Of a stretch of DNA of 59,910 nt, positions 1-59,910 are shown in pieces; the first letter of the stretch is position 1, and every line of letters starts with the position of its first letter. Both the position numbers and the translations under genes were made by a program. Below the pieces are notes generated by a model. The model saw only the letters and a program-made list of their open reading frames with translations, ran no database searches and had not been told where the DNA came from. The DNA comes from Bacteroidales bacterium (GTDB lineage Bacteria; Bacteroidota; Bacteroidia; Bacteroidales; VadinHA17), in assembly GCA_017882305.1 (NCBI GenBank), contig JADGPU010000007.1, positions 1 to 59,910 on the forward strand, written 5' to 3'.

Positions 1-78
1 AAAACCCTCCATTATTAAATCGAGCGCTTCGTCACATGGACAGAAGTACTCGCCACATTGCCGGCATCTTATATTCAT
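1..78 (-). CDS. Partial small Cys-rich (zinc-ribbon-like) protein, N-terminus only
   Basis: An ATG at 76-78 on the minus strand opens a frame that runs off the window start. The 26 visible residues begin MNIRCRQCGEYFCPC, giving C-x2-C followed by C-x-C, a spacing typical of small metal-binding ribbons. It lies 37 bp downstream of the RadC-like gene on the same strand and may be co-transcribed with it. The family is not recognised and the rest of the gene is outside the window. Confidence 0.5.
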   Translation of the reverse strand, partial: MNIRCRQCGEYFCPCDEALDLIMEGF

Positions 79-115
79 GATTTTAGTTTTTGAGTTATTT
101 ATTTTGCATTTTAAA

Positions 116-577
116 TTAGAGAATTACCTGATCCGCAAAGCTGAAATATTCTCCATCCATTGTTAGGATAATGTGGTCCAAAAGCTGTATATCCATCAGA
201 TTACCAGCTTCTTTAATCTTTTGCGTGATCTTTGAATCAGATTCAGATGGATTTAGATTTCCGGAAGGATGATTGTGACATACAATGATCCCAGATGCAT
301 TAGCTTTAATAGCTGCCTGATATATCAGACGAACATCAGTAACAGTCCCGGACAAGCCACCCTTTGATACAGGGAATATGCCCAGGACTGAATTTGATCG
401 ATTCATGAGCAGAATTTTAAATTCTTCTGTATGTTCTATTGAATCAGGGTCCCAATTCTCAATAAAAATATCATAAGCATCCCGGGAGCATTTTACTTTC
501 AGCCGCTCCGATGCTTTGATTCTGGTCCGATAAATGAGTTTTACCTCAGATATGGTAATCTGTTGTTGATTTTTCAT
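116..577 (-). CDS. RadC-like JAB/MPN-domain protein
   Basis: A 153-residue protein that is essentially one RadC-type JAMM domain. The metal-site signature is visible as H101-N-H103 followed ten residues later by D114, inside HNHPSGNLNPSESD, with an upstream glutamate pair at E51/E52. Full-length chromosomal RadC (about 220 residues) carries an N-terminal helix-hairpin-helix region that is missing here. Such short RadC proteins are typical of plasmids, integrative elements and genomic islands, where their biochemical role is unsettled. The start is the ATG at 577. Two terminator-like hairpins lie just upstream (601-670), so it is probably expressed from its own promoter. Neighbours are unknown accessory genes, which fits a mobile-element setting. 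Confidence 0.85.
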   Translation of the reverse strand: MKNQQQITISEVKLIYRTRIKASERLKVKCSRDAYDIFIENWDPDSIEHTEEFKILLMNRSNSVLGIFPVSKGGLSGTVTDVRLIYQAAIKANASGIIVCHNHPSGNLNPSESDSKITQKIKEAGNLMDIQLLDHIILTMDGEYFSFADQVIL

Positions 578-602
578 AGTAAAATTTGATTAGATTAATA
601 AA

Positions 603-630
603 ATAAAAAAGCCCGGTCGACTGACCAGGC
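603..630 (-). terminator. Rho-independent terminator candidate upstream of the radC-like gene
   Basis: On the minus strand an imperfect stem, GCCTGGTC pairing with GACCGGGC (611-630) around a short loop, is followed by TTTTTT and further T-rich sequence. It would end transcripts coming from the direction of the DUF6876-like gene and the hairpin-rich segment. Confidence 0.5.
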
Positions 631-643
631 TGATAGTTTTAAA

Positions 644-670
644 ACAAAAAAATCCCATGATTGAATCATG
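644..670 (-). terminator. Second terminator-like hairpin
   Basis: CATGATT (656-662) and AATCATG (664-670) form a short palindrome that, read on the minus strand, is followed by GGGATTTTTTTG. It sits immediately 3' (minus strand) of the long imperfect hairpin 678-847. Together with the terminator at 603-630 it marks the likely 3' end of a minus-strand transcript. Confidence 0.4.
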
Positions 671-1030
671 AGATCTAAGCGGAGCCGTTTTGCGAGATCC
701 ATCCATCATCCGCCAAATCAAGCGGGAGGAACCGAGAAATTAAGGCAAGGTTTATGCAATAACAAAGCCTGACCTTGCCGTGTTTTGAGGTTTTACATTC
801 CGTAAATTCCGCGCTTGGCGAATGATGATGGATGGCGCAGGCTCGCTCTACCCAAGTGAGGTTGCGGTTGCCCGGAATACCTTGGATTGAATTGACTCTT
901 CATGACGGGCAAAGGAAGCGACCGAACACCTTTTTACCAAGTAAATCTTAAATCATAGATCTCAAGTCAAGAGATCAAGAATCCACCCCATCCGGATGTT
1001 TTGGATGAGATGGTTAGACTGAATGGGATG
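650..1030 (-). ncRNA. Candidate structured RNA, hairpin-dense, no coding potential
   Basis: No credible gene lies between 578 and 1073, yet the segment is full of nested complementarity. The main element is a long imperfect hairpin, 678-847: AGCG/CGCT (678-681 with 844-847), AGCC/GGCT (683-686 with 840-843), ATCCATCATC/GATGATGGAT (701-710 with 824-833), AAGCG/CGCTT (720-724 with 812-816) and an apical GGCAAGGT/ACCTTGCC (744-751 with 772-779). A second hairpin, 855-928, has GTG/CAC, GGTTGC/GCGACC (one G-U) and TTGCCCG/CGGGCAA (868-874 with 906-912). A third is GATCTC/GAGATC (958-963 with 971-976). The minus strand is preferred because two terminator-like hairpins follow on that strand. It matches no RNA family I can name; transcription is inferred. 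Confidence 0.4.
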
Positions 1031-1073
1031 ACAGCTTAAATGTGCCTCAAAATGGCTCTGCTGGACACTATTA

Positions 1074-1442
1074 TTACTCCGATGGTAGCAATGCAATTCC
1101 ACCAATGACCCAGATTTTTATACGGTCTAGTGGGAAATTCGAGAATTCGATCCTTTGAGTTACAATAGGCTTTACACCTGAATCTTCTCTGCAAGTCAGT
1201 AGCCAGGAGAGGTCGCCTTTTTGAAGTTCCAAATTCCAAATCTGCCAGGGAGCATCCTTCACTCTTTTCTCAAGCTGATAAGACAGAATTGCATCAAACA
1301 GCCAGTATGCTTTACATTTCTCTCGAATAAAATCGCATCCATCTGTTAATAGAATAGGGCTTTTCCCAGGAAACAGGTGCTTATGGTATTTCTCCGTGCC
1401 TCTGAATTCCTTCAATTGTCTTTTCAATAAGTATGTTTCCAT
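1074..1442 (-). CDS. DUF6876-like family protein
   Basis: A 122-residue soluble protein with no signal peptide. The sequence pattern (FRGTEKYHKH near the start, LLTDGCDFIREKCKAYWLFDAILSYQ in the middle, then FPLDRIKIWVIGG and an LLPSE end) resembles the DUF6876 family of small proteins found in Bacteroidota accessory regions. Their function is unknown. The family call is from memory of the pattern and is only moderately secure. A strong terminator (1454-1494) separates it from the next upstream gene, so it has its own promoter. The hairpin-rich segment 650-1030 lies directly downstream on the same strand and could be its 3' untranslated region. Confidence 0.6.
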   Translation of the reverse strand: METYLLKRQLKEFRGTEKYHKHLFPGKSPILLTDGCDFIREKCKAYWLFDAILSYQLEKRVKDAPWQIWNLELQKGDLSWLLTCREDSGVKPIVTQRIEFSNFPLDRIKIWVIGGIALLPSE

Positions 1443-1453
1443 AGTTATAAATT

Positions 1454-1494
1454 AAAAAGCCTGGAGCGGATCCTAAAAAATCCATGCTCCAGGC
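1454..1494 (-). terminator. Strong intrinsic terminator between two accessory genes
   Basis: A perfect 9-bp stem, GCCTGGAGC (1459-1467) with GCTCCAGGC (1486-1494), is extended by GGAT/ATCC inside. On the minus strand it is followed by TTTTTAATTT. It lies 20 bp past the stop of the 1515-1841 gene and ends that transcript. Confidence 0.75.
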
Positions 1495-1514
1495 GGTTCT
1501 TAAATTGAAATTTC

Positions 1515-1841
1515 TTATTGTGCTACCTCCTTATCATTTGCTGTTTCCGGTGGCAGATACTGAAAGGCAGTTGAGATCTTAACTTTCTTTCCTGTCGCCA
1601 GTTTCAACTCAAAAGGCGTGCAAGCTACGCGAGATATTGATCCAGGCAATTCCTTTCCAATGAGTGCTTGTGCTTGATTCTCCTCTAGCGCACACGGGAT
1701 AGTTGTTTTTCTTGCAGAAATGTAAGGTCGACCTGATGATTTTGATATCAACACTTCAGGTTCACCCTGAAGAACCAGAACAGAATAAGATTCTTTCGTC
1801 CTGGAATTTTCTTTCTTTTCAAACGCAATGATCTGTACCAT
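1515..1841 (-). CDS. Hypothetical small accessory protein
   Basis: A 108-residue protein from the ATG at 1841 (MVQIIAFEKKENSRT). An in-frame ATG 19 codons further upstream adds a hydrophobic, poorly coding extension and is not preferred. The protein is rich in beta-forming residues and contains a conserved-looking KSSGRPYISARKTTIPC segment. No catalytic motif or membrane segment is visible. I do not recognise the family. It is followed by a clear terminator and sits among RadC, DUF6876-like and HTH genes, so an accessory or mobile-element role is likely. Confidence 0.6.
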   Translation of the reverse strand: MVQIIAFEKKENSRTKESYSVLVLQGEPEVLISKSSGRPYISARKTTIPCALEENQAQALIGKELPGSISRVACTPFELKLATGKKVKISTAFQYLPPETANDKEVAQ

Positions 1842-2340
1842 GATAATTAGTTTAAGTGAATAAATGTAATTACTGCTTTGCGGAACATCCTGCAGCATAA
1901 ACTGAAGATGAAACCGTTCAAGCTAACATGGTCTCAAGTCTCAAAAAAATATCGGTATTGATTTTCAATAAAAAATAAAAGGGGTGTGGGGGGTGGTGTG
2001 TACCCTTTTATGAAATTTTAAAACGTTTCCCAACAGGAAGTTGACGGGGGGATCTAAGACAATGGGTTATCTCATCTATGAAGACATATAAAAAGAGGGT
2101 CCTACCCCAAAATAATATTTTTTTTTAAAATATGGAGTTGATCAATAAGAATCGTTTTCAGATACCGAACACGAGTATGTATATAGATACATATGTATAT
2201 ATATATATGAAGAAAGTCTATGAAAGTGGAGTGTACGCTTTGATGGTCAGATTTACTCCTCCAAAACAATTCTGATTTTATACCTGGATTCCTAGTAATT
2301 GATATACCTATTGAATCTGTTGATTCCAACATCCTAAAGT
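1842..2340. other. Gene-free stretch with G-rich hairpin and TA microsatellite
   Basis: No credible gene. AAAAGGG (1977-1983) and CCCTTTT (2003-2009) can pair around a loop made almost only of G and T, with G runs of 4 and 6 on the plus strand, so either a hairpin or a G-quadruplex is possible. TTCC/GGAA flank a short loop near 2027-2039. A (TA)n-like microsatellite runs from about 2176 to 2208. Confidence 0.4.
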
Positions 2341-2414
2341 TAAAAGCCGCCAAACTTCATGATAAGTTTTCCAGTATTAACCTATACCAGAAAAGTTGGC
2401 ATTACATTTGGCGG
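2341..2414 (-). terminator. Inverted repeat after the HTH gene, possible terminator
   Basis: CCGCCAAA (2347-2354) is the exact inverse of TTTGGCGG (2407-2414). On the minus strand the second arm is followed by CTTTTAAC. It starts 7 bp past the stop of the 2422-3456 gene, a position that fits a terminator, though the loop is long and the T run weak. Confidence 0.4.
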
Positions 2415-2421
2415 TTTCTAA

Positions 2422-3456
2422 TTACTTACTGTAGCGCTCAACAGTTCTTAAACCGCATCCAATTTCATGAGCTATCTGTTTATGATTCAATCCGGCATCC
2501 TTATAAATTTTAACAAATCCTCTTGTCTCTTCAGGAGTAAAACTCCTTTTCCCTTTATAATACTTTTTATTGTTTTTCATCTTTCTTGTTTTTCGTTGTT
2601 TATTTATTTCTTTTTTGAAGAAGTCATTGTTCGCATTACAATATATTCTGATTAATTCGATCAGATTAGTTCTACTGAGATTTTTGATTTTTTCTCTGAG
2701 TCGGTTATCATCTTCCGTAAAGGCTATAACATAATCTTCTTGCTTGGGGGCTGTGTATTCTGTAGCTGTTTTACATCTTTCTATATATTCTGGCTTCAAG
2801 ACCAGCGTCTCATCATGTAATAAGAAGTAACATAGGTTCGCTCTTTGTGCCTTCTCTTTATTCCTGAGATTGATTTCATCATTTATAAGATCTGAAAGTT
2901 CAATAAGACTCTGATGTCGCGCATACTTTTCTTCAGATAACTCTTCAATTGGAGCGTGTCTGTCTGATTCAATTAATTCGTTTGACTTAACTATTAATGC
3001 GTTGGCAAAACTGAAGTCAACCAGGTGACCGGTCTTGGCATGTTTTCTCATGGCATTCTTAAAAAAAGTCCCTGAAGTGGAACCATCGATTACAAATTCA
3101 ATCATAAGGTTTCTAAAAATCATGTCCCTTGAAAGTTCTGACTCTCTGAAACAAAATAGGTCAAGATGATCATCATTTAATACACCATCTTTAATGATTT
3201 GAGCTTTTGCCCGTCCTTTAAGTCTCCGTAGAAGAGGTTTGAACTTTTCTCTCGTTCCATCCGGTTGTCTATGGATAAGTTCCTGAGTATTGATGTAAGC
3301 ATTTGCTATTTCATCAATTTTTCTTCCGGTTACTGTTGTCCTCTTGATTTGAAAATTTCCTCTCCAAAAAGAACTCTGTTTAAATTTGGTTACTACTCCA
3401 GCTTTCCCTTCTGCTGTGAGATAATTATTTTGTTGGGGTTGCGTTGTTATATCCAT
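2422..3456 (-). CDS. Hypothetical protein with C-terminal helix-turn-helix
   Basis: A 344-residue, highly charged soluble protein. The last 45 residues read like a homeodomain/sigma-4-type HTH: FTPEETRGFVKIYKDAG, then NHKQIAHEIGCGLRTVERYSK, preceded by a very basic linker near residues 285-305. The N-terminal 280 residues are mainly helical with no motif I can name. The start ATG (3456) lies 32 bp inside the 3' end of the upstream small gene in another frame, implying translational coupling. The architecture (long unknown domain plus DNA-binding tail, with a small upstream partner) would suit a replication, partition or regulatory protein of a plasmid or integrative element, but that is inference. 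Confidence 0.6.
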   Translation of the reverse strand: MDITTQPQQNNYLTAEGKAGVVTKFKQSSFWRGNFQIKRTTVTGRKIDEIANAYINTQELIHRQPDGTREKFKPLLRRLKGRAKAQIIKDGVLNDDHLDLFCFRESELSRDMIFRNLMIEFVIDGSTSGTFFKNAMRKHAKTGHLVDFSFANALIVKSNELIESDRHAPIEELSEEKYARHQSLIELSDLINDEINLRNKEKAQRANLCYFLLHDETLVLKPEYIERCKTATEYTAPKQEDYVIAFTEDDNRLREKIKNLSRTNLIELIRIYCNANNDFFKKEINKQRKTRKMKNNKKYYKGKRSFTPEETRGFVKIYKDAGLNHKQIAHEIGCGLRTVERYSK

Positions 3457-3661
3457 TGCATTTAGCTGACCTGGTTAATTGATTCCGGTTAATTTTTTTG
3501 ACTAAACCAATTTTGACTAAATGCTTAAATGAGTTGGAGCTGAATTTATGCCCCTTCTGCTCTGCAATGATTTCACACGCGACTTTCATATTATCTGCAA
3601 TCTGTGAATCAGGTAGCAGGTAAACCCAGTCGTGTTGTGTCTGATCCTGTTTTCTTTCCAT
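3425..3661 (-). CDS. Hypothetical small protein, first gene of a two-gene unit
   Basis: A 78-residue protein (MERKQDQTQHDWVYLLPDSQ...), basic towards the C-terminus, with FSSNSFKHLVKIGLVKKINRNQ that could form a winged-helix-like DNA-binding surface. No family is recognised. Its 3' end overlaps the start of the HTH gene by 32 bp, so the two are very likely translated from one mRNA. A long AT-rich gene-free stretch lies upstream. Confidence 0.5.
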   Translation of the reverse strand: MERKQDQTQHDWVYLLPDSQIADNMKVACEIIAEQKGHKFSSNSFKHLVKIGLVKKINRNQLTRSAKCNGYNNATPTK

Positions 3662-4117
3662 GTTTATAAAAATTGGTATTGAATTTTATGGTAAATAATT
3701 AATATTTCAATGAACGATTGAAGGAGTCAAAATAAACTTCTGTCCCATTAATCATTATAGTTAAATGAAAGTCAGATAACAACCTTATTATGATTGTTTT
3801 ATAATAATTATTGGGAATCTTGCCGGTTTCAAAAATGGCCGGTAGAAAGTTGCTTTTCAGAAGCCCCTTTCAACTAATATTATTATAGTATTTTTAAAGC
3901 TCTTTATTATGGTCGAAATTGGATATATTTAATGAACAAGGAAGGGGAATTTTATTGCGCCTGGCATATCACACAAATATATTATTACCTACCAAATAAC
4001 CTACTATATTTATAAATCGTAAATTTAAAGCCCATTATATAAGGGTTTACTATAAATATATGTGTTTGAGTTACAAATATAGACAAATTAGAGACACCTT
4101 GATGGAGCTTTATTATG
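3662..4117. other. AT-rich gene-free stretch upstream of the accessory genes
   Basis: Very AT-rich DNA with no credible coding frame. A short hairpin, GAAAG-TT-GCTT(ttcag)AAGC-CC-CTTTC at 3845-3871, is visible. This should hold the promoter of the 3425-3661 gene. It may also be the junction between accessory DNA and the pheT side; no tRNA or attachment-site duplication was found. Confidence 0.35.
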
Positions 4118-4233
4118 AAACCACCCCGTGGTTTAAGATTGAAAACACTCTTCCTCTCCTATTATTGGTGGAACCGCTCCGCGGTTCATTAAATCAAAAC
4201 CTCTGATCGCTAAATTAAACGCCGGAGGCGTTT
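4118..4233. repeat. Triple-hairpin repeat unit
   Basis: Three perfect 7-bp palindromes with 3-nt loops occur at roughly 50-bp intervals: AAACCAC-CCC-GTGGTTT (4118-4134), GAACCGC-TCC-GCGGTTC (4171-4187) and AAACGCC-GGA-GGCGTTT (4217-4233). The identical arm and loop lengths with different sequences suggest one mobile repeat unit rather than chance. The REP/RAYT type of element is a possible analogy. No transposase is nearby. Confidence 0.6.
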
Positions 4234-4299
4234 CATAAATCATAGAAACTGATGTCGACAACATGATTTGAATTGGATTGTCCGGTTTTGGGAGTGGGA

Positions 4300-4384
4300 G
4301 ATTACCTTCGGTGAGCTCGTCCCGCAGGTCGGGACTCGGTTCCTCGCTATCGCTCTGAATGACAGGGCAAATACGGAGTATAAT
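4300..4384 (-). repeat. Dispersed CATTC(A/C)GA-type repeat, copy 1
   Basis: Read on the minus strand this contains TGTCATTCAGAGCGATAGCG followed by AGGAACCGAG and a GTCCCG/CGGGAC hairpin. This is the widespread intergenic repeat often mis-annotated as a short protein. A second copy in the opposite orientation lies at 4448-4560. Confidence 0.55.
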
Positions 4385-4428
4385 GGGAAGAGGTGGCGAT
4401 TCGCAGGAGCGAATCGCCACCTCTTCCC
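4385..4428. repeat. Perfect 20-bp-stem hairpin
   Basis: GGGAAGAGGTGGCGATTCGC (4385-4404) is followed by the loop AGGA and then by its exact reverse complement (4409-4428). It is bracketed by inverted copies of the CATTC(A/C)GA repeat. There is no T tract on either side, so it is not a simple terminator. Confidence 0.75.
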
Positions 4429-4447
4429 CACCCTGACAAAAAGGAAT

Positions 4448-4560
4448 TGTCATTCCGAATGAAGCACAGCGAAATGAGTAATCTTCAACTCGATAAACGA
4501 AATGGGTAGTCATTCCGAACGAATCCGCCATCAGGCGGATGAATTAGAAATCTCAACGAG
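4448..4560 (+). repeat. Dispersed CATTCCGAA-type repeat, copy 2
   Basis: Contains GTCATTCCGAATGAAGCACA and, 60 bp on, GTCATTCCGAACGAATCCGC with a CCGCC/GGCGG hairpin. It forms an inverted pair with the copy at 4300-4384 around the 20-bp-stem hairpin. Confidence 0.55.
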
Positions 4561-4661
4561 GACAATCAATACACGATTCCGACGTTTCATCAAAATATTA
4601 AATCTCAGTAATTTGATCCTATTTTAGAATACCACATCCCTTATCGTATTTTAAAAATCCT

Positions 4662-4669
4662 TACTTTTG
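4662..4669 (+). promoter_or_regulatory. Bacteroidota-type -7 box for pheT operon
   Basis: TACTTTTG matches TAnnTTTG and ends 37 bp before the pheT ATG. No convincing -33 box was seen. Confidence 0.45.
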
Positions 4670-4705
4670 CTATCTTACTGGTAATTTTATAAGCTCAACT
4701 CAGAT

Positions 4706-7162
4706 ATGAAGATATCATATAACTGGATTAAAGATTATTTAAAGATTGATCTTGAACCTCCAAAAGTTGCAGAGATATTAACAGCTATCGGCCTTGAAAT
4801 TGAAGGAATGGAAGAATGGGTATCGGTAAAGGGTGGCCTTGAAGGGGTTGTCATTGGTGAAATACTGACCTGTAAAAAACATCCTGATGCCGATAAGCTT
4901 TCTATAACCACAGTTGATATTGGTGGTCCCCAGCCGCTTCATATCGTTTGTGGTGCCCCTAATGTCGCAGCAGGTCAGAAAGTTCCGGTGGCAACTATCG
5001 GAACAGTTGTTTATAAAGGAGATGAGAGGTTAGAGATCAGAAAATCGAAAATCCGTGGGGAATTATCTGAAGGGATGATATGTGCTGAAGATGAGCTGGG
5101 ACTTGGCAATTCTCATGAGGGTATAATGGTTTTAGATAAACATTCAAAACCAGGCACACCTGCAGACAGTTATTTTAAAATCGTAAAAGATAATGTTTTT
5201 GAGATTGGCCTTACTCCTAACAGGATCGACAGCGGATCACATTTTGGAGTTGCAAGGGACCTTGCTGCATACATGAATCTTAACGCCGGCATGGATCAGA
5301 AAGCTGTACTTCCTTCAGTATCAGCTTTTAAACCTGACAATAACAACAACCCATGTGAAGTTATTATCGAAAACTCGACTGACTGTCCAAGGTACACAGG
5401 TATAACTATCAGCGGTGTGACAGTAGGAGAATCTCCCGATTGGCTGAAGAATAAACTCAGGGCAGTTGGTCTCAATCCGATAAATAATGTAGTAGACATC
5501 ACTAATTTTGTCCAGAATGAAGTTGGTCAGCCCTTGCATGCATTTGATGCTGACAAAATTGAAGGGAAAAAAGTTATAATCAGGAACCTGCCTGAAAAAA
5601 GTAAATTCATTACTCTGGATAATGTTGAAAGGAGCCTCTCCTCACGTGATCTTATGATTTGCAATCCAATGGAAGGAATGTGTATTGCAGGAGTATTCGG
5701 GGGAATTAAATCTGGTATAACAGCCTCAACGAAAAATATTTTCCTCGAAAGTGCTTATTTTAATCCTGTTGCTATTCGCAAAACTTCAAGGAGACACGGA
5801 TTAAAAACTGATGCATCTTTCAGATTTGAAAGAGGTGCGGATCCGAATATCACCATTTGGGCTCTTAAAAGGGCAATAATGCTCATTAAAGAGGTTGCAG
5901 GAGGAAATATTTCGTCGGATATTGTCGATGTTTACCCAAATCAGATCGAAAATGTTTTGGTTGATATTAAATATAACAATATTAACAGGCTTATCGGTAA
6001 GAAGATTGAACCTGATACAGTAAAGAAAATTCTTGCCCTTTTAGACATTGAAATAACAAATGACGATGGAGTCAATCTTAAGCTTGTTATCCCTTCATAT
6101 CGTATTGATGTTAAACAGGAAGCCGATGTTATTGAAGAGATTCTCAGGATCTATGGGTACAACAATGTCGAGGTGAATATGCATGTCAATTCAACTCTTT
6201 CATATCCTGAAAAACCTGATAAGGAAAAAATTGTCAATATAATATCTGATCTTTTGTCAGCAAATGGCTTCTCGGAAATAATGTGTAACTCCCTTTGCCC
6301 TGCCGCCTGGTATGACCAGAACGACGATTTTGATAAGGACCAGCTTGTGATGCTGGCGAATCCGCTTAGTTCAGATTTGAATGCAATGAGACAATCTCTT
6401 CTTTTTGGAGGCCTAAGCTCTGTAATATGGAACATTAACAGGCAGAATCTTGATCTTAAGCTCTACGAGTTTGGGCATTGTTACTTTTATCATAAGTCAG
6501 GTGAGTTATATCCCAAAGCAGCCAATTATTTTGAAAAAGCCTCTCTCGATCTTTTTATTTCAGGGAATAGAGGGCGACAGAGCTGGAACTGCAAGACCAA
6601 TCCTTCCGACTTTTATAACATAAAATCATCAGTTGAAATGATTCTTTCAAGGCTGGGAGTTAATCCGGAAAGTTTATCTTCAGGTGAAACTGATAAAAAA
6701 TATTTCGCAGAGTCTTCAACTTATCTTTTTAACAATAAGATGGTAGCTGAGGCAGGACGGATATCGAAAAATTATCTTTCAAAATTTGATATCGGACAGG
6801 ATGTTTATTGGGCTCATATTGAATGGGATTTGCTCCTTAAAATGATTAAAACTCATTCCATTTCTTTCCACGAACTTCCCAAATATCCCTCGGTAAAGCG
6901 CGACCTTGCATTGCTTCTCGACAGGAGTATTAAGTTTGGACAGATAAGAGATATTGCATTCCGGACAGAAAAAAATATACTTCATGACATAAATCTTTTC
7001 GATGTGTATGAAAGTGATAGTCTTGGTAAAAACAAAAAATCTTATGCAGTCAGTTTCATACTTCGCGATGATCTCAAAACAATGACTGATAAAAATATCG
7101 ATAAGATTATGAATAATCTCATCAAGGCTTTTGAAAATGAACTTAATGCGCAGATAAGATAG
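4706..7162 (+). CDS. pheT: Phenylalanine-tRNA ligase beta subunit
   Basis: An 818-residue protein, the usual length for bacterial PheT, the beta subunit of the alpha2-beta2 synthetase that charges tRNA-Phe and edits Tyr-tRNA-Phe. It opens with MKISYNWIKDYL and an EMAP-like tRNA-binding OB domain (residues about 40-150, including HPDADKLS). B3/B4 and B5 domains follow, with RRHGLKTDASFRFERG typical of the core. The protein ends with an FDX-ACB anticodon-binding domain (YPSVKRDLALLLD to the end). The alpha subunit (pheS) is not adjacent within the window. The downstream macrodomain gene starts 3 nt after the stop, so the two and the next gene form an operon. Confidence 0.95.
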   Translation: MKISYNWIKDYLKIDLEPPKVAEILTAIGLEIEGMEEWVSVKGGLEGVVIGEILTCKKHPDADKLSITTVDIGGPQPLHIVCGAPNVAAGQKVPVATIGTVVYKGDERLEIRKSKIRGELSEGMICAEDELGLGNSHEGIMVLDKHSKPGTPADSYFKIVKDNVFEIGLTPNRIDSGSHFGVARDLAAYMNLNAGMDQKAVLPSVSAFKPDNNNNPCEVIIENSTDCPRYTGITISGVTVGESPDWLKNKLRAVGLNPINNVVDITNFVQNEVGQPLHAFDADKIEGKKVIIRNLPEKSKFITLDNVERSLSSRDLMICNPMEGMCIAGVFGGIKSGITASTKNIFLESAYFNPVAIRKTSRRHGLKTDASFRFERGADPNITIWALKRAIMLIKEVAGGNISSDIVDVYPNQIENVLVDIKYNNINRLIGKKIEPDTVKKILALLDIEITNDDGVNLKLVIPSYRIDVKQEADVIEEILRIYGYNNVEVNMHVNSTLSYPEKPDKEKIVNIISDLLSANGFSEIMCNSLCPAAWYDQNDDFDKDQLVMLANPLSSDLNAMRQSLLFGGLSSVIWNINRQNLDLKLYEFGHCYFYHKSGELYPKAANYFEKASLDLFISGNRGRQSWNCKTNPSDFYNIKSSVEMILSRLGVNPESLSSGETDKKYFAESSTYLFNNKMVAEAGRISKNYLSKFDIGQDVYWAHIEWDLLLKMIKTHSISFHELPKYPSVKRDLALLLDRSIKFGQIRDIAFRTEKNILHDINLFDVYESDSLGKNKKSYAVSFILRDDLKTMTDKNIDKIMNNLIKAFENELNAQIR

Positions 7163-7165
7163 ATT

Positions 7166-7678
7166 ATGAATAATAGAAGGGTTGAACTGATCAAAGGAGA
7201 TATAACTTCTCTCGATGTTGACGCCATCGTGAATGCAGCCAACAACTCTCTTCTTGGAGGTGGTGGTGTTGATGGGGCAATTCATGATGCAGCAGGACCC
7301 GACCTTCTTAATGAATGTAAAAAACTTAACGGGTGTGAAACCGGCCGCTCAAAAATCACAGAGGGTTACCGGCTTAAAGCAAAACATGTTATTCACACCG
7401 TGGGTCCTGTCTGGTACGGAGGCTATCATGATGAACATTCATTACTGGCATCCTGCTATAAGACCAGCCTGGCACTTGCGAAAGAAAAGAAAATAAAGAC
7501 ACTGGCTTTCCCCGGGATTTCGACAGGTGCCTACGGATTTCCAAAAGACCTTGCTGCTCTCATAGCTGTAAAAGAAACTAAAAGATTCCTGAATAGAAAC
7601 AGCTACCCTCAAAGGGTTATCTTTGTTGCCTACGGTGAAGATAGTTATGAAACATACAGGAAACTTCTGGGAGAATGA
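7166..7678 (+). CDS. Macro-domain ADP-ribose hydrolase (MacroD/YmdB type)
   Basis: A 170-residue single macro domain. The ligand-binding signatures are visible: DAIVNAANNSLLGGGGVDGA near residues 20-40 and the phosphate-loop motif GISTGAYGFP near 113-122. These match MacroD-type hydrolases that remove O-acetyl-ADP-ribose or mono-ADP-ribose from proteins. It starts 3 nt after pheT and its stop overlaps the next start (ATGA at 7675-7678), giving tight translational coupling on both sides. There is no mechanistic link to PheT; it is probably a damage or metabolite-repair enzyme carried in the operon. Confidence 0.9.
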   Translation: MNNRRVELIKGDITSLDVDAIVNAANNSLLGGGGVDGAIHDAAGPDLLNECKKLNGCETGRSKITEGYRLKAKHVIHTVGPVWYGGYHDEHSLLASCYKTSLALAKEKKIKTLAFPGISTGAYGFPKDLAALIAVKETKRFLNRNSYPQRVIFVAYGEDSYETYRKLLGE

Positions 7679-8553
7679 TTGCACTTTTCAGATCAATAAG
7701 AGATTATTTCTCTCTTGTAAAGTTCAGCCATACTGTATTTGCCATGCCTTTTGCTCTTATCGGTTTCTCACTGGCTGTAGCAAGACCAGAATTTAATCTG
7801 AGTATAAGGCTGCTTCTTCTTGTTATTCTCTGTATGATCTTTGCAAGGAATACGGCAATGGGATTCAACAGACTGGCTGACAAAGATTTTGATGCTCTTA
7901 ACCCAAGAACAAGAGATAGAGAGATACCCTCTGGTATAATCAGTCCCAGGGCCGCTGCGGTATTTGTCATCATCAATTCAATTCTGTTTATACTTACAAC
8001 AGGGTTCATTAACCGGCTAACTCTGTATCTTTCACCTGTTGCATTACTGGTTATTATTGGATATAGTCTGACTAAAAGAATTACTTCATTGTGCCATTTT
8101 GTACTTGGTTTGGGGCTAAGTCTTGCCCCTATTGGAGCATATATATCAGTAACAGGAAAATTCAGTCTTCTTCCTGTAATCTACTCATTTATTGTTCTAA
8201 GCTGGGTTAGTGGATTTGATATCATATATGCTCTTCAGGATGATAGTTTTGACAAGTCAAATCAACTCTACTCACTGCCATCGGCTACGGGAAGAAAGAA
8301 GTCGCTTTCCATTTCAATCTTTGTTCATCTTATCACTTTTGTTCTTGTGCTTACAGCCGGATTGTACGGGAAAAGCGGAATGCTATTCTGGACTGGCTCA
8401 ATTATCTTCACCTTATTATTGATCTATCAACACAGCATAGTCAGACATGATGACCTGAGTAAAGTAACAATGGCATTTAGTACAACCAATGGGATAGCTA
8501 GCATCATTTTTTCAATCTTCGTCATACTCGACCTTATTATAAGATCCCATTAA
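7675..8553 (+). CDS. mqnP: UbiA-family prenyltransferase, MqnP-like
   Basis: A 292-residue integral membrane protein with about eight hydrophobic segments. The first Asp-rich motif NRLADKDFDALNPRT (followed by RDREIPSG) and the second motif LQDDSFDKSN are those of UbiA-type aromatic prenyltransferases binding Mg-polyprenyl diphosphate. The NPRT...REIPSG signature fits the subgroup formerly called UbiA-other, used in the futalosine route to menaquinone (MqnP), rather than MenA. The other mqn genes are not in the window, so the pathway call is inference. It overlaps the macrodomain gene by 4 bp. Confidence 0.75.
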   Translation: MIALFRSIRDYFSLVKFSHTVFAMPFALIGFSLAVARPEFNLSIRLLLLVILCMIFARNTAMGFNRLADKDFDALNPRTRDREIPSGIISPRAAAVFVIINSILFILTTGFINRLTLYLSPVALLVIIGYSLTKRITSLCHFVLGLGLSLAPIGAYISVTGKFSLLPVIYSFIVLSWVSGFDIIYALQDDSFDKSNQLYSLPSATGRKKSLSISIFVHLITFVLVLTAGLYGKSGMLFWTGSIIFTLLLIYQHSIVRHDDLSKVTMAFSTTNGIASIIFSIFVILDLIIRSH

Positions 8554-8627
8554 TTTAAATTTTATTTCATAAGGAATTGTACTTATTAAAGTTTTTTTGT
8601 TTCTTGGCACCTTTAAAAAGATGATAT

Positions 8628-9749
8628 ATGGGGGAATTGGTTATTAAAGAGGTACTTACCAGAAAGGACCGCCGCGACTTTATTTATCTGCCTGAAAAAG
8701 TTCACAAAAATGAACCTGACTGGCTTCCTCCTATTTATATGGATGAATGGGAATTATACGATAAAAAGAAGAATAAATCATACCAGTATGCTGATGCAAT
8801 CCTTTTATTGGCATACAGGGACAATAAACCTGTTGGAAGGATAATGGGAATTATTAACAAAAGGTATAATGAAATTAATAATGAACAGCATGGTCGTTTC
8901 TGTTTTATGGAGTGCTATAACGACAAGGAGGTTTTTCATACACTCATAACCAGGGTTGAAGACTGGGCAAGAGAGAACGGAATGACCAAAATAATTGGAC
9001 CCTTGGGATTTTCAGACAAAGACCCACAGGGTTTTCAGATAGAAGGATTTGAGTATCCGCTGTTTATGACAGCACCGAATAACTCAAAATATATGCCCGA
9101 ACTTATTGAGACTGAAGGATATGAAAAGAAGATTGATCTTGTTGACTATCTAGGAAAGATACCTGATAAATTTCCTCTTATCTATGAAAAAGTTCTCGCA
9201 CGGATTGAAAATAACAAAGAATATAAAATAATCGAATTCACATCTAAAAAAGAACTGAAACCATATATTATCGGTGTACTTGAACTTATGAATGAGACTT
9301 TTGCAGAGATCTACGGTTTCGTTCCACTTAATGATAAAGAGAAGACTGATTTCGCGGCCCGCTACCTGCCAATTCTCGATCCGAAATTTATAAAAGTTAT
9401 AGAAGCTGATGGAAAGTTAGTAGGCTTCGCTGTTGGTATGCCGGATATCAGTAAAGGAATAAGAGACGCAAACGGTAAATTGTTACCTTTCGGGATTTTT
9501 AAAATTCTCAAAGAATCAAAAAGGTCAAAAAAACTGCTGATGATGCTTGGTGGTGTTAAGAAAGAGTACAGGGGAAAAGGTCTTGACGTGTTGATGGGGG
9601 TCAAAATACTTCAATCTGGCATCAAACATAAAATGGATACTTTAGAGAGTCACCTTGTACTTGAAAACAATACAAAGATGAGAGGCGAATATGAGAGGGT
9701 TGAATGCAAGGTAGTCAAGAAATTCAGGATATATCAGAAAGAGCTATAA
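8628..9749 (+). CDS. GNAT-like N-acetyltransferase family protein
   Basis: A 373-residue soluble protein. The N-terminal half contains an acyl-acceptor-like region (YADAILLLAYRDNKPVGRIMGIINKRYN). The C-terminal half has a second GNAT fold with KVIEADGKLVGFAVGMPD and the acetyl-CoA loop KKEYRGKGLDVLMG. It belongs to a family of roughly 370-residue duplicated GNAT proteins common in Bacteroidota, of unknown substrate. It has its own 74-bp leader after the mqnP-like gene and converges on the DUF3078 gene, with a shared terminator-like repeat between. Confidence 0.7.
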   Translation: MGELVIKEVLTRKDRRDFIYLPEKVHKNEPDWLPPIYMDEWELYDKKKNKSYQYADAILLLAYRDNKPVGRIMGIINKRYNEINNEQHGRFCFMECYNDKEVFHTLITRVEDWARENGMTKIIGPLGFSDKDPQGFQIEGFEYPLFMTAPNNSKYMPELIETEGYEKKIDLVDYLGKIPDKFPLIYEKVLARIENNKEYKIIEFTSKKELKPYIIGVLELMNETFAEIYGFVPLNDKEKTDFAARYLPILDPKFIKVIEADGKLVGFAVGMPDISKGIRDANGKLLPFGIFKILKESKRSKKLLMMLGGVKKEYRGKGLDVLMGVKILQSGIKHKMDTLESHLVLENNTKMRGEYERVECKVVKKFRIYQKEL

Positions 9750-9814
9750 GGCGTAAGGGCACGCAATCTGTTAACCATTAAGCCATTATGCCGTTACGCC
9801 ATTAAGTTTTTTTT
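9750..9814. terminator. Terminator-like inverted repeat between convergent genes
   Basis: GGCGTAA (9750-9756) is inverse to TTACGCC (9794-9800), followed on the plus strand by ATTAAG and eight T residues. It begins at the last base-pairs of the GNAT gene stop region and lies before the end of the minus-strand DUF3078 gene. The 37-nt loop makes it imperfect. Confidence 0.4.
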
Positions 9815-9819
9815 CTGTT

Positions 9820-11634
9820 TTAGAAACGGAAAAATAAGGAGAGTCCCAGCATCTCCTTGAACTGAATCCTTGCAGTTTTTTTCTGGGTTCCATCAGGCTT
9901 TAAAACCGGTTGTCCGTTCTTATACTGTTCATCTGTTTTGGTATCATCATCAAATATTAAATGGGTATTGAACCTTACGTCGCTGAACCAGTTAAGCTTG
10001 GCTGTAACTATCATTTCCCAGTCAACATCCACATTTTGAGGATTATGTATATAATTCGTGAACAATTGTAACCTGTTTACAATTGACACTGTTTCAATGG
10101 GTTTAAATTCATTTGTTATCATGAAGCTGACTCCGGGTTCATTCAGCGATTTCCTATGTTTTGCAATTCCATATTGAGTCTGATCGATATGAACAGTATC
10201 AGTAACAAAAGTACCCTTGTAAGAAAGTGGCGAAAAGTTGATTGATGTGGTTTTGTTTGGTTTAAAATCAAGTCCCAATCCAATTGTCAGTGTGGCAGGA
10301 TTCATGAATTTCGATACCACGTTTGAAGTATCATGTCCGGTTGCTGTCTTAAAGTAGTTTCTTCCCAGGGCAATCTGAGTCTTAAACAACAGGATTGCAC
10401 TGAAATCAAACTTTCCGAATGCCTTATGATTAAGTTTTGAGTTGGTCTCAAGGAGATCAATATTCTTCCTGATGCCTTCCTGACCTGTGGCAATATATCC
10501 GAACTTCAGACGTGCAAAATTCTCGGATGAAATCTTTAATTCCTTATTATTATAATCAACATACCCCGTAACATCCAGAGCAGTTGATATACTGCTCTCT
10601 CCTCCTTTGACCCAGTTACTCAGGGAAGCCTGATTAAGAACAAACGAAGTTTCAGCATGGTATTTCCAATATCTGGGCTTTAGAGCAAGATTTCGAAGAA
10701 TAAGTAATTTCGAATTATCAAGTATCTGGGAATTGACTTTTGCGTTAGTATAATTACCCTGTCTGACCGGCCTTCTGAAGCTCACTCCTTGTTCGAGATA
10801 AAAACCCAGTTTGTTTTTTGAAGGATTCGCGATCCAGACACTGACCGAATCAGAAAACTCGTTTTTAAGCCAGTATCTAATTACCTCTCCCGACTTTGAA
10901 TTCATCCAAATAGGAGTAACTGACTTACCGATACCGGTTAAATAAACAATACTCGAATCACGCTCATCGAGGTAACTTAGTAAAGATCTGACAGCAGCCT
11001 TGATGGAATCTCCCTGAAAAGGATAATTATAATATTTGAATGGAAAACCAGGGCGCAATGAAGTTACTTCATTCAGAGTATCAATGATAACCATTATGGT
11101 GGTATCCTTTAATTCTGGAACAGTTCTCAAAATGTCAGGTGGTTTAAAATTCAGGGAGTCTCTTCTCCCAGCGATAAGATTAGTATCTGCCTTTGCAGTG
11201 GAATCAATACCAAAATGATAAGCTGTTTTGGAAATAACGGGCACTTTGAGCCGGAGAGGTTCCCAGATATAAAATTTATCCCATGGAATACTGAGGGAAT
11301 CGAAAGGATATGTTGTGAGAGTATTCCTCAGCGAATTGGACGGCTGATGAGCTGCTTCATAAACCAATTGGCCAAATGCCTGCCTCAAAGGATCATTTAT
11401 ATCTTTCCAGAATTGCGGATGATATCTTTGCTGCAAAAACTTAAGTGCCTGACTTGTTGAAAGTATAATTTCTCTCTTATTTTGACTATCATTTAAGATA
11501 ACTCCTCTCCTTTTTAAGGAATCAATTACAGTATCATTTAAAATTGTTTTTTTAAAATTTTCCTGAGAAAAAGCTGATGAATAGATTGTTATAAAAATAA
11601 ATATCAAAAAGATCTTTAGAATTCTAATGCTCAT
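9820..11634 (-). CDS. DUF3078 outer-membrane beta-barrel-like protein
   Basis: A 604-residue exported protein with a signal peptide (hydrophobic residues 5-23, ending SSAFS-Q). After an unknown N-terminal half, the C-terminal 280 residues match DUF3078: LNQASLSNWVKGGESSIS at about 332, alternating beta-strands, and a final strand ending in FRF, the aromatic C-terminus usual for outer-membrane barrels. Shorter DUF3078 proteins are common in Bacteroidota; this one has an extra 300-residue N-terminal region. Function is unknown. It is divergent from tryptophanase and convergent with the GNAT gene. Confidence 0.8.
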   Translation of the reverse strand: MSIRILKIFLIFIFITIYSSAFSQENFKKTILNDTVIDSLKRRGVILNDSQNKREIILSTSQALKFLQQRYHPQFWKDINDPLRQAFGQLVYEAAHQPSNSLRNTLTTYPFDSLSIPWDKFYIWEPLRLKVPVISKTAYHFGIDSTAKADTNLIAGRRDSLNFKPPDILRTVPELKDTTIMVIIDTLNEVTSLRPGFPFKYYNYPFQGDSIKAAVRSLLSYLDERDSSIVYLTGIGKSVTPIWMNSKSGEVIRYWLKNEFSDSVSVWIANPSKNKLGFYLEQGVSFRRPVRQGNYTNAKVNSQILDNSKLLILRNLALKPRYWKYHAETSFVLNQASLSNWVKGGESSISTALDVTGYVDYNNKELKISSENFARLKFGYIATGQEGIRKNIDLLETNSKLNHKAFGKFDFSAILLFKTQIALGRNYFKTATGHDTSNVVSKFMNPATLTIGLGLDFKPNKTTSINFSPLSYKGTFVTDTVHIDQTQYGIAKHRKSLNEPGVSFMITNEFKPIETVSIVNRLQLFTNYIHNPQNVDVDWEMIVTAKLNWFSDVRFNTHLIFDDDTKTDEQYKNGQPVLKPDGTQKKTARIQFKEMLGLSLFFRF

Positions 11635-11886
11635 AATATATTATTTTTCATATCGGATTTCATGGTTGAATATATCATAAAATACAGCTAATTTTGTGAG
11701 AATAATTTTCAAAATTGATGTACTGTATAACGATAACGGGAAATAGCCCTGTTGATATATACAAAAATATCAAAAACAGAGATTTCTTTTCTTAAAACAT
11801 CTAGTATAAGGCCAATTAATGGACTTATTATCAGCATTATAATATCATTCAAATTTCCTAAACATTTTTTAATATCTATTGAAACT

Positions 11887-13263
11887 ATGGACTTGCCATT
11901 CACGGAACCATTTAAAATTAAGATGGTTGAAAACATATACAGGAGTACAAAAGGACAAAGAGAAAGCTGGATTAAAGATGCTTCATTCAATCTTTTTAAC
12001 CTGAAATCAGAACAGGTCTTCATCGATCTGCTTACAGATTCGGGTACAGGAGCAATGAGCGACAAACAGTGGTCCGCAATGATGCTTGGAGATGAAAGCT
12101 ATGCCGGGGCATCCTCATACTATAAACTTAAAGATGCTATAAAAGACATAACCGGGTTCAATTTTTTTCTACCTACTCATCAGGGAAGAGCTGCAGAAAA
12201 CATCCTCTTCTCTGTTCTTGTGAAAGAGGGGGACATCGTTCCAGGGAACTCGCATTTTGATACGACAAAAGGTCACATCGAATTCAGAAAGGCAAAAGCT
12301 GTCGATTGTACGATTGATGCTGCTTCCCTTACAACAACCTGGCATCCTTTTAAAGGGAATGTCGATATTGAAAAACTGGAGAATGTTCTTAAAACTAATC
12401 CGTCTGAAAAGATCGCCTGCATAATCGTAACAGTCACCAACAATACAGCGGGTGGACAACCGGTAAGTATGTCCAACCTGAGAGAGGTAGGAAATCTTTC
12501 AAGGAAATATGGCGTGAAATTTATTATTGACTCTGCACGATTTGCAGAGAATGCATATTTTATCAAGTTGAGAGAAGATGGTTATGCCGACAAAGATATA
12601 AGGGATATAGCCAGGGAGATGTTCTCCTATGCTGATGGTATGACAATGAGTTCAAAAAAGGATGCAATTGTGAACATGGGCGGTTTTATAGGATTCAGAG
12701 AAGAAGAACTCTTTCGTCAGGCTTCAACATATAATATTATATATGAAGGTTTTATAACATATGGTGGTATGTCGGGAAGGGATATGAATGCCCTTGCGCA
12801 GGGACTTTATGAAGGGACAGAATTTCCATATCTCGAATCGCGTATAAATCAGGTTTCCAGACTGGGAACAAAGATCAAGGAGTACGAAATTCCGGTTCTT
12901 GAGCCTTTTGGTGGACACGCTATATTTATTGATGCAAAAAAGTTCCTGCCTCAGATTCCAAAAGAAGAATTCCCGGCCCAGACGCTCGCACTTGAGCTTT
13001 ATACTGAAGGCAGTGTGAGAGGAGTCGAAGTAGGTGCGCTGATGGCTGACAGGGATCCGATTACCCGCCAAAACCGTTATCCCGAACTTGAAACAGTAAG
13101 ACTTGCAATACCCAGAAGAGTCTATACTGATAACCATATGGATTATGTTGCTGCAGTTGTCAGAAATGTTTTTGAAAGAAGGGAGCAGATAAAAAGAGGC
13201 GTTAAGATTGGCTGGGAAGCACCCATAATGAGACATTTTACTCTCAGACTGGAAAGGTTTTAA
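11887..13263 (+). CDS. tnaA: Tryptophanase (L-tryptophan indole-lyase)
   Basis: A 458-residue PLP enzyme that splits tryptophan into indole, pyruvate and ammonia. The start is placed at the ATG at 11887 (MDLPFTEPFKIKMVE), matching the family; an upstream in-frame ATG would add 45 residues that look non-coding. Visible signatures: FIDLLTDSGTGAMS, PTHQGRAAE, FDTTKGH, IIDSARFAENAYFIK and the PLP lysine pair at K257/K258 in MSSKKDA. FDTTKGH, DSARFAENAYF and the RHFT ending resemble tryptophanase rather than tyrosine phenol-lyase (which has FTTTRYH and DATRCVENAYF). No leader peptide of the E. coli TnaC kind was recognised. It stands alone between DUF3078 and yicC. Confidence 0.9.
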   Translation: MDLPFTEPFKIKMVENIYRSTKGQRESWIKDASFNLFNLKSEQVFIDLLTDSGTGAMSDKQWSAMMLGDESYAGASSYYKLKDAIKDITGFNFFLPTHQGRAAENILFSVLVKEGDIVPGNSHFDTTKGHIEFRKAKAVDCTIDAASLTTTWHPFKGNVDIEKLENVLKTNPSEKIACIIVTVTNNTAGGQPVSMSNLREVGNLSRKYGVKFIIDSARFAENAYFIKLREDGYADKDIRDIAREMFSYADGMTMSSKKDAIVNMGGFIGFREEELFRQASTYNIIYEGFITYGGMSGRDMNALAQGLYEGTEFPYLESRINQVSRLGTKIKEYEIPVLEPFGGHAIFIDAKKFLPQIPKEEFPAQTLALELYTEGSVRGVEVGALMADRDPITRQNRYPELETVRLAIPRRVYTDNHMDYVAAVVRNVFERREQIKRGVKIGWEAPIMRHFTLRLERF

Positions 13264-13363
13264 TGTGTCTTTAACAGTTTATAAGGTGGACTGATATTAG
13301 TAATTTAGCAGGGAAATATGTAACTTACACTCGGTTCACTTTTATATTTATAACATTCAGGAA

Positions 13364-14239
13364 ATGATCAAATCCATGACAGGCTATGGGAAAGCCGTAG
13401 CTGAGACTCCGCAAAAAAAAATAACAATTGAAATAAAATCACTTAATTCCAAACAACTTGATTTAAATACAAAGTTGCCATGGCTCTATAAGGAAAAGGA
13501 GCCTGAAATAAGAAATCTTATCAGTCAGCGACTCGACAGAGGGAAAATTGATTTTTCAATTTTTTGTGATATGCTCGATGATGAAGTTGTTACAGTTATT
13601 AACAAATCGGCGGTCAGAAATTATTATAACCAGTTTAAAGAGATAGCTGCCGAACTCAAGATAGATCTGGATGATCAGATTTTTACTGCTATCATGAAAC
13701 TCCCCGACACCCTGAAAACTGAAAAGCCGGAGATGCCCGAGGCTGAATGGGAAGTTGTCAGGAATCAGATCAGTGAGTCGGTAACAATGCTTGACCTGTA
13801 CAGAATTGAGGAGGGGAATTCAATTATGGCAGATCTCAAAAAATGCATCGGAAAGATTTTATTATTACTTGAAACTGTTCAGACATTTGAAGCAGGAAGG
13901 ATTACAAAAATCAGGGAAAAGATAATGTCCATTCTGGACGAGAACCTGGGTTCGGAAAAAGTAGATAAAAACAGGTTTGAACAGGAAATCATCTTTTATC
14001 TTGAAAAATATGATATCAACGAGGAAAAAATCAGACTGAAAACGCATTGTGATTATTTCATTGAAACAATAAATACTCCTTCACCAAACGGGAAAATACT
14101 GAACTTTATAGCCCAGGAGATTGGTCGAGAGATCAACACTATAGGTTCAAAAGCGAATGATGCTTCAATTCAAAAACTTGTGGTGATGATGAAAGATGAA
14201 CTTGAAAAAATCAAAGAACAGACTTTAAATGTACTATAA
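13364..14239 (+). CDS. yicC: YicC-family endoribonuclease
   Basis: A 291-residue protein of the usual length. It starts MIKSMTGYGKA, the hallmark N-terminus, and ends with the conserved DUF1732 segment NFIAQEIGREINTIGSKAND. Family members are endoribonucleases involved in RNA turnover (YicC in E. coli, YloC in B. subtilis). As in many bacteria it is close to gmk, separated here by 182 bp of repeat DNA. Confidence 0.9.
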   Translation: MIKSMTGYGKAVAETPQKKITIEIKSLNSKQLDLNTKLPWLYKEKEPEIRNLISQRLDRGKIDFSIFCDMLDDEVVTVINKSAVRNYYNQFKEIAAELKIDLDDQIFTAIMKLPDTLKTEKPEMPEAEWEVVRNQISESVTMLDLYRIEEGNSIMADLKKCIGKILLLLETVQTFEAGRITKIREKIMSILDENLGSEKVDKNRFEQEIIFYLEKYDINEEKIRLKTHCDYFIETINTPSPNGKILNFIAQEIGREINTIGSKANDASIQKLVVMMKDELEKIKEQTLNVL

Positions 14240-14242
14240 CTA

Positions 14243-14410
14243 TCAGCCACAAAGACGCTATGAAGGAGCGCCCACTGGCCGCTTCGCGGCCATCCCACTA
14301 AAGGGGGATTAATTCTGTGACATCAAGGTGATTTACACTTGATTGCAGAGGATTAGCCCCCCTTCAGGGGGGTTGGGGAGCAAAAAAACTTTGAGACCTT
14401 TGCGGTTAAC
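14243..14410. repeat. Intergenic repeat with three palindromic parts
   Basis: Begins with AGCCACAAAGACGC and ends with ACCTTTGCGGTTAA, the inverted form of the TTAACCGCAAAG repeat seen at 40598 and 42438. Inside are two perfect hairpins: TGGCCGC-TTC-GCGGCCA (14276-14292) and CCCCCC-TTCA-GGGGGG (14357-14372). It fills the whole yicC-gmk gap, so the gmk transcript must either read through it or start after it. Confidence 0.6.
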
Positions 14411-14421
14411 GAATTTAAAAA

Positions 14422-14988
14422 ATGGACGGAAAACTGGTAATAATATCAGCCCCCTCGGGTGCAGGGAAAACAACAGTAGTTAAACATCTGCTTGACAGTG
14501 GACTAAATCTTTCGTTTTCAGTTTCTGCTACTACCAGGGTAATAAGAGGTGATGAAAAGGACGGAGAAGACTATTTTTTTCTTACAGTTCATGAATTCAA
14601 AAAGAAAATTGAGAATAATGAGTTTGTTGAATGGGAAGAAGTCTATAATGATCTTTTTTATGGCACGCTGAAAAGCGAAGTTGAAAGAATTTGGACAAGT
14701 GGAAAGAATGTTTTATTTGATGTCGATGTCAAAGGAGGGATAAGCCTGAAAAATATATTTGGCACAAACTCAATTGCAATCTTCATTATGCCTCCTTCAG
14801 TTGTGGAACTTGAGAAGCGGCTTTTTAATAGAGGGACAGATACAATTGATAAAATCAGAATAAGGGTTGAAAAAGCAAAAGATGAGTTAAAACTTGCTAA
14901 TCAGTTCGATACAGTCATTGTAAATCACCAGCAGGATAAGGCAAAAGAAGAGGCTTTTAAAATAGTTTCATCATTTCTTGGAAGATAA
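14422..14988 (+). CDS. gmk: Guanylate kinase
   Basis: A 188-residue P-loop kinase that converts GMP to GDP. It opens MDGKLVIISAPSGAGKTTVV (Walker A), followed by the GMP-binding segment SATTRVIRGDEKDGEDYFF near residues 36-54 and YGTLKSEVE near 76. Size and motifs are standard. The next gene, nadD, starts 14 nt downstream, so the two are co-transcribed. Confidence 0.95.
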   Translation: MDGKLVIISAPSGAGKTTVVKHLLDSGLNLSFSVSATTRVIRGDEKDGEDYFFLTVHEFKKKIENNEFVEWEEVYNDLFYGTLKSEVERIWTSGKNVLFDVDVKGGISLKNIFGTNSIAIFIMPPSVVELEKRLFNRGTDTIDKIRIRVEKAKDELKLANQFDTVIVNHQQDKAKEEAFKIVSSFLGR

Positions 14989-15002
14989 TTCCTGATACTC
15001 AG

Positions 15003-15599
15003 ATGGCAAAAATCGGATTATACTTCGGATCTTTTAACCCTGTTCACATTGGTCATATGGCTATTGCCGGTTATATGACAGAGTTTGCCGGTCTCGATCA
15101 GGTATGGTTCGTTGTGAGTCCTCATAATCCTTTAAAGAAGAAAGAGACTCTGCTAGCCGATCATCATCGTCTTTTCATGTCACAGCTGGCTATAGGAGAT
15201 AACGACAAACTCAAAGCGTCAGATATAGAATTCAAACTGCCTATTCCTTCATATACTATTGTTACCCTGACATATTTAAAAGAAAAATATCAAAAGAATG
15301 AGTTTTGTCTTGTAATGGGTGAAGACAATCTCTTTACACTACATAAATGGAAAAATGCTGCTGAACTTGCAAGTAAGTACCCTATATATGTTTATCCTCG
15401 TCCGGATGCAAAAAAACCATCCTCTCTCCTGCTCGATCAGCTACTTTTAACTGCGGATGTTAATAAGGTAAATGCTCCGCTAATGGAAATTTCAGGCACT
15501 TTCATCCGAAACGGAATTAAAAATGGGAAGGATATGTCGTACTTTCTCCCGGAAGCGGTGTGGAAATATATTAAGGAGATGCATTTTTATGAAAAATAA
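15003..15599 (+). CDS. nadD: Nicotinate-nucleotide adenylyltransferase
   Basis: A 198-residue nucleotidyltransferase for deamido-NAD synthesis. The GSFNPVHIGHM motif (residues 9-19, with the HxGH signature) and the C-terminal ISGTFIRNGIKNGKDMSYFLP (ISxTxIR) are diagnostic. It follows gmk by 14 nt. Downstream lies the remnant of a broken gene. Confidence 0.93.
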   Translation: MAKIGLYFGSFNPVHIGHMAIAGYMTEFAGLDQVWFVVSPHNPLKKKETLLADHHRLFMSQLAIGDNDKLKASDIEFKLPIPSYTIVTLTYLKEKYQKNEFCLVMGEDNLFTLHKWKNAAELASKYPIYVYPRPDAKKPSSLLLDQLLLTADVNKVNAPLMEISGTFIRNGIKNGKDMSYFLPEAVWKYIKEMHFYEK

Positions 15600-15601
15600 T
15601 A

Positions 15602-15880
15602 CTCTGGGCTGATCTGCTCATTATTTATCAAGGTTCAGGAGATAGTACTCAGGAGGCAATTTATTTTGATAATGAGGGTCATACAATAAAATACAAGGTT
15701 AGTTATACTGATAAATCAATTGTACTCACCAGCGATCTGGCTCCAAATGTTCCGTGCTTCAGGCTTTCTTATGAAATTATCGACAATAAAACAGTTAATG
15801 TTAAATTTGAGATGGCTTAACCTCAGACTCCTGATGATTTTAAGATGTATCTGTCAGGAAAAGCTAATAAGGTAAAATAA
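15602..15880 (+). pseudogene. Decayed C-terminal gene fragment
   Basis: The frame from 15605 reads WADLLIIYQGSGDSTQEA onwards as a plausible, beta-rich protein C-terminus for 71 codons. It is interrupted by TAA at 15818-15820 and then continues in the same frame with PQTPDDFKMYLSGKANKVK to TAA at 15878-15880. No start codon or N-terminus remains; the fragment abuts the nadD stop. Protein-like composition on both sides of the stop argues for a truncated, nonsense-mutated gene. The family is not recognised. Confidence 0.5.
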
Positions 15881-15888
15881 GGAAGTTT

Positions 15889-16443
15889 CTATCCCGCCTT
15901 CTGAACCTCCTTAATTATTTCTTCACCCCTTTTCAGAGCCTTCTCATTCATGGGAATAAGATTGTGATATCTTTCGGGCAGCGATTTCTTTAATCCTTTA
16001 ATAACATTCTCCAGTTTAATTATCGGTTTCACTTTAAGGAAGCCACCAAGAACAATCGTATTGAATATTTTCGGGCTGTTCATCCTTGAAGCCTCTTCAG
16101 CTGCATCAACGCGATAGATATTTATATCCTTCCTTTCAGGATGCCTGGTAATACCGTTCCCATCATAGATAAGTACACCACCTGATTTAATAGAACTCTC
16201 AAACTTATCAAGTGATTGCTGGTTCAGGATGATTGCAGTATCGAAACGTTTTATTATTGGTGAACTGATCCTGTCACTGCTGATTATGACGATTACATTT
16301 GCTGTTCCACCTCGCATTTCAGGTCCGTATGAAGGCATCCAGCTGACTTCCATATCCTGAATCACACCTGAATATGCCATTATTTTACCCATTGAAAGTA
16401 CACCTTGTCCTCCAAATCCGGCTATAATTATTTCTTCAGTCAT
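15889..16443 (-). CDS. 2-oxoacid:ferredoxin oxidoreductase, gamma subunit
   Basis: A 184-residue protein of the pyruvate/ketoisovalerate oxidoreductase gamma domain. MTEEIIIAGFGGQGVLSMGK at the N-terminus and SYGPEMRGGTANVIV near residue 39 are typical. It is the last gene of a delta-alpha-beta-gamma set on the minus strand and is separated from the beta gene by 33 bp. The enzyme decarboxylates a 2-oxoacid to acyl-CoA and reduces ferredoxin. Confidence 0.9.
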   Translation of the reverse strand: MTEEIIIAGFGGQGVLSMGKIMAYSGVIQDMEVSWMPSYGPEMRGGTANVIVIISSDRISSPIIKRFDTAIILNQQSLDKFESSIKSGGVLIYDGNGITRHPERKDINIYRVDAAEEASRMNSPKIFNTIVLGGFLKVKPIIKLENVIKGLKKSLPERYHNLIPMNEKALKRGEEIIKEVQKAG

Positions 16444-16476
16444 TTTATTTTGAATTTCTTTATTTAAAGGGATTGA

Positions 16477-17256
16477 CTATTCTTTAGGAGTTTTCAGGTC
16501 CCCGAGAGGATAATACGGGAACATGTTTTCCTCCATCCATTTATTCGACTGAACAGGTGTCATCTTCCATCCAGACGGGCAGTTTGAGAGTATTTCAACT
16601 AGGCAGGTTCCCTTATTAAGCTTCTGATACTGAACGGCTTTTCTTATAGCTTTCTTTGTCTTTTTAACATTTGCAGGGGTATGCACACTTTGCCTGGTAA
16701 CATAATAAGATCCGGGAAGAGAAGCAATAATATCTGCCATTTTAATTGGATTTCCCATCGTTTTGACATCTCTTCCATATGGTGATGTTGATGATTTCAT
16801 TCCCGGGAGAGTAGTTGGCGCCATCTGTCCTCCTGTCATCCCATAGATACCATTATTTATAAAAATTATCAGAATATTTTCTCCCCTGTTGCATGCATGA
16901 ATTGTTTCAGCCGTACCGATCGCAGCAAGGTCGCCATCACCCTGGTAAGTAAATACGAATTTTTCTGGTAACAAACGCTTAATAGCTGTAGCAACAGCAG
17001 GAGCACGGCCATGGGCAGCCTCCTGCCAGTCAATGTCAAGATAATAATACATAAAGACTGAACAGCCAACAGGAGATACTCCGATTGCTTCAGACTGAAG
17101 GCCTTCCTCATCAATTATTTCAGCAAGTATTCTGTGAGCCGTTCCATGTCCGCATCCAGGACAATATGACAAAATGTTTTTTGTCATAATATTAGTTTTC
17201 TTATATACCAGATTTTCCGGTTTTATTATCTCTTTGATTCCCGTAAATTGAACCAT
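16477..17256 (-). CDS. 2-oxoacid:ferredoxin oxidoreductase, beta subunit (TPP-binding)
   Basis: A 259-residue thiamine-diphosphate-binding subunit. YCPGCGHGTAHR near residue 31 and the TPP motif GDGDLAAIGTAETIHACNRG near 110, followed by FINNGIYGMTGGQ, are standard for the KorB/VorA type. The start ATG is 3 nt after the alpha subunit stop. No cluster-binding Cys set like that of pyruvate oxidoreductase beta is visible beyond the CxxC at the N-terminus. Confidence 0.9.
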   Translation of the reverse strand: MVQFTGIKEIIKPENLVYKKTNIMTKNILSYCPGCGHGTAHRILAEIIDEEGLQSEAIGVSPVGCSVFMYYYLDIDWQEAAHGRAPAVATAIKRLLPEKFVFTYQGDGDLAAIGTAETIHACNRGENILIIFINNGIYGMTGGQMAPTTLPGMKSSTSPYGRDVKTMGNPIKMADIIASLPGSYYVTRQSVHTPANVKKTKKAIRKAVQYQKLNKGTCLVEILSNCPSGWKMTPVQSNKWMEENMFPYYPLGDLKTPKE

Positions 17257-17259
17257 TTC

Positions 17260-18330
17260 TTAACCTCCTATGAATTTTGATTTCAAACTTTCAACCACTT
17301 CTTCAGGTGTTGTAACAATACCACCCATTCTGCCAAAATGGTAAACAGGAACTTTCCCACTTACAGACAGAAGAACATCCTCTACCATCTGTCCGGCGCT
17401 CATTTCGACTGAGAGCATTCCTTTAACTTTTCCGGCAAGCTCATTGATCCTTTTTGTCGGAAATGGGAAAAGCGTAATTGGTCTCAACAAACCAGCTTTT
17501 ATACCCTGTTCCCTTGCAAGTTGCACGGACTTCTGACACACTCGTGCACTGGTACCGTATGCAACCAGAAGATATTCAGCATCTTCACATTGGAACTCTT
17601 CAAACCTTACCTCTTTTTCCCTGATCTCATCATATTTAGCCAGGAGTTTTCTGTTAAACAATTCCTGCCGGTTGGGATCAAGATCGAGGGAAGTAATAAT
17701 ATTTCTTTGTCGTGTCGTAGGTTTGCCAGTGGTCGCCCATTCAGGGACAGTCTTAGCTCTCTCTTTATGCGGACTGAGGTAAACTTTCTCCATCATCTGT
17801 CCGATAGCGCCGTCAGACAACATCATTACAGGATTCCTGTACTTAAAAGCTAAATCAAAGCTTAGTTCGACAAAGTCAGCCATCTCCTGAACAGATGCCG
17901 GAGCCAGTACTATCAGGTGATAATCACCATGTCCGCCTCCTTTTGTCGCCTGAAAATAATCTGATTGTGCAGGTTGTATGGTCCCGAGTCCAGGACCTCC
18001 CCTGACAACATTGACTATCAGGCATGGAAGCTCAGCTCCGGCAATATATGAGATGCCCTCCTGTTTAAGGCTTATCCCGGGTGAAGAAGAAGTAGTCATA
18101 ACTTTTTTACCGCAAGCTGCCCCGCCATAAACCATGTTAATTGCAGCAATCTCACTTTCAGCCTGAAGCACTACCATCCCTGTGGTTTCGGCAGGATTTG
18201 CATCCATCAGATATTCAATGATTTCACTCTGTGGTGTAATGGGGTATCCAAAGTAGCCGTCCACTCCGGCGCGGATTGCAGCTTCAGCAACAGCTTCATT
18301 CCCTTTCATCAATCTTAATTCCTTTTCCAT
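17260..18330 (-). CDS. 2-oxoacid:ferredoxin oxidoreductase, alpha subunit (VorB/KorA type)
   Basis: A 356-residue subunit beginning MEKELRLMKGNEAVAEAAIRAG, with GYFGYPITPQSEIIEYL at about 27 and TSSSPGISLKQEG at about 80. This is the subunit usually annotated VorB (3-methyl-2-oxobutanoate) or KorA (2-oxoglutarate). Substrate cannot be fixed from sequence; the operon context (aminotransferase, acyl-CoA synthetases) favours branched-chain or aromatic 2-oxoacids. It lies 7 nt after the ferredoxin subunit. Confidence 0.85.
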   Translation of the reverse strand: MEKELRLMKGNEAVAEAAIRAGVDGYFGYPITPQSEIIEYLMDANPAETTGMVVLQAESEIAAINMVYGGAACGKKVMTTSSSPGISLKQEGISYIAGAELPCLIVNVVRGGPGLGTIQPAQSDYFQATKGGGHGDYHLIVLAPASVQEMADFVELSFDLAFKYRNPVMMLSDGAIGQMMEKVYLSPHKERAKTVPEWATTGKPTTRQRNIITSLDLDPNRQELFNRKLLAKYDEIREKEVRFEEFQCEDAEYLLVAYGTSARVCQKSVQLAREQGIKAGLLRPITLFPFPTKRINELAGKVKGMLSVEMSAGQMVEDVLLSVSGKVPVYHFGRMGGIVTTPEEVVESLKSKFIGG

Positions 18331-18337
18331 TACGTGT

Positions 18338-18562
18338 TTATATTTTTGTTTTATAAACTGTTATTACACCATCAGGGCAAACCATAGCACAATTGGCACA
18401 GCCGATACACAATTCAGGATTTGCAGGAAATGCATAATTATACCCTTTCCCGTTCACCTCTTTTGCCATTGCGATGGTACCTGTCGGACAAGATACCATA
18501 CATACTTCGCACCCTTTGCATTTCTCGACATTTACTACAATGCTGCCCCTAATTTTTGCCAT
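18338..18562 (-). CDS. 2-oxoacid:ferredoxin oxidoreductase, delta subunit (2[4Fe-4S])
   Basis: A 74-residue ferredoxin with two full clusters: CKGCEVCMVSCP (residues 14-25) and CIGCANCAMVCP (52-63). It is the electron-transfer subunit of the oxidoreductase whose other subunits follow immediately. It starts 8 nt after the stop of the aminotransferase gene, so it belongs to the same transcript. Confidence 0.92.
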   Translation of the reverse strand: MAKIRGSIVVNVEKCKGCEVCMVSCPTGTIAMAKEVNGKGYNYAFPANPELCIGCANCAMVCPDGVITVYKTKI

Positions 18563-18570
18563 ATTCTTAT

Positions 18571-19899
18571 TTATAAATTCTTTTCTATTGGATGATCTTT
18601 ACTGAATTTTTTCAATCGTAATTCAAGTTCACCAAACTGTTCACGAGGAACCAGCGAAACACATGCTCTTAAACCATCAGGCCTTTCACTTCCTGTGGTA
18701 ACCAGCGAAATAGCACTTATTCCATAGCAGAGAAGCTGCTCAATCAATTGATCTCCTGACATGCCCGGATAAGCAATCGTAAAATAGAAACCATCGGCCA
18801 GAGGTTCATCATGGTCCCTGTCATATACTATCTGGAAACCATTCAAAATAAACATCCTTTTCATCTCCCTGGCCTTTACTCCATATTCCAACACATCATC
18901 CCGATATTTATAAGTTCCATCATTAACTGCTTTTAAAAGAGCAGCTAAACCGTACTGAACCGAATGAGAAACTCCCGCCGACAAACCATACAACGCTCCA
19001 AAGATAGCAGAATGTCCAAATTTATCCGTTGAATAATATCTTAAAAGGTCAGGATAAGATCTTTCAAAAAGCTGATCAGATATGGCCATTATGCCTATTC
19101 TCTGACCTGCATAGCTGAATATTTTGGAACTCGAAATTAGCATTATATATTCATCGGTGTAATGGGCAACTGTCGGTTGGAAAGGGGAACTGCCCGGATT
19201 TGAATAATCTTTACGGAAATCCATACCAAAGTAAGCCAGATCCTCAATAACGATAACATCGTATCTCTTTGAAAGTTCGCCTATAATACCAAGTTCTTCC
19301 TCAGTGAGGCATATCCATGATGGATTATTCGGGTTTGAAAAAAGCAAAGAGGATATCTTTCCTGATCTCAGGTGCGATTCAAGTTTGTCTTTAAGTTTTT
19401 TTCCCCTGAAATTATAAATATCAAAAGAACTGTAATCATGCCCAAGCATTTTAACCTGTTGCTTCTGAACAGGAAAACCCGGGTCGATAAACAGAGTTCC
19501 TTCTTTAGTCCTGTCATTTCTGTTAGCTACCAGGAAACTGACCATAGCCCCCATCATTGAACCAACGGTGGGAATACAACCCTTCGGATCAATTTCAATA
19601 TCAAGGAAGAGCTTAATAAATCTTGAAGCTTCATTTTTCAGGAGGTCAATTCCTGATATGTCAGGGTAAATGGATGCAACCCCGTTTTTAAGAGCAGCTA
19701 TTTCTGCTTCGATGCCTATGGAAGAAGCTGGAAGTCCGGGAACACCCATTTCCATCCTTATGAATTTAATACCTGTTTTCTCTTCAATTTTATTAACAAG
19801 GTGAACAATTTCACGTATGGAAGAAGCTCCCGGAGAGGGGATACCGCTAGTATTGGCCAGTGACTTTATTAGTTCAGGTGATATTGGAATACCATTCAT
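18571..19899 (-). CDS. PLP-dependent aminotransferase, class I/II
   Basis: A 442-residue fold-type I enzyme. SNPNNPSWICL (substrate/PLP Asn region), VIEDLAYFGMDF with the PLP Asp, and SSSKIFSYAGQRIG with the Schiff-base Lys are visible. It would convert an amino acid to the 2-oxoacid consumed by the oxidoreductase encoded directly downstream. Gaps of 15 and 8 nt to its neighbours support one operon. Amino-acid specificity is unknown. Confidence 0.85.
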   Translation of the reverse strand: MNGIPISPELIKSLANTSGIPSPGASSIREIVHLVNKIEEKTGIKFIRMEMGVPGLPASSIGIEAEIAALKNGVASIYPDISGIDLLKNEASRFIKLFLDIEIDPKGCIPTVGSMMGAMVSFLVANRNDRTKEGTLFIDPGFPVQKQQVKMLGHDYSSFDIYNFRGKKLKDKLESHLRSGKISSLLFSNPNNPSWICLTEEELGIIGELSKRYDVIVIEDLAYFGMDFRKDYSNPGSSPFQPTVAHYTDEYIMLISSSKIFSYAGQRIGIMAISDQLFERSYPDLLRYYSTDKFGHSAIFGALYGLSAGVSHSVQYGLAALLKAVNDGTYKYRDDVLEYGVKAREMKRMFILNGFQIVYDRDHDEPLADGFYFTIAYPGMSGDQLIEQLLCYGISAISLVTTGSERPDGLRACVSLVPREQFGELELRLKKFSKDHPIEKNL

Positions 19900-19914
19900 G
19901 TCTGTTCAAAAGAG

Positions 19915-21216
19915 TTAAAATTTCCGTTTATCAATTACATGTTTAGATTTACCTTCACTTCTTTCAATAATTTTTGGTTCAACCAGTGTCACCTTTATAC
20001 CCAATCCAAGCGCATTCTCGAGGTTATTCTGCAGTTTCTGCCTAAGCATTTCAAGCTGACTGATCTTATCCTGAAAGAAAGCCTCATCAACTTCCACCTT
20101 AAGTTCAAGAGTATCGAGGTTATTAACTCTGTCGACAATTAACAGGTAATGCGGCTTAATTTCGCTCATCTCAAGGAGGACACTCTCCACCTGAGACGGG
20201 AAGAGATTTACTCCCCTGATAATCAGCATATCGTCACTGCGTCCGAGACATTTTTCCATTCTAACCATAGTCCTGCTGCATTTGCACTTATCATAAGTAA
20301 GCTTTGTCAGGTCGCGTGTCCGGTAACGGATAAGTGGTAAACCCTCTTTAGTAAGTGTAGTAAATACCAATTCACCTGTACTTCCTTCTGGTAAAACATG
20401 AAGAGTCTCAGGATCAATAATTTCTGGATAGAAATGATCTTCGTTTATGTGCAATCCCTCCTGAACCGGACATTCGCTTGCAACCCCAGGACCAATAACT
20501 TCACTGAGTCCATAGATGTCAATAGCTTTAATACTCAGTTTGTCTTCAATCTCCCGCCGCATGTTCTCTGTCCATGGTTCAGCTCCGAAAACGCCGACTC
20601 TTAACTTTAATTCATCACGTTTAATCCCACTCTCCTGTATTGCTTCTGCCAGGAAGAGTGCATAAGATGGAGTGCAGGCCAAAACAGTGCTGCCAAAATC
20701 ATGCATAAGCTGTATTTGTCTTTGAGTGTTACCACCCGATATAGGAATAACAGAAGCTCCTATTTTTTCTCCTCCGTAATGAAGGCCCAGACCACCTGTA
20801 AAAAGTCCGTAACCATAAGCAACCTGGATGAAATCATTTCTGGTAGCACCGGCACTTGTCAAAGTACGAGCCATTACCTCCGACCATGTAGAGATATCAT
20901 TTCGGGTATAACCGACTACTGTGGGCTTTCCGGTAGTGCCGGATGAAGCATGCACTCTTACAATCTCGCTCATGGGAACAGCAAATAATCCAAAAGGATA
21001 ATTGTCCCTGAGGTCCCGTTTTGTAGTAAACGGTAATTTGGCTATATCATCAATTGTCTGAATACTTTCAGGCCCTAAACCGGCTTCCTGCATCCTGTTC
21101 CTGTAGTAAGGCACATTGAAATATACTTTTTCTACTGTTTCTCTCAGTCTTTCACTTTGAACATTTTTAATTCCCTTTCGATCCATGCACTCGAAATGGC
21201 GGTTCCAAATCTCCAT
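19915..21216 (-). CDS. paaK: Phenylacetate-CoA ligase family enzyme
   Basis: A 433-residue adenylate-forming ligase. [17 protein letters not shown] (phosphate loop, near residue 87), [10 protein letters not shown] near 235 and the hinge region [10 protein letters not shown] near 292 match PaaK. The ATG at 21216 ([15 protein letters not shown]) is chosen over an upstream in-frame start overlapping the ACT gene because family members begin this way. PaaK-like genes next to an ACT gene often accompany aryl-pyruvate ferredoxin oxidoreductases, suggesting that phenylacetyl- or other aryl-acetyl-CoA is handled here. Exact substrate is not proven. Confidence 0.85.
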
Positions 21217-21226
21217 ATTAGAATTT

Positions 21227-21652
21227 TTAGATTTTATATAAGTCACTGGCCTTCATCAATTCCATTTCATGACTTTTAAGTGCCTTAATTGCATCCTCAG
21301 TATTGCTGCAACGTAGAATAATGATTGATTTAGCACCTACAGAAAATGCGTAGGTATATTCCACACTGATATCCAGATCTGAAAGAATCTTCAATATTTT
21401 TGCGTAGTACTTTGCTTCATTTGGAGCCATCACGGAAATAACTTCTGTTAAGTTAACCGTGAAATTTTGCTTTTTCAAAATCTCTCTTGCCTTTTCAGGA
21501 TCTGAAACAATAAGACGTAATAGCCCGAATTCAGTAGTATCAGCGACGCTTAATGCAGTTATCCTGATATTCTCTTCTCCAAGAACTTCAAGTACTTCTG
21601 TAAGACGTCCGGACTTATTTTCAAGAAAAATTGATAACTGATGGATAATCAT
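21227..21652 (-). CDS. Tandem ACT-domain protein
   Basis: A 141-residue protein made of two ACT domains: residues 1-70 ([24 protein letters not shown]) and 71-141 ([24 protein letters not shown]). ACT modules bind amino acids. Its conserved place immediately upstream of a PaaK-like gene suggests it senses an aromatic or branched-chain amino acid and modulates the ligase or the operon enzymes; this is inferred from context. Confidence 0.85.
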
Positions 21653-21731
21653 ATCTTTAACGATTTTTATAGTAAAAAGAATTTTCGAATATAAATATAA
21701 ATTTTATTAGGTAGCAAAAACAATAATAAGA

Positions 21732-23789
21732 TTACCTCTCAATTCTTATCCTGGCATCAACAACTGTAATACCATCCTTGCTTCCGATCAGCGGGTTCAG
21801 ATCCATCTCCTTAATTTCAGTAGCATACCGTAATAAACTTGAGAGCCTTACAATTATCTCAGCAAACATTGATTCATTAATTCCGGGCTTCCCACGGGTC
21901 CCCCGAATGATACTATAGCTCCTGAGACTCCTGATCATCGATTCTGCTTCATTGAAGGTAAGGGGAGCAAGTCCTGATGATACATCACCAAGAACCTCCA
22001 CGAAAATCCCTCCCAAACCACAAAGAATAATATGGCCGAAACGAGGTTCATATTTGGCTCCAATAAAAAGTTCAGTACCAGAAAGCATCTCCTGGACAAG
22101 AACAGCTTTTACTCCTTTTATCTGCATCATTCTTCTGAACTCAGCTTCAAGATGTTTCACCGATCTTATATTGAGTGTTACACCACCAACATCAGATTTA
22201 TGAACCGGGCCCACAACCTTAAGTGCAAGAGGATAACCGGTTTTGTTTGCTACCGATAAAAGCTCCTTTTTTGAGCTGACAACTTTTTCTTTAACAACAG
22301 GTATATGTGCTGCATTAAGAAGTCGGTGTATGATTGGAGGTTCAAGATAACCATCGGTAGATTCATCGATGATCTGCCTTACCAGTGACACATCAATATT
22401 CTCTAGAAAAATTTTCTCTTCTGCAGGTGATGGCGTATTGAATATTTTAGTAAGTGCACGTCCCAGGACTACTTCATCAGGGAAATTCACATGACCTTTG
22501 TTAAGGAAATATTCCAGCTCTTTGGAAGAACTTGTCACTGAAGGTAAAATCGGATATAGCGGTTTGTTACAATCTTGTATTTTCTTATGCAGAAGATCAT
22601 AAATTTCTGTCATGTCATTTAATCCATTACTTCCAAATATTACACTCATACCGTCAATCAGCGGAAGTTGTTTATCAACATACTCTATTACCCTGTCCAA
22701 CTGATCATTAGTAGCTGTAGCTATCATGTCAATAGGATTAACGGCAGATGCTCCTGTATTCATCATAGCAAGTAAATTGTCGTGATGAATACCGGTTATC
22801 TTTGGAATGTTCATACCACCTGCGGATAATGCATCGGTAAGCATAACAGCGGGTCCTCCGGCATGTGTAATGATAGCAATATTTTTGCCTTTAAGCTTTT
22901 TGTGAAAAAATACAGATGCTACGGTAGTCAGTTCTTCCCGACCTGAACATCTTACTATTCCGGCTTTCCGGAATAATGCCTCTACGGCTGAATCGGATGA
23001 AGCCATTGCACCGGTATGCGAGGAAGCTGCCCTGCTGCCGGCTTCCGTAGTTCCGGCTTTTATTGCAGCAATTCTGCACCCTTTACGTATAAGTGAAGAG
23101 GCGTGATGAAGTAGTTTATCAGGATTCCGGATGCTTTCGACATATATCAGTTTTATAGGGGAACTGATTTCAGGTTCGTAAGTATTATCCCAGAATTCGA
23201 GAACTTCCTCCACACCTGTCTGAGAACTGTTCCCTACTGAATATACACTTGAAAAGTTCAGTCCTTTAGGCATTGCTGATTCAAAAATAAAAACGGCTGT
23301 AGCTCCTGATCCTGAAACAAAATCACATCCCCTGCTATTTAGTTTTGGAACAGGAGATGTAAAAACACCCTGATATGATTGGGTAACAACGCCAATACAG
23401 TTCGGTCCGATAAGACAACCACCTGCCTTATCGATTAGTTCAACAATTTCATTCTCAAGCTTAAGACCATCACTTCCCGATTCACTGAATCCCGCAGAAA
23501 TTATGATGAAAGCCATGGTTTTTTTATCTCGCACAAGTATCTCTACTGCAGGTAAACATAATGTTGCAGAGATAGCAAGAATGGCCAGATCGGTTTCAGG
23601 AATATCATTTAAATCCCTGTAAGATTTAATCCCCTGGATTTTATCTTGTTTAGGATTAACCACGTAAAGTTTTCCTGCGTATTTTCCGTCGATAATGTTT
23701 TTAAGGACCTTCCCTCCGGGTTTAAAAAGATCCTCTGATCCTCCTACAACAACAATGCTGCCAGGATTTATAAGTTTTTCATTTATCAT
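21732..23789 (-). CDS. Acyl-CoA synthetase (ADP-forming), fused alpha-beta
   Basis: A 685-residue protein with the order CoA-binding Rossmann domain (IVVVGGSEDLFKPGG, residues 12-26), succinyl-CoA-ligase-like domains with the phospho-histidine loop SSHTGAMASS (H258), and a C-terminal ATP-grasp domain (about 470-685). It converts an acyl-CoA plus ADP and phosphate to the free acid and ATP. Being first in the operon, it would harvest ATP from the acyl-CoA made by the oxidoreductase. It has a 79-bp gap to the ACT gene and a long divergent promoter region with hydE. Confidence 0.88.
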   Translation of the reverse strand: MINEKLINPGSIVVVGGSEDLFKPGGKVLKNIIDGKYAGKLYVVNPKQDKIQGIKSYRDLNDIPETDLAILAISATLCLPAVEILVRDKKTMAFIIISAGFSESGSDGLKLENEIVELIDKAGGCLIGPNCIGVVTQSYQGVFTSPVPKLNSRGCDFVSGSGATAVFIFESAMPKGLNFSSVYSVGNSSQTGVEEVLEFWDNTYEPEISSPIKLIYVESIRNPDKLLHHASSLIRKGCRIAAIKAGTTEAGSRAASSHTGAMASSDSAVEALFRKAGIVRCSGREELTTVASVFFHKKLKGKNIAIITHAGGPAVMLTDALSAGGMNIPKITGIHHDNLLAMMNTGASAVNPIDMIATATNDQLDRVIEYVDKQLPLIDGMSVIFGSNGLNDMTEIYDLLHKKIQDCNKPLYPILPSVTSSSKELEYFLNKGHVNFPDEVVLGRALTKIFNTPSPAEEKIFLENIDVSLVRQIIDESTDGYLEPPIIHRLLNAAHIPVVKEKVVSSKKELLSVANKTGYPLALKVVGPVHKSDVGGVTLNIRSVKHLEAEFRRMMQIKGVKAVLVQEMLSGTELFIGAKYEPRFGHIILCGLGGIFVEVLGDVSSGLAPLTFNEAESMIRSLRSYSIIRGTRGKPGINESMFAEIIVRLSSLLRYATEIKEMDLNPLIGSKDGITVVDARIRIER

Positions 23790-24133
23790 AGGCTACAACC
23801 AAAGAAGCCGACTTTATATGCAACGACAATTTATTACTTTTCTGATATATAATGACTTACAAGCAATATGTGATCTTAAATACTTAAGGCAAGATAATAA
23901 AAATAAAAAGGACAATACAAGACAATTATCATGAGCTATTCGGACCGGACTTGTTGTTGCGGCTTAAAAAATTACTTTTGCAATACAGGTCAGATTCAAA
24001 TAAAGAACTTAAAACCCTTCTTATGATTAAAATGAACCTCAGGTGCCGTGATGAGGAGATGGGTAGATCTTAAAATAACATGTTGCAGGGCAAATAAGGA
24101 GATGGAGTTGAAATGAGTTGATGGGGTTTTTTG
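23790..24133. other. Divergent intergenic region between acyl-CoA synthetase and hydE
   Basis: No credible gene on either strand. It is AT-rich near the acyl-CoA synthetase start. It should hold promoters for the minus-strand fermentation operon and the plus-strand hydE. No Rex-like inverted repeat was recognised here, unlike upstream of hydC. Confidence 0.4.
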
Positions 24134-24141
24134 TATCTTTG
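24134..24141 (+). promoter_or_regulatory. -7 promoter box for hydE
   Basis: TATCTTTG is an exact TAnnTTTG match, 20 bp upstream of the hydE ATG at 24162. A TTG at 24108-24110 could be part of the -33 element, with slightly long spacing. Confidence 0.6.
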
Positions 24142-24161
24142 CACACTGATAGAAAAAGGGT

Positions 24162-25259
24162 ATGGGATTGAAAATAAAAGAGATACTGGAGAAAGAAGCA
24201 TTTACCAGAGAAAACATCATATCTCTTCTTGAATGTGCTGGTGAAGACAGAACACTTCTTTTTAAAAAATCTGCAGAAATCAAAGAAAAATACATTGGCA
24301 ACAAGGTATGGTTCAGGGGATTGATTGAGTTTTCAAATATCTGTAGTAAGGATTGCCTGTATTGCGGAATAAGAAAAGGAAATACAAATTTAACGAGATA
24401 CAATCTCTCAGATGAAGAAATACTTACAGCTGCTAAATTTGCTCATGATAACCATTATGGATCGATAGCTCTTCAATCTGGAGAACTTGAGAGCCCATTT
24501 GTTACAAACAGGATCGGGAAACTTCTTCATAGGATCAAAGAGTTGTCGGATGGAGAATTAGGTGTGACATTATCTGTCGGTGAACAGGAGCCTGATGTGT
24601 ACAAAAGATGGTACAATGCAGGTGCTCACCGCTATCTTCTCCGCGTTGAATCAACCAACCAGTCTCTTTATAGTAAGATCCATCCGAATGATTCAAAACA
24701 TGATTTCCACCGCAGGCTTAACTGCCTAAAAAGCCTCCAGGATATTGGTTACCAGACAGGCACCGGGGTAATGATCGGTTTGCCGTTTCAGACCATGGAC
24801 GATCTTGCCGGTGACCTTATGTTTATGAAAGAATTTAATATCGACATGTGTGGAATGGGGCCATATATTGAACATGCTGATACTCCGCTAATTGAATATT
24901 CAGAAATACTGATGCCTCTGAAGGAACGATTTGATCTCACACTTAAAATGATTGCAATAATCAGGATAATGATGAGAGATATTAATATTGTTGCTGCAAC
25001 CGCACTTCAGGCAATTGATCCCATAGGCAGGGAAAAGGCCGTTAAGATTGGTGCAAATATCCTGATGCCAAATATTACACCAGGCAAGTACCGCGATAGC
25101 TATAAACTATATGATAATAAGCCTTGTACAGACGATTCAGTCGAAGATTGTCAGAGTTGCCTCGAGGCCCGTGTAAGCCTGGCCGATGCCGAAGTTATAT
25201 ATGGTGAATGGGGCGATTCAAAACACTACAAAAAGAGGTTGAACAAAAAAAGAATATAA
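24162..25259 (+). CDS. hydE: [FeFe]-hydrogenase maturase HydE (radical SAM)
   Basis: A 365-residue radical-SAM protein needed, with HydG and HydF, to build the H-cluster diiron site. The SAM cluster motif is CSKDCLYC (C61, C65, C68). A C-terminal triad C-x7-C-x2-C (CTDDSVEDCQSC, near 330) matches the accessory cluster site found in some HydE proteins. The barrel motifs SIALQSGELE and SVGEQEPDVYKRW are typical. It is transcribed away from the fermentation operon from its own -7 box and converges with the TM1266-like regulator. Confidence 0.9.
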   Translation: MGLKIKEILEKEAFTRENIISLLECAGEDRTLLFKKSAEIKEKYIGNKVWFRGLIEFSNICSKDCLYCGIRKGNTNLTRYNLSDEEILTAAKFAHDNHYGSIALQSGELESPFVTNRIGKLLHRIKELSDGELGVTLSVGEQEPDVYKRWYNAGAHRYLLRVESTNQSLYSKIHPNDSKHDFHRRLNCLKSLQDIGYQTGTGVMIGLPFQTMDDLAGDLMFMKEFNIDMCGMGPYIEHADTPLIEYSEILMPLKERFDLTLKMIAIIRIMMRDINIVAATALQAIDPIGREKAVKIGANILMPNITPGKYRDSYKLYDNKPCTDDSVEDCQSCLEARVSLADAEVIYGEWGDSKHYKKRLNKKRI

Positions 25260-25287
25260 TGCAAAAAAAGGGCACAAGTTCCAATTA

Positions 25288-25812
25288 TCAGAATACCATC
25301 GTTCTGACATGAACATGATTTAAGGCTTTCAGGTCCTTTTCAAGAAGGATGCGTTGTTTTTCATCTCCTTTTAATTCCAGAATAATCAGTCCCGCAGGTT
25401 CGCCGAAAAAGATTTCATTTACTCCAAGGCGGGTACGTATATTGCAGCCGTATGAAGTAAGAAGTTTCTGAACCGACAATATTACAGACTGACTTCTTTC
25501 AACAAGAATACCAAGAATCTCTATGCTGTTTTTAACTGACTCAACATTCAGGGATTCTTTCTCAGAGGTGAAAGTCATATCACGGATCTCAATCCCCTCA
25601 AGTGTTTTTAATTCTGATGCAAGTTTATCTGTATCGTCAGGATCGCCGTTAAGATGAAGGACGATGTATGCCTCTCGGCTGCAGACCTCATCGGTCACTT
25701 CATGAAAACCCAGACGGGTTGTGATAACATTAGCGTGCCGCGATAAAATACCCTGGGTCAGACCGGCTTCTTTTATCCTGTCAATAATTTTTATTCCAAG
25801 AACCTTTAACAT
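25288..25812 (-). CDS. Duplicated TM1266-type iron-hydrogenase system regulator
   Basis: A 174-residue protein (ATG at 25812) composed of two copies of a roughly 80-residue ferredoxin-like regulatory fold. Copy 1 is about residues 2-80 (VLGIKIIDRIKEAGLTQGIL...IEIRDMTF); copy 2 is about 95-174 (EILGILVERSQSVILSVQKL...VHVRTMVF). Both resemble the small TM1266 family, named putative iron-only hydrogenase system regulator for its linkage to hydEFG. Known members have one copy, so this is a fused tandem form. It lies between hydE and hydG. The target is unknown. Confidence 0.75.
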   Translation of the reverse strand: MLKVLGIKIIDRIKEAGLTQGILSRHANVITTRLGFHEVTDEVCSREAYIVLHLNGDPDDTDKLASELKTLEGIEIRDMTFTSEKESLNVESVKNSIEILGILVERSQSVILSVQKLLTSYGCNIRTRLGVNEIFFGEPAGLIILELKGDEKQRILLEKDLKALNHVHVRTMVF

Positions 25813-25922
25813 GATATACAATTTTTGTTCAGTTTTCAGTATTTTCTTTTTTTACCCCGGAGTCACATGGAGTTTTTCACGGAGTTACACGGCTAAATAT
25901 CTCACTTCTTAGTTTAACTTTC

Positions 25923-25960
25923 TCAGTCTCTTAGTCACTCAGTCTCTTAGTCACTCAGTC
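25923..25960. repeat. 16-bp tandem repeat at the hydG 3' end
   Basis: TCAGTCTCTTAGTCAC occurs at 25923-25938 and 25939-25954 with a partial third copy (25955-25960) that touches the hydG stop codon. Just before, 25852-25892 carries a looser CGGAGT-type imperfect repeat. Confidence 0.65.
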
Positions 25961-27384
25961 TAAAAATAGAGATCCCTCTCCCCAAGTTTAATCTTTTCGA
26001 TTTTCTCCCTGGTACTGACTGCGACTCCGGGTTCAAGTTTTCCGAGGTTTTTATCAATAGCCTTCCATCCTTTTTCAACAGTTTCTCCCTGGGCGTAATC
26101 GCAGATATATTCTGAAAGAGTAAGGATAGCATTTGGAGTACAGAATCTTTTTATGAAACCGGGCACTGAAAACTCCATGAAATGTTCCCCGGTGCGCCCC
26201 ATTCTATAACACGATGTGCAGAATGAAGGCAGGTAATCGTTCTCCAGGAGCTCATCGATTACTTCTGCCAGTGATCGTGCATCATTAATCTTAAATTGCT
26301 CACGATTCAGATTCTGTTTTTCATTTTTTGTATCTGAATAAGAACCAAGCTCGAGTTTTGTACCACCATCTATCTGTGAAACACCATATTGCATAGCTTC
26401 CCTCCTGACGTCAGGAGCCTCCCTTGCAGTTAAAATCAATCCGGTATATGGAACGGCAAGTCTTAGAATAGCAATAAGCTTTTTAAAATCCTCATCCCCG
26501 GTTTCAAATTTGCCGTCAATATTCAGGCTGAGGGCATCTTTTATACGGGGGAAAGAAATTGTATGAGGGCCTACATTATAACAGGCCTCCAGGTGATTCG
26601 TATGACGGACAAGTCCCATTACTTCAAACCTCCAGTCATAAAGGCCGAAAAGTGCTCCTATTCCTACATCATCAATCCCGGCTTCCTGTGCCCTGTCGAG
26701 CGCTGTCAACCGGTATCCATAATCTCTCTTTTTCCCTCCAAGATGATACCATTTATATGCTTCAGGATCATATGTTTCCTGAAATACCTGGTAAGTGCCG
26801 ATACCAGATTCTCCTACAGTTCTGAATCCCTCAATATCGAGCGGGGCTGCATTTATGTTTACTCTTCTTATTTCACCGTGACCTTTTTTTACACCATAAA
26901 CAATTTTAACTGTATGGGCAATATATTCAGGGGAATAATCGGGATGTTCACCATAAACCAGTATCAATCTCTTCTGGCCATTATCTTCAAGAGCCTCAAC
27001 TTCTTTAACTATATCATTATCACTAAGGGTTTTACGGATAGCATCGGTGTTCGTAACTCTGAATCCACAATACTGGCAGTTATTGACACATCTGTTACCG
27101 ACATAGAGGGGTGCAAAAAGCACTATCCTGTTTCCATAGACTTTCTCCTTTAATTCACGGGCACCTTGTTTGATCTCATCAGCCAGACCGGTTCCTACAG
27201 AGTTTATAAGGACAGCAGTCTCCTCCATTGTGAGCCTATGTTTATTCAGTGATTTAGCAATTACATCTCTTACTCTCTGTTTATCAGGCTTGGTATTATT
27301 TATCAGATTCCATATCTCTTCAGGATCAATGAATGGTTTCATTCGCTGATCGGGAATACTTAATTTTTCAGGTGAAAACTTCAT
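25960..27384 (-). CDS. hydG: [FeFe]-hydrogenase maturase HydG (radical SAM, tyrosine lyase)
   Basis: A 474-residue enzyme that cleaves tyrosine to supply CO and CN- for the H-cluster. The SAM motif is C99-VNN-C103-QY-C106, and the C-terminal CTSC...C region (FCTSCYRMGRTG, then FCTPN 25 residues later) provides the auxiliary cluster. The ATG at 27384 is chosen because it matches family length and lies downstream of a clear -7 box at 27424-27431; an earlier in-frame start would precede the predicted transcript start. HydF was not found in the window. Confidence 0.92.
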   Translation of the reverse strand: MKFSPEKLSIPDQRMKPFIDPEEIWNLINNTKPDKQRVRDVIAKSLNKHRLTMEETAVLINSVGTGLADEIKQGARELKEKVYGNRIVLFAPLYVGNRCVNNCQYCGFRVTNTDAIRKTLSDNDIVKEVEALEDNGQKRLILVYGEHPDYSPEYIAHTVKIVYGVKKGHGEIRRVNINAAPLDIEGFRTVGESGIGTYQVFQETYDPEAYKWYHLGGKKRDYGYRLTALDRAQEAGIDDVGIGALFGLYDWRFEVMGLVRHTNHLEACYNVGPHTISFPRIKDALSLNIDGKFETGDEDFKKLIAILRLAVPYTGLILTAREAPDVRREAMQYGVSQIDGGTKLELGSYSDTKNEKQNLNREQFKINDARSLAEVIDELLENDYLPSFCTSCYRMGRTGEHFMEFSVPGFIKRFCTPNAILTLSEYICDYAQGETVEKGWKAIDKNLGKLEPGVAVSTREKIEKIKLGERDLYF

Positions 27385-27423
27385 TAAATTAAAAATTAAA
27401 TTTAAGCCTCGTAGCTTTAGCTG

Positions 27424-27431
27424 CAAAGATA
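27424..27431 (-). promoter_or_regulatory. -7 promoter box for hydG
   Basis: CAAAGATA on the plus strand reads TATCTTTG on the minus strand, an exact TAnnTTTG match, 39 bp upstream of the hydG ATG at 27384. Confidence 0.6.
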
Positions 27432-27463
27432 ATCAACATATGGCCTTCCTGAAATGATTTCCG

Positions 27464-28384
27464 TCAATAAATAAGATCCGATATCTCTTCTATTGCCAGG
27501 TTTATTTTTGAAATAGCACTGTTATCGGATAAGTTAATAGCTCCGTGTATCTTTTTATGGAAAGAAACAGTGACTTTACTATCAGTATTGAATTTCATCT
27601 CATTAAAGATATTCAGCAGGACTTCGGATGTATAATCGTGTTTCCTGTTAATTATTGCCATCCCTTTTGAATTAGCCAGCCCCGACTCAACCGAAACTGC
27701 ATATATACCCCAAGAAGGCAGAATCTTGAATTCTTCAGTAAGCGGTACTTGTAACAGTGGAGGTAAATCAGGAGCATCTACTACCAGATAATTCTCAGGT
27801 TTACCCTTTATAATATAATAATGATCGAGGTATGCATTTGCTCTCTGGATATAACCCTCACTTATAGCCTGCCTGATTCTTGTAGAATTTACTGTTTCGT
27901 GGTATACCTCTTGCTCAGGGATCTCTACAGCCTCAAAATGATATTTTTCCTGCCAGTCCCAAAGTTGTTTATAATTCCCTTCCTTATTGAATCCAAAATG
28001 ATGATTAAAACCAGCAACAACAACTTTTGCATGGAGAATACCATGGAGTATATCTCTTACAAATTGTTCGCTTGTGATCATTGAAAACTCTCTTGTGAAT
28101 TCAACTATAATAACATTGTCCAGTCCAGCTTTCTCCAGGAGATCAAGTTTTTCTTCCTGTGAATTAATCAGCTTAAGATCTTTTCCGGCAGTATCGGGAT
28201 AGAGAACTTTTCTGGGATGAGGATAAAATGTGATTAGTACCGATTCGCCATTGTATTTCCCTGCCAGCATCCTGAGCCGGTTTAGTATGGCTTTATGTCC
28301 GATATGAACTCCGTCGAAGGATCCGGTTGTGATGACCGGGTTTATGATATTTTTCGCCTCCTCAAAGCTTCTGAAGATCTTCAT
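27464..28384 (-). CDS. ribF: RibF-like FAD synthetase with degenerate riboflavin-kinase domain
   Basis: A 306-residue bifunctional-type protein. The N-terminal FMN adenylyltransferase half is intact: TTGSFDGVHIGHKAIL (residues 20-35), FYPHPRKVLYP and VNSTRIRQAI. The C-terminal half has the length and general pattern of riboflavin kinase, but the usual GxxxGxPTAN loop is missing; the region after YYIIKG reads KPENYLVVDAPDLPPLL. It may only adenylylate FMN, or be a paralogue with a special role. It sits between rex and hydG, and HydB needs FMN, so a link to hydrogenase flavin supply is plausible but inferred. Confidence 0.8.
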   Translation of the reverse strand: MKIFRSFEEAKNIINPVITTGSFDGVHIGHKAILNRLRMLAGKYNGESVLITFYPHPRKVLYPDTAGKDLKLINSQEEKLDLLEKAGLDNVIIVEFTREFSMITSEQFVRDILHGILHAKVVVAGFNHHFGFNKEGNYKQLWDWQEKYHFEAVEIPEQEVYHETVNSTRIRQAISEGYIQRANAYLDHYYIIKGKPENYLVVDAPDLPPLLQVPLTEEFKILPSWGIYAVSVESGLANSKGMAIINRKHDYTSEVLLNIFNEMKFNTDSKVTVSFHKKIHGAINLSDNSAISKINLAIEEISDLIY

Positions 28385-28398
28385 GTCAAACCCACTAC

Positions 28399-29022
28399 CT
28401 AAATTTTATTCTCTTTTACAAAATAGGCAACTTTTTCTATGGAAGTTATCATATCATACTCCTCGAGGTAGACACCGGATGGCACATTTAAAGGAATGGT
28501 TGTAAAATTCAGAATTCCTTTCATTCCATAGCGGACCAATTCTTCTGTTATCTCTCTTGCAAAATCCGGAGGGACTGTCAGAATTGCTATCCTTATATCA
28601 AGCTCTTTTATCAGCTTATCTATATCGTTGTACGGATAACATTTTACCCCTGAAATAACTTTATTAACTTTCTGCGGATCATTATCGAACGATGCCACTA
28701 GGTTAAGTTTTGATCTTTTCCCCTTAAAATAACCGGCCACAGCTCTTCCAAGATTCCCAATACCGATCACGGCAACATTCATGCTCTCTTCAGAATCTAT
28801 AATCTTACCGATTGTATCAATGAGCTCTCTGACATCATACCCTTTTCTGAGAACACTCGAATAACCAATCAGCATGAGGTCGCGTCTTACCTGTACGGCT
28901 GTAATGTGAAGACGTGCAGCCAGATCGTGAGAAAAGATGAAGTTTCTCTTTTCGTTAAGGCATTCCAGAAGTGTCCTCCTGTACTCACTAAGCCTTTCTA
29001 CGGTTTTTCCTGGTAGTTTCAT
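28399..29022 (-). CDS. rex: Redox-sensing transcriptional repressor Rex
   Basis: A 207-residue protein of standard Rex length. A winged helix (residues 1-75, with ITAVQVRRDLMLIGY as recognition region) is followed by a Rossmann NADH-binding domain with VIGIGNLGRAVAGYF near 85. Rex binds TTGTTAA-N4-TTAACAA-type operators when NADH/NAD+ is low and derepresses fermentation and hydrogenase genes when NADH rises. Here it is downstream of the hydrogenase regulators, 14 bp before ribF, and two matching operators lie at 36969-36986 and 30686-30703. Confidence 0.92.
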   Translation of the reverse strand: MKLPGKTVERLSEYRRTLLECLNEKRNFIFSHDLAARLHITAVQVRRDLMLIGYSSVLRKGYDVRELIDTIGKIIDSEESMNVAVIGIGNLGRAVAGYFKGKRSKLNLVASFDNDPQKVNKVISGVKCYPYNDIDKLIKELDIRIAILTVPPDFAREITEELVRYGMKGILNFTTIPLNVPSGVYLEEYDMITSIEKVAYFVKENKI

Positions 29023-29046
29023 AATAAAATAATTGATTTAAATGGC

Positions 29047-29084
29047 ATGAATGAACTAATCCCGATGTGCCGGGACTCCATTCA
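29047..29084. repeat. Hairpin between the hybrid sensor gene and rex
   Basis: ATGAATG and CATTCAT arms enclose TCCCG/CGGGA around a 6-nt loop. On the minus strand there is no T tract after it, so it may be an mRNA-stability or attenuation element in the rex leader rather than a terminator. Confidence 0.45.
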
Positions 29085-29098
29085 TCATGATTTTCAGG

Positions 29099-30229
29099 TT
29101 ATGGTATTGGTTTTTTTGGTAATCTGATTGTAAATACTGTTCCTACATCAGGAGTGCTGTCGACATTTATTGTGCCATGATATAACTCTACAACTTTTTT
29201 TACTATTGATAACCCGAGTCCGCTTCCTGAAATATTTCTTGTCTTTTCATTCTTGATCCTTACAAATTCAGCGAAAAGATTTTCAGTGTCATTTTTGGTT
29301 ATTCCAATACCGGTATCCGAAATGATCAGAATTGCTTCGCTGTCAGAGCTATCTATTGTAATTTCTGCTTTGCCGCCTATTTTGTTGTACTTAACTGCAT
29401 TCGAAATGAGATTATTAAAAACAATCTCCATATCATCAGGGTCAGCCATTATAATAACATCGGACCGTACATCGAGATTAATATTTACGTCCATCTGGAT
29501 TGCATATGGCTGGACTGTAACGATCGCTCCTGAAGCAACTTCTGCCAGGTTAACTTCCTGAATCTTTTCCTCTTTTCTTTCAAGGCGTATTTTTGTAAAA
29601 TCAAGAAGGTCCATAATAAGGTTTCTCATTCCCTGTATTCTTTGAAGAGATCTTTCAATAGGTGTTGCATAGTCATCAATAAGTTCACCAGACTGCTTAC
29701 TCTGCATCATCCTCAGGTACCCTTCCAGTGCATTGAGGGGTGCTTTCAATTCATGCGACAAGACAGAAAGAAACTGATATCTTATCTTTTTCCCTTCCTG
29801 CTTCAGCTTATGAGTTATTCTCTTAAGATACTGCTGTTTTGTAATGTTTTCAATACTCGATTTCAGCTCCTGCGGTGTAAATGGCTTAGGAATAAAATCA
29901 ATAGCCCCATCGCGGGTTGCCCTTATGGCCACGTCGAGAGAAGCATAAGAAGTGATCATGGCGACAACAATATCATAATTTCTTTTTCTGATATACTCCA
30001 GAACATCAATTCCCTGTATGCCCGGTAACTTGTTATCAAGCAAAAGAATATCCGGCAGATCCCGCTCAAGAATTGTTATACCTTCCTCTCCCGATCCAGC
30101 TTCTGTAACTTCAAAGGTATAATCCTCATCCATAAAAGGATATGTAACGTGAAAATTGTTAAGTATCCTGGATACACCGGATCGTATCCCTGCTTCATCA
30201 TCAATAACCAGTACTTTTAGAACAGCCAT
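29099..30229 (-). CDS. Response regulator-histidine kinase hybrid (REC-HisKA-HATPase)
   Basis: A 376-residue soluble signalling protein. It has a receiver domain (residues 5-130, phospho-acceptor Asp in LLLDNKLPG, Lys in FIPKPFT), then HisKA with the phospho-His in SVLSHELKAPLNALEGY near 160, and HATPase with NLISNAVKYN, DTGIGI and GSGLGLSIV. It has no membrane or sensing domain, so its input is phosphorylation of its own REC domain, presumably by the hydrogenase-linked kinase upstream. It starts 1 nt after the stop of the small response regulator, so both are co-transcribed. Confidence 0.88.
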   Translation of the reverse strand: MAVLKVLVIDDEAGIRSGVSRILNNFHVTYPFMDEDYTFEVTEAGSGEEGITILERDLPDILLLDNKLPGIQGIDVLEYIRKRNYDIVVAMITSYASLDVAIRATRDGAIDFIPKPFTPQELKSSIENITKQQYLKRITHKLKQEGKKIRYQFLSVLSHELKAPLNALEGYLRMMQSKQSGELIDDYATPIERSLQRIQGMRNLIMDLLDFTKIRLERKEEKIQEVNLAEVASGAIVTVQPYAIQMDVNINLDVRSDVIIMADPDDMEIVFNNLISNAVKYNKIGGKAEITIDSSDSEAILIISDTGIGITKNDTENLFAEFVRIKNEKTRNISGSGLGLSIVKKVVELYHGTINVDSTPDVGTVFTIRLPKKPIP

Positions 30230-30230
30230 T

Positions 30231-30626
30231 TCAAAGTTTTAATAATTTCATAATCTCCTGGTCGAGCTGTTCAGGTCTGATACCTTTTTCGAGGTATTTA
30301 TCAGCTCTTATCCACGACTTTTCCTGGTCAGAATCGATACTGAAGGATAATCCAGTTTCGTGAGATACCGCTGTAGCCAGAATAACCGGGACATCAGGGT
30401 ACTTTCTCTTTATCTTATAACATAAGATGAAGCCGCTGTCGTCACTCTCCATCATCAGGTCAAATATTGCCAGGTTAGGTTTGAATCTGGCGATCACAGA
30501 TTCTGCTTCCGCCTGACTCTCAACGGCCACTGTCTTATAACCTGCCTTCTCAAGATTGAATACTGTCTGAAAAAGGTAATCCGGATCATCATCAGCCACC
30601 AGTATTGTTATATCACTTTTCTTCAT
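30231..30626 (-). CDS. Single-domain response regulator
   Basis: A 131-residue receiver domain: acidic pocket VADDDPDY, phospho-Asp in LAIFDLMMES, and the switch Thr in LATAVSHE. There is no output domain. It lies 146 bp downstream of the sensory-hydrogenase kinase on the same strand and is tightly coupled to the hybrid kinase. A Rex-like inverted repeat is 60 bp upstream of its start, implying redox control of this regulator pair. Confidence 0.85.
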   Translation of the reverse strand: MKKSDITILVADDDPDYLFQTVFNLEKAGYKTVAVESQAEAESVIARFKPNLAIFDLMMESDDSGFILCYKIKRKYPDVPVILATAVSHETGLSFSIDSDQEKSWIRADKYLEKGIRPEQLDQEIMKLLKL

Positions 30627-30685
30627 TGTTCCACAAATTTCGAAAATTTCTTTAAATCAAACGGTTAATATGATAATTATAATTT

Positions 30686-30703
30686 ATGTTATTTTATTAA
30701 CAT
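30686..30703. promoter_or_regulatory. Rex-like operator upstream of response-regulator genes
   Basis: ATGTTATTTTATTAACAT is a 6+6 inverted repeat (ATGTTA/TAACAT) sharing GTTATTTTATTAAC with the operator at 36969-36986. Only the outermost bases of each arm depart from TTGTTA-N6-TAACAA. It lies 60-77 bp before the 30626 start. Confidence 0.5.
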
Positions 30704-30772
30704 CTGTTTTGGGTGTGCAGTTTGCAGTGCAAGGTATGAGATAGGCTGACCGCAAACCGCGTACCGCATACC

Positions 30773-32734
30773 TTATTCTTTTCTCCTGGGTAGCAAAATC
30801 TTAAAGCTTGTTCCTGTTGCACCTTTGGAAGGGTTATTATTCGAATCAGCTGTAATCTGCCCTTTATGCATTTTAACAATACCATAGGCCGTTGCCAGGC
30901 CCAGACCGGTTCCCTGTCCGATGCTTTTTGTTGTAAAAAATGGCTCGAAAATCTTAGCCCTGTCTTCTTCTTTTATACCAGTGCCTGTGTCACTTATAAC
31001 TATTATTACATCGTTGAGTGTGTCTTCCATTTTTATATTGACTGTTCCTCCTGACGGCATGGCATCAAAAGCATTCCTGATCAGGTTTGTAAGAACCTGC
31101 ATCATTTGCTCCTGATCGAGCATAGCTTCAGGATTAGTCGTTCTGTCATCAATATTGATTTTAATCTTACCGGGAATAATAAGACTTTCAAGGCTGTGAT
31201 CCACAAGGTTTTTTATACTAACCATCTGATGGTTCACCTGGTTCTTGCGAGCAAAATTCAATAATCCTCCTACAATTTTTTTGCATCTTCCAGCCTGGTC
31301 AACGATCAGTTTAAGATCATCTCTTACAGGATCTCCTGGATTCGATTCTTCCAGGAGAATGTTGCTATACATTATTACCACTCCAAGCGGATTATTAAGC
31401 TCATGTGCAATACCTGCAGAAAGCTGACCCATATGAGCCAGTTTTTCAGATTGCTTAAGAGCTTGTTTCATAGATGAGAGCTTCTCGTTAGATAATGCGA
31501 GGTCCTTCACCGATTTGTGAAGTTTTTCGATTGTATAAGGAAGGCACATCTCTACTTCAGCAAGTCCTTTTTTTATTGCTATTGCATGCTCGACGCAGCT
31601 TTCATAACCACAGGCTCCGCAATCGAGCTGATCCTTCTTGGTCCTCTTACCCATCTTAATAAGAATATCATATATATCATCCTCATTAAGAGTTTCAATC
31701 CGATGATCTTCGGGTCTGTGTCTGACAGACAAGTCCAACTCAGAGAATTCGTCAAATGATTTTTGCCAGCTCTCTGAATCAATATTCTGCATTTTATTAC
31801 TGGCATATGAACTTACCAGCGACCGTCTGTTATATTGCCTGCCGTTTTTTGATAACCCGGGTCCCATGATACATCCCTCACAACAAAGAAGTTCCATATG
31901 CTGATTCTTTATCAGTCCAGCCTCAAATTCCTTTAATGCTCCCTGAAAATCAATTCGTCCTTCAGCAGCAATTATATTTCCCGTTATGGCGTTGTCGCTG
32001 ATTTTAGCTGTCTGAAGCAATCCCCTGGCGACAGGGAATATTGCACCTCTTCCACCCACTGGCTGATCAAAGTCTAATTGTTTACCGTTTTCCGGAATGA
32101 TACCTCTGTCGGCCAGCATATCCCTTAATTCAGTAAAGGTTATAGCCTCATCAATTTCACTGCTTTCAGCTTTCTTTGCAATGCATGGACCAATAAATAC
32201 AATTTTTGTATTCTTGCCATATTTTTCATGCACCACTCTGCTCATTGCCACCATAGGGGATACGACAGGAGCCAGGTTATCTACAAGTGCAGGGTGATAG
32301 AATTTGACATAGTTTACAATGGAAGGACAATCAGATGAAATATAAAAATTTTTCTCCTCCAATACAAGCTTCTTATATCTGTCAGCAACCAGGTCAGCGC
32401 CAAATGAGACTTCAGCTACATATTCAAAACCCAGTGCCTTAATCATTCCAATAAGAATATGATGATCAGAAATATCTGAAAACTCTGCCGGAAAACTCGG
32501 TGCAATAATAGCTGCAACTTTCGAATCGTTTTCCAGAAGTTTTACTACTCTGTCGGTTGTATTAAGAAAGACCTTTGCTCCCTGGCTGCATACTTTTGTA
32601 CAATTACCGCAGGCTATACATCTTTCATCAATAACCTCAGCTTGACCTCCCACAATCCGGATAGCTTTGGCAGGGCATTCCCTTACGCAGGTATAGCATG
32701 TCCGGCAAAGCTCCTTTATAGTGTAGACCAACAT
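30773..32734 (-). CDS. Sensory [FeFe]-hydrogenase-like protein fused to histidine kinase
   Basis: A 653-residue fusion. Residues 5-55 carry 2[4Fe-4S] (CRTCYTCVRECP, CIACGNCTKVCS). Residues 65-300 form an H-cluster domain with L1 SSDCPSIV (C136, with Asp where catalytic enzymes have the proton-relay Cys), L2 GPCIAKK (C184) and L3 CCEGCIMGPG (C284-C288). A C372-x2-C375-x4-C380...C397 Fe-S motif follows. A coiled coil then leads to HisKA (GIAHELNNPLG, H444) and HATPase (DTGTGI, GTGLGLATAYG). This fits H2- or redox-sensing group C/D-type proteins. It is last in the hydCBA unit, 18 bp after hydA, and feeds the response regulators downstream. Confidence 0.85.
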   Translation of the reverse strand: MLVYTIKELCRTCYTCVRECPAKAIRIVGGQAEVIDERCIACGNCTKVCSQGAKVFLNTTDRVVKLLENDSKVAAIIAPSFPAEFSDISDHHILIGMIKALGFEYVAEVSFGADLVADRYKKLVLEEKNFYISSDCPSIVNYVKFYHPALVDNLAPVVSPMVAMSRVVHEKYGKNTKIVFIGPCIAKKAESSEIDEAITFTELRDMLADRGIIPENGKQLDFDQPVGGRGAIFPVARGLLQTAKISDNAITGNIIAAEGRIDFQGALKEFEAGLIKNQHMELLCCEGCIMGPGLSKNGRQYNRRSLVSSYASNKMQNIDSESWQKSFDEFSELDLSVRHRPEDHRIETLNEDDIYDILIKMGKRTKKDQLDCGACGYESCVEHAIAIKKGLAEVEMCLPYTIEKLHKSVKDLALSNEKLSSMKQALKQSEKLAHMGQLSAGIAHELNNPLGVVIMYSNILLEESNPGDPVRDDLKLIVDQAGRCKKIVGGLLNFARKNQVNHQMVSIKNLVDHSLESLIIPGKIKINIDDRTTNPEAMLDQEQMMQVLTNLIRNAFDAMPSGGTVNIKMEDTLNDVIIVISDTGTGIKEEDRAKIFEPFFTTKSIGQGTGLGLATAYGIVKMHKGQITADSNNNPSKGATGTSFKILLPRRKE

Positions 32735-32752
32735 ATTAAATCATGTTATTAA

Positions 32753-34474
32753 TCATAATAGTACATTTCTTTTCTCAAAACGAGTAAAGAATATCTTTTT
32801 ATCTGAAATGTCCGCATTATCCTTTAACAACTTTTCGTATAAATTTAGAAGGGACGGTGATTTACACGGCAGGTTAATTGCTTCCGTATCATCTGCCTGA
32901 TAGACCAGCTTCGACCTGTTCTTGATTTCATCCTTTGAAGTATTGAATGGTAACCCTGCTCCATGTACACATCCACCCTGACATGTCATCACCTCAACCA
33001 GGTCATACTTTTTTCCGGCTGATATAGAAGCCTTTAGTTTTTCCAGGGCCGTAAGACCATCGACAACTGCAACTCTGACTGCTGTTTCACCAACCATTAT
33101 TTGAATTTCCCTGAATGCCCCTCCCGACCTCAGCTTTTTAAACAGCTGTTTGTCAACCTCTTTCTTCAGTTTTTGAAAATGGAATGATCTTAAAACACCT
33201 TCAGCAAATCCACCAGCCACTTCAGCAAGTGCTGCTGCTGAACTTCTCCCTGACAATGGTTCATCCGCCGGTTCATGTTCAATATTTGTCATGTCGATCC
33301 CGTACAACCTGACAAGTCTTGCCAGTTCTCTGACTGTGAGAACGGAATCAACATCACTGATTCCCTTTCGCATCATCCCATCGCGGCGAGCTTCAAACTT
33401 CATTGCCATACAGGGAGTTACAGAAACTGAAAAAACTTCCTCCGGCTTTACCCCCAGCTGGTCAGCAACAATTGTTTTAACGATGACTCCTGTTATCTGT
33501 TGGGGTGACTTTACAGTTGAGAGCTGTGGAATAAGAGATGGAATGAACTGTTCTGCATATTTGACCCATGCAGGACAAGCAGAAATATACAAGGGGGTAT
33601 CAGATTTATTTTCTATCCTTTCAGATAACTGATTGGTAATTTCAGTTATACAAATATCAGTTCCGGCACCTGTGGTGAACACTTTATCAAAACCTATTTT
33701 TCGCAGAACGGCATTCAGAATCTTATCAAACTCCCTGGTATATCTCATCCCAAGTTCTTCAGCTATTCCGGCAGGTACCATCGGAGAATACTGAATCACT
33801 TTGACTATATCAGATTTATTAAGGTATTCCTGTACTTCTGTAATATTATGTTTTTCATGAAGTGCGCCGGTAGGACAAACCAGTACGCACTGGCCGCAAT
33901 GAACGCAGCTTGAAAAATTAAAATCCCTGTCCATGGCTGCACCAACATGGGTTTCTCTTCCTTTATTAATAAAATCCAGTGAGGTTGCTGTTATCACTTC
34001 CTCACAGACTCTGACGCATCGCCCACAGAGAATACATTTGGAGAGTTCTCTTATTATAGCGGGGCTGGATTGGTCGAGACGGGGTTTTATTTTTCTCCCG
34101 CGTATACGCCGTTCTCTGATATTCAGCTCTTCCGAAAGACGCTGAAGTTCACAATTCAGATTCCTGTCGCAGTAGAGACAATCATCGGGATGGTTTGACA
34201 GCAAAAGCTCAACAATTGTTTTCCGTGCTGTGATAACTCTGGGTGAATGTGTTCTAATTTTCATCCATTCCTCGACAGGTTGTGAGCAGGCGGTAACCAG
34301 ACGATCGCGACCTTCGACTTCAACAACACATATCCTGCAGGCACCAGTGGGGGTGAACTCTCTCATCCTGCAAAGGGTCGGTATAATAATTCCGTTGCGA
34401 TTAAGGGCCGAAAGGATTGTTTCGCCCTTTTCGGCTTTGATCTTTTTATTATTTACCTGTATTGTTAAAAGCAT
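32753..34474 (-). CDS. hydA: [FeFe]-hydrogenase catalytic subunit HydA (trimeric, NADH-linked type)
   Basis: A 573-residue subunit with an N-terminal [2Fe-2S] domain (C35, C46, C49, C63), a His/Cys cluster (HPDDCLYCDRNLNCE), 2[4Fe-4S] at 147-200, and the H-domain. L1 is ISACPAW (C300), L2 TPCMAMKFE (C355) and L3 TCQGGC (C498, C502), so all four H-cluster cysteines are present. Aligned by eye to clostridial CpI, the proton-relay residues are changed: A299 for Cys, I279 and Q282 for Glu, and M358 for the conserved Lys; S319 and R286 remain. It lacks the extra C-terminal [2Fe-2S] domain of Thermotoga HydA. Gene order hydC-hydB-hydA fits the electron-bifurcating class. Confidence 0.9.
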   Translation of the reverse strand: MLLTIQVNNKKIKAEKGETILSALNRNGIIIPTLCRMREFTPTGACRICVVEVEGRDRLVTACSQPVEEWMKIRTHSPRVITARKTIVELLLSNHPDDCLYCDRNLNCELQRLSEELNIRERRIRGRKIKPRLDQSSPAIIRELSKCILCGRCVRVCEEVITATSLDFINKGRETHVGAAMDRDFNFSSCVHCGQCVLVCPTGALHEKHNITEVQEYLNKSDIVKVIQYSPMVPAGIAEELGMRYTREFDKILNAVLRKIGFDKVFTTGAGTDICITEITNQLSERIENKSDTPLYISACPAWVKYAEQFIPSLIPQLSTVKSPQQITGVIVKTIVADQLGVKPEEVFSVSVTPCMAMKFEARRDGMMRKGISDVDSVLTVRELARLVRLYGIDMTNIEHEPADEPLSGRSSAAALAEVAGGFAEGVLRSFHFQKLKKEVDKQLFKKLRSGGAFREIQIMVGETAVRVAVVDGLTALEKLKASISAGKKYDLVEVMTCQGGCVHGAGLPFNTSKDEIKNRSKLVYQADDTEAINLPCKSPSLLNLYEKLLKDNADISDKKIFFTRFEKRNVLL

Positions 34475-34479
34475 AAAAG

Positions 34480-36414
34480 CTATTTAATGTTTATTGCACT
34501 GAACTTACAAATATCGAAACAGATACCGCATCCTATACATTTCTCTTCAACTATAAAAAACGGTTGTAACCGTGTTCCATAAATCGCATTGACCGGACAT
34601 TTTGCTGCACATGCTGTGCAACCTGTACACTTGTCCACATCGATTGAAAATGTTCTTAGCCCCCTGCAGATGTTGGCACGGCATTTCCTGTCAAATATGT
34701 GCTCTTCAAACTCATCCCTGAAATTTTTAAGTGCACTTATGAAAGGGTTAGGAGCTTTTTGTCCTAGTCCGCACAGCGAAGTGTCTTTCATTACCGATGC
34801 AATTGTTTCGAGTTGCATCACACCTTTGAACCGCTCGAGGGTAGTTCCCGATTCTTCATTTAAAGGTTTCCTAATTACACCTTCAAGTATTTCGAGCATC
34901 CTGCCGGTACCTTCGCGGCATGGGATACATTTACCACAACTTTCGTTGCGGATGAATTCCATATAATATCTTACAAGGTCAACCATACATGTGTTCTCAT
35001 CGATTATAATGAATCCGCCTGCCCCCATACCAATCCCTTTTTCCTTAAGATCATCGTAATCAATGGCAATATCGAGGTTTTCACTTGTAATGAATGAACC
35101 TGATACCCCCCCAAGCTGTATGGCTTTAAACTCTTTCCCTTCTTTTATTCCATCAGCAATATCTTCAAGAATTGTCCTGATTTTAGTACCCATTTCGATT
35201 TCAACCACACCCGACAATCGACCTTTCCCAGCGACTGCAAATACTTTTGTACCCGGACTATTTTTTGTTCCCAGTGTCCGGAACCATTCCGGTCCGTTCT
35301 GCATTATAAGAGGAACATTCATAAGAGTTTCCACGTTGTTAATAACAGTCGGTTTTCCAAATAATCCTGCTGTTGTCGGATATGGAGGTTTAAGTTGCGG
35401 CATACCTCGTTTTCCTTCAAGAGTGTTAATCAGAGCAGTCTCTTCCCCACAAACGAATGCTCCGGGTTCAATGCGGATTATAATATCAAGATTATAACCG
35501 CTTGAGAAAATATTATGTCCGAAAAGTCCGAAGTCCCTGGCTCTATCGATTGCTTTCTGTAGCCTTTTCTTTGCATGATCCGAACCTGATCTTAAAAAAA
35601 TAATGGCATTCGAAGCCCCGATTGCATAGGAAGCAATTGCAATACCTTCGATTAGCCGGTGCGGATCACTTTCAAGGATCGTTCTGTCAGTGAAGGCTCC
35701 AGGGTCGCTCTCCTTTGCATTGCAGATAAGATATCTTGAGTTTGAAGTTGTATTAAGAGCATGCTTCCATTTTAATCCTGTCAGATATCCTCCTCCGCTT
35801 CTTCCTCTCAACCCGCTCCTTTCAATAATATCACATACTTCTTCAAAGGTATAATGTCTTATAGCTTTTATATATGCACGGTAACCTCCCCTTGCTATGT
35901 ATTCTTCAATGCTTTCAGGATCGTAGCATCCGCAGTTGCCAAGTATGACTCTTTTCTGGTTCGCAAAAAATGGCAGCTCATCCATAAATGGAATCCCCGA
36001 CCACAATTCAAATCCCTTTGTGCCTGTCTGTCCGGCCAGATCGTCCTCATTTATATCATTATGAAAAACGCCATTCAGAAGAGGTTCCACTTTCTCTTCA
36101 GTTATATTTCTAAAGAATAGTTTATTTTTCCCCGGAATTTGAATACATACAAGCGGTTCAAAAGAAGCCGGGCCGGTACACCCTACACGCACAAATACTG
36201 CTGATTGTTCATTTTCCTTTATATAAATTTCGATTGCCGAACAGGTTTTTTCCGATCCGGCAATGATACTACTTGTGCCAGACGAGATAAAGATTACAGG
36301 TATATCGGTTTTTTCCCGTCTTATCTGCAGCAAAACCTTTTCTGTTTCCGCTGACAGTGTATCGGATTCAAAGGTAAGAACCTTATCGATCAGGAATGTT
36401 TTTAAATCTTCCAT
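34480..36414 (-). CDS. hydB: NADH-linked [FeFe]-hydrogenase subunit HydB (NuoF-like)
   Basis: A 644-residue flavoprotein. A thioredoxin-like N-terminal domain (1-120) precedes the NuoF core: GRSGGGYLTGLKWK (FMN/NADH), GAFTDRTILESDPH, and GAFVCGEETALI. The NuoF [4Fe-4S] site is ESCGKCIPCREG with a distant CGLG. A C-terminal 2[4Fe-4S] domain has CTGCTACAAKCP and CIGCGICFDICK. The N-terminal [2Fe-2S] site looks lost: the usual Cys positions read SSGTSS (44-49) and only C79 of the second pair remains (A83). It is 5 bp from hydA. It passes electrons between NADH and HydA through FMN. Confidence 0.92.
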   Translation of the reverse strand: MEDLKTFLIDKVLTFESDTLSAETEKVLLQIRREKTDIPVIFISSGTSSIIAGSEKTCSAIEIYIKENEQSAVFVRVGCTGPASFEPLVCIQIPGKNKLFFRNITEEKVEPLLNGVFHNDINEDDLAGQTGTKGFELWSGIPFMDELPFFANQKRVILGNCGCYDPESIEEYIARGGYRAYIKAIRHYTFEEVCDIIERSGLRGRSGGGYLTGLKWKHALNTTSNSRYLICNAKESDPGAFTDRTILESDPHRLIEGIAIASYAIGASNAIIFLRSGSDHAKKRLQKAIDRARDFGLFGHNIFSSGYNLDIIIRIEPGAFVCGEETALINTLEGKRGMPQLKPPYPTTAGLFGKPTVINNVETLMNVPLIMQNGPEWFRTLGTKNSPGTKVFAVAGKGRLSGVVEIEMGTKIRTILEDIADGIKEGKEFKAIQLGGVSGSFITSENLDIAIDYDDLKEKGIGMGAGGFIIIDENTCMVDLVRYYMEFIRNESCGKCIPCREGTGRMLEILEGVIRKPLNEESGTTLERFKGVMQLETIASVMKDTSLCGLGQKAPNPFISALKNFRDEFEEHIFDRKCRANICRGLRTFSIDVDKCTGCTACAAKCPVNAIYGTRLQPFFIVEEKCIGCGICFDICKFSAINIK

Positions 36415-36432
36415 CGGAAATTTTTACTGGAA

Positions 36433-36903
36433 TTAGTCGTTTTCAATAACGTACTTTAATCTTTTAATCAGTTCAGGAAGCTGTTCAGCTTTTATATGGG
36501 TATGATATTCCCCATTTACATTTATCACCGGCCCATTACAACAACCACCCATACATGAAACAATCTCATAGTTGAAATTCCCATCCCTGGTCGTTTGTCC
36601 AGGCATTACTCCGGTCTCTTCTTTTATTTTGTCAATGATTGATTGTGACCCGTTGAGGAAGCATGATGTTCCATGGCAGATCCTTATCTGAATTTTTCCT
36701 GAAGGGATGAACCTGAACCTGTCATAAAATGTGGCAAGACCATATATCTTTGTTGTGCTTAACCCCATGAAACTCCCTGTCTTTACAATTGCTTCTACAG
36801 AAAGGTACCCCAGATCATCCTGTATTTCCTGAAGCAAAGGTATAAGATCCTCTCTTTTTCCCTGTTTGTATTTTCTCAGAATTATATCAAGATCTGTTTG
36901 CAT
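36433..36903 (-). CDS. hydC: Hydrogenase subunit HydC (NuoE-like [2Fe-2S])
   Basis: A 156-residue thioredoxin-like ferredoxin. The four [2Fe-2S] ligands are visible in ICHGTSCFLNG and VSCMGGCCNGP. The ATG at 36903 (MQTDLDIILRKY) is chosen; an earlier in-frame TTG at 36936 would overlap the predicted -7 box at 36934-36941. First gene of the hydCBA-sensor operon, 18 bp before hydB. Confidence 0.92.
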   Translation of the reverse strand: MQTDLDIILRKYKQGKREDLIPLLQEIQDDLGYLSVEAIVKTGSFMGLSTTKIYGLATFYDRFRFIPSGKIQIRICHGTSCFLNGSQSIIDKIKEETGVMPGQTTRDGNFNYEIVSCMGGCCNGPVINVNGEYHTHIKAEQLPELIKRLKYVIEND

Positions 36904-36933
36904 TCTGACAATATAAAGTATAGAATTTTGATA

Positions 36934-36941
36934 CAAATATA
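36934..36941 (-). promoter_or_regulatory. -7 promoter box for the hydCBA operon
   Basis: CAAATATA on the plus strand reads TATATTTG on the minus strand, an exact TAnnTTTG match 31 bp before the hydC ATG. The Rex-like inverted repeats at 36946-36992 cover the expected -33 region. Confidence 0.6.
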
Positions 36942-36945
36942 ATTG

Positions 36946-36992
36946 ATTTTATTGTTAATAAATAAACATTGTTATTTTATTAACAATAAAAT
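36946..36992. promoter_or_regulatory. Rex-type operator region in the hydC / sensor divergent promoter
   Basis: A perfect 17-bp inverted repeat, ATTTTATTGTTAATAAA (36946-36962) and its inverse (36976-36992), has a 13-nt spacer. Within it, TTGTTATTTTATTAACAA (36969-36986) matches the Rex consensus TTGTTAA-N4-TTAACAA with one mismatch. A weaker box, TTGTTAATAAATAAACAT, starts at 36952. It directly abuts the hydC -7 box, an ideal place for repression. The rex gene is in the same cluster. Confidence 0.65.
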
Positions 36993-37172
36993 GATGAAAT
37001 AATCTTAAAGTCTTTTATTTAATAACTTATTGGTTATTAGTGTTTTATAATATATATTGAAAAATCTGACAATAAGGATTTGATCTTTTAAAGTTTATGC
37101 AAGAACAATTATATCGATTAAAACCGGGAATTTAAGATTATGAGAGGTTTATGACAGCTCGGAAATAATTAT
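36993..37172. other. AT-rich divergent intergenic DNA
   Basis: The rest of the hydC / [2Fe-2S] gene divergent region. It is strongly AT-rich with no gene and no further clear palindrome. Confidence 0.3.
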
Positions 37173-37180
37173 TACTTTTG
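37173..37180 (+). promoter_or_regulatory. -7 promoter box for the sensory triplet
   Basis: TACTTTTG matches TAnnTTTG, 30 bp before the ATG at 37211, and supports that start over earlier in-frame codons at 37178/37181. Confidence 0.5.
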
Positions 37181-37210
37181 ATGTCGTGTTTATTTTTGAA
37201 CAGTAAGAAA

Positions 37211-37465
37211 ATGGCTCAGAGAATTGAGATGCAAATCTGTCTGGGAAGTTCATGTTTTTCCAGGGGTAATAAAGACGTTGTCATGTTCATAAGAGAATAT
37301 CTCAGAAGAAACCATCTTGATGACAAAGTCATTTTCAAAGGAGCACGCTGTATGGGCCACTGCAGTAATGGTCCAAACCTGAATATAAACGGAGTGACTC
37401 TTGAGGGAGTCACCCTTTCGAAAATAGAGAGTATACTGGAAAAAGAATTTGCCGGATTAGTTTGA
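37211..37465 (+). CDS. Small thioredoxin-like [2Fe-2S] ferredoxin
   Basis: An 84-residue protein (MAQRIEMQICLGSSCFSRGN). The cluster ligands are ICLGSSC (two Cys) and RCMGHCSNGP (two Cys), as in the C-terminal half of NuoE/HydC. It lies directly upstream of the PAS-linked sensory hydrogenase and likely exchanges electrons with it. Similar small ferredoxins accompany HydS-PP2C loci in other anaerobes. Confidence 0.85.
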   Translation: MAQRIEMQICLGSSCFSRGNKDVVMFIREYLRRNHLDDKVIFKGARCMGHCSNGPNLNINGVTLEGVTLSKIESILEKEFAGLV

Positions 37466-37494
37466 GAGAAGTTTAAAGTGAGCTAGAGTTTGTA

Positions 37495-39408
37495 GTGCCT
37501 AAAGTTGTTAATATGATAAACAGAAAGCCAGTTGTTCATATAAATGACGAAAAATGCAGAAATTCATATTCCTGCGTACGCGTCTGCCCTGTAAATGCCA
37601 TCGAGGTTAAGCCCCAGAAGGCTCATCCTTATATTCTTCCCGACAGATGCATCGGATGTGGATTATGCTATGTCTCTTGTACACCACATGCTATTGAATT
37701 CCGCGATTCAAGGGAAGATGTGAAGAAACTGTTATCATCAGGAAGGAAAACCGCGGCACTTATTGAGCCAAGCATAGCATCGGAGTTTGATGATATAACG
37801 GATTACAGGAAGTTCGTAGCTATGATCCGTTCGCTGGGTTTTGACTATGTTCATGAGGATTCATTCGGAGTTGATTTGATTGCCGCAGCGTATGCAAAAC
37901 TTTTCTTAAAAGCTGAAGGTAAGTATCTGATAACTGCAAATTGCCCCTCAATAGTTAAACTTATTGAGAAGTTTCACCCCGAGCTTGTTCCAAATCTGGC
38001 CCCGCTTGTTTCCCCTATTATTGCCACCGCGATGGTTGTAAAAAAGTTATATGGACCCGAGGTAGCCACAGTACAGATTGGCCCATGTATCGATGCAAAA
38101 GACGAGTCACTCATTTATGATTCGGGAAATCTTGTTGACGGGGTTCTGACATTTGTGGAGCTAAGGGAACTTTTTGATGAATTCAAGATTCAGGAAAGAC
38201 TGGTTAAAATGTCAGATTTTGATCCCCCTCACGGAAACTGGGGAGCCCTATATCCTTTGCCACCCGGTATTATCCAGGCAGGCGGGATAAAACGTGATAT
38301 GGTTTCCAGCAGGGTAATAACAGCTTCGGGAAAAGAAGAAATACTTGAAGCAATAAATGATTTTGATAAATACATTGATACCTTACAACATCATTTTAAC
38401 CTTTTCTTTTGCCATGGATGCCTGCTTGGTCCGGGAATGCAACATCATAATGAGCGGTTCAGGAGAAGAGCACTTGTAAGCAGGTACGCTGAAAAGAGGA
38501 CAGGCCAGCTTGATAAGGCTCTCTGGCAAAAAAATATGGAAAAATGGTCAAAGCTCGATTTCTCCAGGTCCTTTGCTCCTGATGATCAGAGAATTCCCGA
38601 ACCACCTGAAGAGGCTATAGCAGAAGTACTTAAGATAATCGGTAAAAATAATCCGGATGAAGAGATCAATTGCGGTGACTGTGGCTATCTCTCCTGCCGT
38701 GATTTTGCTTCTACTGTTGCAAAAGGACTTGCAGTTCCTGAAATGTGCCATACCTTCAACCTGCGTAATAAGCAGGAATATATTGAGACCCTTCGTCAGA
38801 CCAACAGAAAACTTGCTGAAACAAAAAAGGCGCTTAAAGAATCAGAAGAACTTGCCCGCAGGGAAAAAGAGATTGCCCAGAGTGCTTCCGATATGATGAA
38901 TAATATGCTTGAAAAGCTTCCCACAGGAGTGGTAATAGTTGACAACAATCTTAAAATACTCCATTCCAATCAAAGCTTTATCAGTATAATTGGTGAAGAT
39001 GCTAAAGCCATATCCGACGTAATTCCCGGACTGGCAGGTGCTGATATTAAAACCCTCATTCCATTCCATGTATATAATATGTTCACATTTGTCCTGAAAG
39101 AAGATGAACCGGTTTTGAGTAAAGATGTCCATTTTGAAGATAAAATGCTGAATGTCTCGATCTTTCCGATCAGGAAGAATAAGATTTGCGGAGCGATTAT
39201 ACGTGATCTTTATTCTCCTGAAGTTCAAGGTGAAGAGGTTACCAGCAGGGTAAGTGAGGTGATAGAGAAAAACCTTGAGATGGTTCAAAAGATAGGATTC
39301 CTGCTTGGGGAAGGTGCATCAGAAACCGAGCAGATGCTGAACTCTATAATTGAGTCGTACAAATCAAAAAAATTGAATACAAAAAATAACCCAAATAATC
39401 TTACGTGA
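37495..39408 (+). CDS. Sensory [FeFe]-hydrogenase-like protein with PAS domain (HydS type)
   Basis: A 637-residue protein (GTG at 37495; ATG at 37513 is an alternative). 2[4Fe-4S] lies at residues 21-62; the H-cluster domain has L1 TANCPSIV (C150, Asn in place of the relay Cys), L2 GPCIDAKD (C198) and L3 FCHGCLLGPG (C306, C309). A Fe-S motif follows (C393, C396, C401, C418), then a coiled coil (about 424-470) and a PAS domain (about 470-580). There is no kinase domain; output probably passes to the PP2C phosphatase whose gene overlaps by 4 bp. This matches described sensory group C hydrogenases. Confidence 0.85.
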   Translation: MPKVVNMINRKPVVHINDEKCRNSYSCVRVCPVNAIEVKPQKAHPYILPDRCIGCGLCYVSCTPHAIEFRDSREDVKKLLSSGRKTAALIEPSIASEFDDITDYRKFVAMIRSLGFDYVHEDSFGVDLIAAAYAKLFLKAEGKYLITANCPSIVKLIEKFHPELVPNLAPLVSPIIATAMVVKKLYGPEVATVQIGPCIDAKDESLIYDSGNLVDGVLTFVELRELFDEFKIQERLVKMSDFDPPHGNWGALYPLPPGIIQAGGIKRDMVSSRVITASGKEEILEAINDFDKYIDTLQHHFNLFFCHGCLLGPGMQHHNERFRRRALVSRYAEKRTGQLDKALWQKNMEKWSKLDFSRSFAPDDQRIPEPPEEAIAEVLKIIGKNNPDEEINCGDCGYLSCRDFASTVAKGLAVPEMCHTFNLRNKQEYIETLRQTNRKLAETKKALKESEELARREKEIAQSASDMMNNMLEKLPTGVVIVDNNLKILHSNQSFISIIGEDAKAISDVIPGLAGADIKTLIPFHVYNMFTFVLKEDEPVLSKDVHFEDKMLNVSIFPIRKNKICGAIIRDLYSPEVQGEEVTSRVSEVIEKNLEMVQKIGFLLGEGASETEQMLNSIIESYKSKKLNTKNNPNNLT

Positions 39409-40589
39409 ACAGGAACTTTTTTATAGAGGTCAACAGTCAGCAAAGGAACTATGACAGTGAGAGGATTAGCGGTGATGTATTTCTGTACAGGTATATAAAA
39501 GAAGAAGACAGGGTTATAGCTGTTCTTTCAGATGGTATGGGACATGGTGTTAAAGCAAATATTCTTGCAACACTTACAGCCACTATGGCCATAAATTTTA
39601 CCCGCGAACATAAAGAAGTTGACCGTATCGCTGAGATAATAATGAATACCTTGCCTATATGCAGTGAAAGGAAAATCAGCTATTCAACTTTTACAATAAT
39701 TGATATTGAAAGCACCGGAAGAGCAACAATCCTGGAGTATGACAACCCATCATGTATAATTTTAAGAGGAAACCAGATATTTGATCCTTCCTGGAAAAAG
39801 GTTGTGCTTGAGAAAGGTAAAAACTCCGGTAAAGTGCTCAAAACCTGCTCATTTATGCCTGAAAAAGAAGACAGAATTATCTTCTGCTCTGATGGGGTTT
39901 CTCAAAGCGGAATGGGTAGTGAACAACTTCCGTTTGGCTGGGAGAGGGAAAATATATCAACATACGCCGTCTCTCTCGTGACAAGTGAATCATCAATTTC
40001 AGCTATAATGCTTGCCGGGAAGATCGTTACAATGGCTCATAAAAACGACAACTATAAAGCCCGTGATGATATCAGTTGCGCAACAATTTATTTCCGTGAA
40101 CCCCGGAAACTGGTTATCAGCACGGGTCCTCCATACGAAAAGGAAAAGGATAAAGAGCTGGCTGCTAAAGTTCTGGCATATGATGGGAAAGTGATTCTCT
40201 GTGGTGGTACAACAGCTGACATAATTGCCAGGGAATTAAACAGGACAATAATAGATGAATTAATATTCGAAGATCCGGAACTGCCACCCGAAAGTTTCCT
40301 GGAAGGTATCGATCTTGTGACTGAGGGAATACTTACACTTCAGAAGGTAAATGAGATTTTGAAAACTTATAATAATAGTATAAAGCTTGGCAAAGGACCG
40401 GCAGATAAGATCGTAAGACTGATCATGGAGAGCGATGAAATTCACTTCATTATAGGTACCAGGATAAACATTGCACATCAGGACCCCAACTTGCCTGTTG
40501 AACTCGAAATAAGAAGAACAGTCGTAAAAAGAATTGCCCGCTTGCTGGAGGAAAAGTGGCTTAAGAAAGTGAGTTTCGAATATATCTGA
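39405..40589 (+). CDS. SpoIIE/PP2C-type serine phosphatase linked to sensory hydrogenase
   Basis: A 394-residue protein with a GTG start overlapping the HydS stop (GTGA). Residues 1-230 form a PP2C/SpoIIE domain: SGD (22-24), LSDGMGHG (41-48), IIFCSDGVS near 163 and ARDDIS near 222, all metal-site regions. The C-terminal 160 residues contain GKVILCGGTTADIIAREL and are not a phosphatase; they resemble the tail common to hydrogenase-linked PP2C proteins. It probably dephosphorylates a partner in response to the HydS state. The partner kinase or anti-sigma protein is not in the window. Confidence 0.85.
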   Translation: MNRNFFIEVNSQQRNYDSERISGDVFLYRYIKEEDRVIAVLSDGMGHGVKANILATLTATMAINFTREHKEVDRIAEIIMNTLPICSERKISYSTFTIIDIESTGRATILEYDNPSCIILRGNQIFDPSWKKVVLEKGKNSGKVLKTCSFMPEKEDRIIFCSDGVSQSGMGSEQLPFGWERENISTYAVSLVTSESSISAIMLAGKIVTMAHKNDNYKARDDISCATIYFREPRKLVISTGPPYEKEKDKELAAKVLAYDGKVILCGGTTADIIARELNRTIIDELIFEDPELPPESFLEGIDLVTEGILTLQKVNEILKTYNNSIKLGKGPADKIVRLIMESDEIHFIIGTRINIAHQDPNLPVELEIRRTVVKRIARLLEEKWLKKVSFEYI

Positions 40590-40597
40590 GAATTCAA

Positions 40598-40618
40598 TTA
40601 ACCGCAAAGTACGCTAAG
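40598..40618. repeat. TTAACCGCAAAG dispersed repeat, short copy
   Basis: TTAACCGCAAAGTACGCTAA occurs between convergent genes. It is the same family as the elements at 14243-14410 and 42438-42543. Confidence 0.5.
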
Positions 40619-40629
40619 TCCACCTCAGC

Positions 40630-41061
40630 TTAAACTTCGGTGGATAAAAACTCAACTGATTTTTTAAAAAGATGTGGCTGAATATCGGGATGCGTTAGAT
40701 TTTCAGGAAGTTTATCAGATAGACCTATTTCAGCAATTTCGGATATATCAGGTATCGGACCAATCTCAAAAACCTCTGCAATATAAAGTCTTCCCCATCC
40801 GGTAACTCCATCTACTGTTACAGAATATGTTGCAACACATCCCAGGTTGAATTTTACAGCACCTGTCTCCTCCATTAATTCTCTTCGGGCTGCTTCAAAT
40901 GAGGTCTCCCCTTTTTCAATATGCCCCCCGGCTATCTCCCATGTAGAACGCTTTTGATGGCGGACAAAGATCCATTTGCCTTCAAACTTAGCTGATATAA
41001 CTGAATAGGTCAGTTTTGAATCTGGAATAAAAAGAGGGTCGTAAAATTTAACTTCCGTCAT
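40630..41061 (-). CDS. NUDIX hydrolase
   Basis: A 143-residue protein from the ATG at 41061. The Nudix box GX5EX7REUXEEXGU is complete as GHIEKGETSFEAARRELMEETGA (G46 to A68). An upstream in-frame extension would run through the CCTGCCTG palindrome at 41084-41103 and is rejected. The substrate, some nucleoside diphosphate derivative, cannot be told. Convergent with the PP2C gene. Confidence 0.88.
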   Translation of the reverse strand: MTEVKFYDPLFIPDSKLTYSVISAKFEGKWIFVRHQKRSTWEIAGGHIEKGETSFEAARRELMEETGAVKFNLGCVATYSVTVDGVTGWGRLYIAEVFEIGPIPDISEIAEIGLSDKLPENLTHPDIQPHLFKKSVEFLSTEV

Positions 41062-41083
41062 ATATCTTAAGGTTATCCACAAA

Positions 41084-41103
41084 CCTGCCTGCCGACAGGC
41101 AGG
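41084..41103. repeat. CCTGCCTG palindromic repeat
   Basis: CCTGCCTG (41084-41091), loop CCGA, CAGGCAGG (41096-41103). A perfect 8-bp hairpin, of a kind dispersed in intergenic DNA of environmental bacteria. Confidence 0.6.
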
Positions 41104-41219
41104 GTAAAGTCTATTACAAAGGCACACAAGGATATTAATAATACAAAAAAGTCATTGCGAATGTAAGAATAATAAGGATAATCAATATTTGAGTACTTTT
41201 ATATCTAAAACTGGTATTT

Positions 41220-42401
41220 ATGGGATTATTGATAATTCTGATCATTACAGAAATTCTAACGGTTGTGGTTCTGCGACAGCACTTCTATCACCAGTCAAAG
41301 GCAAAATATTTCATTTCAATATTTATTCACATTATTCTTAGTCTCTGGGTCTGGATCATTTTTATTGAAATAACTTCCTTCAGGAGCTTTTACGATTGCC
41401 CCCGGCATGTATGGTTAATGATGAATATGACAGGCTTGATAGTTGCTGTTGTTATCCCAAGGATTATATTAGACATTTTACATTTTTCAGGTAAATTAGC
41501 CAGAATAAAAAAAGGTGATCACATAAGATTGTTGACAAATGCCGGACTGATCATAATGATAATAATCCTTTCAATTATTGGTTTGAGTACCTTTCACGGG
41601 AGATTTAATTTCAAAACAGAAGAGGTCACGATAAAAATTAAAGGTCTAAATAGAGATCTTGATGGTCTGAAAATCGTCCAGTTATCGGATATTCATCTCC
41701 CTTGTTTTTATAAGCACAGGAAGTTGTTGCAAAAGGTTATATATGATATTAACTCCATAAAACCTGACCTGATTCTGAATACGGGTGATTTTATTGACTT
41801 TGGATGGAGGGAATTCGGCAAAAATGACACTATTCTCTCCAAAGCAAAGAGCAGATATGGCAATTATGCAATTTTAGGCAACCATGATGTCGGAACTTAT
41901 GATCCATTTTTCACGGAAGCTGACAGGGACAATAATATTTTGATCATGAATAACCTGATTAAGGCTTCAGGATATCAGGTTCTGAATGATGAATTTAAAA
42001 TTGTCAATATAGCCAAAGCAAGAATCGCTCTTATTGGTATAGTCACAAAAGGGCGGCATCCTCATATCATTCACGGTGACCTGGATAAAGCAATCTCCGG
42101 GCTTGACAGTGTTGACCTTAAAATACTTCTCAGTCACGATCCTAATCAATGGGCTGAGGATGTGACAGGAAAAACTGATATAAATATTACTCTCTCAGGT
42201 CATACTCATGGAATGCAGATGGGGATAATCACAAAAAAATTCAGATGGAGCCCGTCAAAGTATTTTTACCCTCATTGGAATGGATTGTACTCGGATGGCA
42301 ATCAGTATCAGTATGTTAACCGCGGACTTGGAGTTCTGGCTATTCCCTTCAGGATATGGATGCCACCCGAAATTACTGTAATAACAATAAAGAAGGAATA
42401 A
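41220..42401 (+). CDS. Membrane-anchored metallophosphoesterase
   Basis: A 393-residue protein. About four hydrophobic segments fill residues 1-125, followed by a calcineurin-like phosphoesterase domain: LSDIHLP (Asp, His), LNTGDFIDFG, LGNHDVG, LLSHDPNQW and SGHTHGMQMG. This membrane-plus-phosphoesterase layout resembles the YkuE/YaeI group, which may act on lipids such as UDP-diacylglucosamine relatives, though here that is inference. It has its own 5' region and no partner gene. Confidence 0.88.
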   Translation: MGLLIILIITEILTVVVLRQHFYHQSKAKYFISIFIHIILSLWVWIIFIEITSFRSFYDCPRHVWLMMNMTGLIVAVVIPRIILDILHFSGKLARIKKGDHIRLLTNAGLIIMIIILSIIGLSTFHGRFNFKTEEVTIKIKGLNRDLDGLKIVQLSDIHLPCFYKHRKLLQKVIYDINSIKPDLILNTGDFIDFGWREFGKNDTILSKAKSRYGNYAILGNHDVGTYDPFFTEADRDNNILIMNNLIKASGYQVLNDEFKIVNIAKARIALIGIVTKGRHPHIIHGDLDKAISGLDSVDLKILLSHDPNQWAEDVTGKTDINITLSGHTHGMQMGIITKKFRWSPSKYFYPHWNGLYSDGNQYQYVNRGLGVLAIPFRIWMPPEITVITIKKE

Positions 42402-42437
42402 ATCATCTGAGGGGATGTCGAAAAAGTTGAAATCCAT

Positions 42438-42543
42438 TAACCGCAAAGGTCACAAAGGTTTTATGCAAAGATCGCAAAGAACTGAAATACATTGTTTTAA
42501 CTTTGCGTGCTTTGCGCATACTTTGCGTACTCGGCGGTTAAAA
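42438..42543. repeat. Inverted TTAACCGCAAAG element
   Basis: Starts TTAACCGCAAAGGTCACAAA and ends CTTTGCGTACTCGGCGGTTAA, so the termini are inverted. The interior has repeated CTTTGCG units. It probably folds as a long imperfect hairpin. Confidence 0.55.
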
Positions 42544-42915
42544 AGAACTTTTTCAACTGCTTCGATATTGATATTTAACGAATTGCCTTTAAAAAGAAAC
42601 GGGTAGCACATAAACTGCCACCCGTTGATATTACCCTCGCCTGATCTATTTACTAACCTACTAACCTACTAACCTGTTAAGATATGGCTGAAAAAATTAT
42701 TGGGAATAATTTACTAACCATTTTAGTTTGGGTAACATGTATTTAGACAAATCAAAATATATTAATATTCATGCAAATTTAATTTTTAGTTTTTCTACTA
42801 TCACAATAAACAATTTAACATTTAAAAAGTTCAAAATAAGCAGTATTGTCAGCCAATTTAAATCTTCATTCATTTTTTAGTAAATTGCTCCCCTGCAGAT
42901 ATTAGCAAATCAGAT
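42544..42915. other. Gene-free leader of the GH9-CE4 gene
   Basis: Contains an AACGGGT/ACCCGTT hairpin around 42597-42627, a tandem ACTAACCT repeat (about 42651-42675) and AT-rich DNA. No gene. The promoter of the 42916 gene should be near 42880, where a TAAATTG sequence weakly resembles the -7 box. Confidence 0.35.
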
Positions 42916-45399
42916 ATGAAAAATGCGCGTATATCATTAATCTTCTGGGCTTTAATAAACACAATATCCTTTGGAAGCAAACAGGATGAATGGATCAGGA
43001 TCAACCAGCTTGGCTACAGGAATGATGATATCAAAGTTGCAGTATTATTAAGCAGGAAATCTTTAGATCTTAAGTCGTTTAAAATAATCGATGTAAAATC
43101 AGGTAAAGTGGCAATGAGTTTTAATAGTGTCATTAAAGCTGAAGCATTGGAACCTTTTATAAGCTGTTACCGCCTCCAGTTCACAAACTTTAAAAAAAGC
43201 GGAGTTTACAGAATTATTGCCGGGAAAGCCGTATCTCCGGATTTCCGCATTGCAGACAATGTATATGACTGGACAGCTGATTTTCTACTTAACTATATGA
43301 GACAGCAAAGATGCGGATATAATCCATTTGTAAAAGATTCATGCCACACTCTTGATGGATATGAAATATATGGTAAATCAGTTGACTCCGCTCATATAAA
43401 TGTAACGGGCGGATGGCATGATGCTGCTGATTATCTGCAATATGTTGCAACATCAGCCAATGCCACATACCAGATGCTTTTTGCATATTCGGAAAATCCT
43501 GCTTCATTCGGCGATAAATTTCTTTCTAATGGGCTTCCCGGACCGGATGGTTTACCTGATGTTCTCAACGAATGCAAATGGGGTCTCGACTGGCTCTTGA
43601 AAATGAATCCCGGACCAGGAATAATGTACAATCAGATTGCGGATGATCGTGATCATATCGGATTCAGGTTTCCAAATAACGATACGGCTAACTACGGAAA
43701 GGGTAAGGAAAGACCCGTTTATTTTTGTACAGGGAAACCTCAGGGGCTTTTTAAATATAAAAACAGGACAACCGGAATAGCTTCAACTGCGGGTAAACTC
43801 GCTTCGGCCTTCGCTAAAGGGGCAGAAGTCTATCAAAAGGTTGATCCTCAGTTTTCTGAATTACTCCTGACCAGAGCAACGGCAGCCTTCAGTTTTGGAC
43901 TTGATAACCCGGGAGTATGCCAGACAGCGCCAGGAACAGCTCCTTACTTTTATGAAGAAGATAACTGGGTAGATGATATGGAACTTGCGGCAATTGAATT
44001 ATACAACCTGACAAAAGAATCTAAATATCTCAGCTATGCATTGGAATTTGGACGAAAAGAGATAATCACTCCATGGATTGGAGCAGATACTGCCCGTCAT
44101 TATCAGTGGTATCCATTTGTAAATATGGGGCATCCAGCAATTGCAAGGCGACAAAAAAACCAAAATGAAACTGAGTTTGCTGGTTATATGAAAAAAGGTC
44201 TGGATCTTACTGAATTTAAAGCTAAGAAAAACCCTTTTCATGTTGGGATTCCGTTTATCTGGTGCTCGAATAATCTTGTTACAGCAATAATTACCCAGGC
44301 ACATCTTTACTCTGAAATAAGCGGCGACAATTCATATGCTGAGCTGGAGGCTGCTCACAGGGACTGGCTTTTCGGTTGTAATCCATGGGGTACCAGCATG
44401 ATAGTCGGACTTCCTGAAAAAGGTGACTACCCTGAGAATTCCCATTCCTCGTATGTTGTTAACGGAGGTCAGGTTTATGGAGGCCTGGTTGACGGCCCGG
44501 TTTATCCGACAATTTTCAATTCCCTTAAGTATATATACCTGTCTAAGAAAGATGAATATGCTCAGTTCCAGACCAAACTTGCCGTTTATCATGATGACTT
44601 TGCTGATTATTCAACTAACGAATGTACTATGGACGGCACAGCCAGCTTGATATATTATCTTTCAGCATTGCAATCTCAACCCAGGAACGTTTATCGAAAT
44701 CCAAATATCACAATGATAAAAGGAGCCGTAGTAAGAATGGATTCTACAAAAAGAGAAATCTATCTATGTTTTACTGCCCATGATTTTTCTGATGGATTCG
44801 ATACAATCAGCCGGACATTATATCTCCATAAAATAAAAGCTTCTTTCTTCTTAACAGGAGACTTCTGCAGGAACCCTTCTAATAAAAAAATAATAAAAGA
44901 GCTCAGGACCGACGGCCATTATATTGGTCCGCATTCCGGCAAACACCTTCTCTATTGTTCATGGCAAAAAAGAGATTCCATGCTCATTACAAAAAATGAG
45001 TTTTTGGATGACCTTGAAAATAATTATAAGGAACTGGCGAGATCGGGTATTTCTAAAGAAAGTGCCTTGGTATTCTTACCACCTTATGAATGGTATAACG
45101 ATACAATTGCCAGCTGGTCAGGCAAAGCCGGTATTAAACTGGTTGACATCTCAAATGGCACAATAACTAATCAGGACTGGACATTTCCCGAAAAGGGGAA
45201 ACCATATTATTCAAGTGATTCTCTTATGAAAAATTTCTTATCATATGAAAAACGGAGTGGGATGAACGGATATATACTACTTATTCATCCGGGTACAGAC
45301 CCAAGAAGAAAAGATAAATTTTACCTTCGCCTGGACTCAATATTAAACTATCTGGAAATGAAGAAATACAGCTTTCATACATTTTCAGAAATTAATTAA
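42916..45399 (+). CDS. GH9 glycoside hydrolase fused to CE4 polysaccharide deacetylase
   Basis: An 827-residue exported protein (hydrophobic N-terminus residues 5-20). Residues 25-115 form the CelD-like Ig domain (IRINQLGYRNDD). About 120-595 is GH9: GWHDAADY (D169, D172) and NECTMDGTASLIYYLSAL at the C-terminal catalytic region. About 600-827 is a NodB/CE4 domain: FTAHDFSDGF in place of TFDDG, and the metal motif PHSGKH (H-S-x2-H). GH9 enzymes cleave beta-1,4-glucans, but some act on chitosan oligomers as exo-glucosaminidases. Fusion to a deacetylase points to N-acetylated glycans. The substrate is inferred, not shown. Confidence 0.85.
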   Translation: MKNARISLIFWALINTISFGSKQDEWIRINQLGYRNDDIKVAVLLSRKSLDLKSFKIIDVKSGKVAMSFNSVIKAEALEPFISCYRLQFTNFKKSGVYRIIAGKAVSPDFRIADNVYDWTADFLLNYMRQQRCGYNPFVKDSCHTLDGYEIYGKSVDSAHINVTGGWHDAADYLQYVATSANATYQMLFAYSENPASFGDKFLSNGLPGPDGLPDVLNECKWGLDWLLKMNPGPGIMYNQIADDRDHIGFRFPNNDTANYGKGKERPVYFCTGKPQGLFKYKNRTTGIASTAGKLASAFAKGAEVYQKVDPQFSELLLTRATAAFSFGLDNPGVCQTAPGTAPYFYEEDNWVDDMELAAIELYNLTKESKYLSYALEFGRKEIITPWIGADTARHYQWYPFVNMGHPAIARRQKNQNETEFAGYMKKGLDLTEFKAKKNPFHVGIPFIWCSNNLVTAIITQAHLYSEISGDNSYAELEAAHRDWLFGCNPWGTSMIVGLPEKGDYPENSHSSYVVNGGQVYGGLVDGPVYPTIFNSLKYIYLSKKDEYAQFQTKLAVYHDDFADYSTNECTMDGTASLIYYLSALQSQPRNVYRNPNITMIKGAVVRMDSTKREIYLCFTAHDFSDGFDTISRTLYLHKIKASFFLTGDFCRNPSNKKIIKELRTDGHYIGPHSGKHLLYCSWQKRDSMLITKNEFLDDLENNYKELARSGISKESALVFLPPYEWYNDTIASWSGKAGIKLVDISNGTITNQDWTFPEKGKPYYSSDSLMKNFLSYEKRSGMNGYILLIHPGTDPRRKDKFYLRLDSILNYLEMKKYSFHTFSEIN

Positions 45400-45416
45400 C
45401 TGTATTAAAAGGATTA

Positions 45417-46124
45417 ATGATAAAGGATCAAAAAATTCACCGGATAGAGGATCTGGAATTTAGAATAATATATTCACGAAGAAGGTCTATTGTTATCAGT
45501 GTACATCCGGATTCATCGGTGATTGTGAGAGTTCCATATCTTACCTCCTTGAAAACAATCAGCAGGATTGTTAGAGAAAAGTACAGTTGGGTTTTAAAAC
45601 ATCGTGACAATTACAGAAAACTTGATAATAATCCGGTCAACAAGTCCTATACACCTGGTGAGATTCATCTTTTTCACGGGAATCAGTCTGTTCTTAAGAT
45701 TGAAAAATCAGATAAGCCATATGTCAGGTTTTATGATAATACAATTGAGCTGGGAACAGAAAAGACAGATGATACTGTATTCATCAAGAAGTTGCTTTAC
45801 AAAGAGTATAAAAAAGAAGCATTGAAATATTTTCCTGAATTATTCAATAAGGTTCTCAGGGAGAAAGAAAATCAGATGTTTAAACCGAGCGGACTGGTAA
45901 TACGAACCATGAAAAGAAGATGGGGAAGCTGTTCAAATAAAGGGGTATTAACATTAAGTACGGAACTCATAAAACTTTCTGACATATACATTGAGTATGT
46001 AATTGCTCATGAGCTATGCCATCTAAAACACCATAACCACGGGTCACAGTATTATAAGCTTTTATCAGAAGTTTTCCCGGAATGGAAAACTGTGAGAAAA
46101 GAATTGAGGAGGTACATTCAATAA
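45417..46124 (+). CDS. YgjP/DUF45-type zinc metallopeptidase
   Basis: A 235-residue protein. The C-terminal zinc motif is AHELCHLKHHNHGSQYY (HExxH, third ligand His), preceded by KRRWGSCSNKG, both hallmarks of the YgjP family often labelled M48. It starts 17 bp after the GH9-CE4 gene. The stop codon touches the palindrome at 46125-46144. Confidence 0.88.
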   Translation: MIKDQKIHRIEDLEFRIIYSRRRSIVISVHPDSSVIVRVPYLTSLKTISRIVREKYSWVLKHRDNYRKLDNNPVNKSYTPGEIHLFHGNQSVLKIEKSDKPYVRFYDNTIELGTEKTDDTVFIKKLLYKEYKKEALKYFPELFNKVLREKENQMFKPSGLVIRTMKRRWGSCSNKGVLTLSTELIKLSDIYIEYVIAHELCHLKHHNHGSQYYKLLSEVFPEWKTVRKELRRYIQ

Positions 46125-46144
46125 GGACATGCCATGGCATGTCC
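46125..46144. repeat. CCATGG palindrome filling a convergent gap
   Basis: GGACATGCCATGGCATGTCC is a perfect 20-bp palindrome. It occupies exactly the space between the stop codons of two convergent genes, so it may act as a bidirectional terminator. A related copy followed by the same CCCTACAT lies at 54848. Confidence 0.75.
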
Positions 46145-47545
46145 CTACATATCGAACTCCTGACCTTTTGCGGGAACCTCAATGTTCTTAAACCCTTCGT
46201 CCGTCAGTGAAGAAAGATACTTTTTCTGTGTTTCGTACTCACCGTGAACTAAATAAATCTTTTTGAGGGCACTCTTATCCTGGCAACTTATAAAGCTGAT
46301 CATTTCCTTATAATCACCATGACCACTGAAGGATTCGATTTTTTTCACTTCAGCTTTTACCTCATGAACAGTCCCAAATATGGAGACTTCTTTATCTCCT
46401 CTTCCTATTTTTGCACCGAGTGTGGTTGGTGCACAATATCCAACAATAAGAACAGTATTTTTCGGATCTGAAATATTATTCGCAAGATGATGTTTTACAC
46501 GTCCTGCTTCCATCATACCTGAGGCAGAAATTATCACACAAGGCCTTTTATGATCATTGAGTTTCTTTGAATCTTCAACCTTGTTGATATAGTACAAATT
46601 ATCAAAACCGAACGGATCAGGATCTTTTTCCAGAATATCACTGAAATTTTTATTAAAACATTCAGGATGCATCCGGAAAACTGCCGTTGCATTTACTGCA
46701 AGAGGGCTATCGACAAAAATATCAATTTTAGGTAACCTGCCTTCATTAAAGAAGTTATTAAGGGCAAATACAATTTCCTGGGTGCGTCCAACGCTAAAAG
46801 CAGGAATTATAAGCTTACCACTCTTGTTTACACAAGTATCTACTACTATACTCAGAAGCTCTTCTTCAGCCATTTTTGAGTCCTGATGCAATCTGTCACC
46901 ATAGGTTGATTCGGTAATAAGTATTGCAGCCTGTGGAAACGGTTGTGGAGGTGCCAGAATCTGATCAACCGGTCTGCCTATATCTCCTGTATAAGCTATT
47001 TTTTTTATTTGTCCGTTTTCGGCTATTTCTATATTGGCTACTCCGCTGCCAAGCATATGTCCGGTATTTGTGAACCTAACTTTTATATTCTCATCAATCC
47101 TGAATTTCATCTCATTTGGTACTCCGATGAATAGACCCATACATGCTGTTGCATCAGCCTGTGTATAAATTGGGGTCACCTGGGGAAGTCCTTTTTTTAC
47201 CCTGCGTTTATTGAATGTAATAGTATCATGTTCCTGAATAAAAGCAGAATCCGCAAGCATTATTGCACACAGATCGCGTGTTCCGTTTGTACATATTACG
47301 GATCCCCGGAATCCTAGTTTATACGCATAGGGTATCAGTCCGGCATGATCAATGTGTGCATGTGTAAGAATTATATGATCGATACGGGATGGGTCAAACA
47401 TAAGGTCCCTGTTCATGCTATCGGTCTCGAGTCCTTTACCCTGGAACATTCCGCAATCAAGAAGAATTTTCTTACCTGAATCTGTGGTAATGAGATGTTT
47501 ACTTCCGGTCACTTCCCTTGCTGCGCCTATAAATTTTATTCTCAT
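46145..47545 (-). CDS. MBL-fold RNA-specificity (beta-CASP) nuclease
   Basis: A 466-residue metallo-beta-lactamase protein with the HxHxDH motif THAHIDHAG near residue 60. It has a beta-CASP insert (residues about 200-370) and the C-terminal RNA-metabolising domain with SGHGDY and HGE. Bacterial relatives are endo/exoribonucleases of the CPSF-like group. Monocistronic. Confidence 0.88.
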   Translation of the reverse strand: MRIKFIGAAREVTGSKHLITTDSGKKILLDCGMFQGKGLETDSMNRDLMFDPSRIDHIILTHAHIDHAGLIPYAYKLGFRGSVICTNGTRDLCAIMLADSAFIQEHDTITFNKRRVKKGLPQVTPIYTQADATACMGLFIGVPNEMKFRIDENIKVRFTNTGHMLGSGVANIEIAENGQIKKIAYTGDIGRPVDQILAPPQPFPQAAILITESTYGDRLHQDSKMAEEELLSIVVDTCVNKSGKLIIPAFSVGRTQEIVFALNNFFNEGRLPKIDIFVDSPLAVNATAVFRMHPECFNKNFSDILEKDPDPFGFDNLYYINKVEDSKKLNDHKRPCVIISASGMMEAGRVKHHLANNISDPKNTVLIVGYCAPTTLGAKIGRGDKEVSIFGTVHEVKAEVKKIESFSGHGDYKEMISFISCQDKSALKKIYLVHGEYETQKKYLSSLTDEGFKNIEVPAKGQEFDM

Positions 47546-47656
47546 TATTGTTTAAATTTAATGAATAAAGATAGTGATTTATTTAACGAAGGTCAGGAGC
47601 TTCAGGCACCTGGCTACAAGCGAAATTGAAACGAGAAACGCGAAACTTCCAACGAC

Positions 47657-50600
47657 CTATATCCTTACACCCAGAATTGTGACATCGTCGATCTGGTTTG
47701 AGGAACCTTTCCACTTTTCAAACTCATTCTCCAGGATACTTCGTTGTTCAGCCATTGGTTTGGAATGTATCTCTGACAGGAGTTTTTTCAGATTATATTT
47801 CATGTATTTTAATCCCTTAAGCCCACCAAACTGATCAGCAAAACCATCCGAAAAAATGTAGATAGTATCACCTTTTTGTATATCAATTTTATAATTTGTG
47901 AATGTTTCTTTTTCACCGTAGTAGATACCAATAGGCATCCTGTCGGCCCGATACTCCATGAACTCTGCCCCCTGGAAAAGGAAGAGAGGGTTATATGCAC
48001 CAGAAAATTCAAGTGTTCTTCTGTCCTTATGAAGAATGCAGAAAGCTAAGTCCATTCCATCATTGGCTTCTCCCTGTTTGCCGGTTTGATGAAGCGACGT
48101 TTTGATCTTCTCACGCAACAGATTCAAAATCGTATTTGCCTTAAGATCAGCATTATTGGCGATTATCTCATCTAATGTCGATATTCCCAGGGTGCTCATA
48201 AAGGCTCCCGGGACACCATGACCTGTACAGTCAGCAACGGTGAAGAAAATACGTTTTTCGTCTTCACCTATCCAGTAAAAATCGCCACTTACAATATCCC
48301 TGGGTTTGAATATAATAAAATAGTCAGAAAATGAATTGCTGAAATGGTAATCCTCCGGCAGCATAGCCATCTGTATCCTGCTCGCATATTCAATACTTGA
48401 TGTAATCTCTTGTTTCTGTGCCTCAATTTGGGCCGTCCGTTCTTTTACCCTGGTCTCCAGGATCCGTTTGTCTTTTTTAAGTTGTCTTTCCCTGAAGCTG
48501 ACTACTCCTATTATTACAATGAATACAGCACCCATAACAAGTATATAAAAAAATGTTGTTTGAATAAAGGGTGCTTCAATTGTAAATCCTACCACTTTGG
48601 GATCACTTATATTACCCCATATATCTTTTGCCCTGACCTGAAGCGTATATTTACCTGGCTTAATTATCAGGTTTATAGTATTGGTATACGACCATTTTGA
48701 CCATTCCCCGTTATCAAGTATCCATTGATATTGAGTTGAATTTTGCTTGAGATATCCCGGTGCCACGATATCAAAATATACATTGTTATCGCCACTCCCG
48801 AACACAATATCAGAAAGTTTGAAATTAAATCCTTTTGCGTCAGATATACTTCTGATGAAAAGACCAACGTCAGGCTTAATTGAAGATATTTTATTACGGA
48901 CAATTCTGAAAATCATATTATCTCCACTCACAACCCAGATATTATCCTTATCGGTGTAGATTGAATTAAGATTATCAAAGATTTTAAGAATAGCCTTATC
49001 ATTATAATCAATGCTTCCTGCTGAACCGATATTGATCCATGTGTCTTCGGTTTTAATCCATGGAATTTCAGGTTGGGAGAATACAAATTTTATGCTGGCA
49101 CTAGTACTTGTAAATTCCTTTCTGTACTCCACAAATGAATCAATACTATTGTCATAATAACTTATCTTGGATAATGTAAAAAGGAATACTGTATCATTAA
49201 CATATTCAATTATATACCTTTGAGGTAAATCGCTTTTAATGGTATATGTTTCAGGATTTCCCAAAGGGGTACCATCATTGAGACTTATCCTGAAGGCGAC
49301 ATCATCACTCCCTGCCCAGACAGTTTTCTCATCAGTTGATGCAATTGAATAGATTGGGTGAGTAAATGTTTTATCAGGATAAACAACCTTCCACTTATTA
49401 TTTTTATCAGGGGTAACATAATAATAACCATCTGAAGTAGCAATATAGTACTTGTTGTCTTTTGTTTTTGTACTTATGTAATTAATATACCCCTTATTTA
49501 CAATAGCTCTTGCCACGTGACCTGATATAATGAAGAGACCTTTGTTTGTAGATGCCAGAATTTCATTTCCGGCAGGGACCAACTGCTTGCATTTTTCATT
49601 AAGACCATCTATTTTCTTATAGATATAATTAATTGATTTGAGCCTGCCGGCAATCTTTTTGAAATATTTTGGTTCAGGCAGCTTTATTTCGGACAGTCCG
49701 CTTAACGGTTGTTTATGTTCCTGAACAACCTGAGCAACAGGAGGTACGGTTTTCTTGCCGAAAATTTGTGTAAATATACTTTTCCTCGTCTTCTGCGGCT
49801 GCTGGATCTGCAGTTGACCGGGCATGTTCCGTATAACTGCTTTACCCGGAGGCCCTGAGGATCCTTCATCCTTTACCAGAATTTCAGCCTCTATATAGTT
49901 TTTAACTTCTTTAAGATAAAAAACTCCCTCACTTGTTGCAACATATAATTCATTATTATGCCATAGGGATGTGATAAGGTTACCCTTCATTCCCGGATAA
50001 ATACTGAAATTGGCGACCGGCAACCTCAGGTCAGCACGGGTAAGTCCATACTGATGGGAAATCCAGAGACCATGATTGTTATCAACCCCGAGTGCAAAAA
50101 CTTCATCATCGGGCAATCCATTTACATAATTAATAGTATATTTCAGATTACCGCTTTTCTTTTCTATAACAAGTGCTCCGCCATCAAGAGTTGAAAAAGC
50201 ATACAGGCTATCAGAAATTGATATTCCTTCAGAAAGAATATTTTCCCGGAGATAACCTTCATCCTTAATCCGGTAATCATAGAATTTTATCCCGTCAAAA
50301 AGAGAAAGGTCACCGTTATTTTTTCCCAGCAAAACCAGACTATTATTGTACGGCAGGCTGAAAAGGATCTCCACATCTTTTAATAAATAACCTGTGACAA
50401 TTGGGAATAATGTATCACTCTCAAGTCTGTAAAGTCCTTTTGATGAAACATTTATGAAAGTGTTTTTCGGGGTGATAAACATCCCGGTAAACGGTTCATT
50501 TTCTTTCTGTTTGAGTCGAAGCTCTAGTTTTCCTGATTTTATATTATGCCTGCTTATACTTTGTTCCCCGTAAAAATATATAGTTGAATCTGTAAAAATT

Positions 50601-50971
50601 ATCCTGGATATTAATCCTATCGACGACGAGTCCCCTGAGATAGAGAAGTATCTGTAAATTCCCTTTTCATCCCGGGCAATGTAACCGTAATTATTCTCTC
50701 CACCGACATAAACTTTCCTTTCCTGGGGATTGTATTTTAGAGAATATGGAATTGTAGGTATAGGAATGGGATTCCAAACCTTACCATCAAATGTGAGAAT
50801 ACCCAATCTATTGGCAAACAACATAACATTCTTATCATCCTGACATATAGCCCAGTTCTGATTCTCAATCTCACTACTTTCTTTAAAATTAGTAAGTAGC
50901 GGTGCCCCGTTTTGAGCCTTAAGTGTATAAACTATGAGCATTAAAGAAACCAGTGAAAGAATTTTCTTCAT
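47657..50971 (-). CDS. Propeller sensor with SpoIIE phosphatase output
   Basis: A 1104-residue one-piece sensor. A signal peptide (1-19) is followed by two seven-bladed regulator propellers (about 20-720), a Y_Y_Y domain (about 725-800, with YLKQNSTQYQW and GKYTLQVRAKD), one membrane helix near 815-835, a coiled coil, and a cytoplasmic SpoIIE/PP2C phosphatase (about 880-1104: KPRDIVSGDFYW, ADCTGHGVPGAF, FSDGFADQFGG, DDVTILGVRI). Relatives usually end in a histidine kinase; this one ends in a phosphatase and would signal through a partner-switch system. The ligand is unknown. Monocistronic. Confidence 0.85.
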   Translation of the reverse strand: MKKILSLVSLMLIVYTLKAQNGAPLLTNFKESSEIENQNWAICQDDKNVMLFANRLGILTFDGKVWNPIPIPTIPYSLKYNPQERKVYVGGENNYGYIARDEKGIYRYFSISGDSSSIGLISRIIFTDSTIYFYGEQSISRHNIKSGKLELRLKQKENEPFTGMFITPKNTFINVSSKGLYRLESDTLFPIVTGYLLKDVEILFSLPYNNSLVLLGKNNGDLSLFDGIKFYDYRIKDEGYLRENILSEGISISDSLYAFSTLDGGALVIEKKSGNLKYTINYVNGLPDDEVFALGVDNNHGLWISHQYGLTRADLRLPVANFSIYPGMKGNLITSLWHNNELYVATSEGVFYLKEVKNYIEAEILVKDEGSSGPPGKAVIRNMPGQLQIQQPQKTRKSIFTQIFGKKTVPPVAQVVQEHKQPLSGLSEIKLPEPKYFKKIAGRLKSINYIYKKIDGLNEKCKQLVPAGNEILASTNKGLFIISGHVARAIVNKGYINYISTKTKDNKYYIATSDGYYYVTPDKNNKWKVVYPDKTFTHPIYSIASTDEKTVWAGSDDVAFRISLNDGTPLGNPETYTIKSDLPQRYIIEYVNDTVFLFTLSKISYYDNSIDSFVEYRKEFTSTSASIKFVFSQPEIPWIKTEDTWINIGSAGSIDYNDKAILKIFDNLNSIYTDKDNIWVVSGDNMIFRIVRNKISSIKPDVGLFIRSISDAKGFNFKLSDIVFGSGDNNVYFDIVAPGYLKQNSTQYQWILDNGEWSKWSYTNTINLIIKPGKYTLQVRAKDIWGNISDPKVVGFTIEAPFIQTTFFYILVMGAVFIVIIGVVSFRERQLKKDKRILETRVKERTAQIEAQKQEITSSIEYASRIQMAMLPEDYHFSNSFSDYFIIFKPRDIVSGDFYWIGEDEKRIFFTVADCTGHGVPGAFMSTLGISTLDEIIANNADLKANTILNLLREKIKTSLHQTGKQGEANDGMDLAFCILHKDRRTLEFSGAYNPLFLFQGAEFMEYRADRMPIGIYYGEKETFTNYKIDIQKGDTIYIFSDGFADQFGGLKGLKYMKYNLKKLLSEIHSKPMAEQRSILENEFEKWKGSSNQIDDVTILGVRI

Positions 50972-51023
50972 AGAAATCGATTCCCGGATTTGTTAACCAG
51001 TTTAATAACTTACTTAAATCTTA

Positions 51024-52343
51024 TCATTTCACAAAAAAATTAAGAGCTAAAACCCCTAGTAATCCACTGATACCTATAGATGTTTCCATCACACTCCATG
51101 TTTTCAGGGTATCCTTAATACTGAGATTGAAGTATTCCTTAAAGAGCCAAAATCCACCGTCATTTACATGGCCGAACATCAGACTCCCTGAACCGATAGC
51201 CAGCACCATTAATTCAGGTTTTACCGACCCTCCGGTTACTAATGGCAGAACAATACCTGCTGTAGTAATACCTGCCACAGTAGCCGAACCAACACAAAAC
51301 CGCAGAATTGTAGCAATCAACCATCCCAGAAAAAGAGGCGAGAGAGAAGATTGGCTCAGCAGTTCACCTATATATTTACTTACTCCGCTATCCACCAGAA
51401 CCTGTTTCAGAGCACCGGCCCCTGCAATCAGCAACATAATCATTGTGATAGTTGTTACTGAGTGGGCCAGGGAATTCATAATATCAGTTATTTTTCTGCC
51501 TCTGGCCAGACCAAGGGTATAAATAGAAAATAAAACAGAAATCAGCATTGCAATAACCGGATTTCCTATATAGCCAAGGACTTTTCTTACTCCGTTATCT
51601 CCCGGAAGCAGGAATCCGGCTATCGTTGAAACAGTAATCAGGATAACAGGGAGAAGTGAAGAAAAGAAGCTGACCCAAAAGCCCGGCATCTCTTCATCAG
51701 TCATAACTTTCTGATTTAAAAATTCCTGTAGTGGTTTAGCCTCTATCTTGCTAAGAGCTTTTGACAATACCGGGCCGGAAATGATTATTGCAGGGATTGC
51801 AACAATTATTCCATAAAATAATGTTTTTCCCAGATCTGCATGAAACATAGTGACTATAGCTGTTGGTGCAGGATGAGGAGGCAGATAACCGTGTGTTACA
51901 GAAAGAGATGCAAGCATCGGTAATCCGACATAAAGCAACGGAAGTCCGGTTGAAGCGGCTACGGTAAAGATCAGTGGTATCATAATGAAAAACCCGACAT
52001 CGTAGAAAAGTGAAATGCCAACAATAAAACCTGTGAGCATTAATGCCAGTTGAATATGCTTAATACCAAAAGCGTTAATCAGTTTGGAGGTTATTTTCTG
52101 GGCCGCGCCACTTTCTGAAACCAGTTTGCCGAGCATGGCACCGAAACCAAGTACCAAAACAAGAAAACCCATCGTGCTACCGATACCATTTTCGATAGAA
52201 ACAACAGCATTATCTATTGTCATTCCTTCAGCCAGACCCACTGCAAGAGAAACAAGTACGAATGACAAGAACGAATTGAATTTAAGTACAAGTATCAGGA
52301 ACAGGAGGAGGCAAATTCCAAGGATAACAATGATTAAAGGCAT
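51024..52343 (-). CDS. GntP-family gluconate/sugar-acid permease (copy 1)
   Basis: A 439-residue membrane protein from the ATG at 52343 (MPLIIVILGICLLL), with about 12-14 hydrophobic segments. HGYLPPHPAPTAI and GSGSLMFGHVNDGGFWL are hallmark GntP motifs. It imports gluconate-type acids with protons. An upstream in-frame start is rejected because it adds non-membrane residues. A second GntP lies at 57853. Confidence 0.88.
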   Translation of the reverse strand: MPLIIVILGICLLLFLILVLKFNSFLSFVLVSLAVGLAEGMTIDNAVVSIENGIGSTMGFLVLVLGFGAMLGKLVSESGAAQKITSKLINAFGIKHIQLALMLTGFIVGISLFYDVGFFIMIPLIFTVAASTGLPLLYVGLPMLASLSVTHGYLPPHPAPTAIVTMFHADLGKTLFYGIIVAIPAIIISGPVLSKALSKIEAKPLQEFLNQKVMTDEEMPGFWVSFFSSLLPVILITVSTIAGFLLPGDNGVRKVLGYIGNPVIAMLISVLFSIYTLGLARGRKITDIMNSLAHSVTTITMIMLLIAGAGALKQVLVDSGVSKYIGELLSQSSLSPLFLGWLIATILRFCVGSATVAGITTAGIVLPLVTGGSVKPELMVLAIGSGSLMFGHVNDGGFWLFKEYFNLSIKDTLKTWSVMETSIGISGLLGVLALNFFVK

Positions 52344-52379
52344 AAACTGGTAATTACAGGTTAAAATATCATTCGGTGC

Positions 52380-52550
52380 ATGGTGCATGGTGCAAGGCGC
52401 TCTATTACCCGCTTCTCAGTACTCATTGCTGGTTGCACGTTGCTTCCTATTTATTACTACTTGCTGCTTACTTCTTACTACTTACTTTTTACTACTTACT
52501 TTTTAACTGGTACCCAGGACCAAGTACTGAGGACCCTGGTTCAGGTTTCA
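52380..52550. repeat. Low-complexity repeats between GntP-1 and the oxidoreductase gene
   Basis: GGTGCAT is repeated near 52375-52400, then ACTACTT-type repeats at about 52460-52505, and a GGTACCCAGGACCAAGTACT unit at about 52508 similar to one near 59508. The last runs into the end of the Gfo/Idh gene. Confidence 0.5.
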
Positions 52551-53631
52551 GAGGAAACGTTACAGGCATATTATCCCGAGTGGAACGATAGATTGCAGAG
52601 AACAACTCCACGGTTCTTCGGCCATCTTCTCCAGTTACAGCTGGTTCCGTTCCATTCCCGAGAGAATGAAGAAAATCTTCAATCTGGTATTGCATATACC
52701 TGACGGTCGGATCGCAATTAATAAAAGTTTCAGTATCCTCCCTGATCCATTCTTTCAATAAATCTTCTTCACCCGGAATGGTCCACAGATCATTGACCGG
52801 TGGTTCGGCAACACCTGTCCTGCCAGCGATAAACATTGCCCCTCCATCGGTCTGTACTCCTACTGATGCACCATTTTCCCCATGCACATGAATCTTTCCG
52901 TAAAGACCCGGTTTCTGAGAATTGCTTACCAATATATTTCCGATTGCACCACTTTTAAATTTAACTATTGCTACTGCTGTATCATCTACCTCTATGTAAG
53001 GATGATTCAGGTTCTTCCAGACGCCGTAAACTTCATCAATTTCTCCCATATACCATAAAAGGATATCCAGCTGATGTGGAGATTGGTTAACAAGGACACC
53101 ACCACCTTCCGTTTTCCATGTTCCCCTCCATGAATCAGAATCATAGTAAGCTTTGTCCCGCCAACCCAACATAGTGACAACCGCCAGCACCGGTTTCCCG
53201 ATCTTATCCTGTTCAATAGCATACTTAACTCTTTTTACCGGTTCGTACCACCTTCGCTGACTTATTACCCCTAAACTGACCTGGCTATTTTTACAGGTTT
53301 TGACGATATCATCGCAATCCTGAAGATCCGAAGCAAGTGGTTTTTCAACCAGAACATTTGCACCGGCTAAAGCTGCTTCAATGGCAGGAAACTTATGATA
53401 AGGATGTGCGGTACAGATAATTACAAGATCAGACTTGTTATCTGTTACCATCTTTGAAATATCTGTATAAGATTGTGTTTTGTATTGTGAAGCAAAGTCT
53501 TCTGCTTTCGTGGTCGTTCTGTTCCAAACCCCTGCCAATAGCGCATTTGGAATGCTCTTGATGGCTTTTGCGTGCAAATGAGCCACTTTACTGCATCCGG
53601 CAATCGAAATATTATAAATTCTTTCAGCCAT
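52492..53631 (-). CDS. Gfo/Idh/MocA-family oxidoreductase
   Basis: A 379-residue NAD(P)-dependent dehydrogenase. An N-terminal Rossmann fold (ISIAGCSKVAHLHAKAI) is followed by the catalytic-lysine motif VLVEKPLASD near residue 95 and by GGGVLVNQSPHQLDILLW in the C-terminal domain. The last 15-20 residues (PGSSVLGPGYQLKSK) are encoded within a dispersed repeat, so the original stop may have been altered. It likely oxidises a sugar or sugar acid; it is adjacent to an alcohol dehydrogenase on the same strand. Confidence 0.88.
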   Translation of the reverse strand: MAERIYNISIAGCSKVAHLHAKAIKSIPNALLAGVWNRTTTKAEDFASQYKTQSYTDISKMVTDNKSDLVIICTAHPYHKFPAIEAALAGANVLVEKPLASDLQDCDDIVKTCKNSQVSLGVISQRRWYEPVKRVKYAIEQDKIGKPVLAVVTMLGWRDKAYYDSDSWRGTWKTEGGGVLVNQSPHQLDILLWYMGEIDEVYGVWKNLNHPYIEVDDTAVAIVKFKSGAIGNILVSNSQKPGLYGKIHVHGENGASVGVQTDGGAMFIAGRTGVAEPPVNDLWTIPGEEDLLKEWIREDTETFINCDPTVRYMQYQIEDFLHSLGNGTEPAVTGEDGRRTVELFSAIYRSTRDNMPVTFPLKPEPGSSVLGPGYQLKSK

Positions 53632-53703
53632 TGTCTTGAATATTTCTGATTTCAGATTTGTTTATTTTATTAATCCGCAATCAAAAATCCGTAATCCGCA
53701 ATT

Positions 53704-54735
53704 TTAAGGAACAAGTATAACCTTATTAAGTCCATCTTCCATTTTGTACAGCTTGTTGAACCACACAGCTCCTTCCGAAAGAGGTGCAATTGCTGATATC
53801 TGATCATCGACACTAATCTTTCCGCTTTCAAGCATATTAAGTACAGTTTCATATTCACCTCTTATTGCACAGCTTCCAAGAACTTTTAATTCTCGGGTAA
53901 CAACTTTTTGCAAAGGGAAATTAATCGAGGGAGAGATATTCCCAACAAAAACGGTCTTTCCTCCTTTTCGTAGAATATCAATAGCAATATTCACTGATTC
54001 ACTCTTTCCGACAGCTTCGAAAGAGATATCTGCTCCTCTAATATTAGTCAGAGCAGTTATTTTTTCTCCAAGATTTTCTTCTGTTGAGATGAATGTATGA
54101 TCGGCACCTGCTATTTTGGCCTTTATAAGTCGTTTGGGATTAATATCAATTGCAATGATCTCTGAAGCACCGGAAATTCTAAGAAGTTTCATTATAAAAA
54201 TCCCGATCATTCCTGCACCTACCACAACGCAATTATCGCCGGTTCTGACTCTGGCGATATTTATCGAATGCAGAGCAACGGCAACAGCCTCCACCATTGC
54301 AGCCTGTTCAAAAGAGACCTTTTCAGGTATTCTATACAGAATATGCTGTGGAATTGCGATAAATTCGGCGAAAGCACCATCTCTTTTATAAGTGCCGGGT
54401 GATACCCCGAAAACCTCACGGTTGTCGCTGAGATTATACATACCTTCGAGTGTAAACCAGTCATTCAGCGGATAAACTGTTGAATCAAAAGTAACTCTGT
54501 CTCCTGATTTCCAGCCTCTTACATCAGTCCCTGTTTTTACGATAACACCTGAAGCCTCATGTCCCATTATCAATGGTGGTATTCTTCGTCCTGTACTGCC
54601 ATCCATACCATGGACATCAGACCCACAGATGCCACATGCCATCACCCTTACGAGAACCTCATCACTCTTTATAATTGGGTCGGACACATCCTTATAAACA
54701 AGCTCATTATATCTTTCAAGTACCAGGGCCTTCAT
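53704..54735 (-). CDS. Zinc-type medium-chain dehydrogenase without the structural-zinc cysteines
   Basis: A 343-residue MDR enzyme. Catalytic-zinc residues C37, H59 and E60 (CGICGSDVHGMDG, MGHEASG) are present, and the NAD site is VVGAGMIGIFIMKL. The loop at residues 82-105 that normally has four structural-zinc Cys contains none. It resembles sugar-alcohol/threonine dehydrogenases. It lies 72 bp upstream of the Gfo/Idh gene on the same strand, so both probably act in one sugar or polyol route. Confidence 0.85.
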   Translation of the reverse strand: MKALVLERYNELVYKDVSDPIIKSDEVLVRVMACGICGSDVHGMDGSTGRRIPPLIMGHEASGVIVKTGTDVRGWKSGDRVTFDSTVYPLNDWFTLEGMYNLSDNREVFGVSPGTYKRDGAFAEFIAIPQHILYRIPEKVSFEQAAMVEAVAVALHSINIARVRTGDNCVVVGAGMIGIFIMKLLRISGASEIIAIDINPKRLIKAKIAGADHTFISTEENLGEKITALTNIRGADISFEAVGKSESVNIAIDILRKGGKTVFVGNISPSINFPLQKVVTRELKVLGSCAIRGEYETVLNMLESGKISVDDQISAIAPLSEGAVWFNKLYKMEDGLNKVILVP

Positions 54736-54847
54736 AACAGAAGAATTGGTTTCAAAGATTTGTTGAATAGCAAATATAATAAAAACAAGGCGGCAAAAAT
54801 TACCACAACAATTTAATGAGATCTGTTCCCGGGATTTTATTTGACAG

Positions 54848-54914
54848 GGTCATGCCATGGCATCACCCTACATTATTACATATTGGTGATGGTAGGGCCA
54901 CACCATGGCAAGGC
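54848..54914. repeat. CCATGG palindrome cluster
   Basis: GGTCATGCCATGGCATCACC (54848-54867, palindromic but for one pair) is followed by CCTACAT as at 46125. About 25 bp later an inverted, diverged copy (GGTAGGG...CCATGG, about 54890-54914) follows. Confidence 0.6.
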
Positions 54915-54962
54915 CTGGCGAAATATTAATATTCCACGGATGCGACCTGGAAAATGTCCAAT

Positions 54963-55388
54963 CTATTTATTATCTTCTTTGGCCACAGTGATAATCTTAA
55001 TCTTACCCGGTTCTGCAACAAAATCGCTGATTTTGGGGCCAAAGGCCTTAAAATAATCGCTGGCAAAATGGGCATCAACTGCAGCCTGATTCTTATATTC
55101 TTCAACAAAAACAAATTTCGTATTATCATATGGGTCCTGATAAAGCTGATAAGATTTGCAGCCGGTTTCTTTATTTGATTTTTCAATTATCTCCTTAGCG
55201 GCTTCTGTAAAAGCTTTAACCTTTTCCGGTTTAATAGTTAACTTCGCTACTATCATCATTCCATAGTCTGTAACAGTTGCTTGAATTAAGTTACCTGTAG
55301 ACTTAGTGTTTTCTCCTGTTTTTTTACTTCCATAGCTACTGGAAATTAATACTAAACTGAATAAAAGAACTAATAATTTTGCTTTCAT
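54963..55388 (-). CDS. Exported antibiotic-biosynthesis-monooxygenase-like (ABM) protein
   Basis: A 141-residue protein. Its signal peptide spans residues 1-20 (MKAKLLVLLFSLVLISSSYG); an ABM/dimeric alpha-beta-barrel domain fills 42-138 (MIVAKLTIKPEKVKAF, GCKSYQLYQDP, FVFVEEYKNQAAVDAH). Cytoplasmic YgiN-type relatives oxidise quinols; this version is exported. It follows the molybdopterin-fold lipoprotein gene by 11 bp, implying an operon. Confidence 0.85.
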   Translation of the reverse strand: MKAKLLVLLFSLVLISSSYGSKKTGENTKSTGNLIQATVTDYGMMIVAKLTIKPEKVKAFTEAAKEIIEKSNKETGCKSYQLYQDPYDNTKFVFVEEYKNQAAVDAHFASDYFKAFGPKISDFVAEPGKIKIITVAKEDNK

Positions 55389-55399
55389 AATTTTTCATT

Positions 55400-56473
55400 T
55401 TATTTAATAATATCCAAGTTTATTTCGCTGACTGATTTAATTGCCCTGTCGGAGAAAAAATCCGAAGCGGCGAAAAGTCTGAAGAGACCTCCATCTTCCT
55501 GAGATTTGGTTTTGATAAGCATAAACTCCTGCTGGTCATTCCGGTTGAATAATTCTGAATATGAGACAGCACACCTATAGCCATCCTTCCCTGCGATACA
55601 GATTATGCCAGATTTCAGATTATCCTTGTTCAGGGGATAATCTTTCAAAATTAGATCCTTAAGAAGAACTCCGTTAAATGGTGTAGTATTGTGAACGCCC
55701 TTTCCCCTGCCATAAAATATTGTATTAAAAGTTTCATTATTAAGGTTTGCAGGGAGACTTTCTATTTGCCCTACTTGCCTTGAAGAACTGAAAACATCTA
55801 TCCGTGATGAATACATCGGCGACATACCCTGCTGAACATTAAATGAGTGTGGATATGATTTAACTGTTATTCTTACCGGAGAGTTGATATTTCTTTCAGT
55901 AACAAGATCGCTCGCTGCCACGATTTTGCTTTCAAACGGAAGCGACCAGAGTTCCTTTGTTTTGGAAGGTACTATCCTCGACACACCACTGGCAATCAAT
56001 ATCTTATGAAGGTTATTCGGATAGTAAATTTCACCCCAGCTGAAAACTACTTTTTCACCTTTCTCATTTTCAATTTCAACATATAAATCGATAATGGGCT
56101 TAAATTCACCGCTGTTTGCCTTTTTTAGTATCCTTTTATCGAGAATATCAAAAAGTGAATATCCATCATATCGGAAAGCGCCTACAAACCTGTCACCTCC
56201 GGCACTGTCTAGTAAAGTCTCTTTAACAATCACCGAATGGACAGGAAGTGTCGTGAAATCGACCTTACCCGGATTAGCTATTTCACCATCAATGGACAAC
56301 TCCTTTACCGGAAGCGGATACATTTCAACATTATCATAGAAATTATTGGTCATGTCAGTTGTGTCGATAAATTGTGTTACAGGCTTTTTTTCATTTTCCG
56401 CTTTTTGTTTTGATGGATGATTACACGAAATTAAACTTAATAAAATAAAGAAGAAGAGGTATGAACTTTTCAT
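55400..56473 (-). CDS. Lipoprotein with molybdopterin-oxidoreductase-like fold
   Basis: A 357-residue protein with a lipoprotein signal (LLSLISC, Cys17). LSIDGEIANPGKVDFTTLP at about 59 resembles the start of sulfite-oxidase-type molybdopterin domains, and a similar region recurs in the second half (FNGVLLKDLILKDY). The cofactor-binding Cys of true sulfite oxidases was not seen, so it is probably a non-catalytic or repurposed fold. It lies 14 bp after the glycerate kinase gene. Confidence 0.6.
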   Translation of the reverse strand: MKSSYLFFFILLSLISCNHPSKQKAENEKKPVTQFIDTTDMTNNFYDNVEMYPLPVKELSIDGEIANPGKVDFTTLPVHSVIVKETLLDSAGGDRFVGAFRYDGYSLFDILDKRILKKANSGEFKPIIDLYVEIENEKGEKVVFSWGEIYYPNNLHKILIASGVSRIVPSKTKELWSLPFESKIVAASDLVTERNINSPVRITVKSYPHSFNVQQGMSPMYSSRIDVFSSSRQVGQIESLPANLNNETFNTIFYGRGKGVHNTTPFNGVLLKDLILKDYPLNKDNLKSGIICIAGKDGYRCAVSYSELFNRNDQQEFMLIKTKSQEDGGLFRLFAASDFFSDRAIKSVSEINLDIIK

Positions 56474-56487
56474 GATATATTTATTAA

Positions 56488-57825
56488 TTATTCCACAATC
56501 ACCACAATAATATCCATAACGTTTGTCATGGTCGGACCGGTGATGATATGTCCCCCGGCTTTTTTAAAGAAATGGAATGAATCGAATTCGGTGATATACT
56601 TTTCAGGATCAATTTTTTTTGAAAGTGCTGCCGGCACAGTATATGAATCAACTACAGCTCCGGCGGCACTGGTCGGTCCATCATTACCATCCGTTCCTGC
56701 AGAAAGTATTGTTATTCCCCGAATATTTCGAAGTAAGATGGCAGACAATAATGCTAAATGCTGGTTTCTTCCTCCGGCTCCTTTTCCTGTCATTTTAACC
56801 GTTGTTTCTCCACCGAACAAAAGACATACAGGTTTCACTTCATTTTTATCACTTTTAAATTTCACTGACGTTTCAACTAAATACTCAGCAACTGTAGTAG
56901 TGTCGCCTTGCAACTGATCATCAACTATAACTGCATTAATATTGAATTCCAATGCTTTACTTTTTGCTGCTTCAAGTGCCATTCTGTTGGACCCGATAAG
57001 GATATTGAATGTTTTATCAAAAACAGGATCTCCTGGTTTTGGGGTTTCCGACCTTTTTTCTTCAACACCTTCTTTTAGAAAAGTGAGTATACCACGGGGA
57101 ACACTTCGTGTTAATCCAAACGTCTCCAGAACGGTCAATGCCTGCAGAAATGTTGTGGGATCGGGAACTGTTGGTCCGGAAGCTATTACGTCAAAAGGAT
57201 CACCTGGTACATCGGATAAAATAAGATTCACAAGAGTAGCTGGATAAACGACCCTTGCAAGCTGACCACCCTTAACAACTGATAAATGCTTACGCACCGC
57301 ATTAATCTCACTGATGCAGGCCCCGCTATTTATCAGAAGATCACTTACTTCAATCATATCCTTGGGAGAACACCCATCGGGTATATCGGGTAGCAGAGAT
57401 GAGCCACCGCCAGATAACAGGCAGATTACAAGGTCGTTCCAATTGGCTATTTCAGCAATTCCCAGTATTTCCCTGGTAGCTCGGAAGCCGTTTGTGTCTG
57501 GTATCGGATGACCAGCTTCCGAAACAACAATATATTTCAATTTACATGCATAGCCATATTTAACCACAATATGCCCTTCAGTGATCCGGTTGCCAAGTAT
57601 TTTTTCTACCTCTGCCCCCATCATAGCACTTGCTTTACCCGCACCTATAACATATATATTATCAATTGTTTCCAGTGAAAAACTCAAATGGCCGATTTTC
57701 AGAGAATTATCTTTCAGAGACATCTCATTGGTTATCAATCTGGAGGGTAGAACACTCTCGACACCTGCCAGAAAGATCTGTCCAGCAATTTCTCTGAAAT
57801 TCATGTTATCGTTTTCCATCTGCAT
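56488..57825 (-). CDS. Glycerate 2-kinase (MOFRL family)
   Basis: A 445-residue kinase of the GckA/TtuD type, producing 2-phosphoglycerate from D-glycerate. VIGAGKASAMMGAEVEK near 54, LLSGGGSSLLPDIPDGCS near 135 and the C-terminal MOFRL motif TDGNDGPTSAAGAVVD are diagnostic. It lies 27 bp downstream of the second GntP permease, which suggests import of an aldonate or glycerate followed by phosphorylation. Confidence 0.92.
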   Translation of the reverse strand: MQMENDNMNFREIAGQIFLAGVESVLPSRLITNEMSLKDNSLKIGHLSFSLETIDNIYVIGAGKASAMMGAEVEKILGNRITEGHIVVKYGYACKLKYIVVSEAGHPIPDTNGFRATREILGIAEIANWNDLVICLLSGGGSSLLPDIPDGCSPKDMIEVSDLLINSGACISEINAVRKHLSVVKGGQLARVVYPATLVNLILSDVPGDPFDVIASGPTVPDPTTFLQALTVLETFGLTRSVPRGILTFLKEGVEEKRSETPKPGDPVFDKTFNILIGSNRMALEAAKSKALEFNINAVIVDDQLQGDTTTVAEYLVETSVKFKSDKNEVKPVCLLFGGETTVKMTGKGAGGRNQHLALLSAILLRNIRGITILSAGTDGNDGPTSAAGAVVDSYTVPAALSKKIDPEKYITEFDSFHFFKKAGGHIITGPTMTNVMDIIVVIVE

Positions 57826-57852
57826 AATCAGTCAATTAGAAATCCGGACCAA

Positions 57853-59184
57853 TTACAAAATTATTAAAGATGTGATCCATACACATGCAAAGACAACAAT
57901 TCCCATGACAATTGTTGAAGAGGAATAAACTTTTAAAGTTGTTGCTGGATCTACGCCAGAAAAATTAGAGATGACCCAGAAATAAGAATCGTTAGCGTGA
58001 GATATTATCATCGAACCTGCACCCATTGACAGCATAGTAAGCAATCTGCCCCATTCAGAATCCAGACCTAGCAGTGATAACATCGGAGCAACAAAGGAGG
58101 CTGTTGTGATAATTGCCACAGTGGACGAACCCTGTGCAGTCTTCATGATAACAGCTATCAGAAATGGCACTACTATACCAATGTTTGTACCGGCCAGAAG
58201 CTTTCCCATTGCCTCACCTGTGCCAGTTGCTTTAATTACCATCCCGAACATTCCGCCTGCAGCTGTGACAATAAGTATTGGTCCCGCTTTTTCTATTGCT
58301 TCATGAAAAACCGAATTCATCGATTCGATTGTTTTATTCTTAATCAATAACATAGCAAGAACTACACCCACTGACAATGCAAAAATAGGTTCTCCCGGCA
58401 GAAAGAGTATTCTTGAAATCAGGCTCTGTCCACCTTTGTCCAACATATTTGATAATGATTTGAGTGCTATCAATAATAAAGGGACAACTATCGGAAGGAA
58501 TGAAAGAAAAGCTGATGGAAGATTTTCTTGAGTTAATTTTGTGTCAACCTCGATCTCTTTTACCGGTTGGTAATTTTTCCCCTTACAAATCCATTTGCTC
58601 CATACATATGCAGCCAGTGTCCCGGGAATAGCGAAAATCGTACCAATTATTATCAGGTAGCCAATGTTCACTTTTAGCATGCCTGCTGCAGCCAGTGCTC
58701 CAGGGTGTGGAGGGATAAGGCAATGCACTGAATATAGAGAACATGCCAGAACAGCTGCCATAAAGGGCATTGGCAGCTTAGATTTTGAACTAAACGACCT
58801 GGAGAGTCCGCTTAAAATTATAAATCCGGAATTACAGAAGATCGGTAAACCGGTAATAAACCCGATGATACCCAAAGCCTGGGCACTTCTTTTTTCTCCT
58901 GTTTTTAAAAGAATAAATCTGGCTATACTGAGTGTTCCTCCTGTCTTGTCGAGTGTAATGCCGATAATTGCACCAAGGATTATTAAAAATCCTATTGTGG
59001 CCATGGTGCTTCCAAATCCTTCCTGGATTGTACTAACGATCGTTTTTACCGGGAGTATTGCAAAAGCAAGAAAGAGTGAAACCAGAAACAGAGCTATAAA
59101 AGCTTCAAGTCTTAATCTGGATGTAAGAATAACAATTAAGATAATACTAATTCCTACAATAACTGAAGTCAGCAGAATACTCAT
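57853..59184 (-). CDS. GntP-family sugar-acid permease (copy 2)
   Basis: A 443-residue membrane protein with about 12 segments. PPHPGALAAAGMLKVN and GAGSMIISHANDSYFWV are the GntP signatures. It differs from copy 1 and so probably has another substrate (glycerate or an aldonate). First gene of a unit with glycerate kinase. Confidence 0.88.
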   Translation of the reverse strand: MSILLTSVIVGISIILIVILTSRLRLEAFIALFLVSLFLAFAILPVKTIVSTIQEGFGSTMATIGFLIILGAIIGITLDKTGGTLSIARFILLKTGEKRSAQALGIIGFITGLPIFCNSGFIILSGLSRSFSSKSKLPMPFMAAVLACSLYSVHCLIPPHPGALAAAGMLKVNIGYLIIIGTIFAIPGTLAAYVWSKWICKGKNYQPVKEIEVDTKLTQENLPSAFLSFLPIVVPLLLIALKSLSNMLDKGGQSLISRILFLPGEPIFALSVGVVLAMLLIKNKTIESMNSVFHEAIEKAGPILIVTAAGGMFGMVIKATGTGEAMGKLLAGTNIGIVVPFLIAVIMKTAQGSSTVAIITTASFVAPMLSLLGLDSEWGRLLTMLSMGAGSMIISHANDSYFWVISNFSGVDPATTLKVYSSSTIVMGIVVFACVWITSLIIL

Positions 59185-59193
59185 AAAAGAAGT

Positions 59194-59362
59194 TTAGGTG
59201 AAGAAGAGATATGCAACAAATATCGCAGCAGTAAACCCTGCAAGATCGGAAAGTAAACAGCAACCAATTGAATATATGAGTATTACCGGCGAATATCAAC
59301 TGACCTAGAGCCACAAGAAATCCAATTATGAAGAAAGCGATCCAGATGTAATTTAAGGCCAT
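59194..59362 (-). pseudogene. Frameshifted fragment of a nucleoside-recognition/SpmA-like membrane protein
   Basis: The ATG at 59362 opens MALNYIWIAFFIIGFLVALG and then QLIFAGNTHIFNWLL, the typical N-terminus of SpmA-like nucleoside-recognition proteins. After that the frame degrades, while another minus-strand frame continues as SDLAGFTAAIFVAYLFFT to TAA at 59194-59196. The length (169 bp) is not a multiple of three. A short gene broken by an indel, or a small two-helix protein, is the likeliest reading; function unknown. Confidence 0.4.
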
Positions 59363-59605
59363 GTTGATGGATTGAGATGCTAAGATAATTATAATAGAAA
59401 ACAAAAGGCAAAAGGCAAAAGTAAAAAGGTCAAAGAAGAAAGGTGCTGGGTGCTCGGTGCTCTGTTCCATGTGCTCTTTTGGCAATTCCGATTCCGAAAA
59501 CGAATGACCCAGGACCCAGTACCAAGGACCAGGTACCTATTAAAATACTTAAGTGACATAAATATTATTTATTTTTTAGATACATTTGTGTAAACGACTA
59601 AAACT
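59363..59605. other. Intergenic with GGTGCT and CCAGGACC repeats
   Basis: GGTGCT-type repeats lie at about 59440-59475, and CCCAGGACCCAGTACCAAGG near 59509, like 52508. No gene. It should hold the promoter of the aldolase gene. Confidence 0.35.
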
Positions 59606-59910
59606 ATGGCACGATTTACAAGAATAGACGTAATCCTTAAGATGCGGGAAGCAGGCATTGTGCCTATCTTTTATCATAAAGATCCGGAAATATGCAGAAA
59701 CGTAATCAAGGCTTGCTCTGATGGCGGGATAAAAGTTTTTGAATTCACTAACCGTGGCGATTTTGCACATGAATTATTCAGTGAACTAAATAAATGGGCC
59801 GAAAAAGAGGTTCCAGGGTTAGTGATGGGTGCAGGGTCAATAGTTGATGCCGGGACTGCCTCATTATACATACAGCTGGGTGCCAATTTCATTGTTTCTC
59901 CGGTACTTAA
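59606..59910 (+). CDS. eda: KDPG/KHG aldolase, N-terminal part
   Basis: The ATG at 59606 opens a frame that runs off the window end; 101 residues are visible. MARFTRIDVILKMREAGIVP, VFEFTNRGDF (catalytic Glu region) and MGAGSIVDAGTA match 2-dehydro-3-deoxy-phosphogluconate aldolases, which split KDPG to pyruvate and glyceraldehyde 3-phosphate. The Schiff-base Lys lies beyond the window. It fits the neighbouring sugar-acid permeases and kinase. Confidence 0.85.
   Translation, partial: MARFTRIDVILKMREAGIVPIFYHKDPEICRNVIKACSDGGIKVFEFTNRGDFAHELFSELNKWAEKEVPGLVMGAGSIVDAGTASLYIQLGANFIVSPVL

Follow-up and report, generated by a model that had tools for sequence, protein, structure and literature searches.

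The intergenic segment at 640-1030 of the window almost certainly belongs to a dispersed family of structured repeats, of which it is one copy. The window is the whole stretch of DNA that was analysed, positions 1-59,910 (59,910 nucleotides) of the forward strand of contig JADGPU010000007.1 (GCA_017882305.1, Bacteroidales, VadinHA17), and the segment lies in it between the stop of a DUF6876 gene (1074) and the start of a RadC gene (577). Tentatively, we read the family as a SPRITE/BOX-like mobile repeat whose + strand would be a noncoding RNA terminated by its own hairpin. A sequence-only reading of the locus had proposed a possible undescribed structured RNA, either independent or belonging to a UTR, with a DNA-level recombination hairpin as an alternative. 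The segment is indeed structured, non-coding, covarying and without an Rfam match; the single-locus RNA or UTR reading is unsupported because the element belongs to a dispersed family. The features of the locus are as follows (R1 is the covariance model described below).

1..78, - strand: start only of a small Cys-rich gene (MNIRCRQCGEYFCPC...), truncated by the contig end
116..577, - strand: short RadC-like JAB protein, 153 aa (Pfam PF04002, 1.8e-37), a common, non-constant neighbour of the element
610..631, - strand: T2, terminator-like hairpin some 33 nt upstream of the RadC start (terminator scan)
650..676, - strand: T1, terminator-like hairpin on the RadC side of the element (terminator scan)
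677..935, no strand assigned: the repeat element proper, the extent of the R1 match (254 bits); this copy is itself an R1 training sequence
679..846, + strand: domain P4, a long imperfect palindrome, folded on both strands, with covariation in consensus helices 3-9
854..930, + strand: domain I, the second hairpin, consensus helices 1-2, often retained in shortened copies
931..935, + strand: T-tract directly 3' of domain I, which may be the terminator tail of an RNA from the + strand
1074..1442, - strand: DUF6876 protein, 122 aa (Pfam PF21781, 5.1e-33), a common, non-constant neighbour

The non-coding assignment made earlier agrees with the reading frames, since only two ORFs of at least 40 aa (43 and 47 aa) overlap 640-1030 and none is contained within the window copy of the element. 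The minimum-energy fold of the + strand contains a long imperfect hairpin at 679-846 and a second hairpin at 854-930, within two bases of the claimed 678-847 and 855-928; a side hairpin at 792-806, which corresponds to consensus helix 7, is absent from this fold. The + strand of 677-940 has a minimum free energy (MFE) of -99.3 kcal/mol (z -4.5; matched by 0 of 200 shuffles) and the - strand one of -90.7 kcal/mol (z -3.4; 1 of 200). On the - strand of this copy the long hairpin forms and the second hairpin is lost to alternative pairing. Over longer segments, z was -4.9 for the + strand of 640-1030 and -6.7 for the - strand of 600-1030, which includes T1 and T2.

A terminator scan of 400-1200 gave four sites compared to 0.9 in shuffles. 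It recovered the two minus-strand terminator-like hairpins noticed earlier (610-631 and 650-676) and the proposed third hairpin at 958-976, and added a further hairpin at 984-998; the latter two belong to the 3' flank of DUF6876 and not to the conserved element. The T-tract at 931-935 after domain I was not listed by the scan, which has a loop limit of 8 bases; with its internal loops and large apical loop, domain I does not resemble a compact terminator. No Bacteroidetes-type promoter was recognised by eye on the + strand, a sigma-70 scan of the window gave chance numbers, and a tRNA/tmRNA search of the window found none.

Rfam release 15 gave no match at the gathering cut-off for the window or for five related loci. 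A relaxed search of window positions 400-1200 gave 13 weak matches, nothing convincing and none named radC; the best, anti-hemB (E 0.002), reached half its cut-off and lay over the terminators. A narrow search of the literature on structured Bacteroidales RNAs, DUF6876, radC motifs and Bacteroidetes attC sites found no description of the element, which may be described elsewhere, and the literature on palindromic intergenic repeats concerned mostly known MITE, REP and other repeat families. In our judgement, bacterial structured elements this large, covarying to this extent and without an Rfam family, are uncommon.

The repeat family and its fold

A DNA search of 98 genomes, the element's own included, found copies in 11, all of the same genus. 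Eighteen complete copies with a mean identity of 64% were aligned (alignment A1) and used to build R1. At E 0.01, R1 gave 71 matches in 24 of the 62 genomes of the genus, with a maximum of 16 per genome, so that homologues extend beyond close strains and the many intergenic copies of a MITE or other dispersed repeat are present. At least 138 bits was reached by 33 of the 71 matches, 18 of which are the training set; nine scored below 30 bits and may be chance, and genomes G011, G019 and G030 hold only such matches.

The family has a narrow range in the genomes sampled. A class sample of 295 genomes yielded the own genome and three marginal R1 hits (E 0.002-0.005), and a phylum sample of 395 genomes at E 0.001 yielded the own genome only (0 of 394 others); the two samples overlap, and as 5-6 candidates per genome were scored after a loose prefilter, distant copies may be missed. 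A scan of 84,980 species genomes with a strict pattern, one that misses many known copies, returned 17 stretches. Bacteroidales MAGs account for 14 of these, 10 of which bear the names of fen isolates; HyVt-32, a hydrothermal Bacteroidetes MAG, holds two, and the last is an apparent chance hit. The full copy in HyVt-32 (L100) scored 170 bits with R1, and a search of that genome gave three R1 matches. This last hit, in a deltaproteobacterium (L103), was rejected as coding-looking DNA without a covariance-model match. Distant blastn searches of plasmid and phage collections at E 1e-5 gave zero matches, as did the pattern scan of viral contigs.

The core of the element is about 265 bp, and the longest-conserved type B copies reach about 370-440 bp by the limits of similarity. 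Here types A, B and C are our own grouping, in which A and C are mostly RadC/DUF6876-type copies with divergent relatives and B is the remainder. By eye, T1 was found in about 12 of 20 aligned type A and C copies and a T2-like hairpin in most of the 20. Many homologues are shortened repeat copies, retaining domain I only or missing most of P4 (by eye), and to this extent the concern that homologues would be degraded repeats was borne out; a tally of shortened copies is an unfair measure because R1 may favour copies that bear domain I. In L071, L074, L076, L077 and L040 an extra palindromic insert (AATCAG...CTGATTGAACCTGCATG) was seen by eye within the long stem, forming nested repeats. Several copies are seen near contig ends, which the element's repeat nature may explain.

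The fold of the family is kept by compensatory changes. RNAalifold on A1 predicted 59 pairs, and double changes were present in 44 of them compared to 22.7 +/- 2.6 in shuffles, with 0 of 500 shuffles as high; the copies are related, and p values therefore overstate their independence. The covarying helices that a structured noncoding RNA calls for, and on which the sequence-only reading depended, are thus present. With the A1 structure held fixed, 92.2% of 1054 cells in the 18 copies were paired, compared to 29.6-41.5% with slid partners, a contrast that is partly expected because the structure was derived from the same alignment.

Which strand is folded

RNA helices tolerate G-U pairs but not A-C pairs, and an A-C pair on one strand is a G-U pair on the other. 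RNase P RNA of the same genus, found in 29 of 31 genomes, was used as a control, with 28 sequences in the first wobble count and the first 19 of these in the strand-neutral count and the energy test. For pairs predicted on the - strand, the element had 56 G-U and 44 A-C pairs and RNase P 288 and 29; for pairs predicted on the + strand, the element had 61 and 31. The strand-neutral count was restricted to pairs common to the predictions for both strands in 31 of the 33 strong copies (G041C60 and G021C221 were excluded for their divergent left parts). Read on the + strand, this count gave 74 G-U and 42 A-C for the element compared to 78 and 14 for RNase P. The excess is modest (39 vs 23 pair positions, sign p 0.056) and weaker than that of RNase P; by subset, the G-U:A-C cells were 17:4 in A, 11:7 in B and 26:17 in C.

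Folding energy gave a clearer preference for the strand antisense to the left-hand gene. The MFE of the + strand was lower in 29 of 31 copies with RNA parameters and in 31 of 31 with DNA parameters, and the sense strand of RNase P was lower in 19 of 19. With RNA parameters the + strand was preferred in 7 of 8 copies of subset A, 11 of 11 of B and 11 of 12 of C. Domain I alone showed no preference with RNA parameters (+ strand lower in 16 of 31) and was lower on the + strand in 23 of 31 with DNA parameters; its P2 helix was formed in 28 of 31 copies on the + strand and in 30 of 31 on the - strand. Taken together, the folding energies and, to a weak degree, the wobble counts point to the + strand without proving it, and we consider it likely that this is the strand under selection. 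The minus strand, taken earlier as the folded one, fares worse on both counts, with the modest wobble asymmetry pointing the same way as the energies. We lean, with some reserve, towards the selected strand acting as RNA rather than as single-stranded DNA.

The same data bear on whether any folded strand is functional. In a selfish or decaying palindromic repeat, template switching during replication could match the two arms and produce double changes without selection. The many shortened copies, often without most of P4 (by eye), the nested palindromes and a G-U/A-C asymmetry below the RNase P level are all consistent with such a repeat; the strand preference shared by subsets A, B and C and the strong orientation bias relative to genes, described next, argue against it, and we regard it as improbable.

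Placement, ends and mobility

Neighbour orientations were counted from ORFs of at least 90 aa around 65 copies. The left neighbour was co-oriented in 52 of 60 copies (p 5e-9), and lay within 100 nt in 33 of 60, where it was co-oriented in 31 of 33; right neighbours were co-oriented in 42 of 54. The element sits after genes in one prevailing orientation, beside genes that differ among copies. Left neighbours include DUF6876, Fib_succ_major, TPR and tyrosine recombinase genes (a Pfam check covered one Fib_succ_major, one TPR and two tyrosine recombinase genes), and right neighbours include RadC, the small Cys-rich gene and others. Type B copies adjoin varied genes without an obvious link to transfer (by eye).

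A special link to RadC and DUF6876, as the sequence-only reading had envisaged, does not hold, since many copies adjoin other genes. The element is within 1 kb upstream of 13 of the 47 RadC matches whose open frames are shorter than 215 aa (counted by hand in 60 genomes at E 1e-30), so the RadC link is frequent, not general. A small Cys-rich gene with a CGEYFCPC motif was observed after RadC, or directly after the element where RadC is absent (window, L008, L009 and L013); the genes directly after the element in L009 and L013 resemble window 1..78, and a Pfam search with the L013 protein gave no match.

For the ends of the element, 65 of the 71 matches were examined (six were left out) and 59 were scored. 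A T-rich stretch follows domain I, with T at positions +1 to +5 in 47, 31, 47, 44 and 37 of the 59 copies; in copies such as L004, L005 and L050 it is weak. It is usually followed by CCTGG on the + strand; the commonest form in the family is ACCTGG, and the window copy has ACCAAG. The left end is not sharp, and CCAGG is absent from several copies. In three genomes for each gene type, Fib_succ_major stops with the element had CCAGG in 4 of 6 cases and TPR stops with the element in 4 of 5. Where the element was absent in these genomes, ACCAGG[TG][AT]A was lacking within 60 bases of 12 of 12 Fib_succ_major stops and from 20 of 21 TPR stops, the single case being inside the next gene; looser CAGG strings do occur at stops without the element. 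On these sequence comparisons the motif most likely travels with the element and belongs to it, not to the gene. Similarity mostly begins 8-20 bases before the border; in the longer type B copies it persists for 90-160 bases to the right of the core, and for less in others. A pairing of CCAGG with T2 as an anti-terminator was considered and dropped, as it fails in several copies (by eye).

Placement and terminators also bear on a role for the minus strand, in which the element would be the 3' UTR or terminator of the upstream gene, or a RadC leader, ending in T1/T2. The co-oriented left gene, the minus-strand location of T1 and T2, the z of -6.7 for the minus fold of 600-1030 that includes them, and a P2 helix that 30 of 31 copies form on that strand are what such a role would predict. 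Against it, the + strand gives the better core fold in 29 of 31 copies, domain I is not formed on the minus strand of the window copy, neighbours vary among copies, and no terminator was detected at the right-hand hairpin in the two type B copies scanned. We judge this role distinctly unlikely. The same two type B copies indicate that two-way insulation is not general as far as tested. In type B copies (e.g. G006C73, G028C156 and G053C224) a promoter-like motif was seen by eye about 150-200 bases past the right end, directed toward the right-hand gene; with TTG, about 19 bases and TAAATTTG or close, it is presumably of the Bacteroidetes type.

Signs of known mobility mechanisms were sought in the flanks and in the host genomes. 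In 18 type A and C and 19 type B copies, the longest inverted match between the left flank and the 260 bases to the right was no longer than in mismatched copies, and neither was the longest direct match in the same stretches, giving no terminal inverted repeat or target-site duplication there; repeats beyond 260 bases to the right of the core would be missed. Among 60 genomes, some of them incomplete, the integron integrase profile TIGR02249 was above its cut-off in none, weaker tyrosine-recombinase matches occurred in all 60, and Y1_Tnp occurred in 51. Y1_Tnp was absent from the carriers G026 (two element matches), G034 (three) and G030 (one weak), and G041, with 16 element matches, had a single partial Y1_Tnp. 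Genome profile searches thus lend no support to the integron integrase or the Y1 transposase as movers. In G009:C80 (L092), two copies (1644-1911 and 18450-18716) lie in direct orientation about 16.5 kb apart, and genes for an IS21-type transposase, a type ISP restriction-modification system and a tyrosine recombinase were observed between them.

A single-stranded-DNA hairpin, serving either recombination in the manner of attC or conjugal entry as an F-plasmid Frpo-type promoter in RadC-bearing islands, would fit the placement and the strand equally well as the RNA reading. The element lies after stops and is co-oriented with the left gene; the complementary strand folds better with DNA parameters too (31 of 31); and differing left (DUF6876, TPR, Fib_succ_major, tyrosine recombinase) and right (RadC, Cys-rich, others) neighbours are joined at it. 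These points are set against the integrase result (0 of 60 above cut-off, weaker tyrosine-recombinase matches in all 60), the lack of arrays of three or more sites in the loci examined and of GTTRRRY/RYYYAAC boxes at the element ends as judged by eye, the varied type B neighbours with no obvious transfer link, and a left end that is not sharp, several copies having no CCAGG. On balance we think a DNA hairpin of this kind unlikely.

Possible mode of action and relation to known systems

Returning to the SPRITE/BOX-like noncoding RNA, we infer that the element may be transcribed, terminated and mobile. The functional molecule would be a + strand noncoding RNA with the long stem at 679-846 followed by the hairpin at 854-930, and this hairpin together with the T-tract at 931-935 would form its 3' end. 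In the window copy, the minus-strand T1 and T2 stand at the opposite end, so that the element may in addition keep the neighbouring transcripts apart. It encodes no protein in the window copy. A more far-reaching proposal, somewhat unlikely as a whole, is that a mobile large noncoding RNA, or a folded single-strand DNA site, is placed repeatedly after stops in one orientation, with the folded strand antisense to the gene and terminating in a hairpin and T-tract of its own; it would let modules of genes, RadC/DUF6876 islands for example, join at its edge through a mechanism independent of terminal inverted repeats, integron integrase and Y1 transposase.

Several systems resemble the element in part. 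In integrons, attC sites lie after stops, co-oriented with the gene, have a folded strand complementary to the coding strand and keep structure more than sequence. The element is similar in these respects, the + strand being its probable folded strand, and differs in having no integron integrase above cut-off, no arrays seen, two domains of about 265 bases and no R boxes apparent by eye. Frpo of F-like plasmids is a large folded single-strand promoter region on mobile DNA; some copies of the element likewise adjoin RadC-bearing, recombinase-bearing regions, whereas many lie beside genes with no obvious transfer link. The radC RNA motif is a structured, non-coding region preceding a radC-like gene, and so is the element in the window, but the element is not restricted to radC and matches no Rfam family at gathering score. 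A DGR, a retron, a group II intron and a TnpB/IscB omega-RNA were also considered, on general grounds, and not adopted.

Dispersed repeats offer further parallels. In the review PMC10969869, SPRITE, BOX and RUP of Streptococcus pneumoniae are short dispersed intergenic stem-loop elements, SPRITE being terminator-like, that are inserted into one another. The element agrees with this account in being short, dispersed and intergenic, with stable stem-loops and nested insertions; it occurs in a different phylum, differs in its covariation across subfamilies and its strong post-stop orientation bias, and is likened to them by description, not by sequence. The same review describes bacterial MITEs such as QMITE2 as dispersed and mostly intergenic, with transcripts predicted as long hairpins (PMC10969869). 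The element matches that description in dispersal, mostly intergenic position and long hairpins, and, unlike MITEs, lacks both terminal inverted repeats and target duplications over the stretches compared.

The 31 nearly complete natural variants and many shortened ones make function testable by comparison. The element could show how a repeat that carries no genes ends up downstream of genes with a fixed orientation, and which form is active, RNA or folded single-stranded DNA.

Two minor observations concern the surroundings of the family. Window positions 4133-4531, between mobile-looking genes and a pheT-like gene at 4706, may be another repeat or mobile DNA (by eye). The TPR genes ending in HERVRKWLEE or similar (L170, L176, L181 and others) are expanded, three genomes holding 26 matches. 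Downstream of several of them are genes that begin '...GYEYDIFISYR' and by eye resemble TIR-domain genes.
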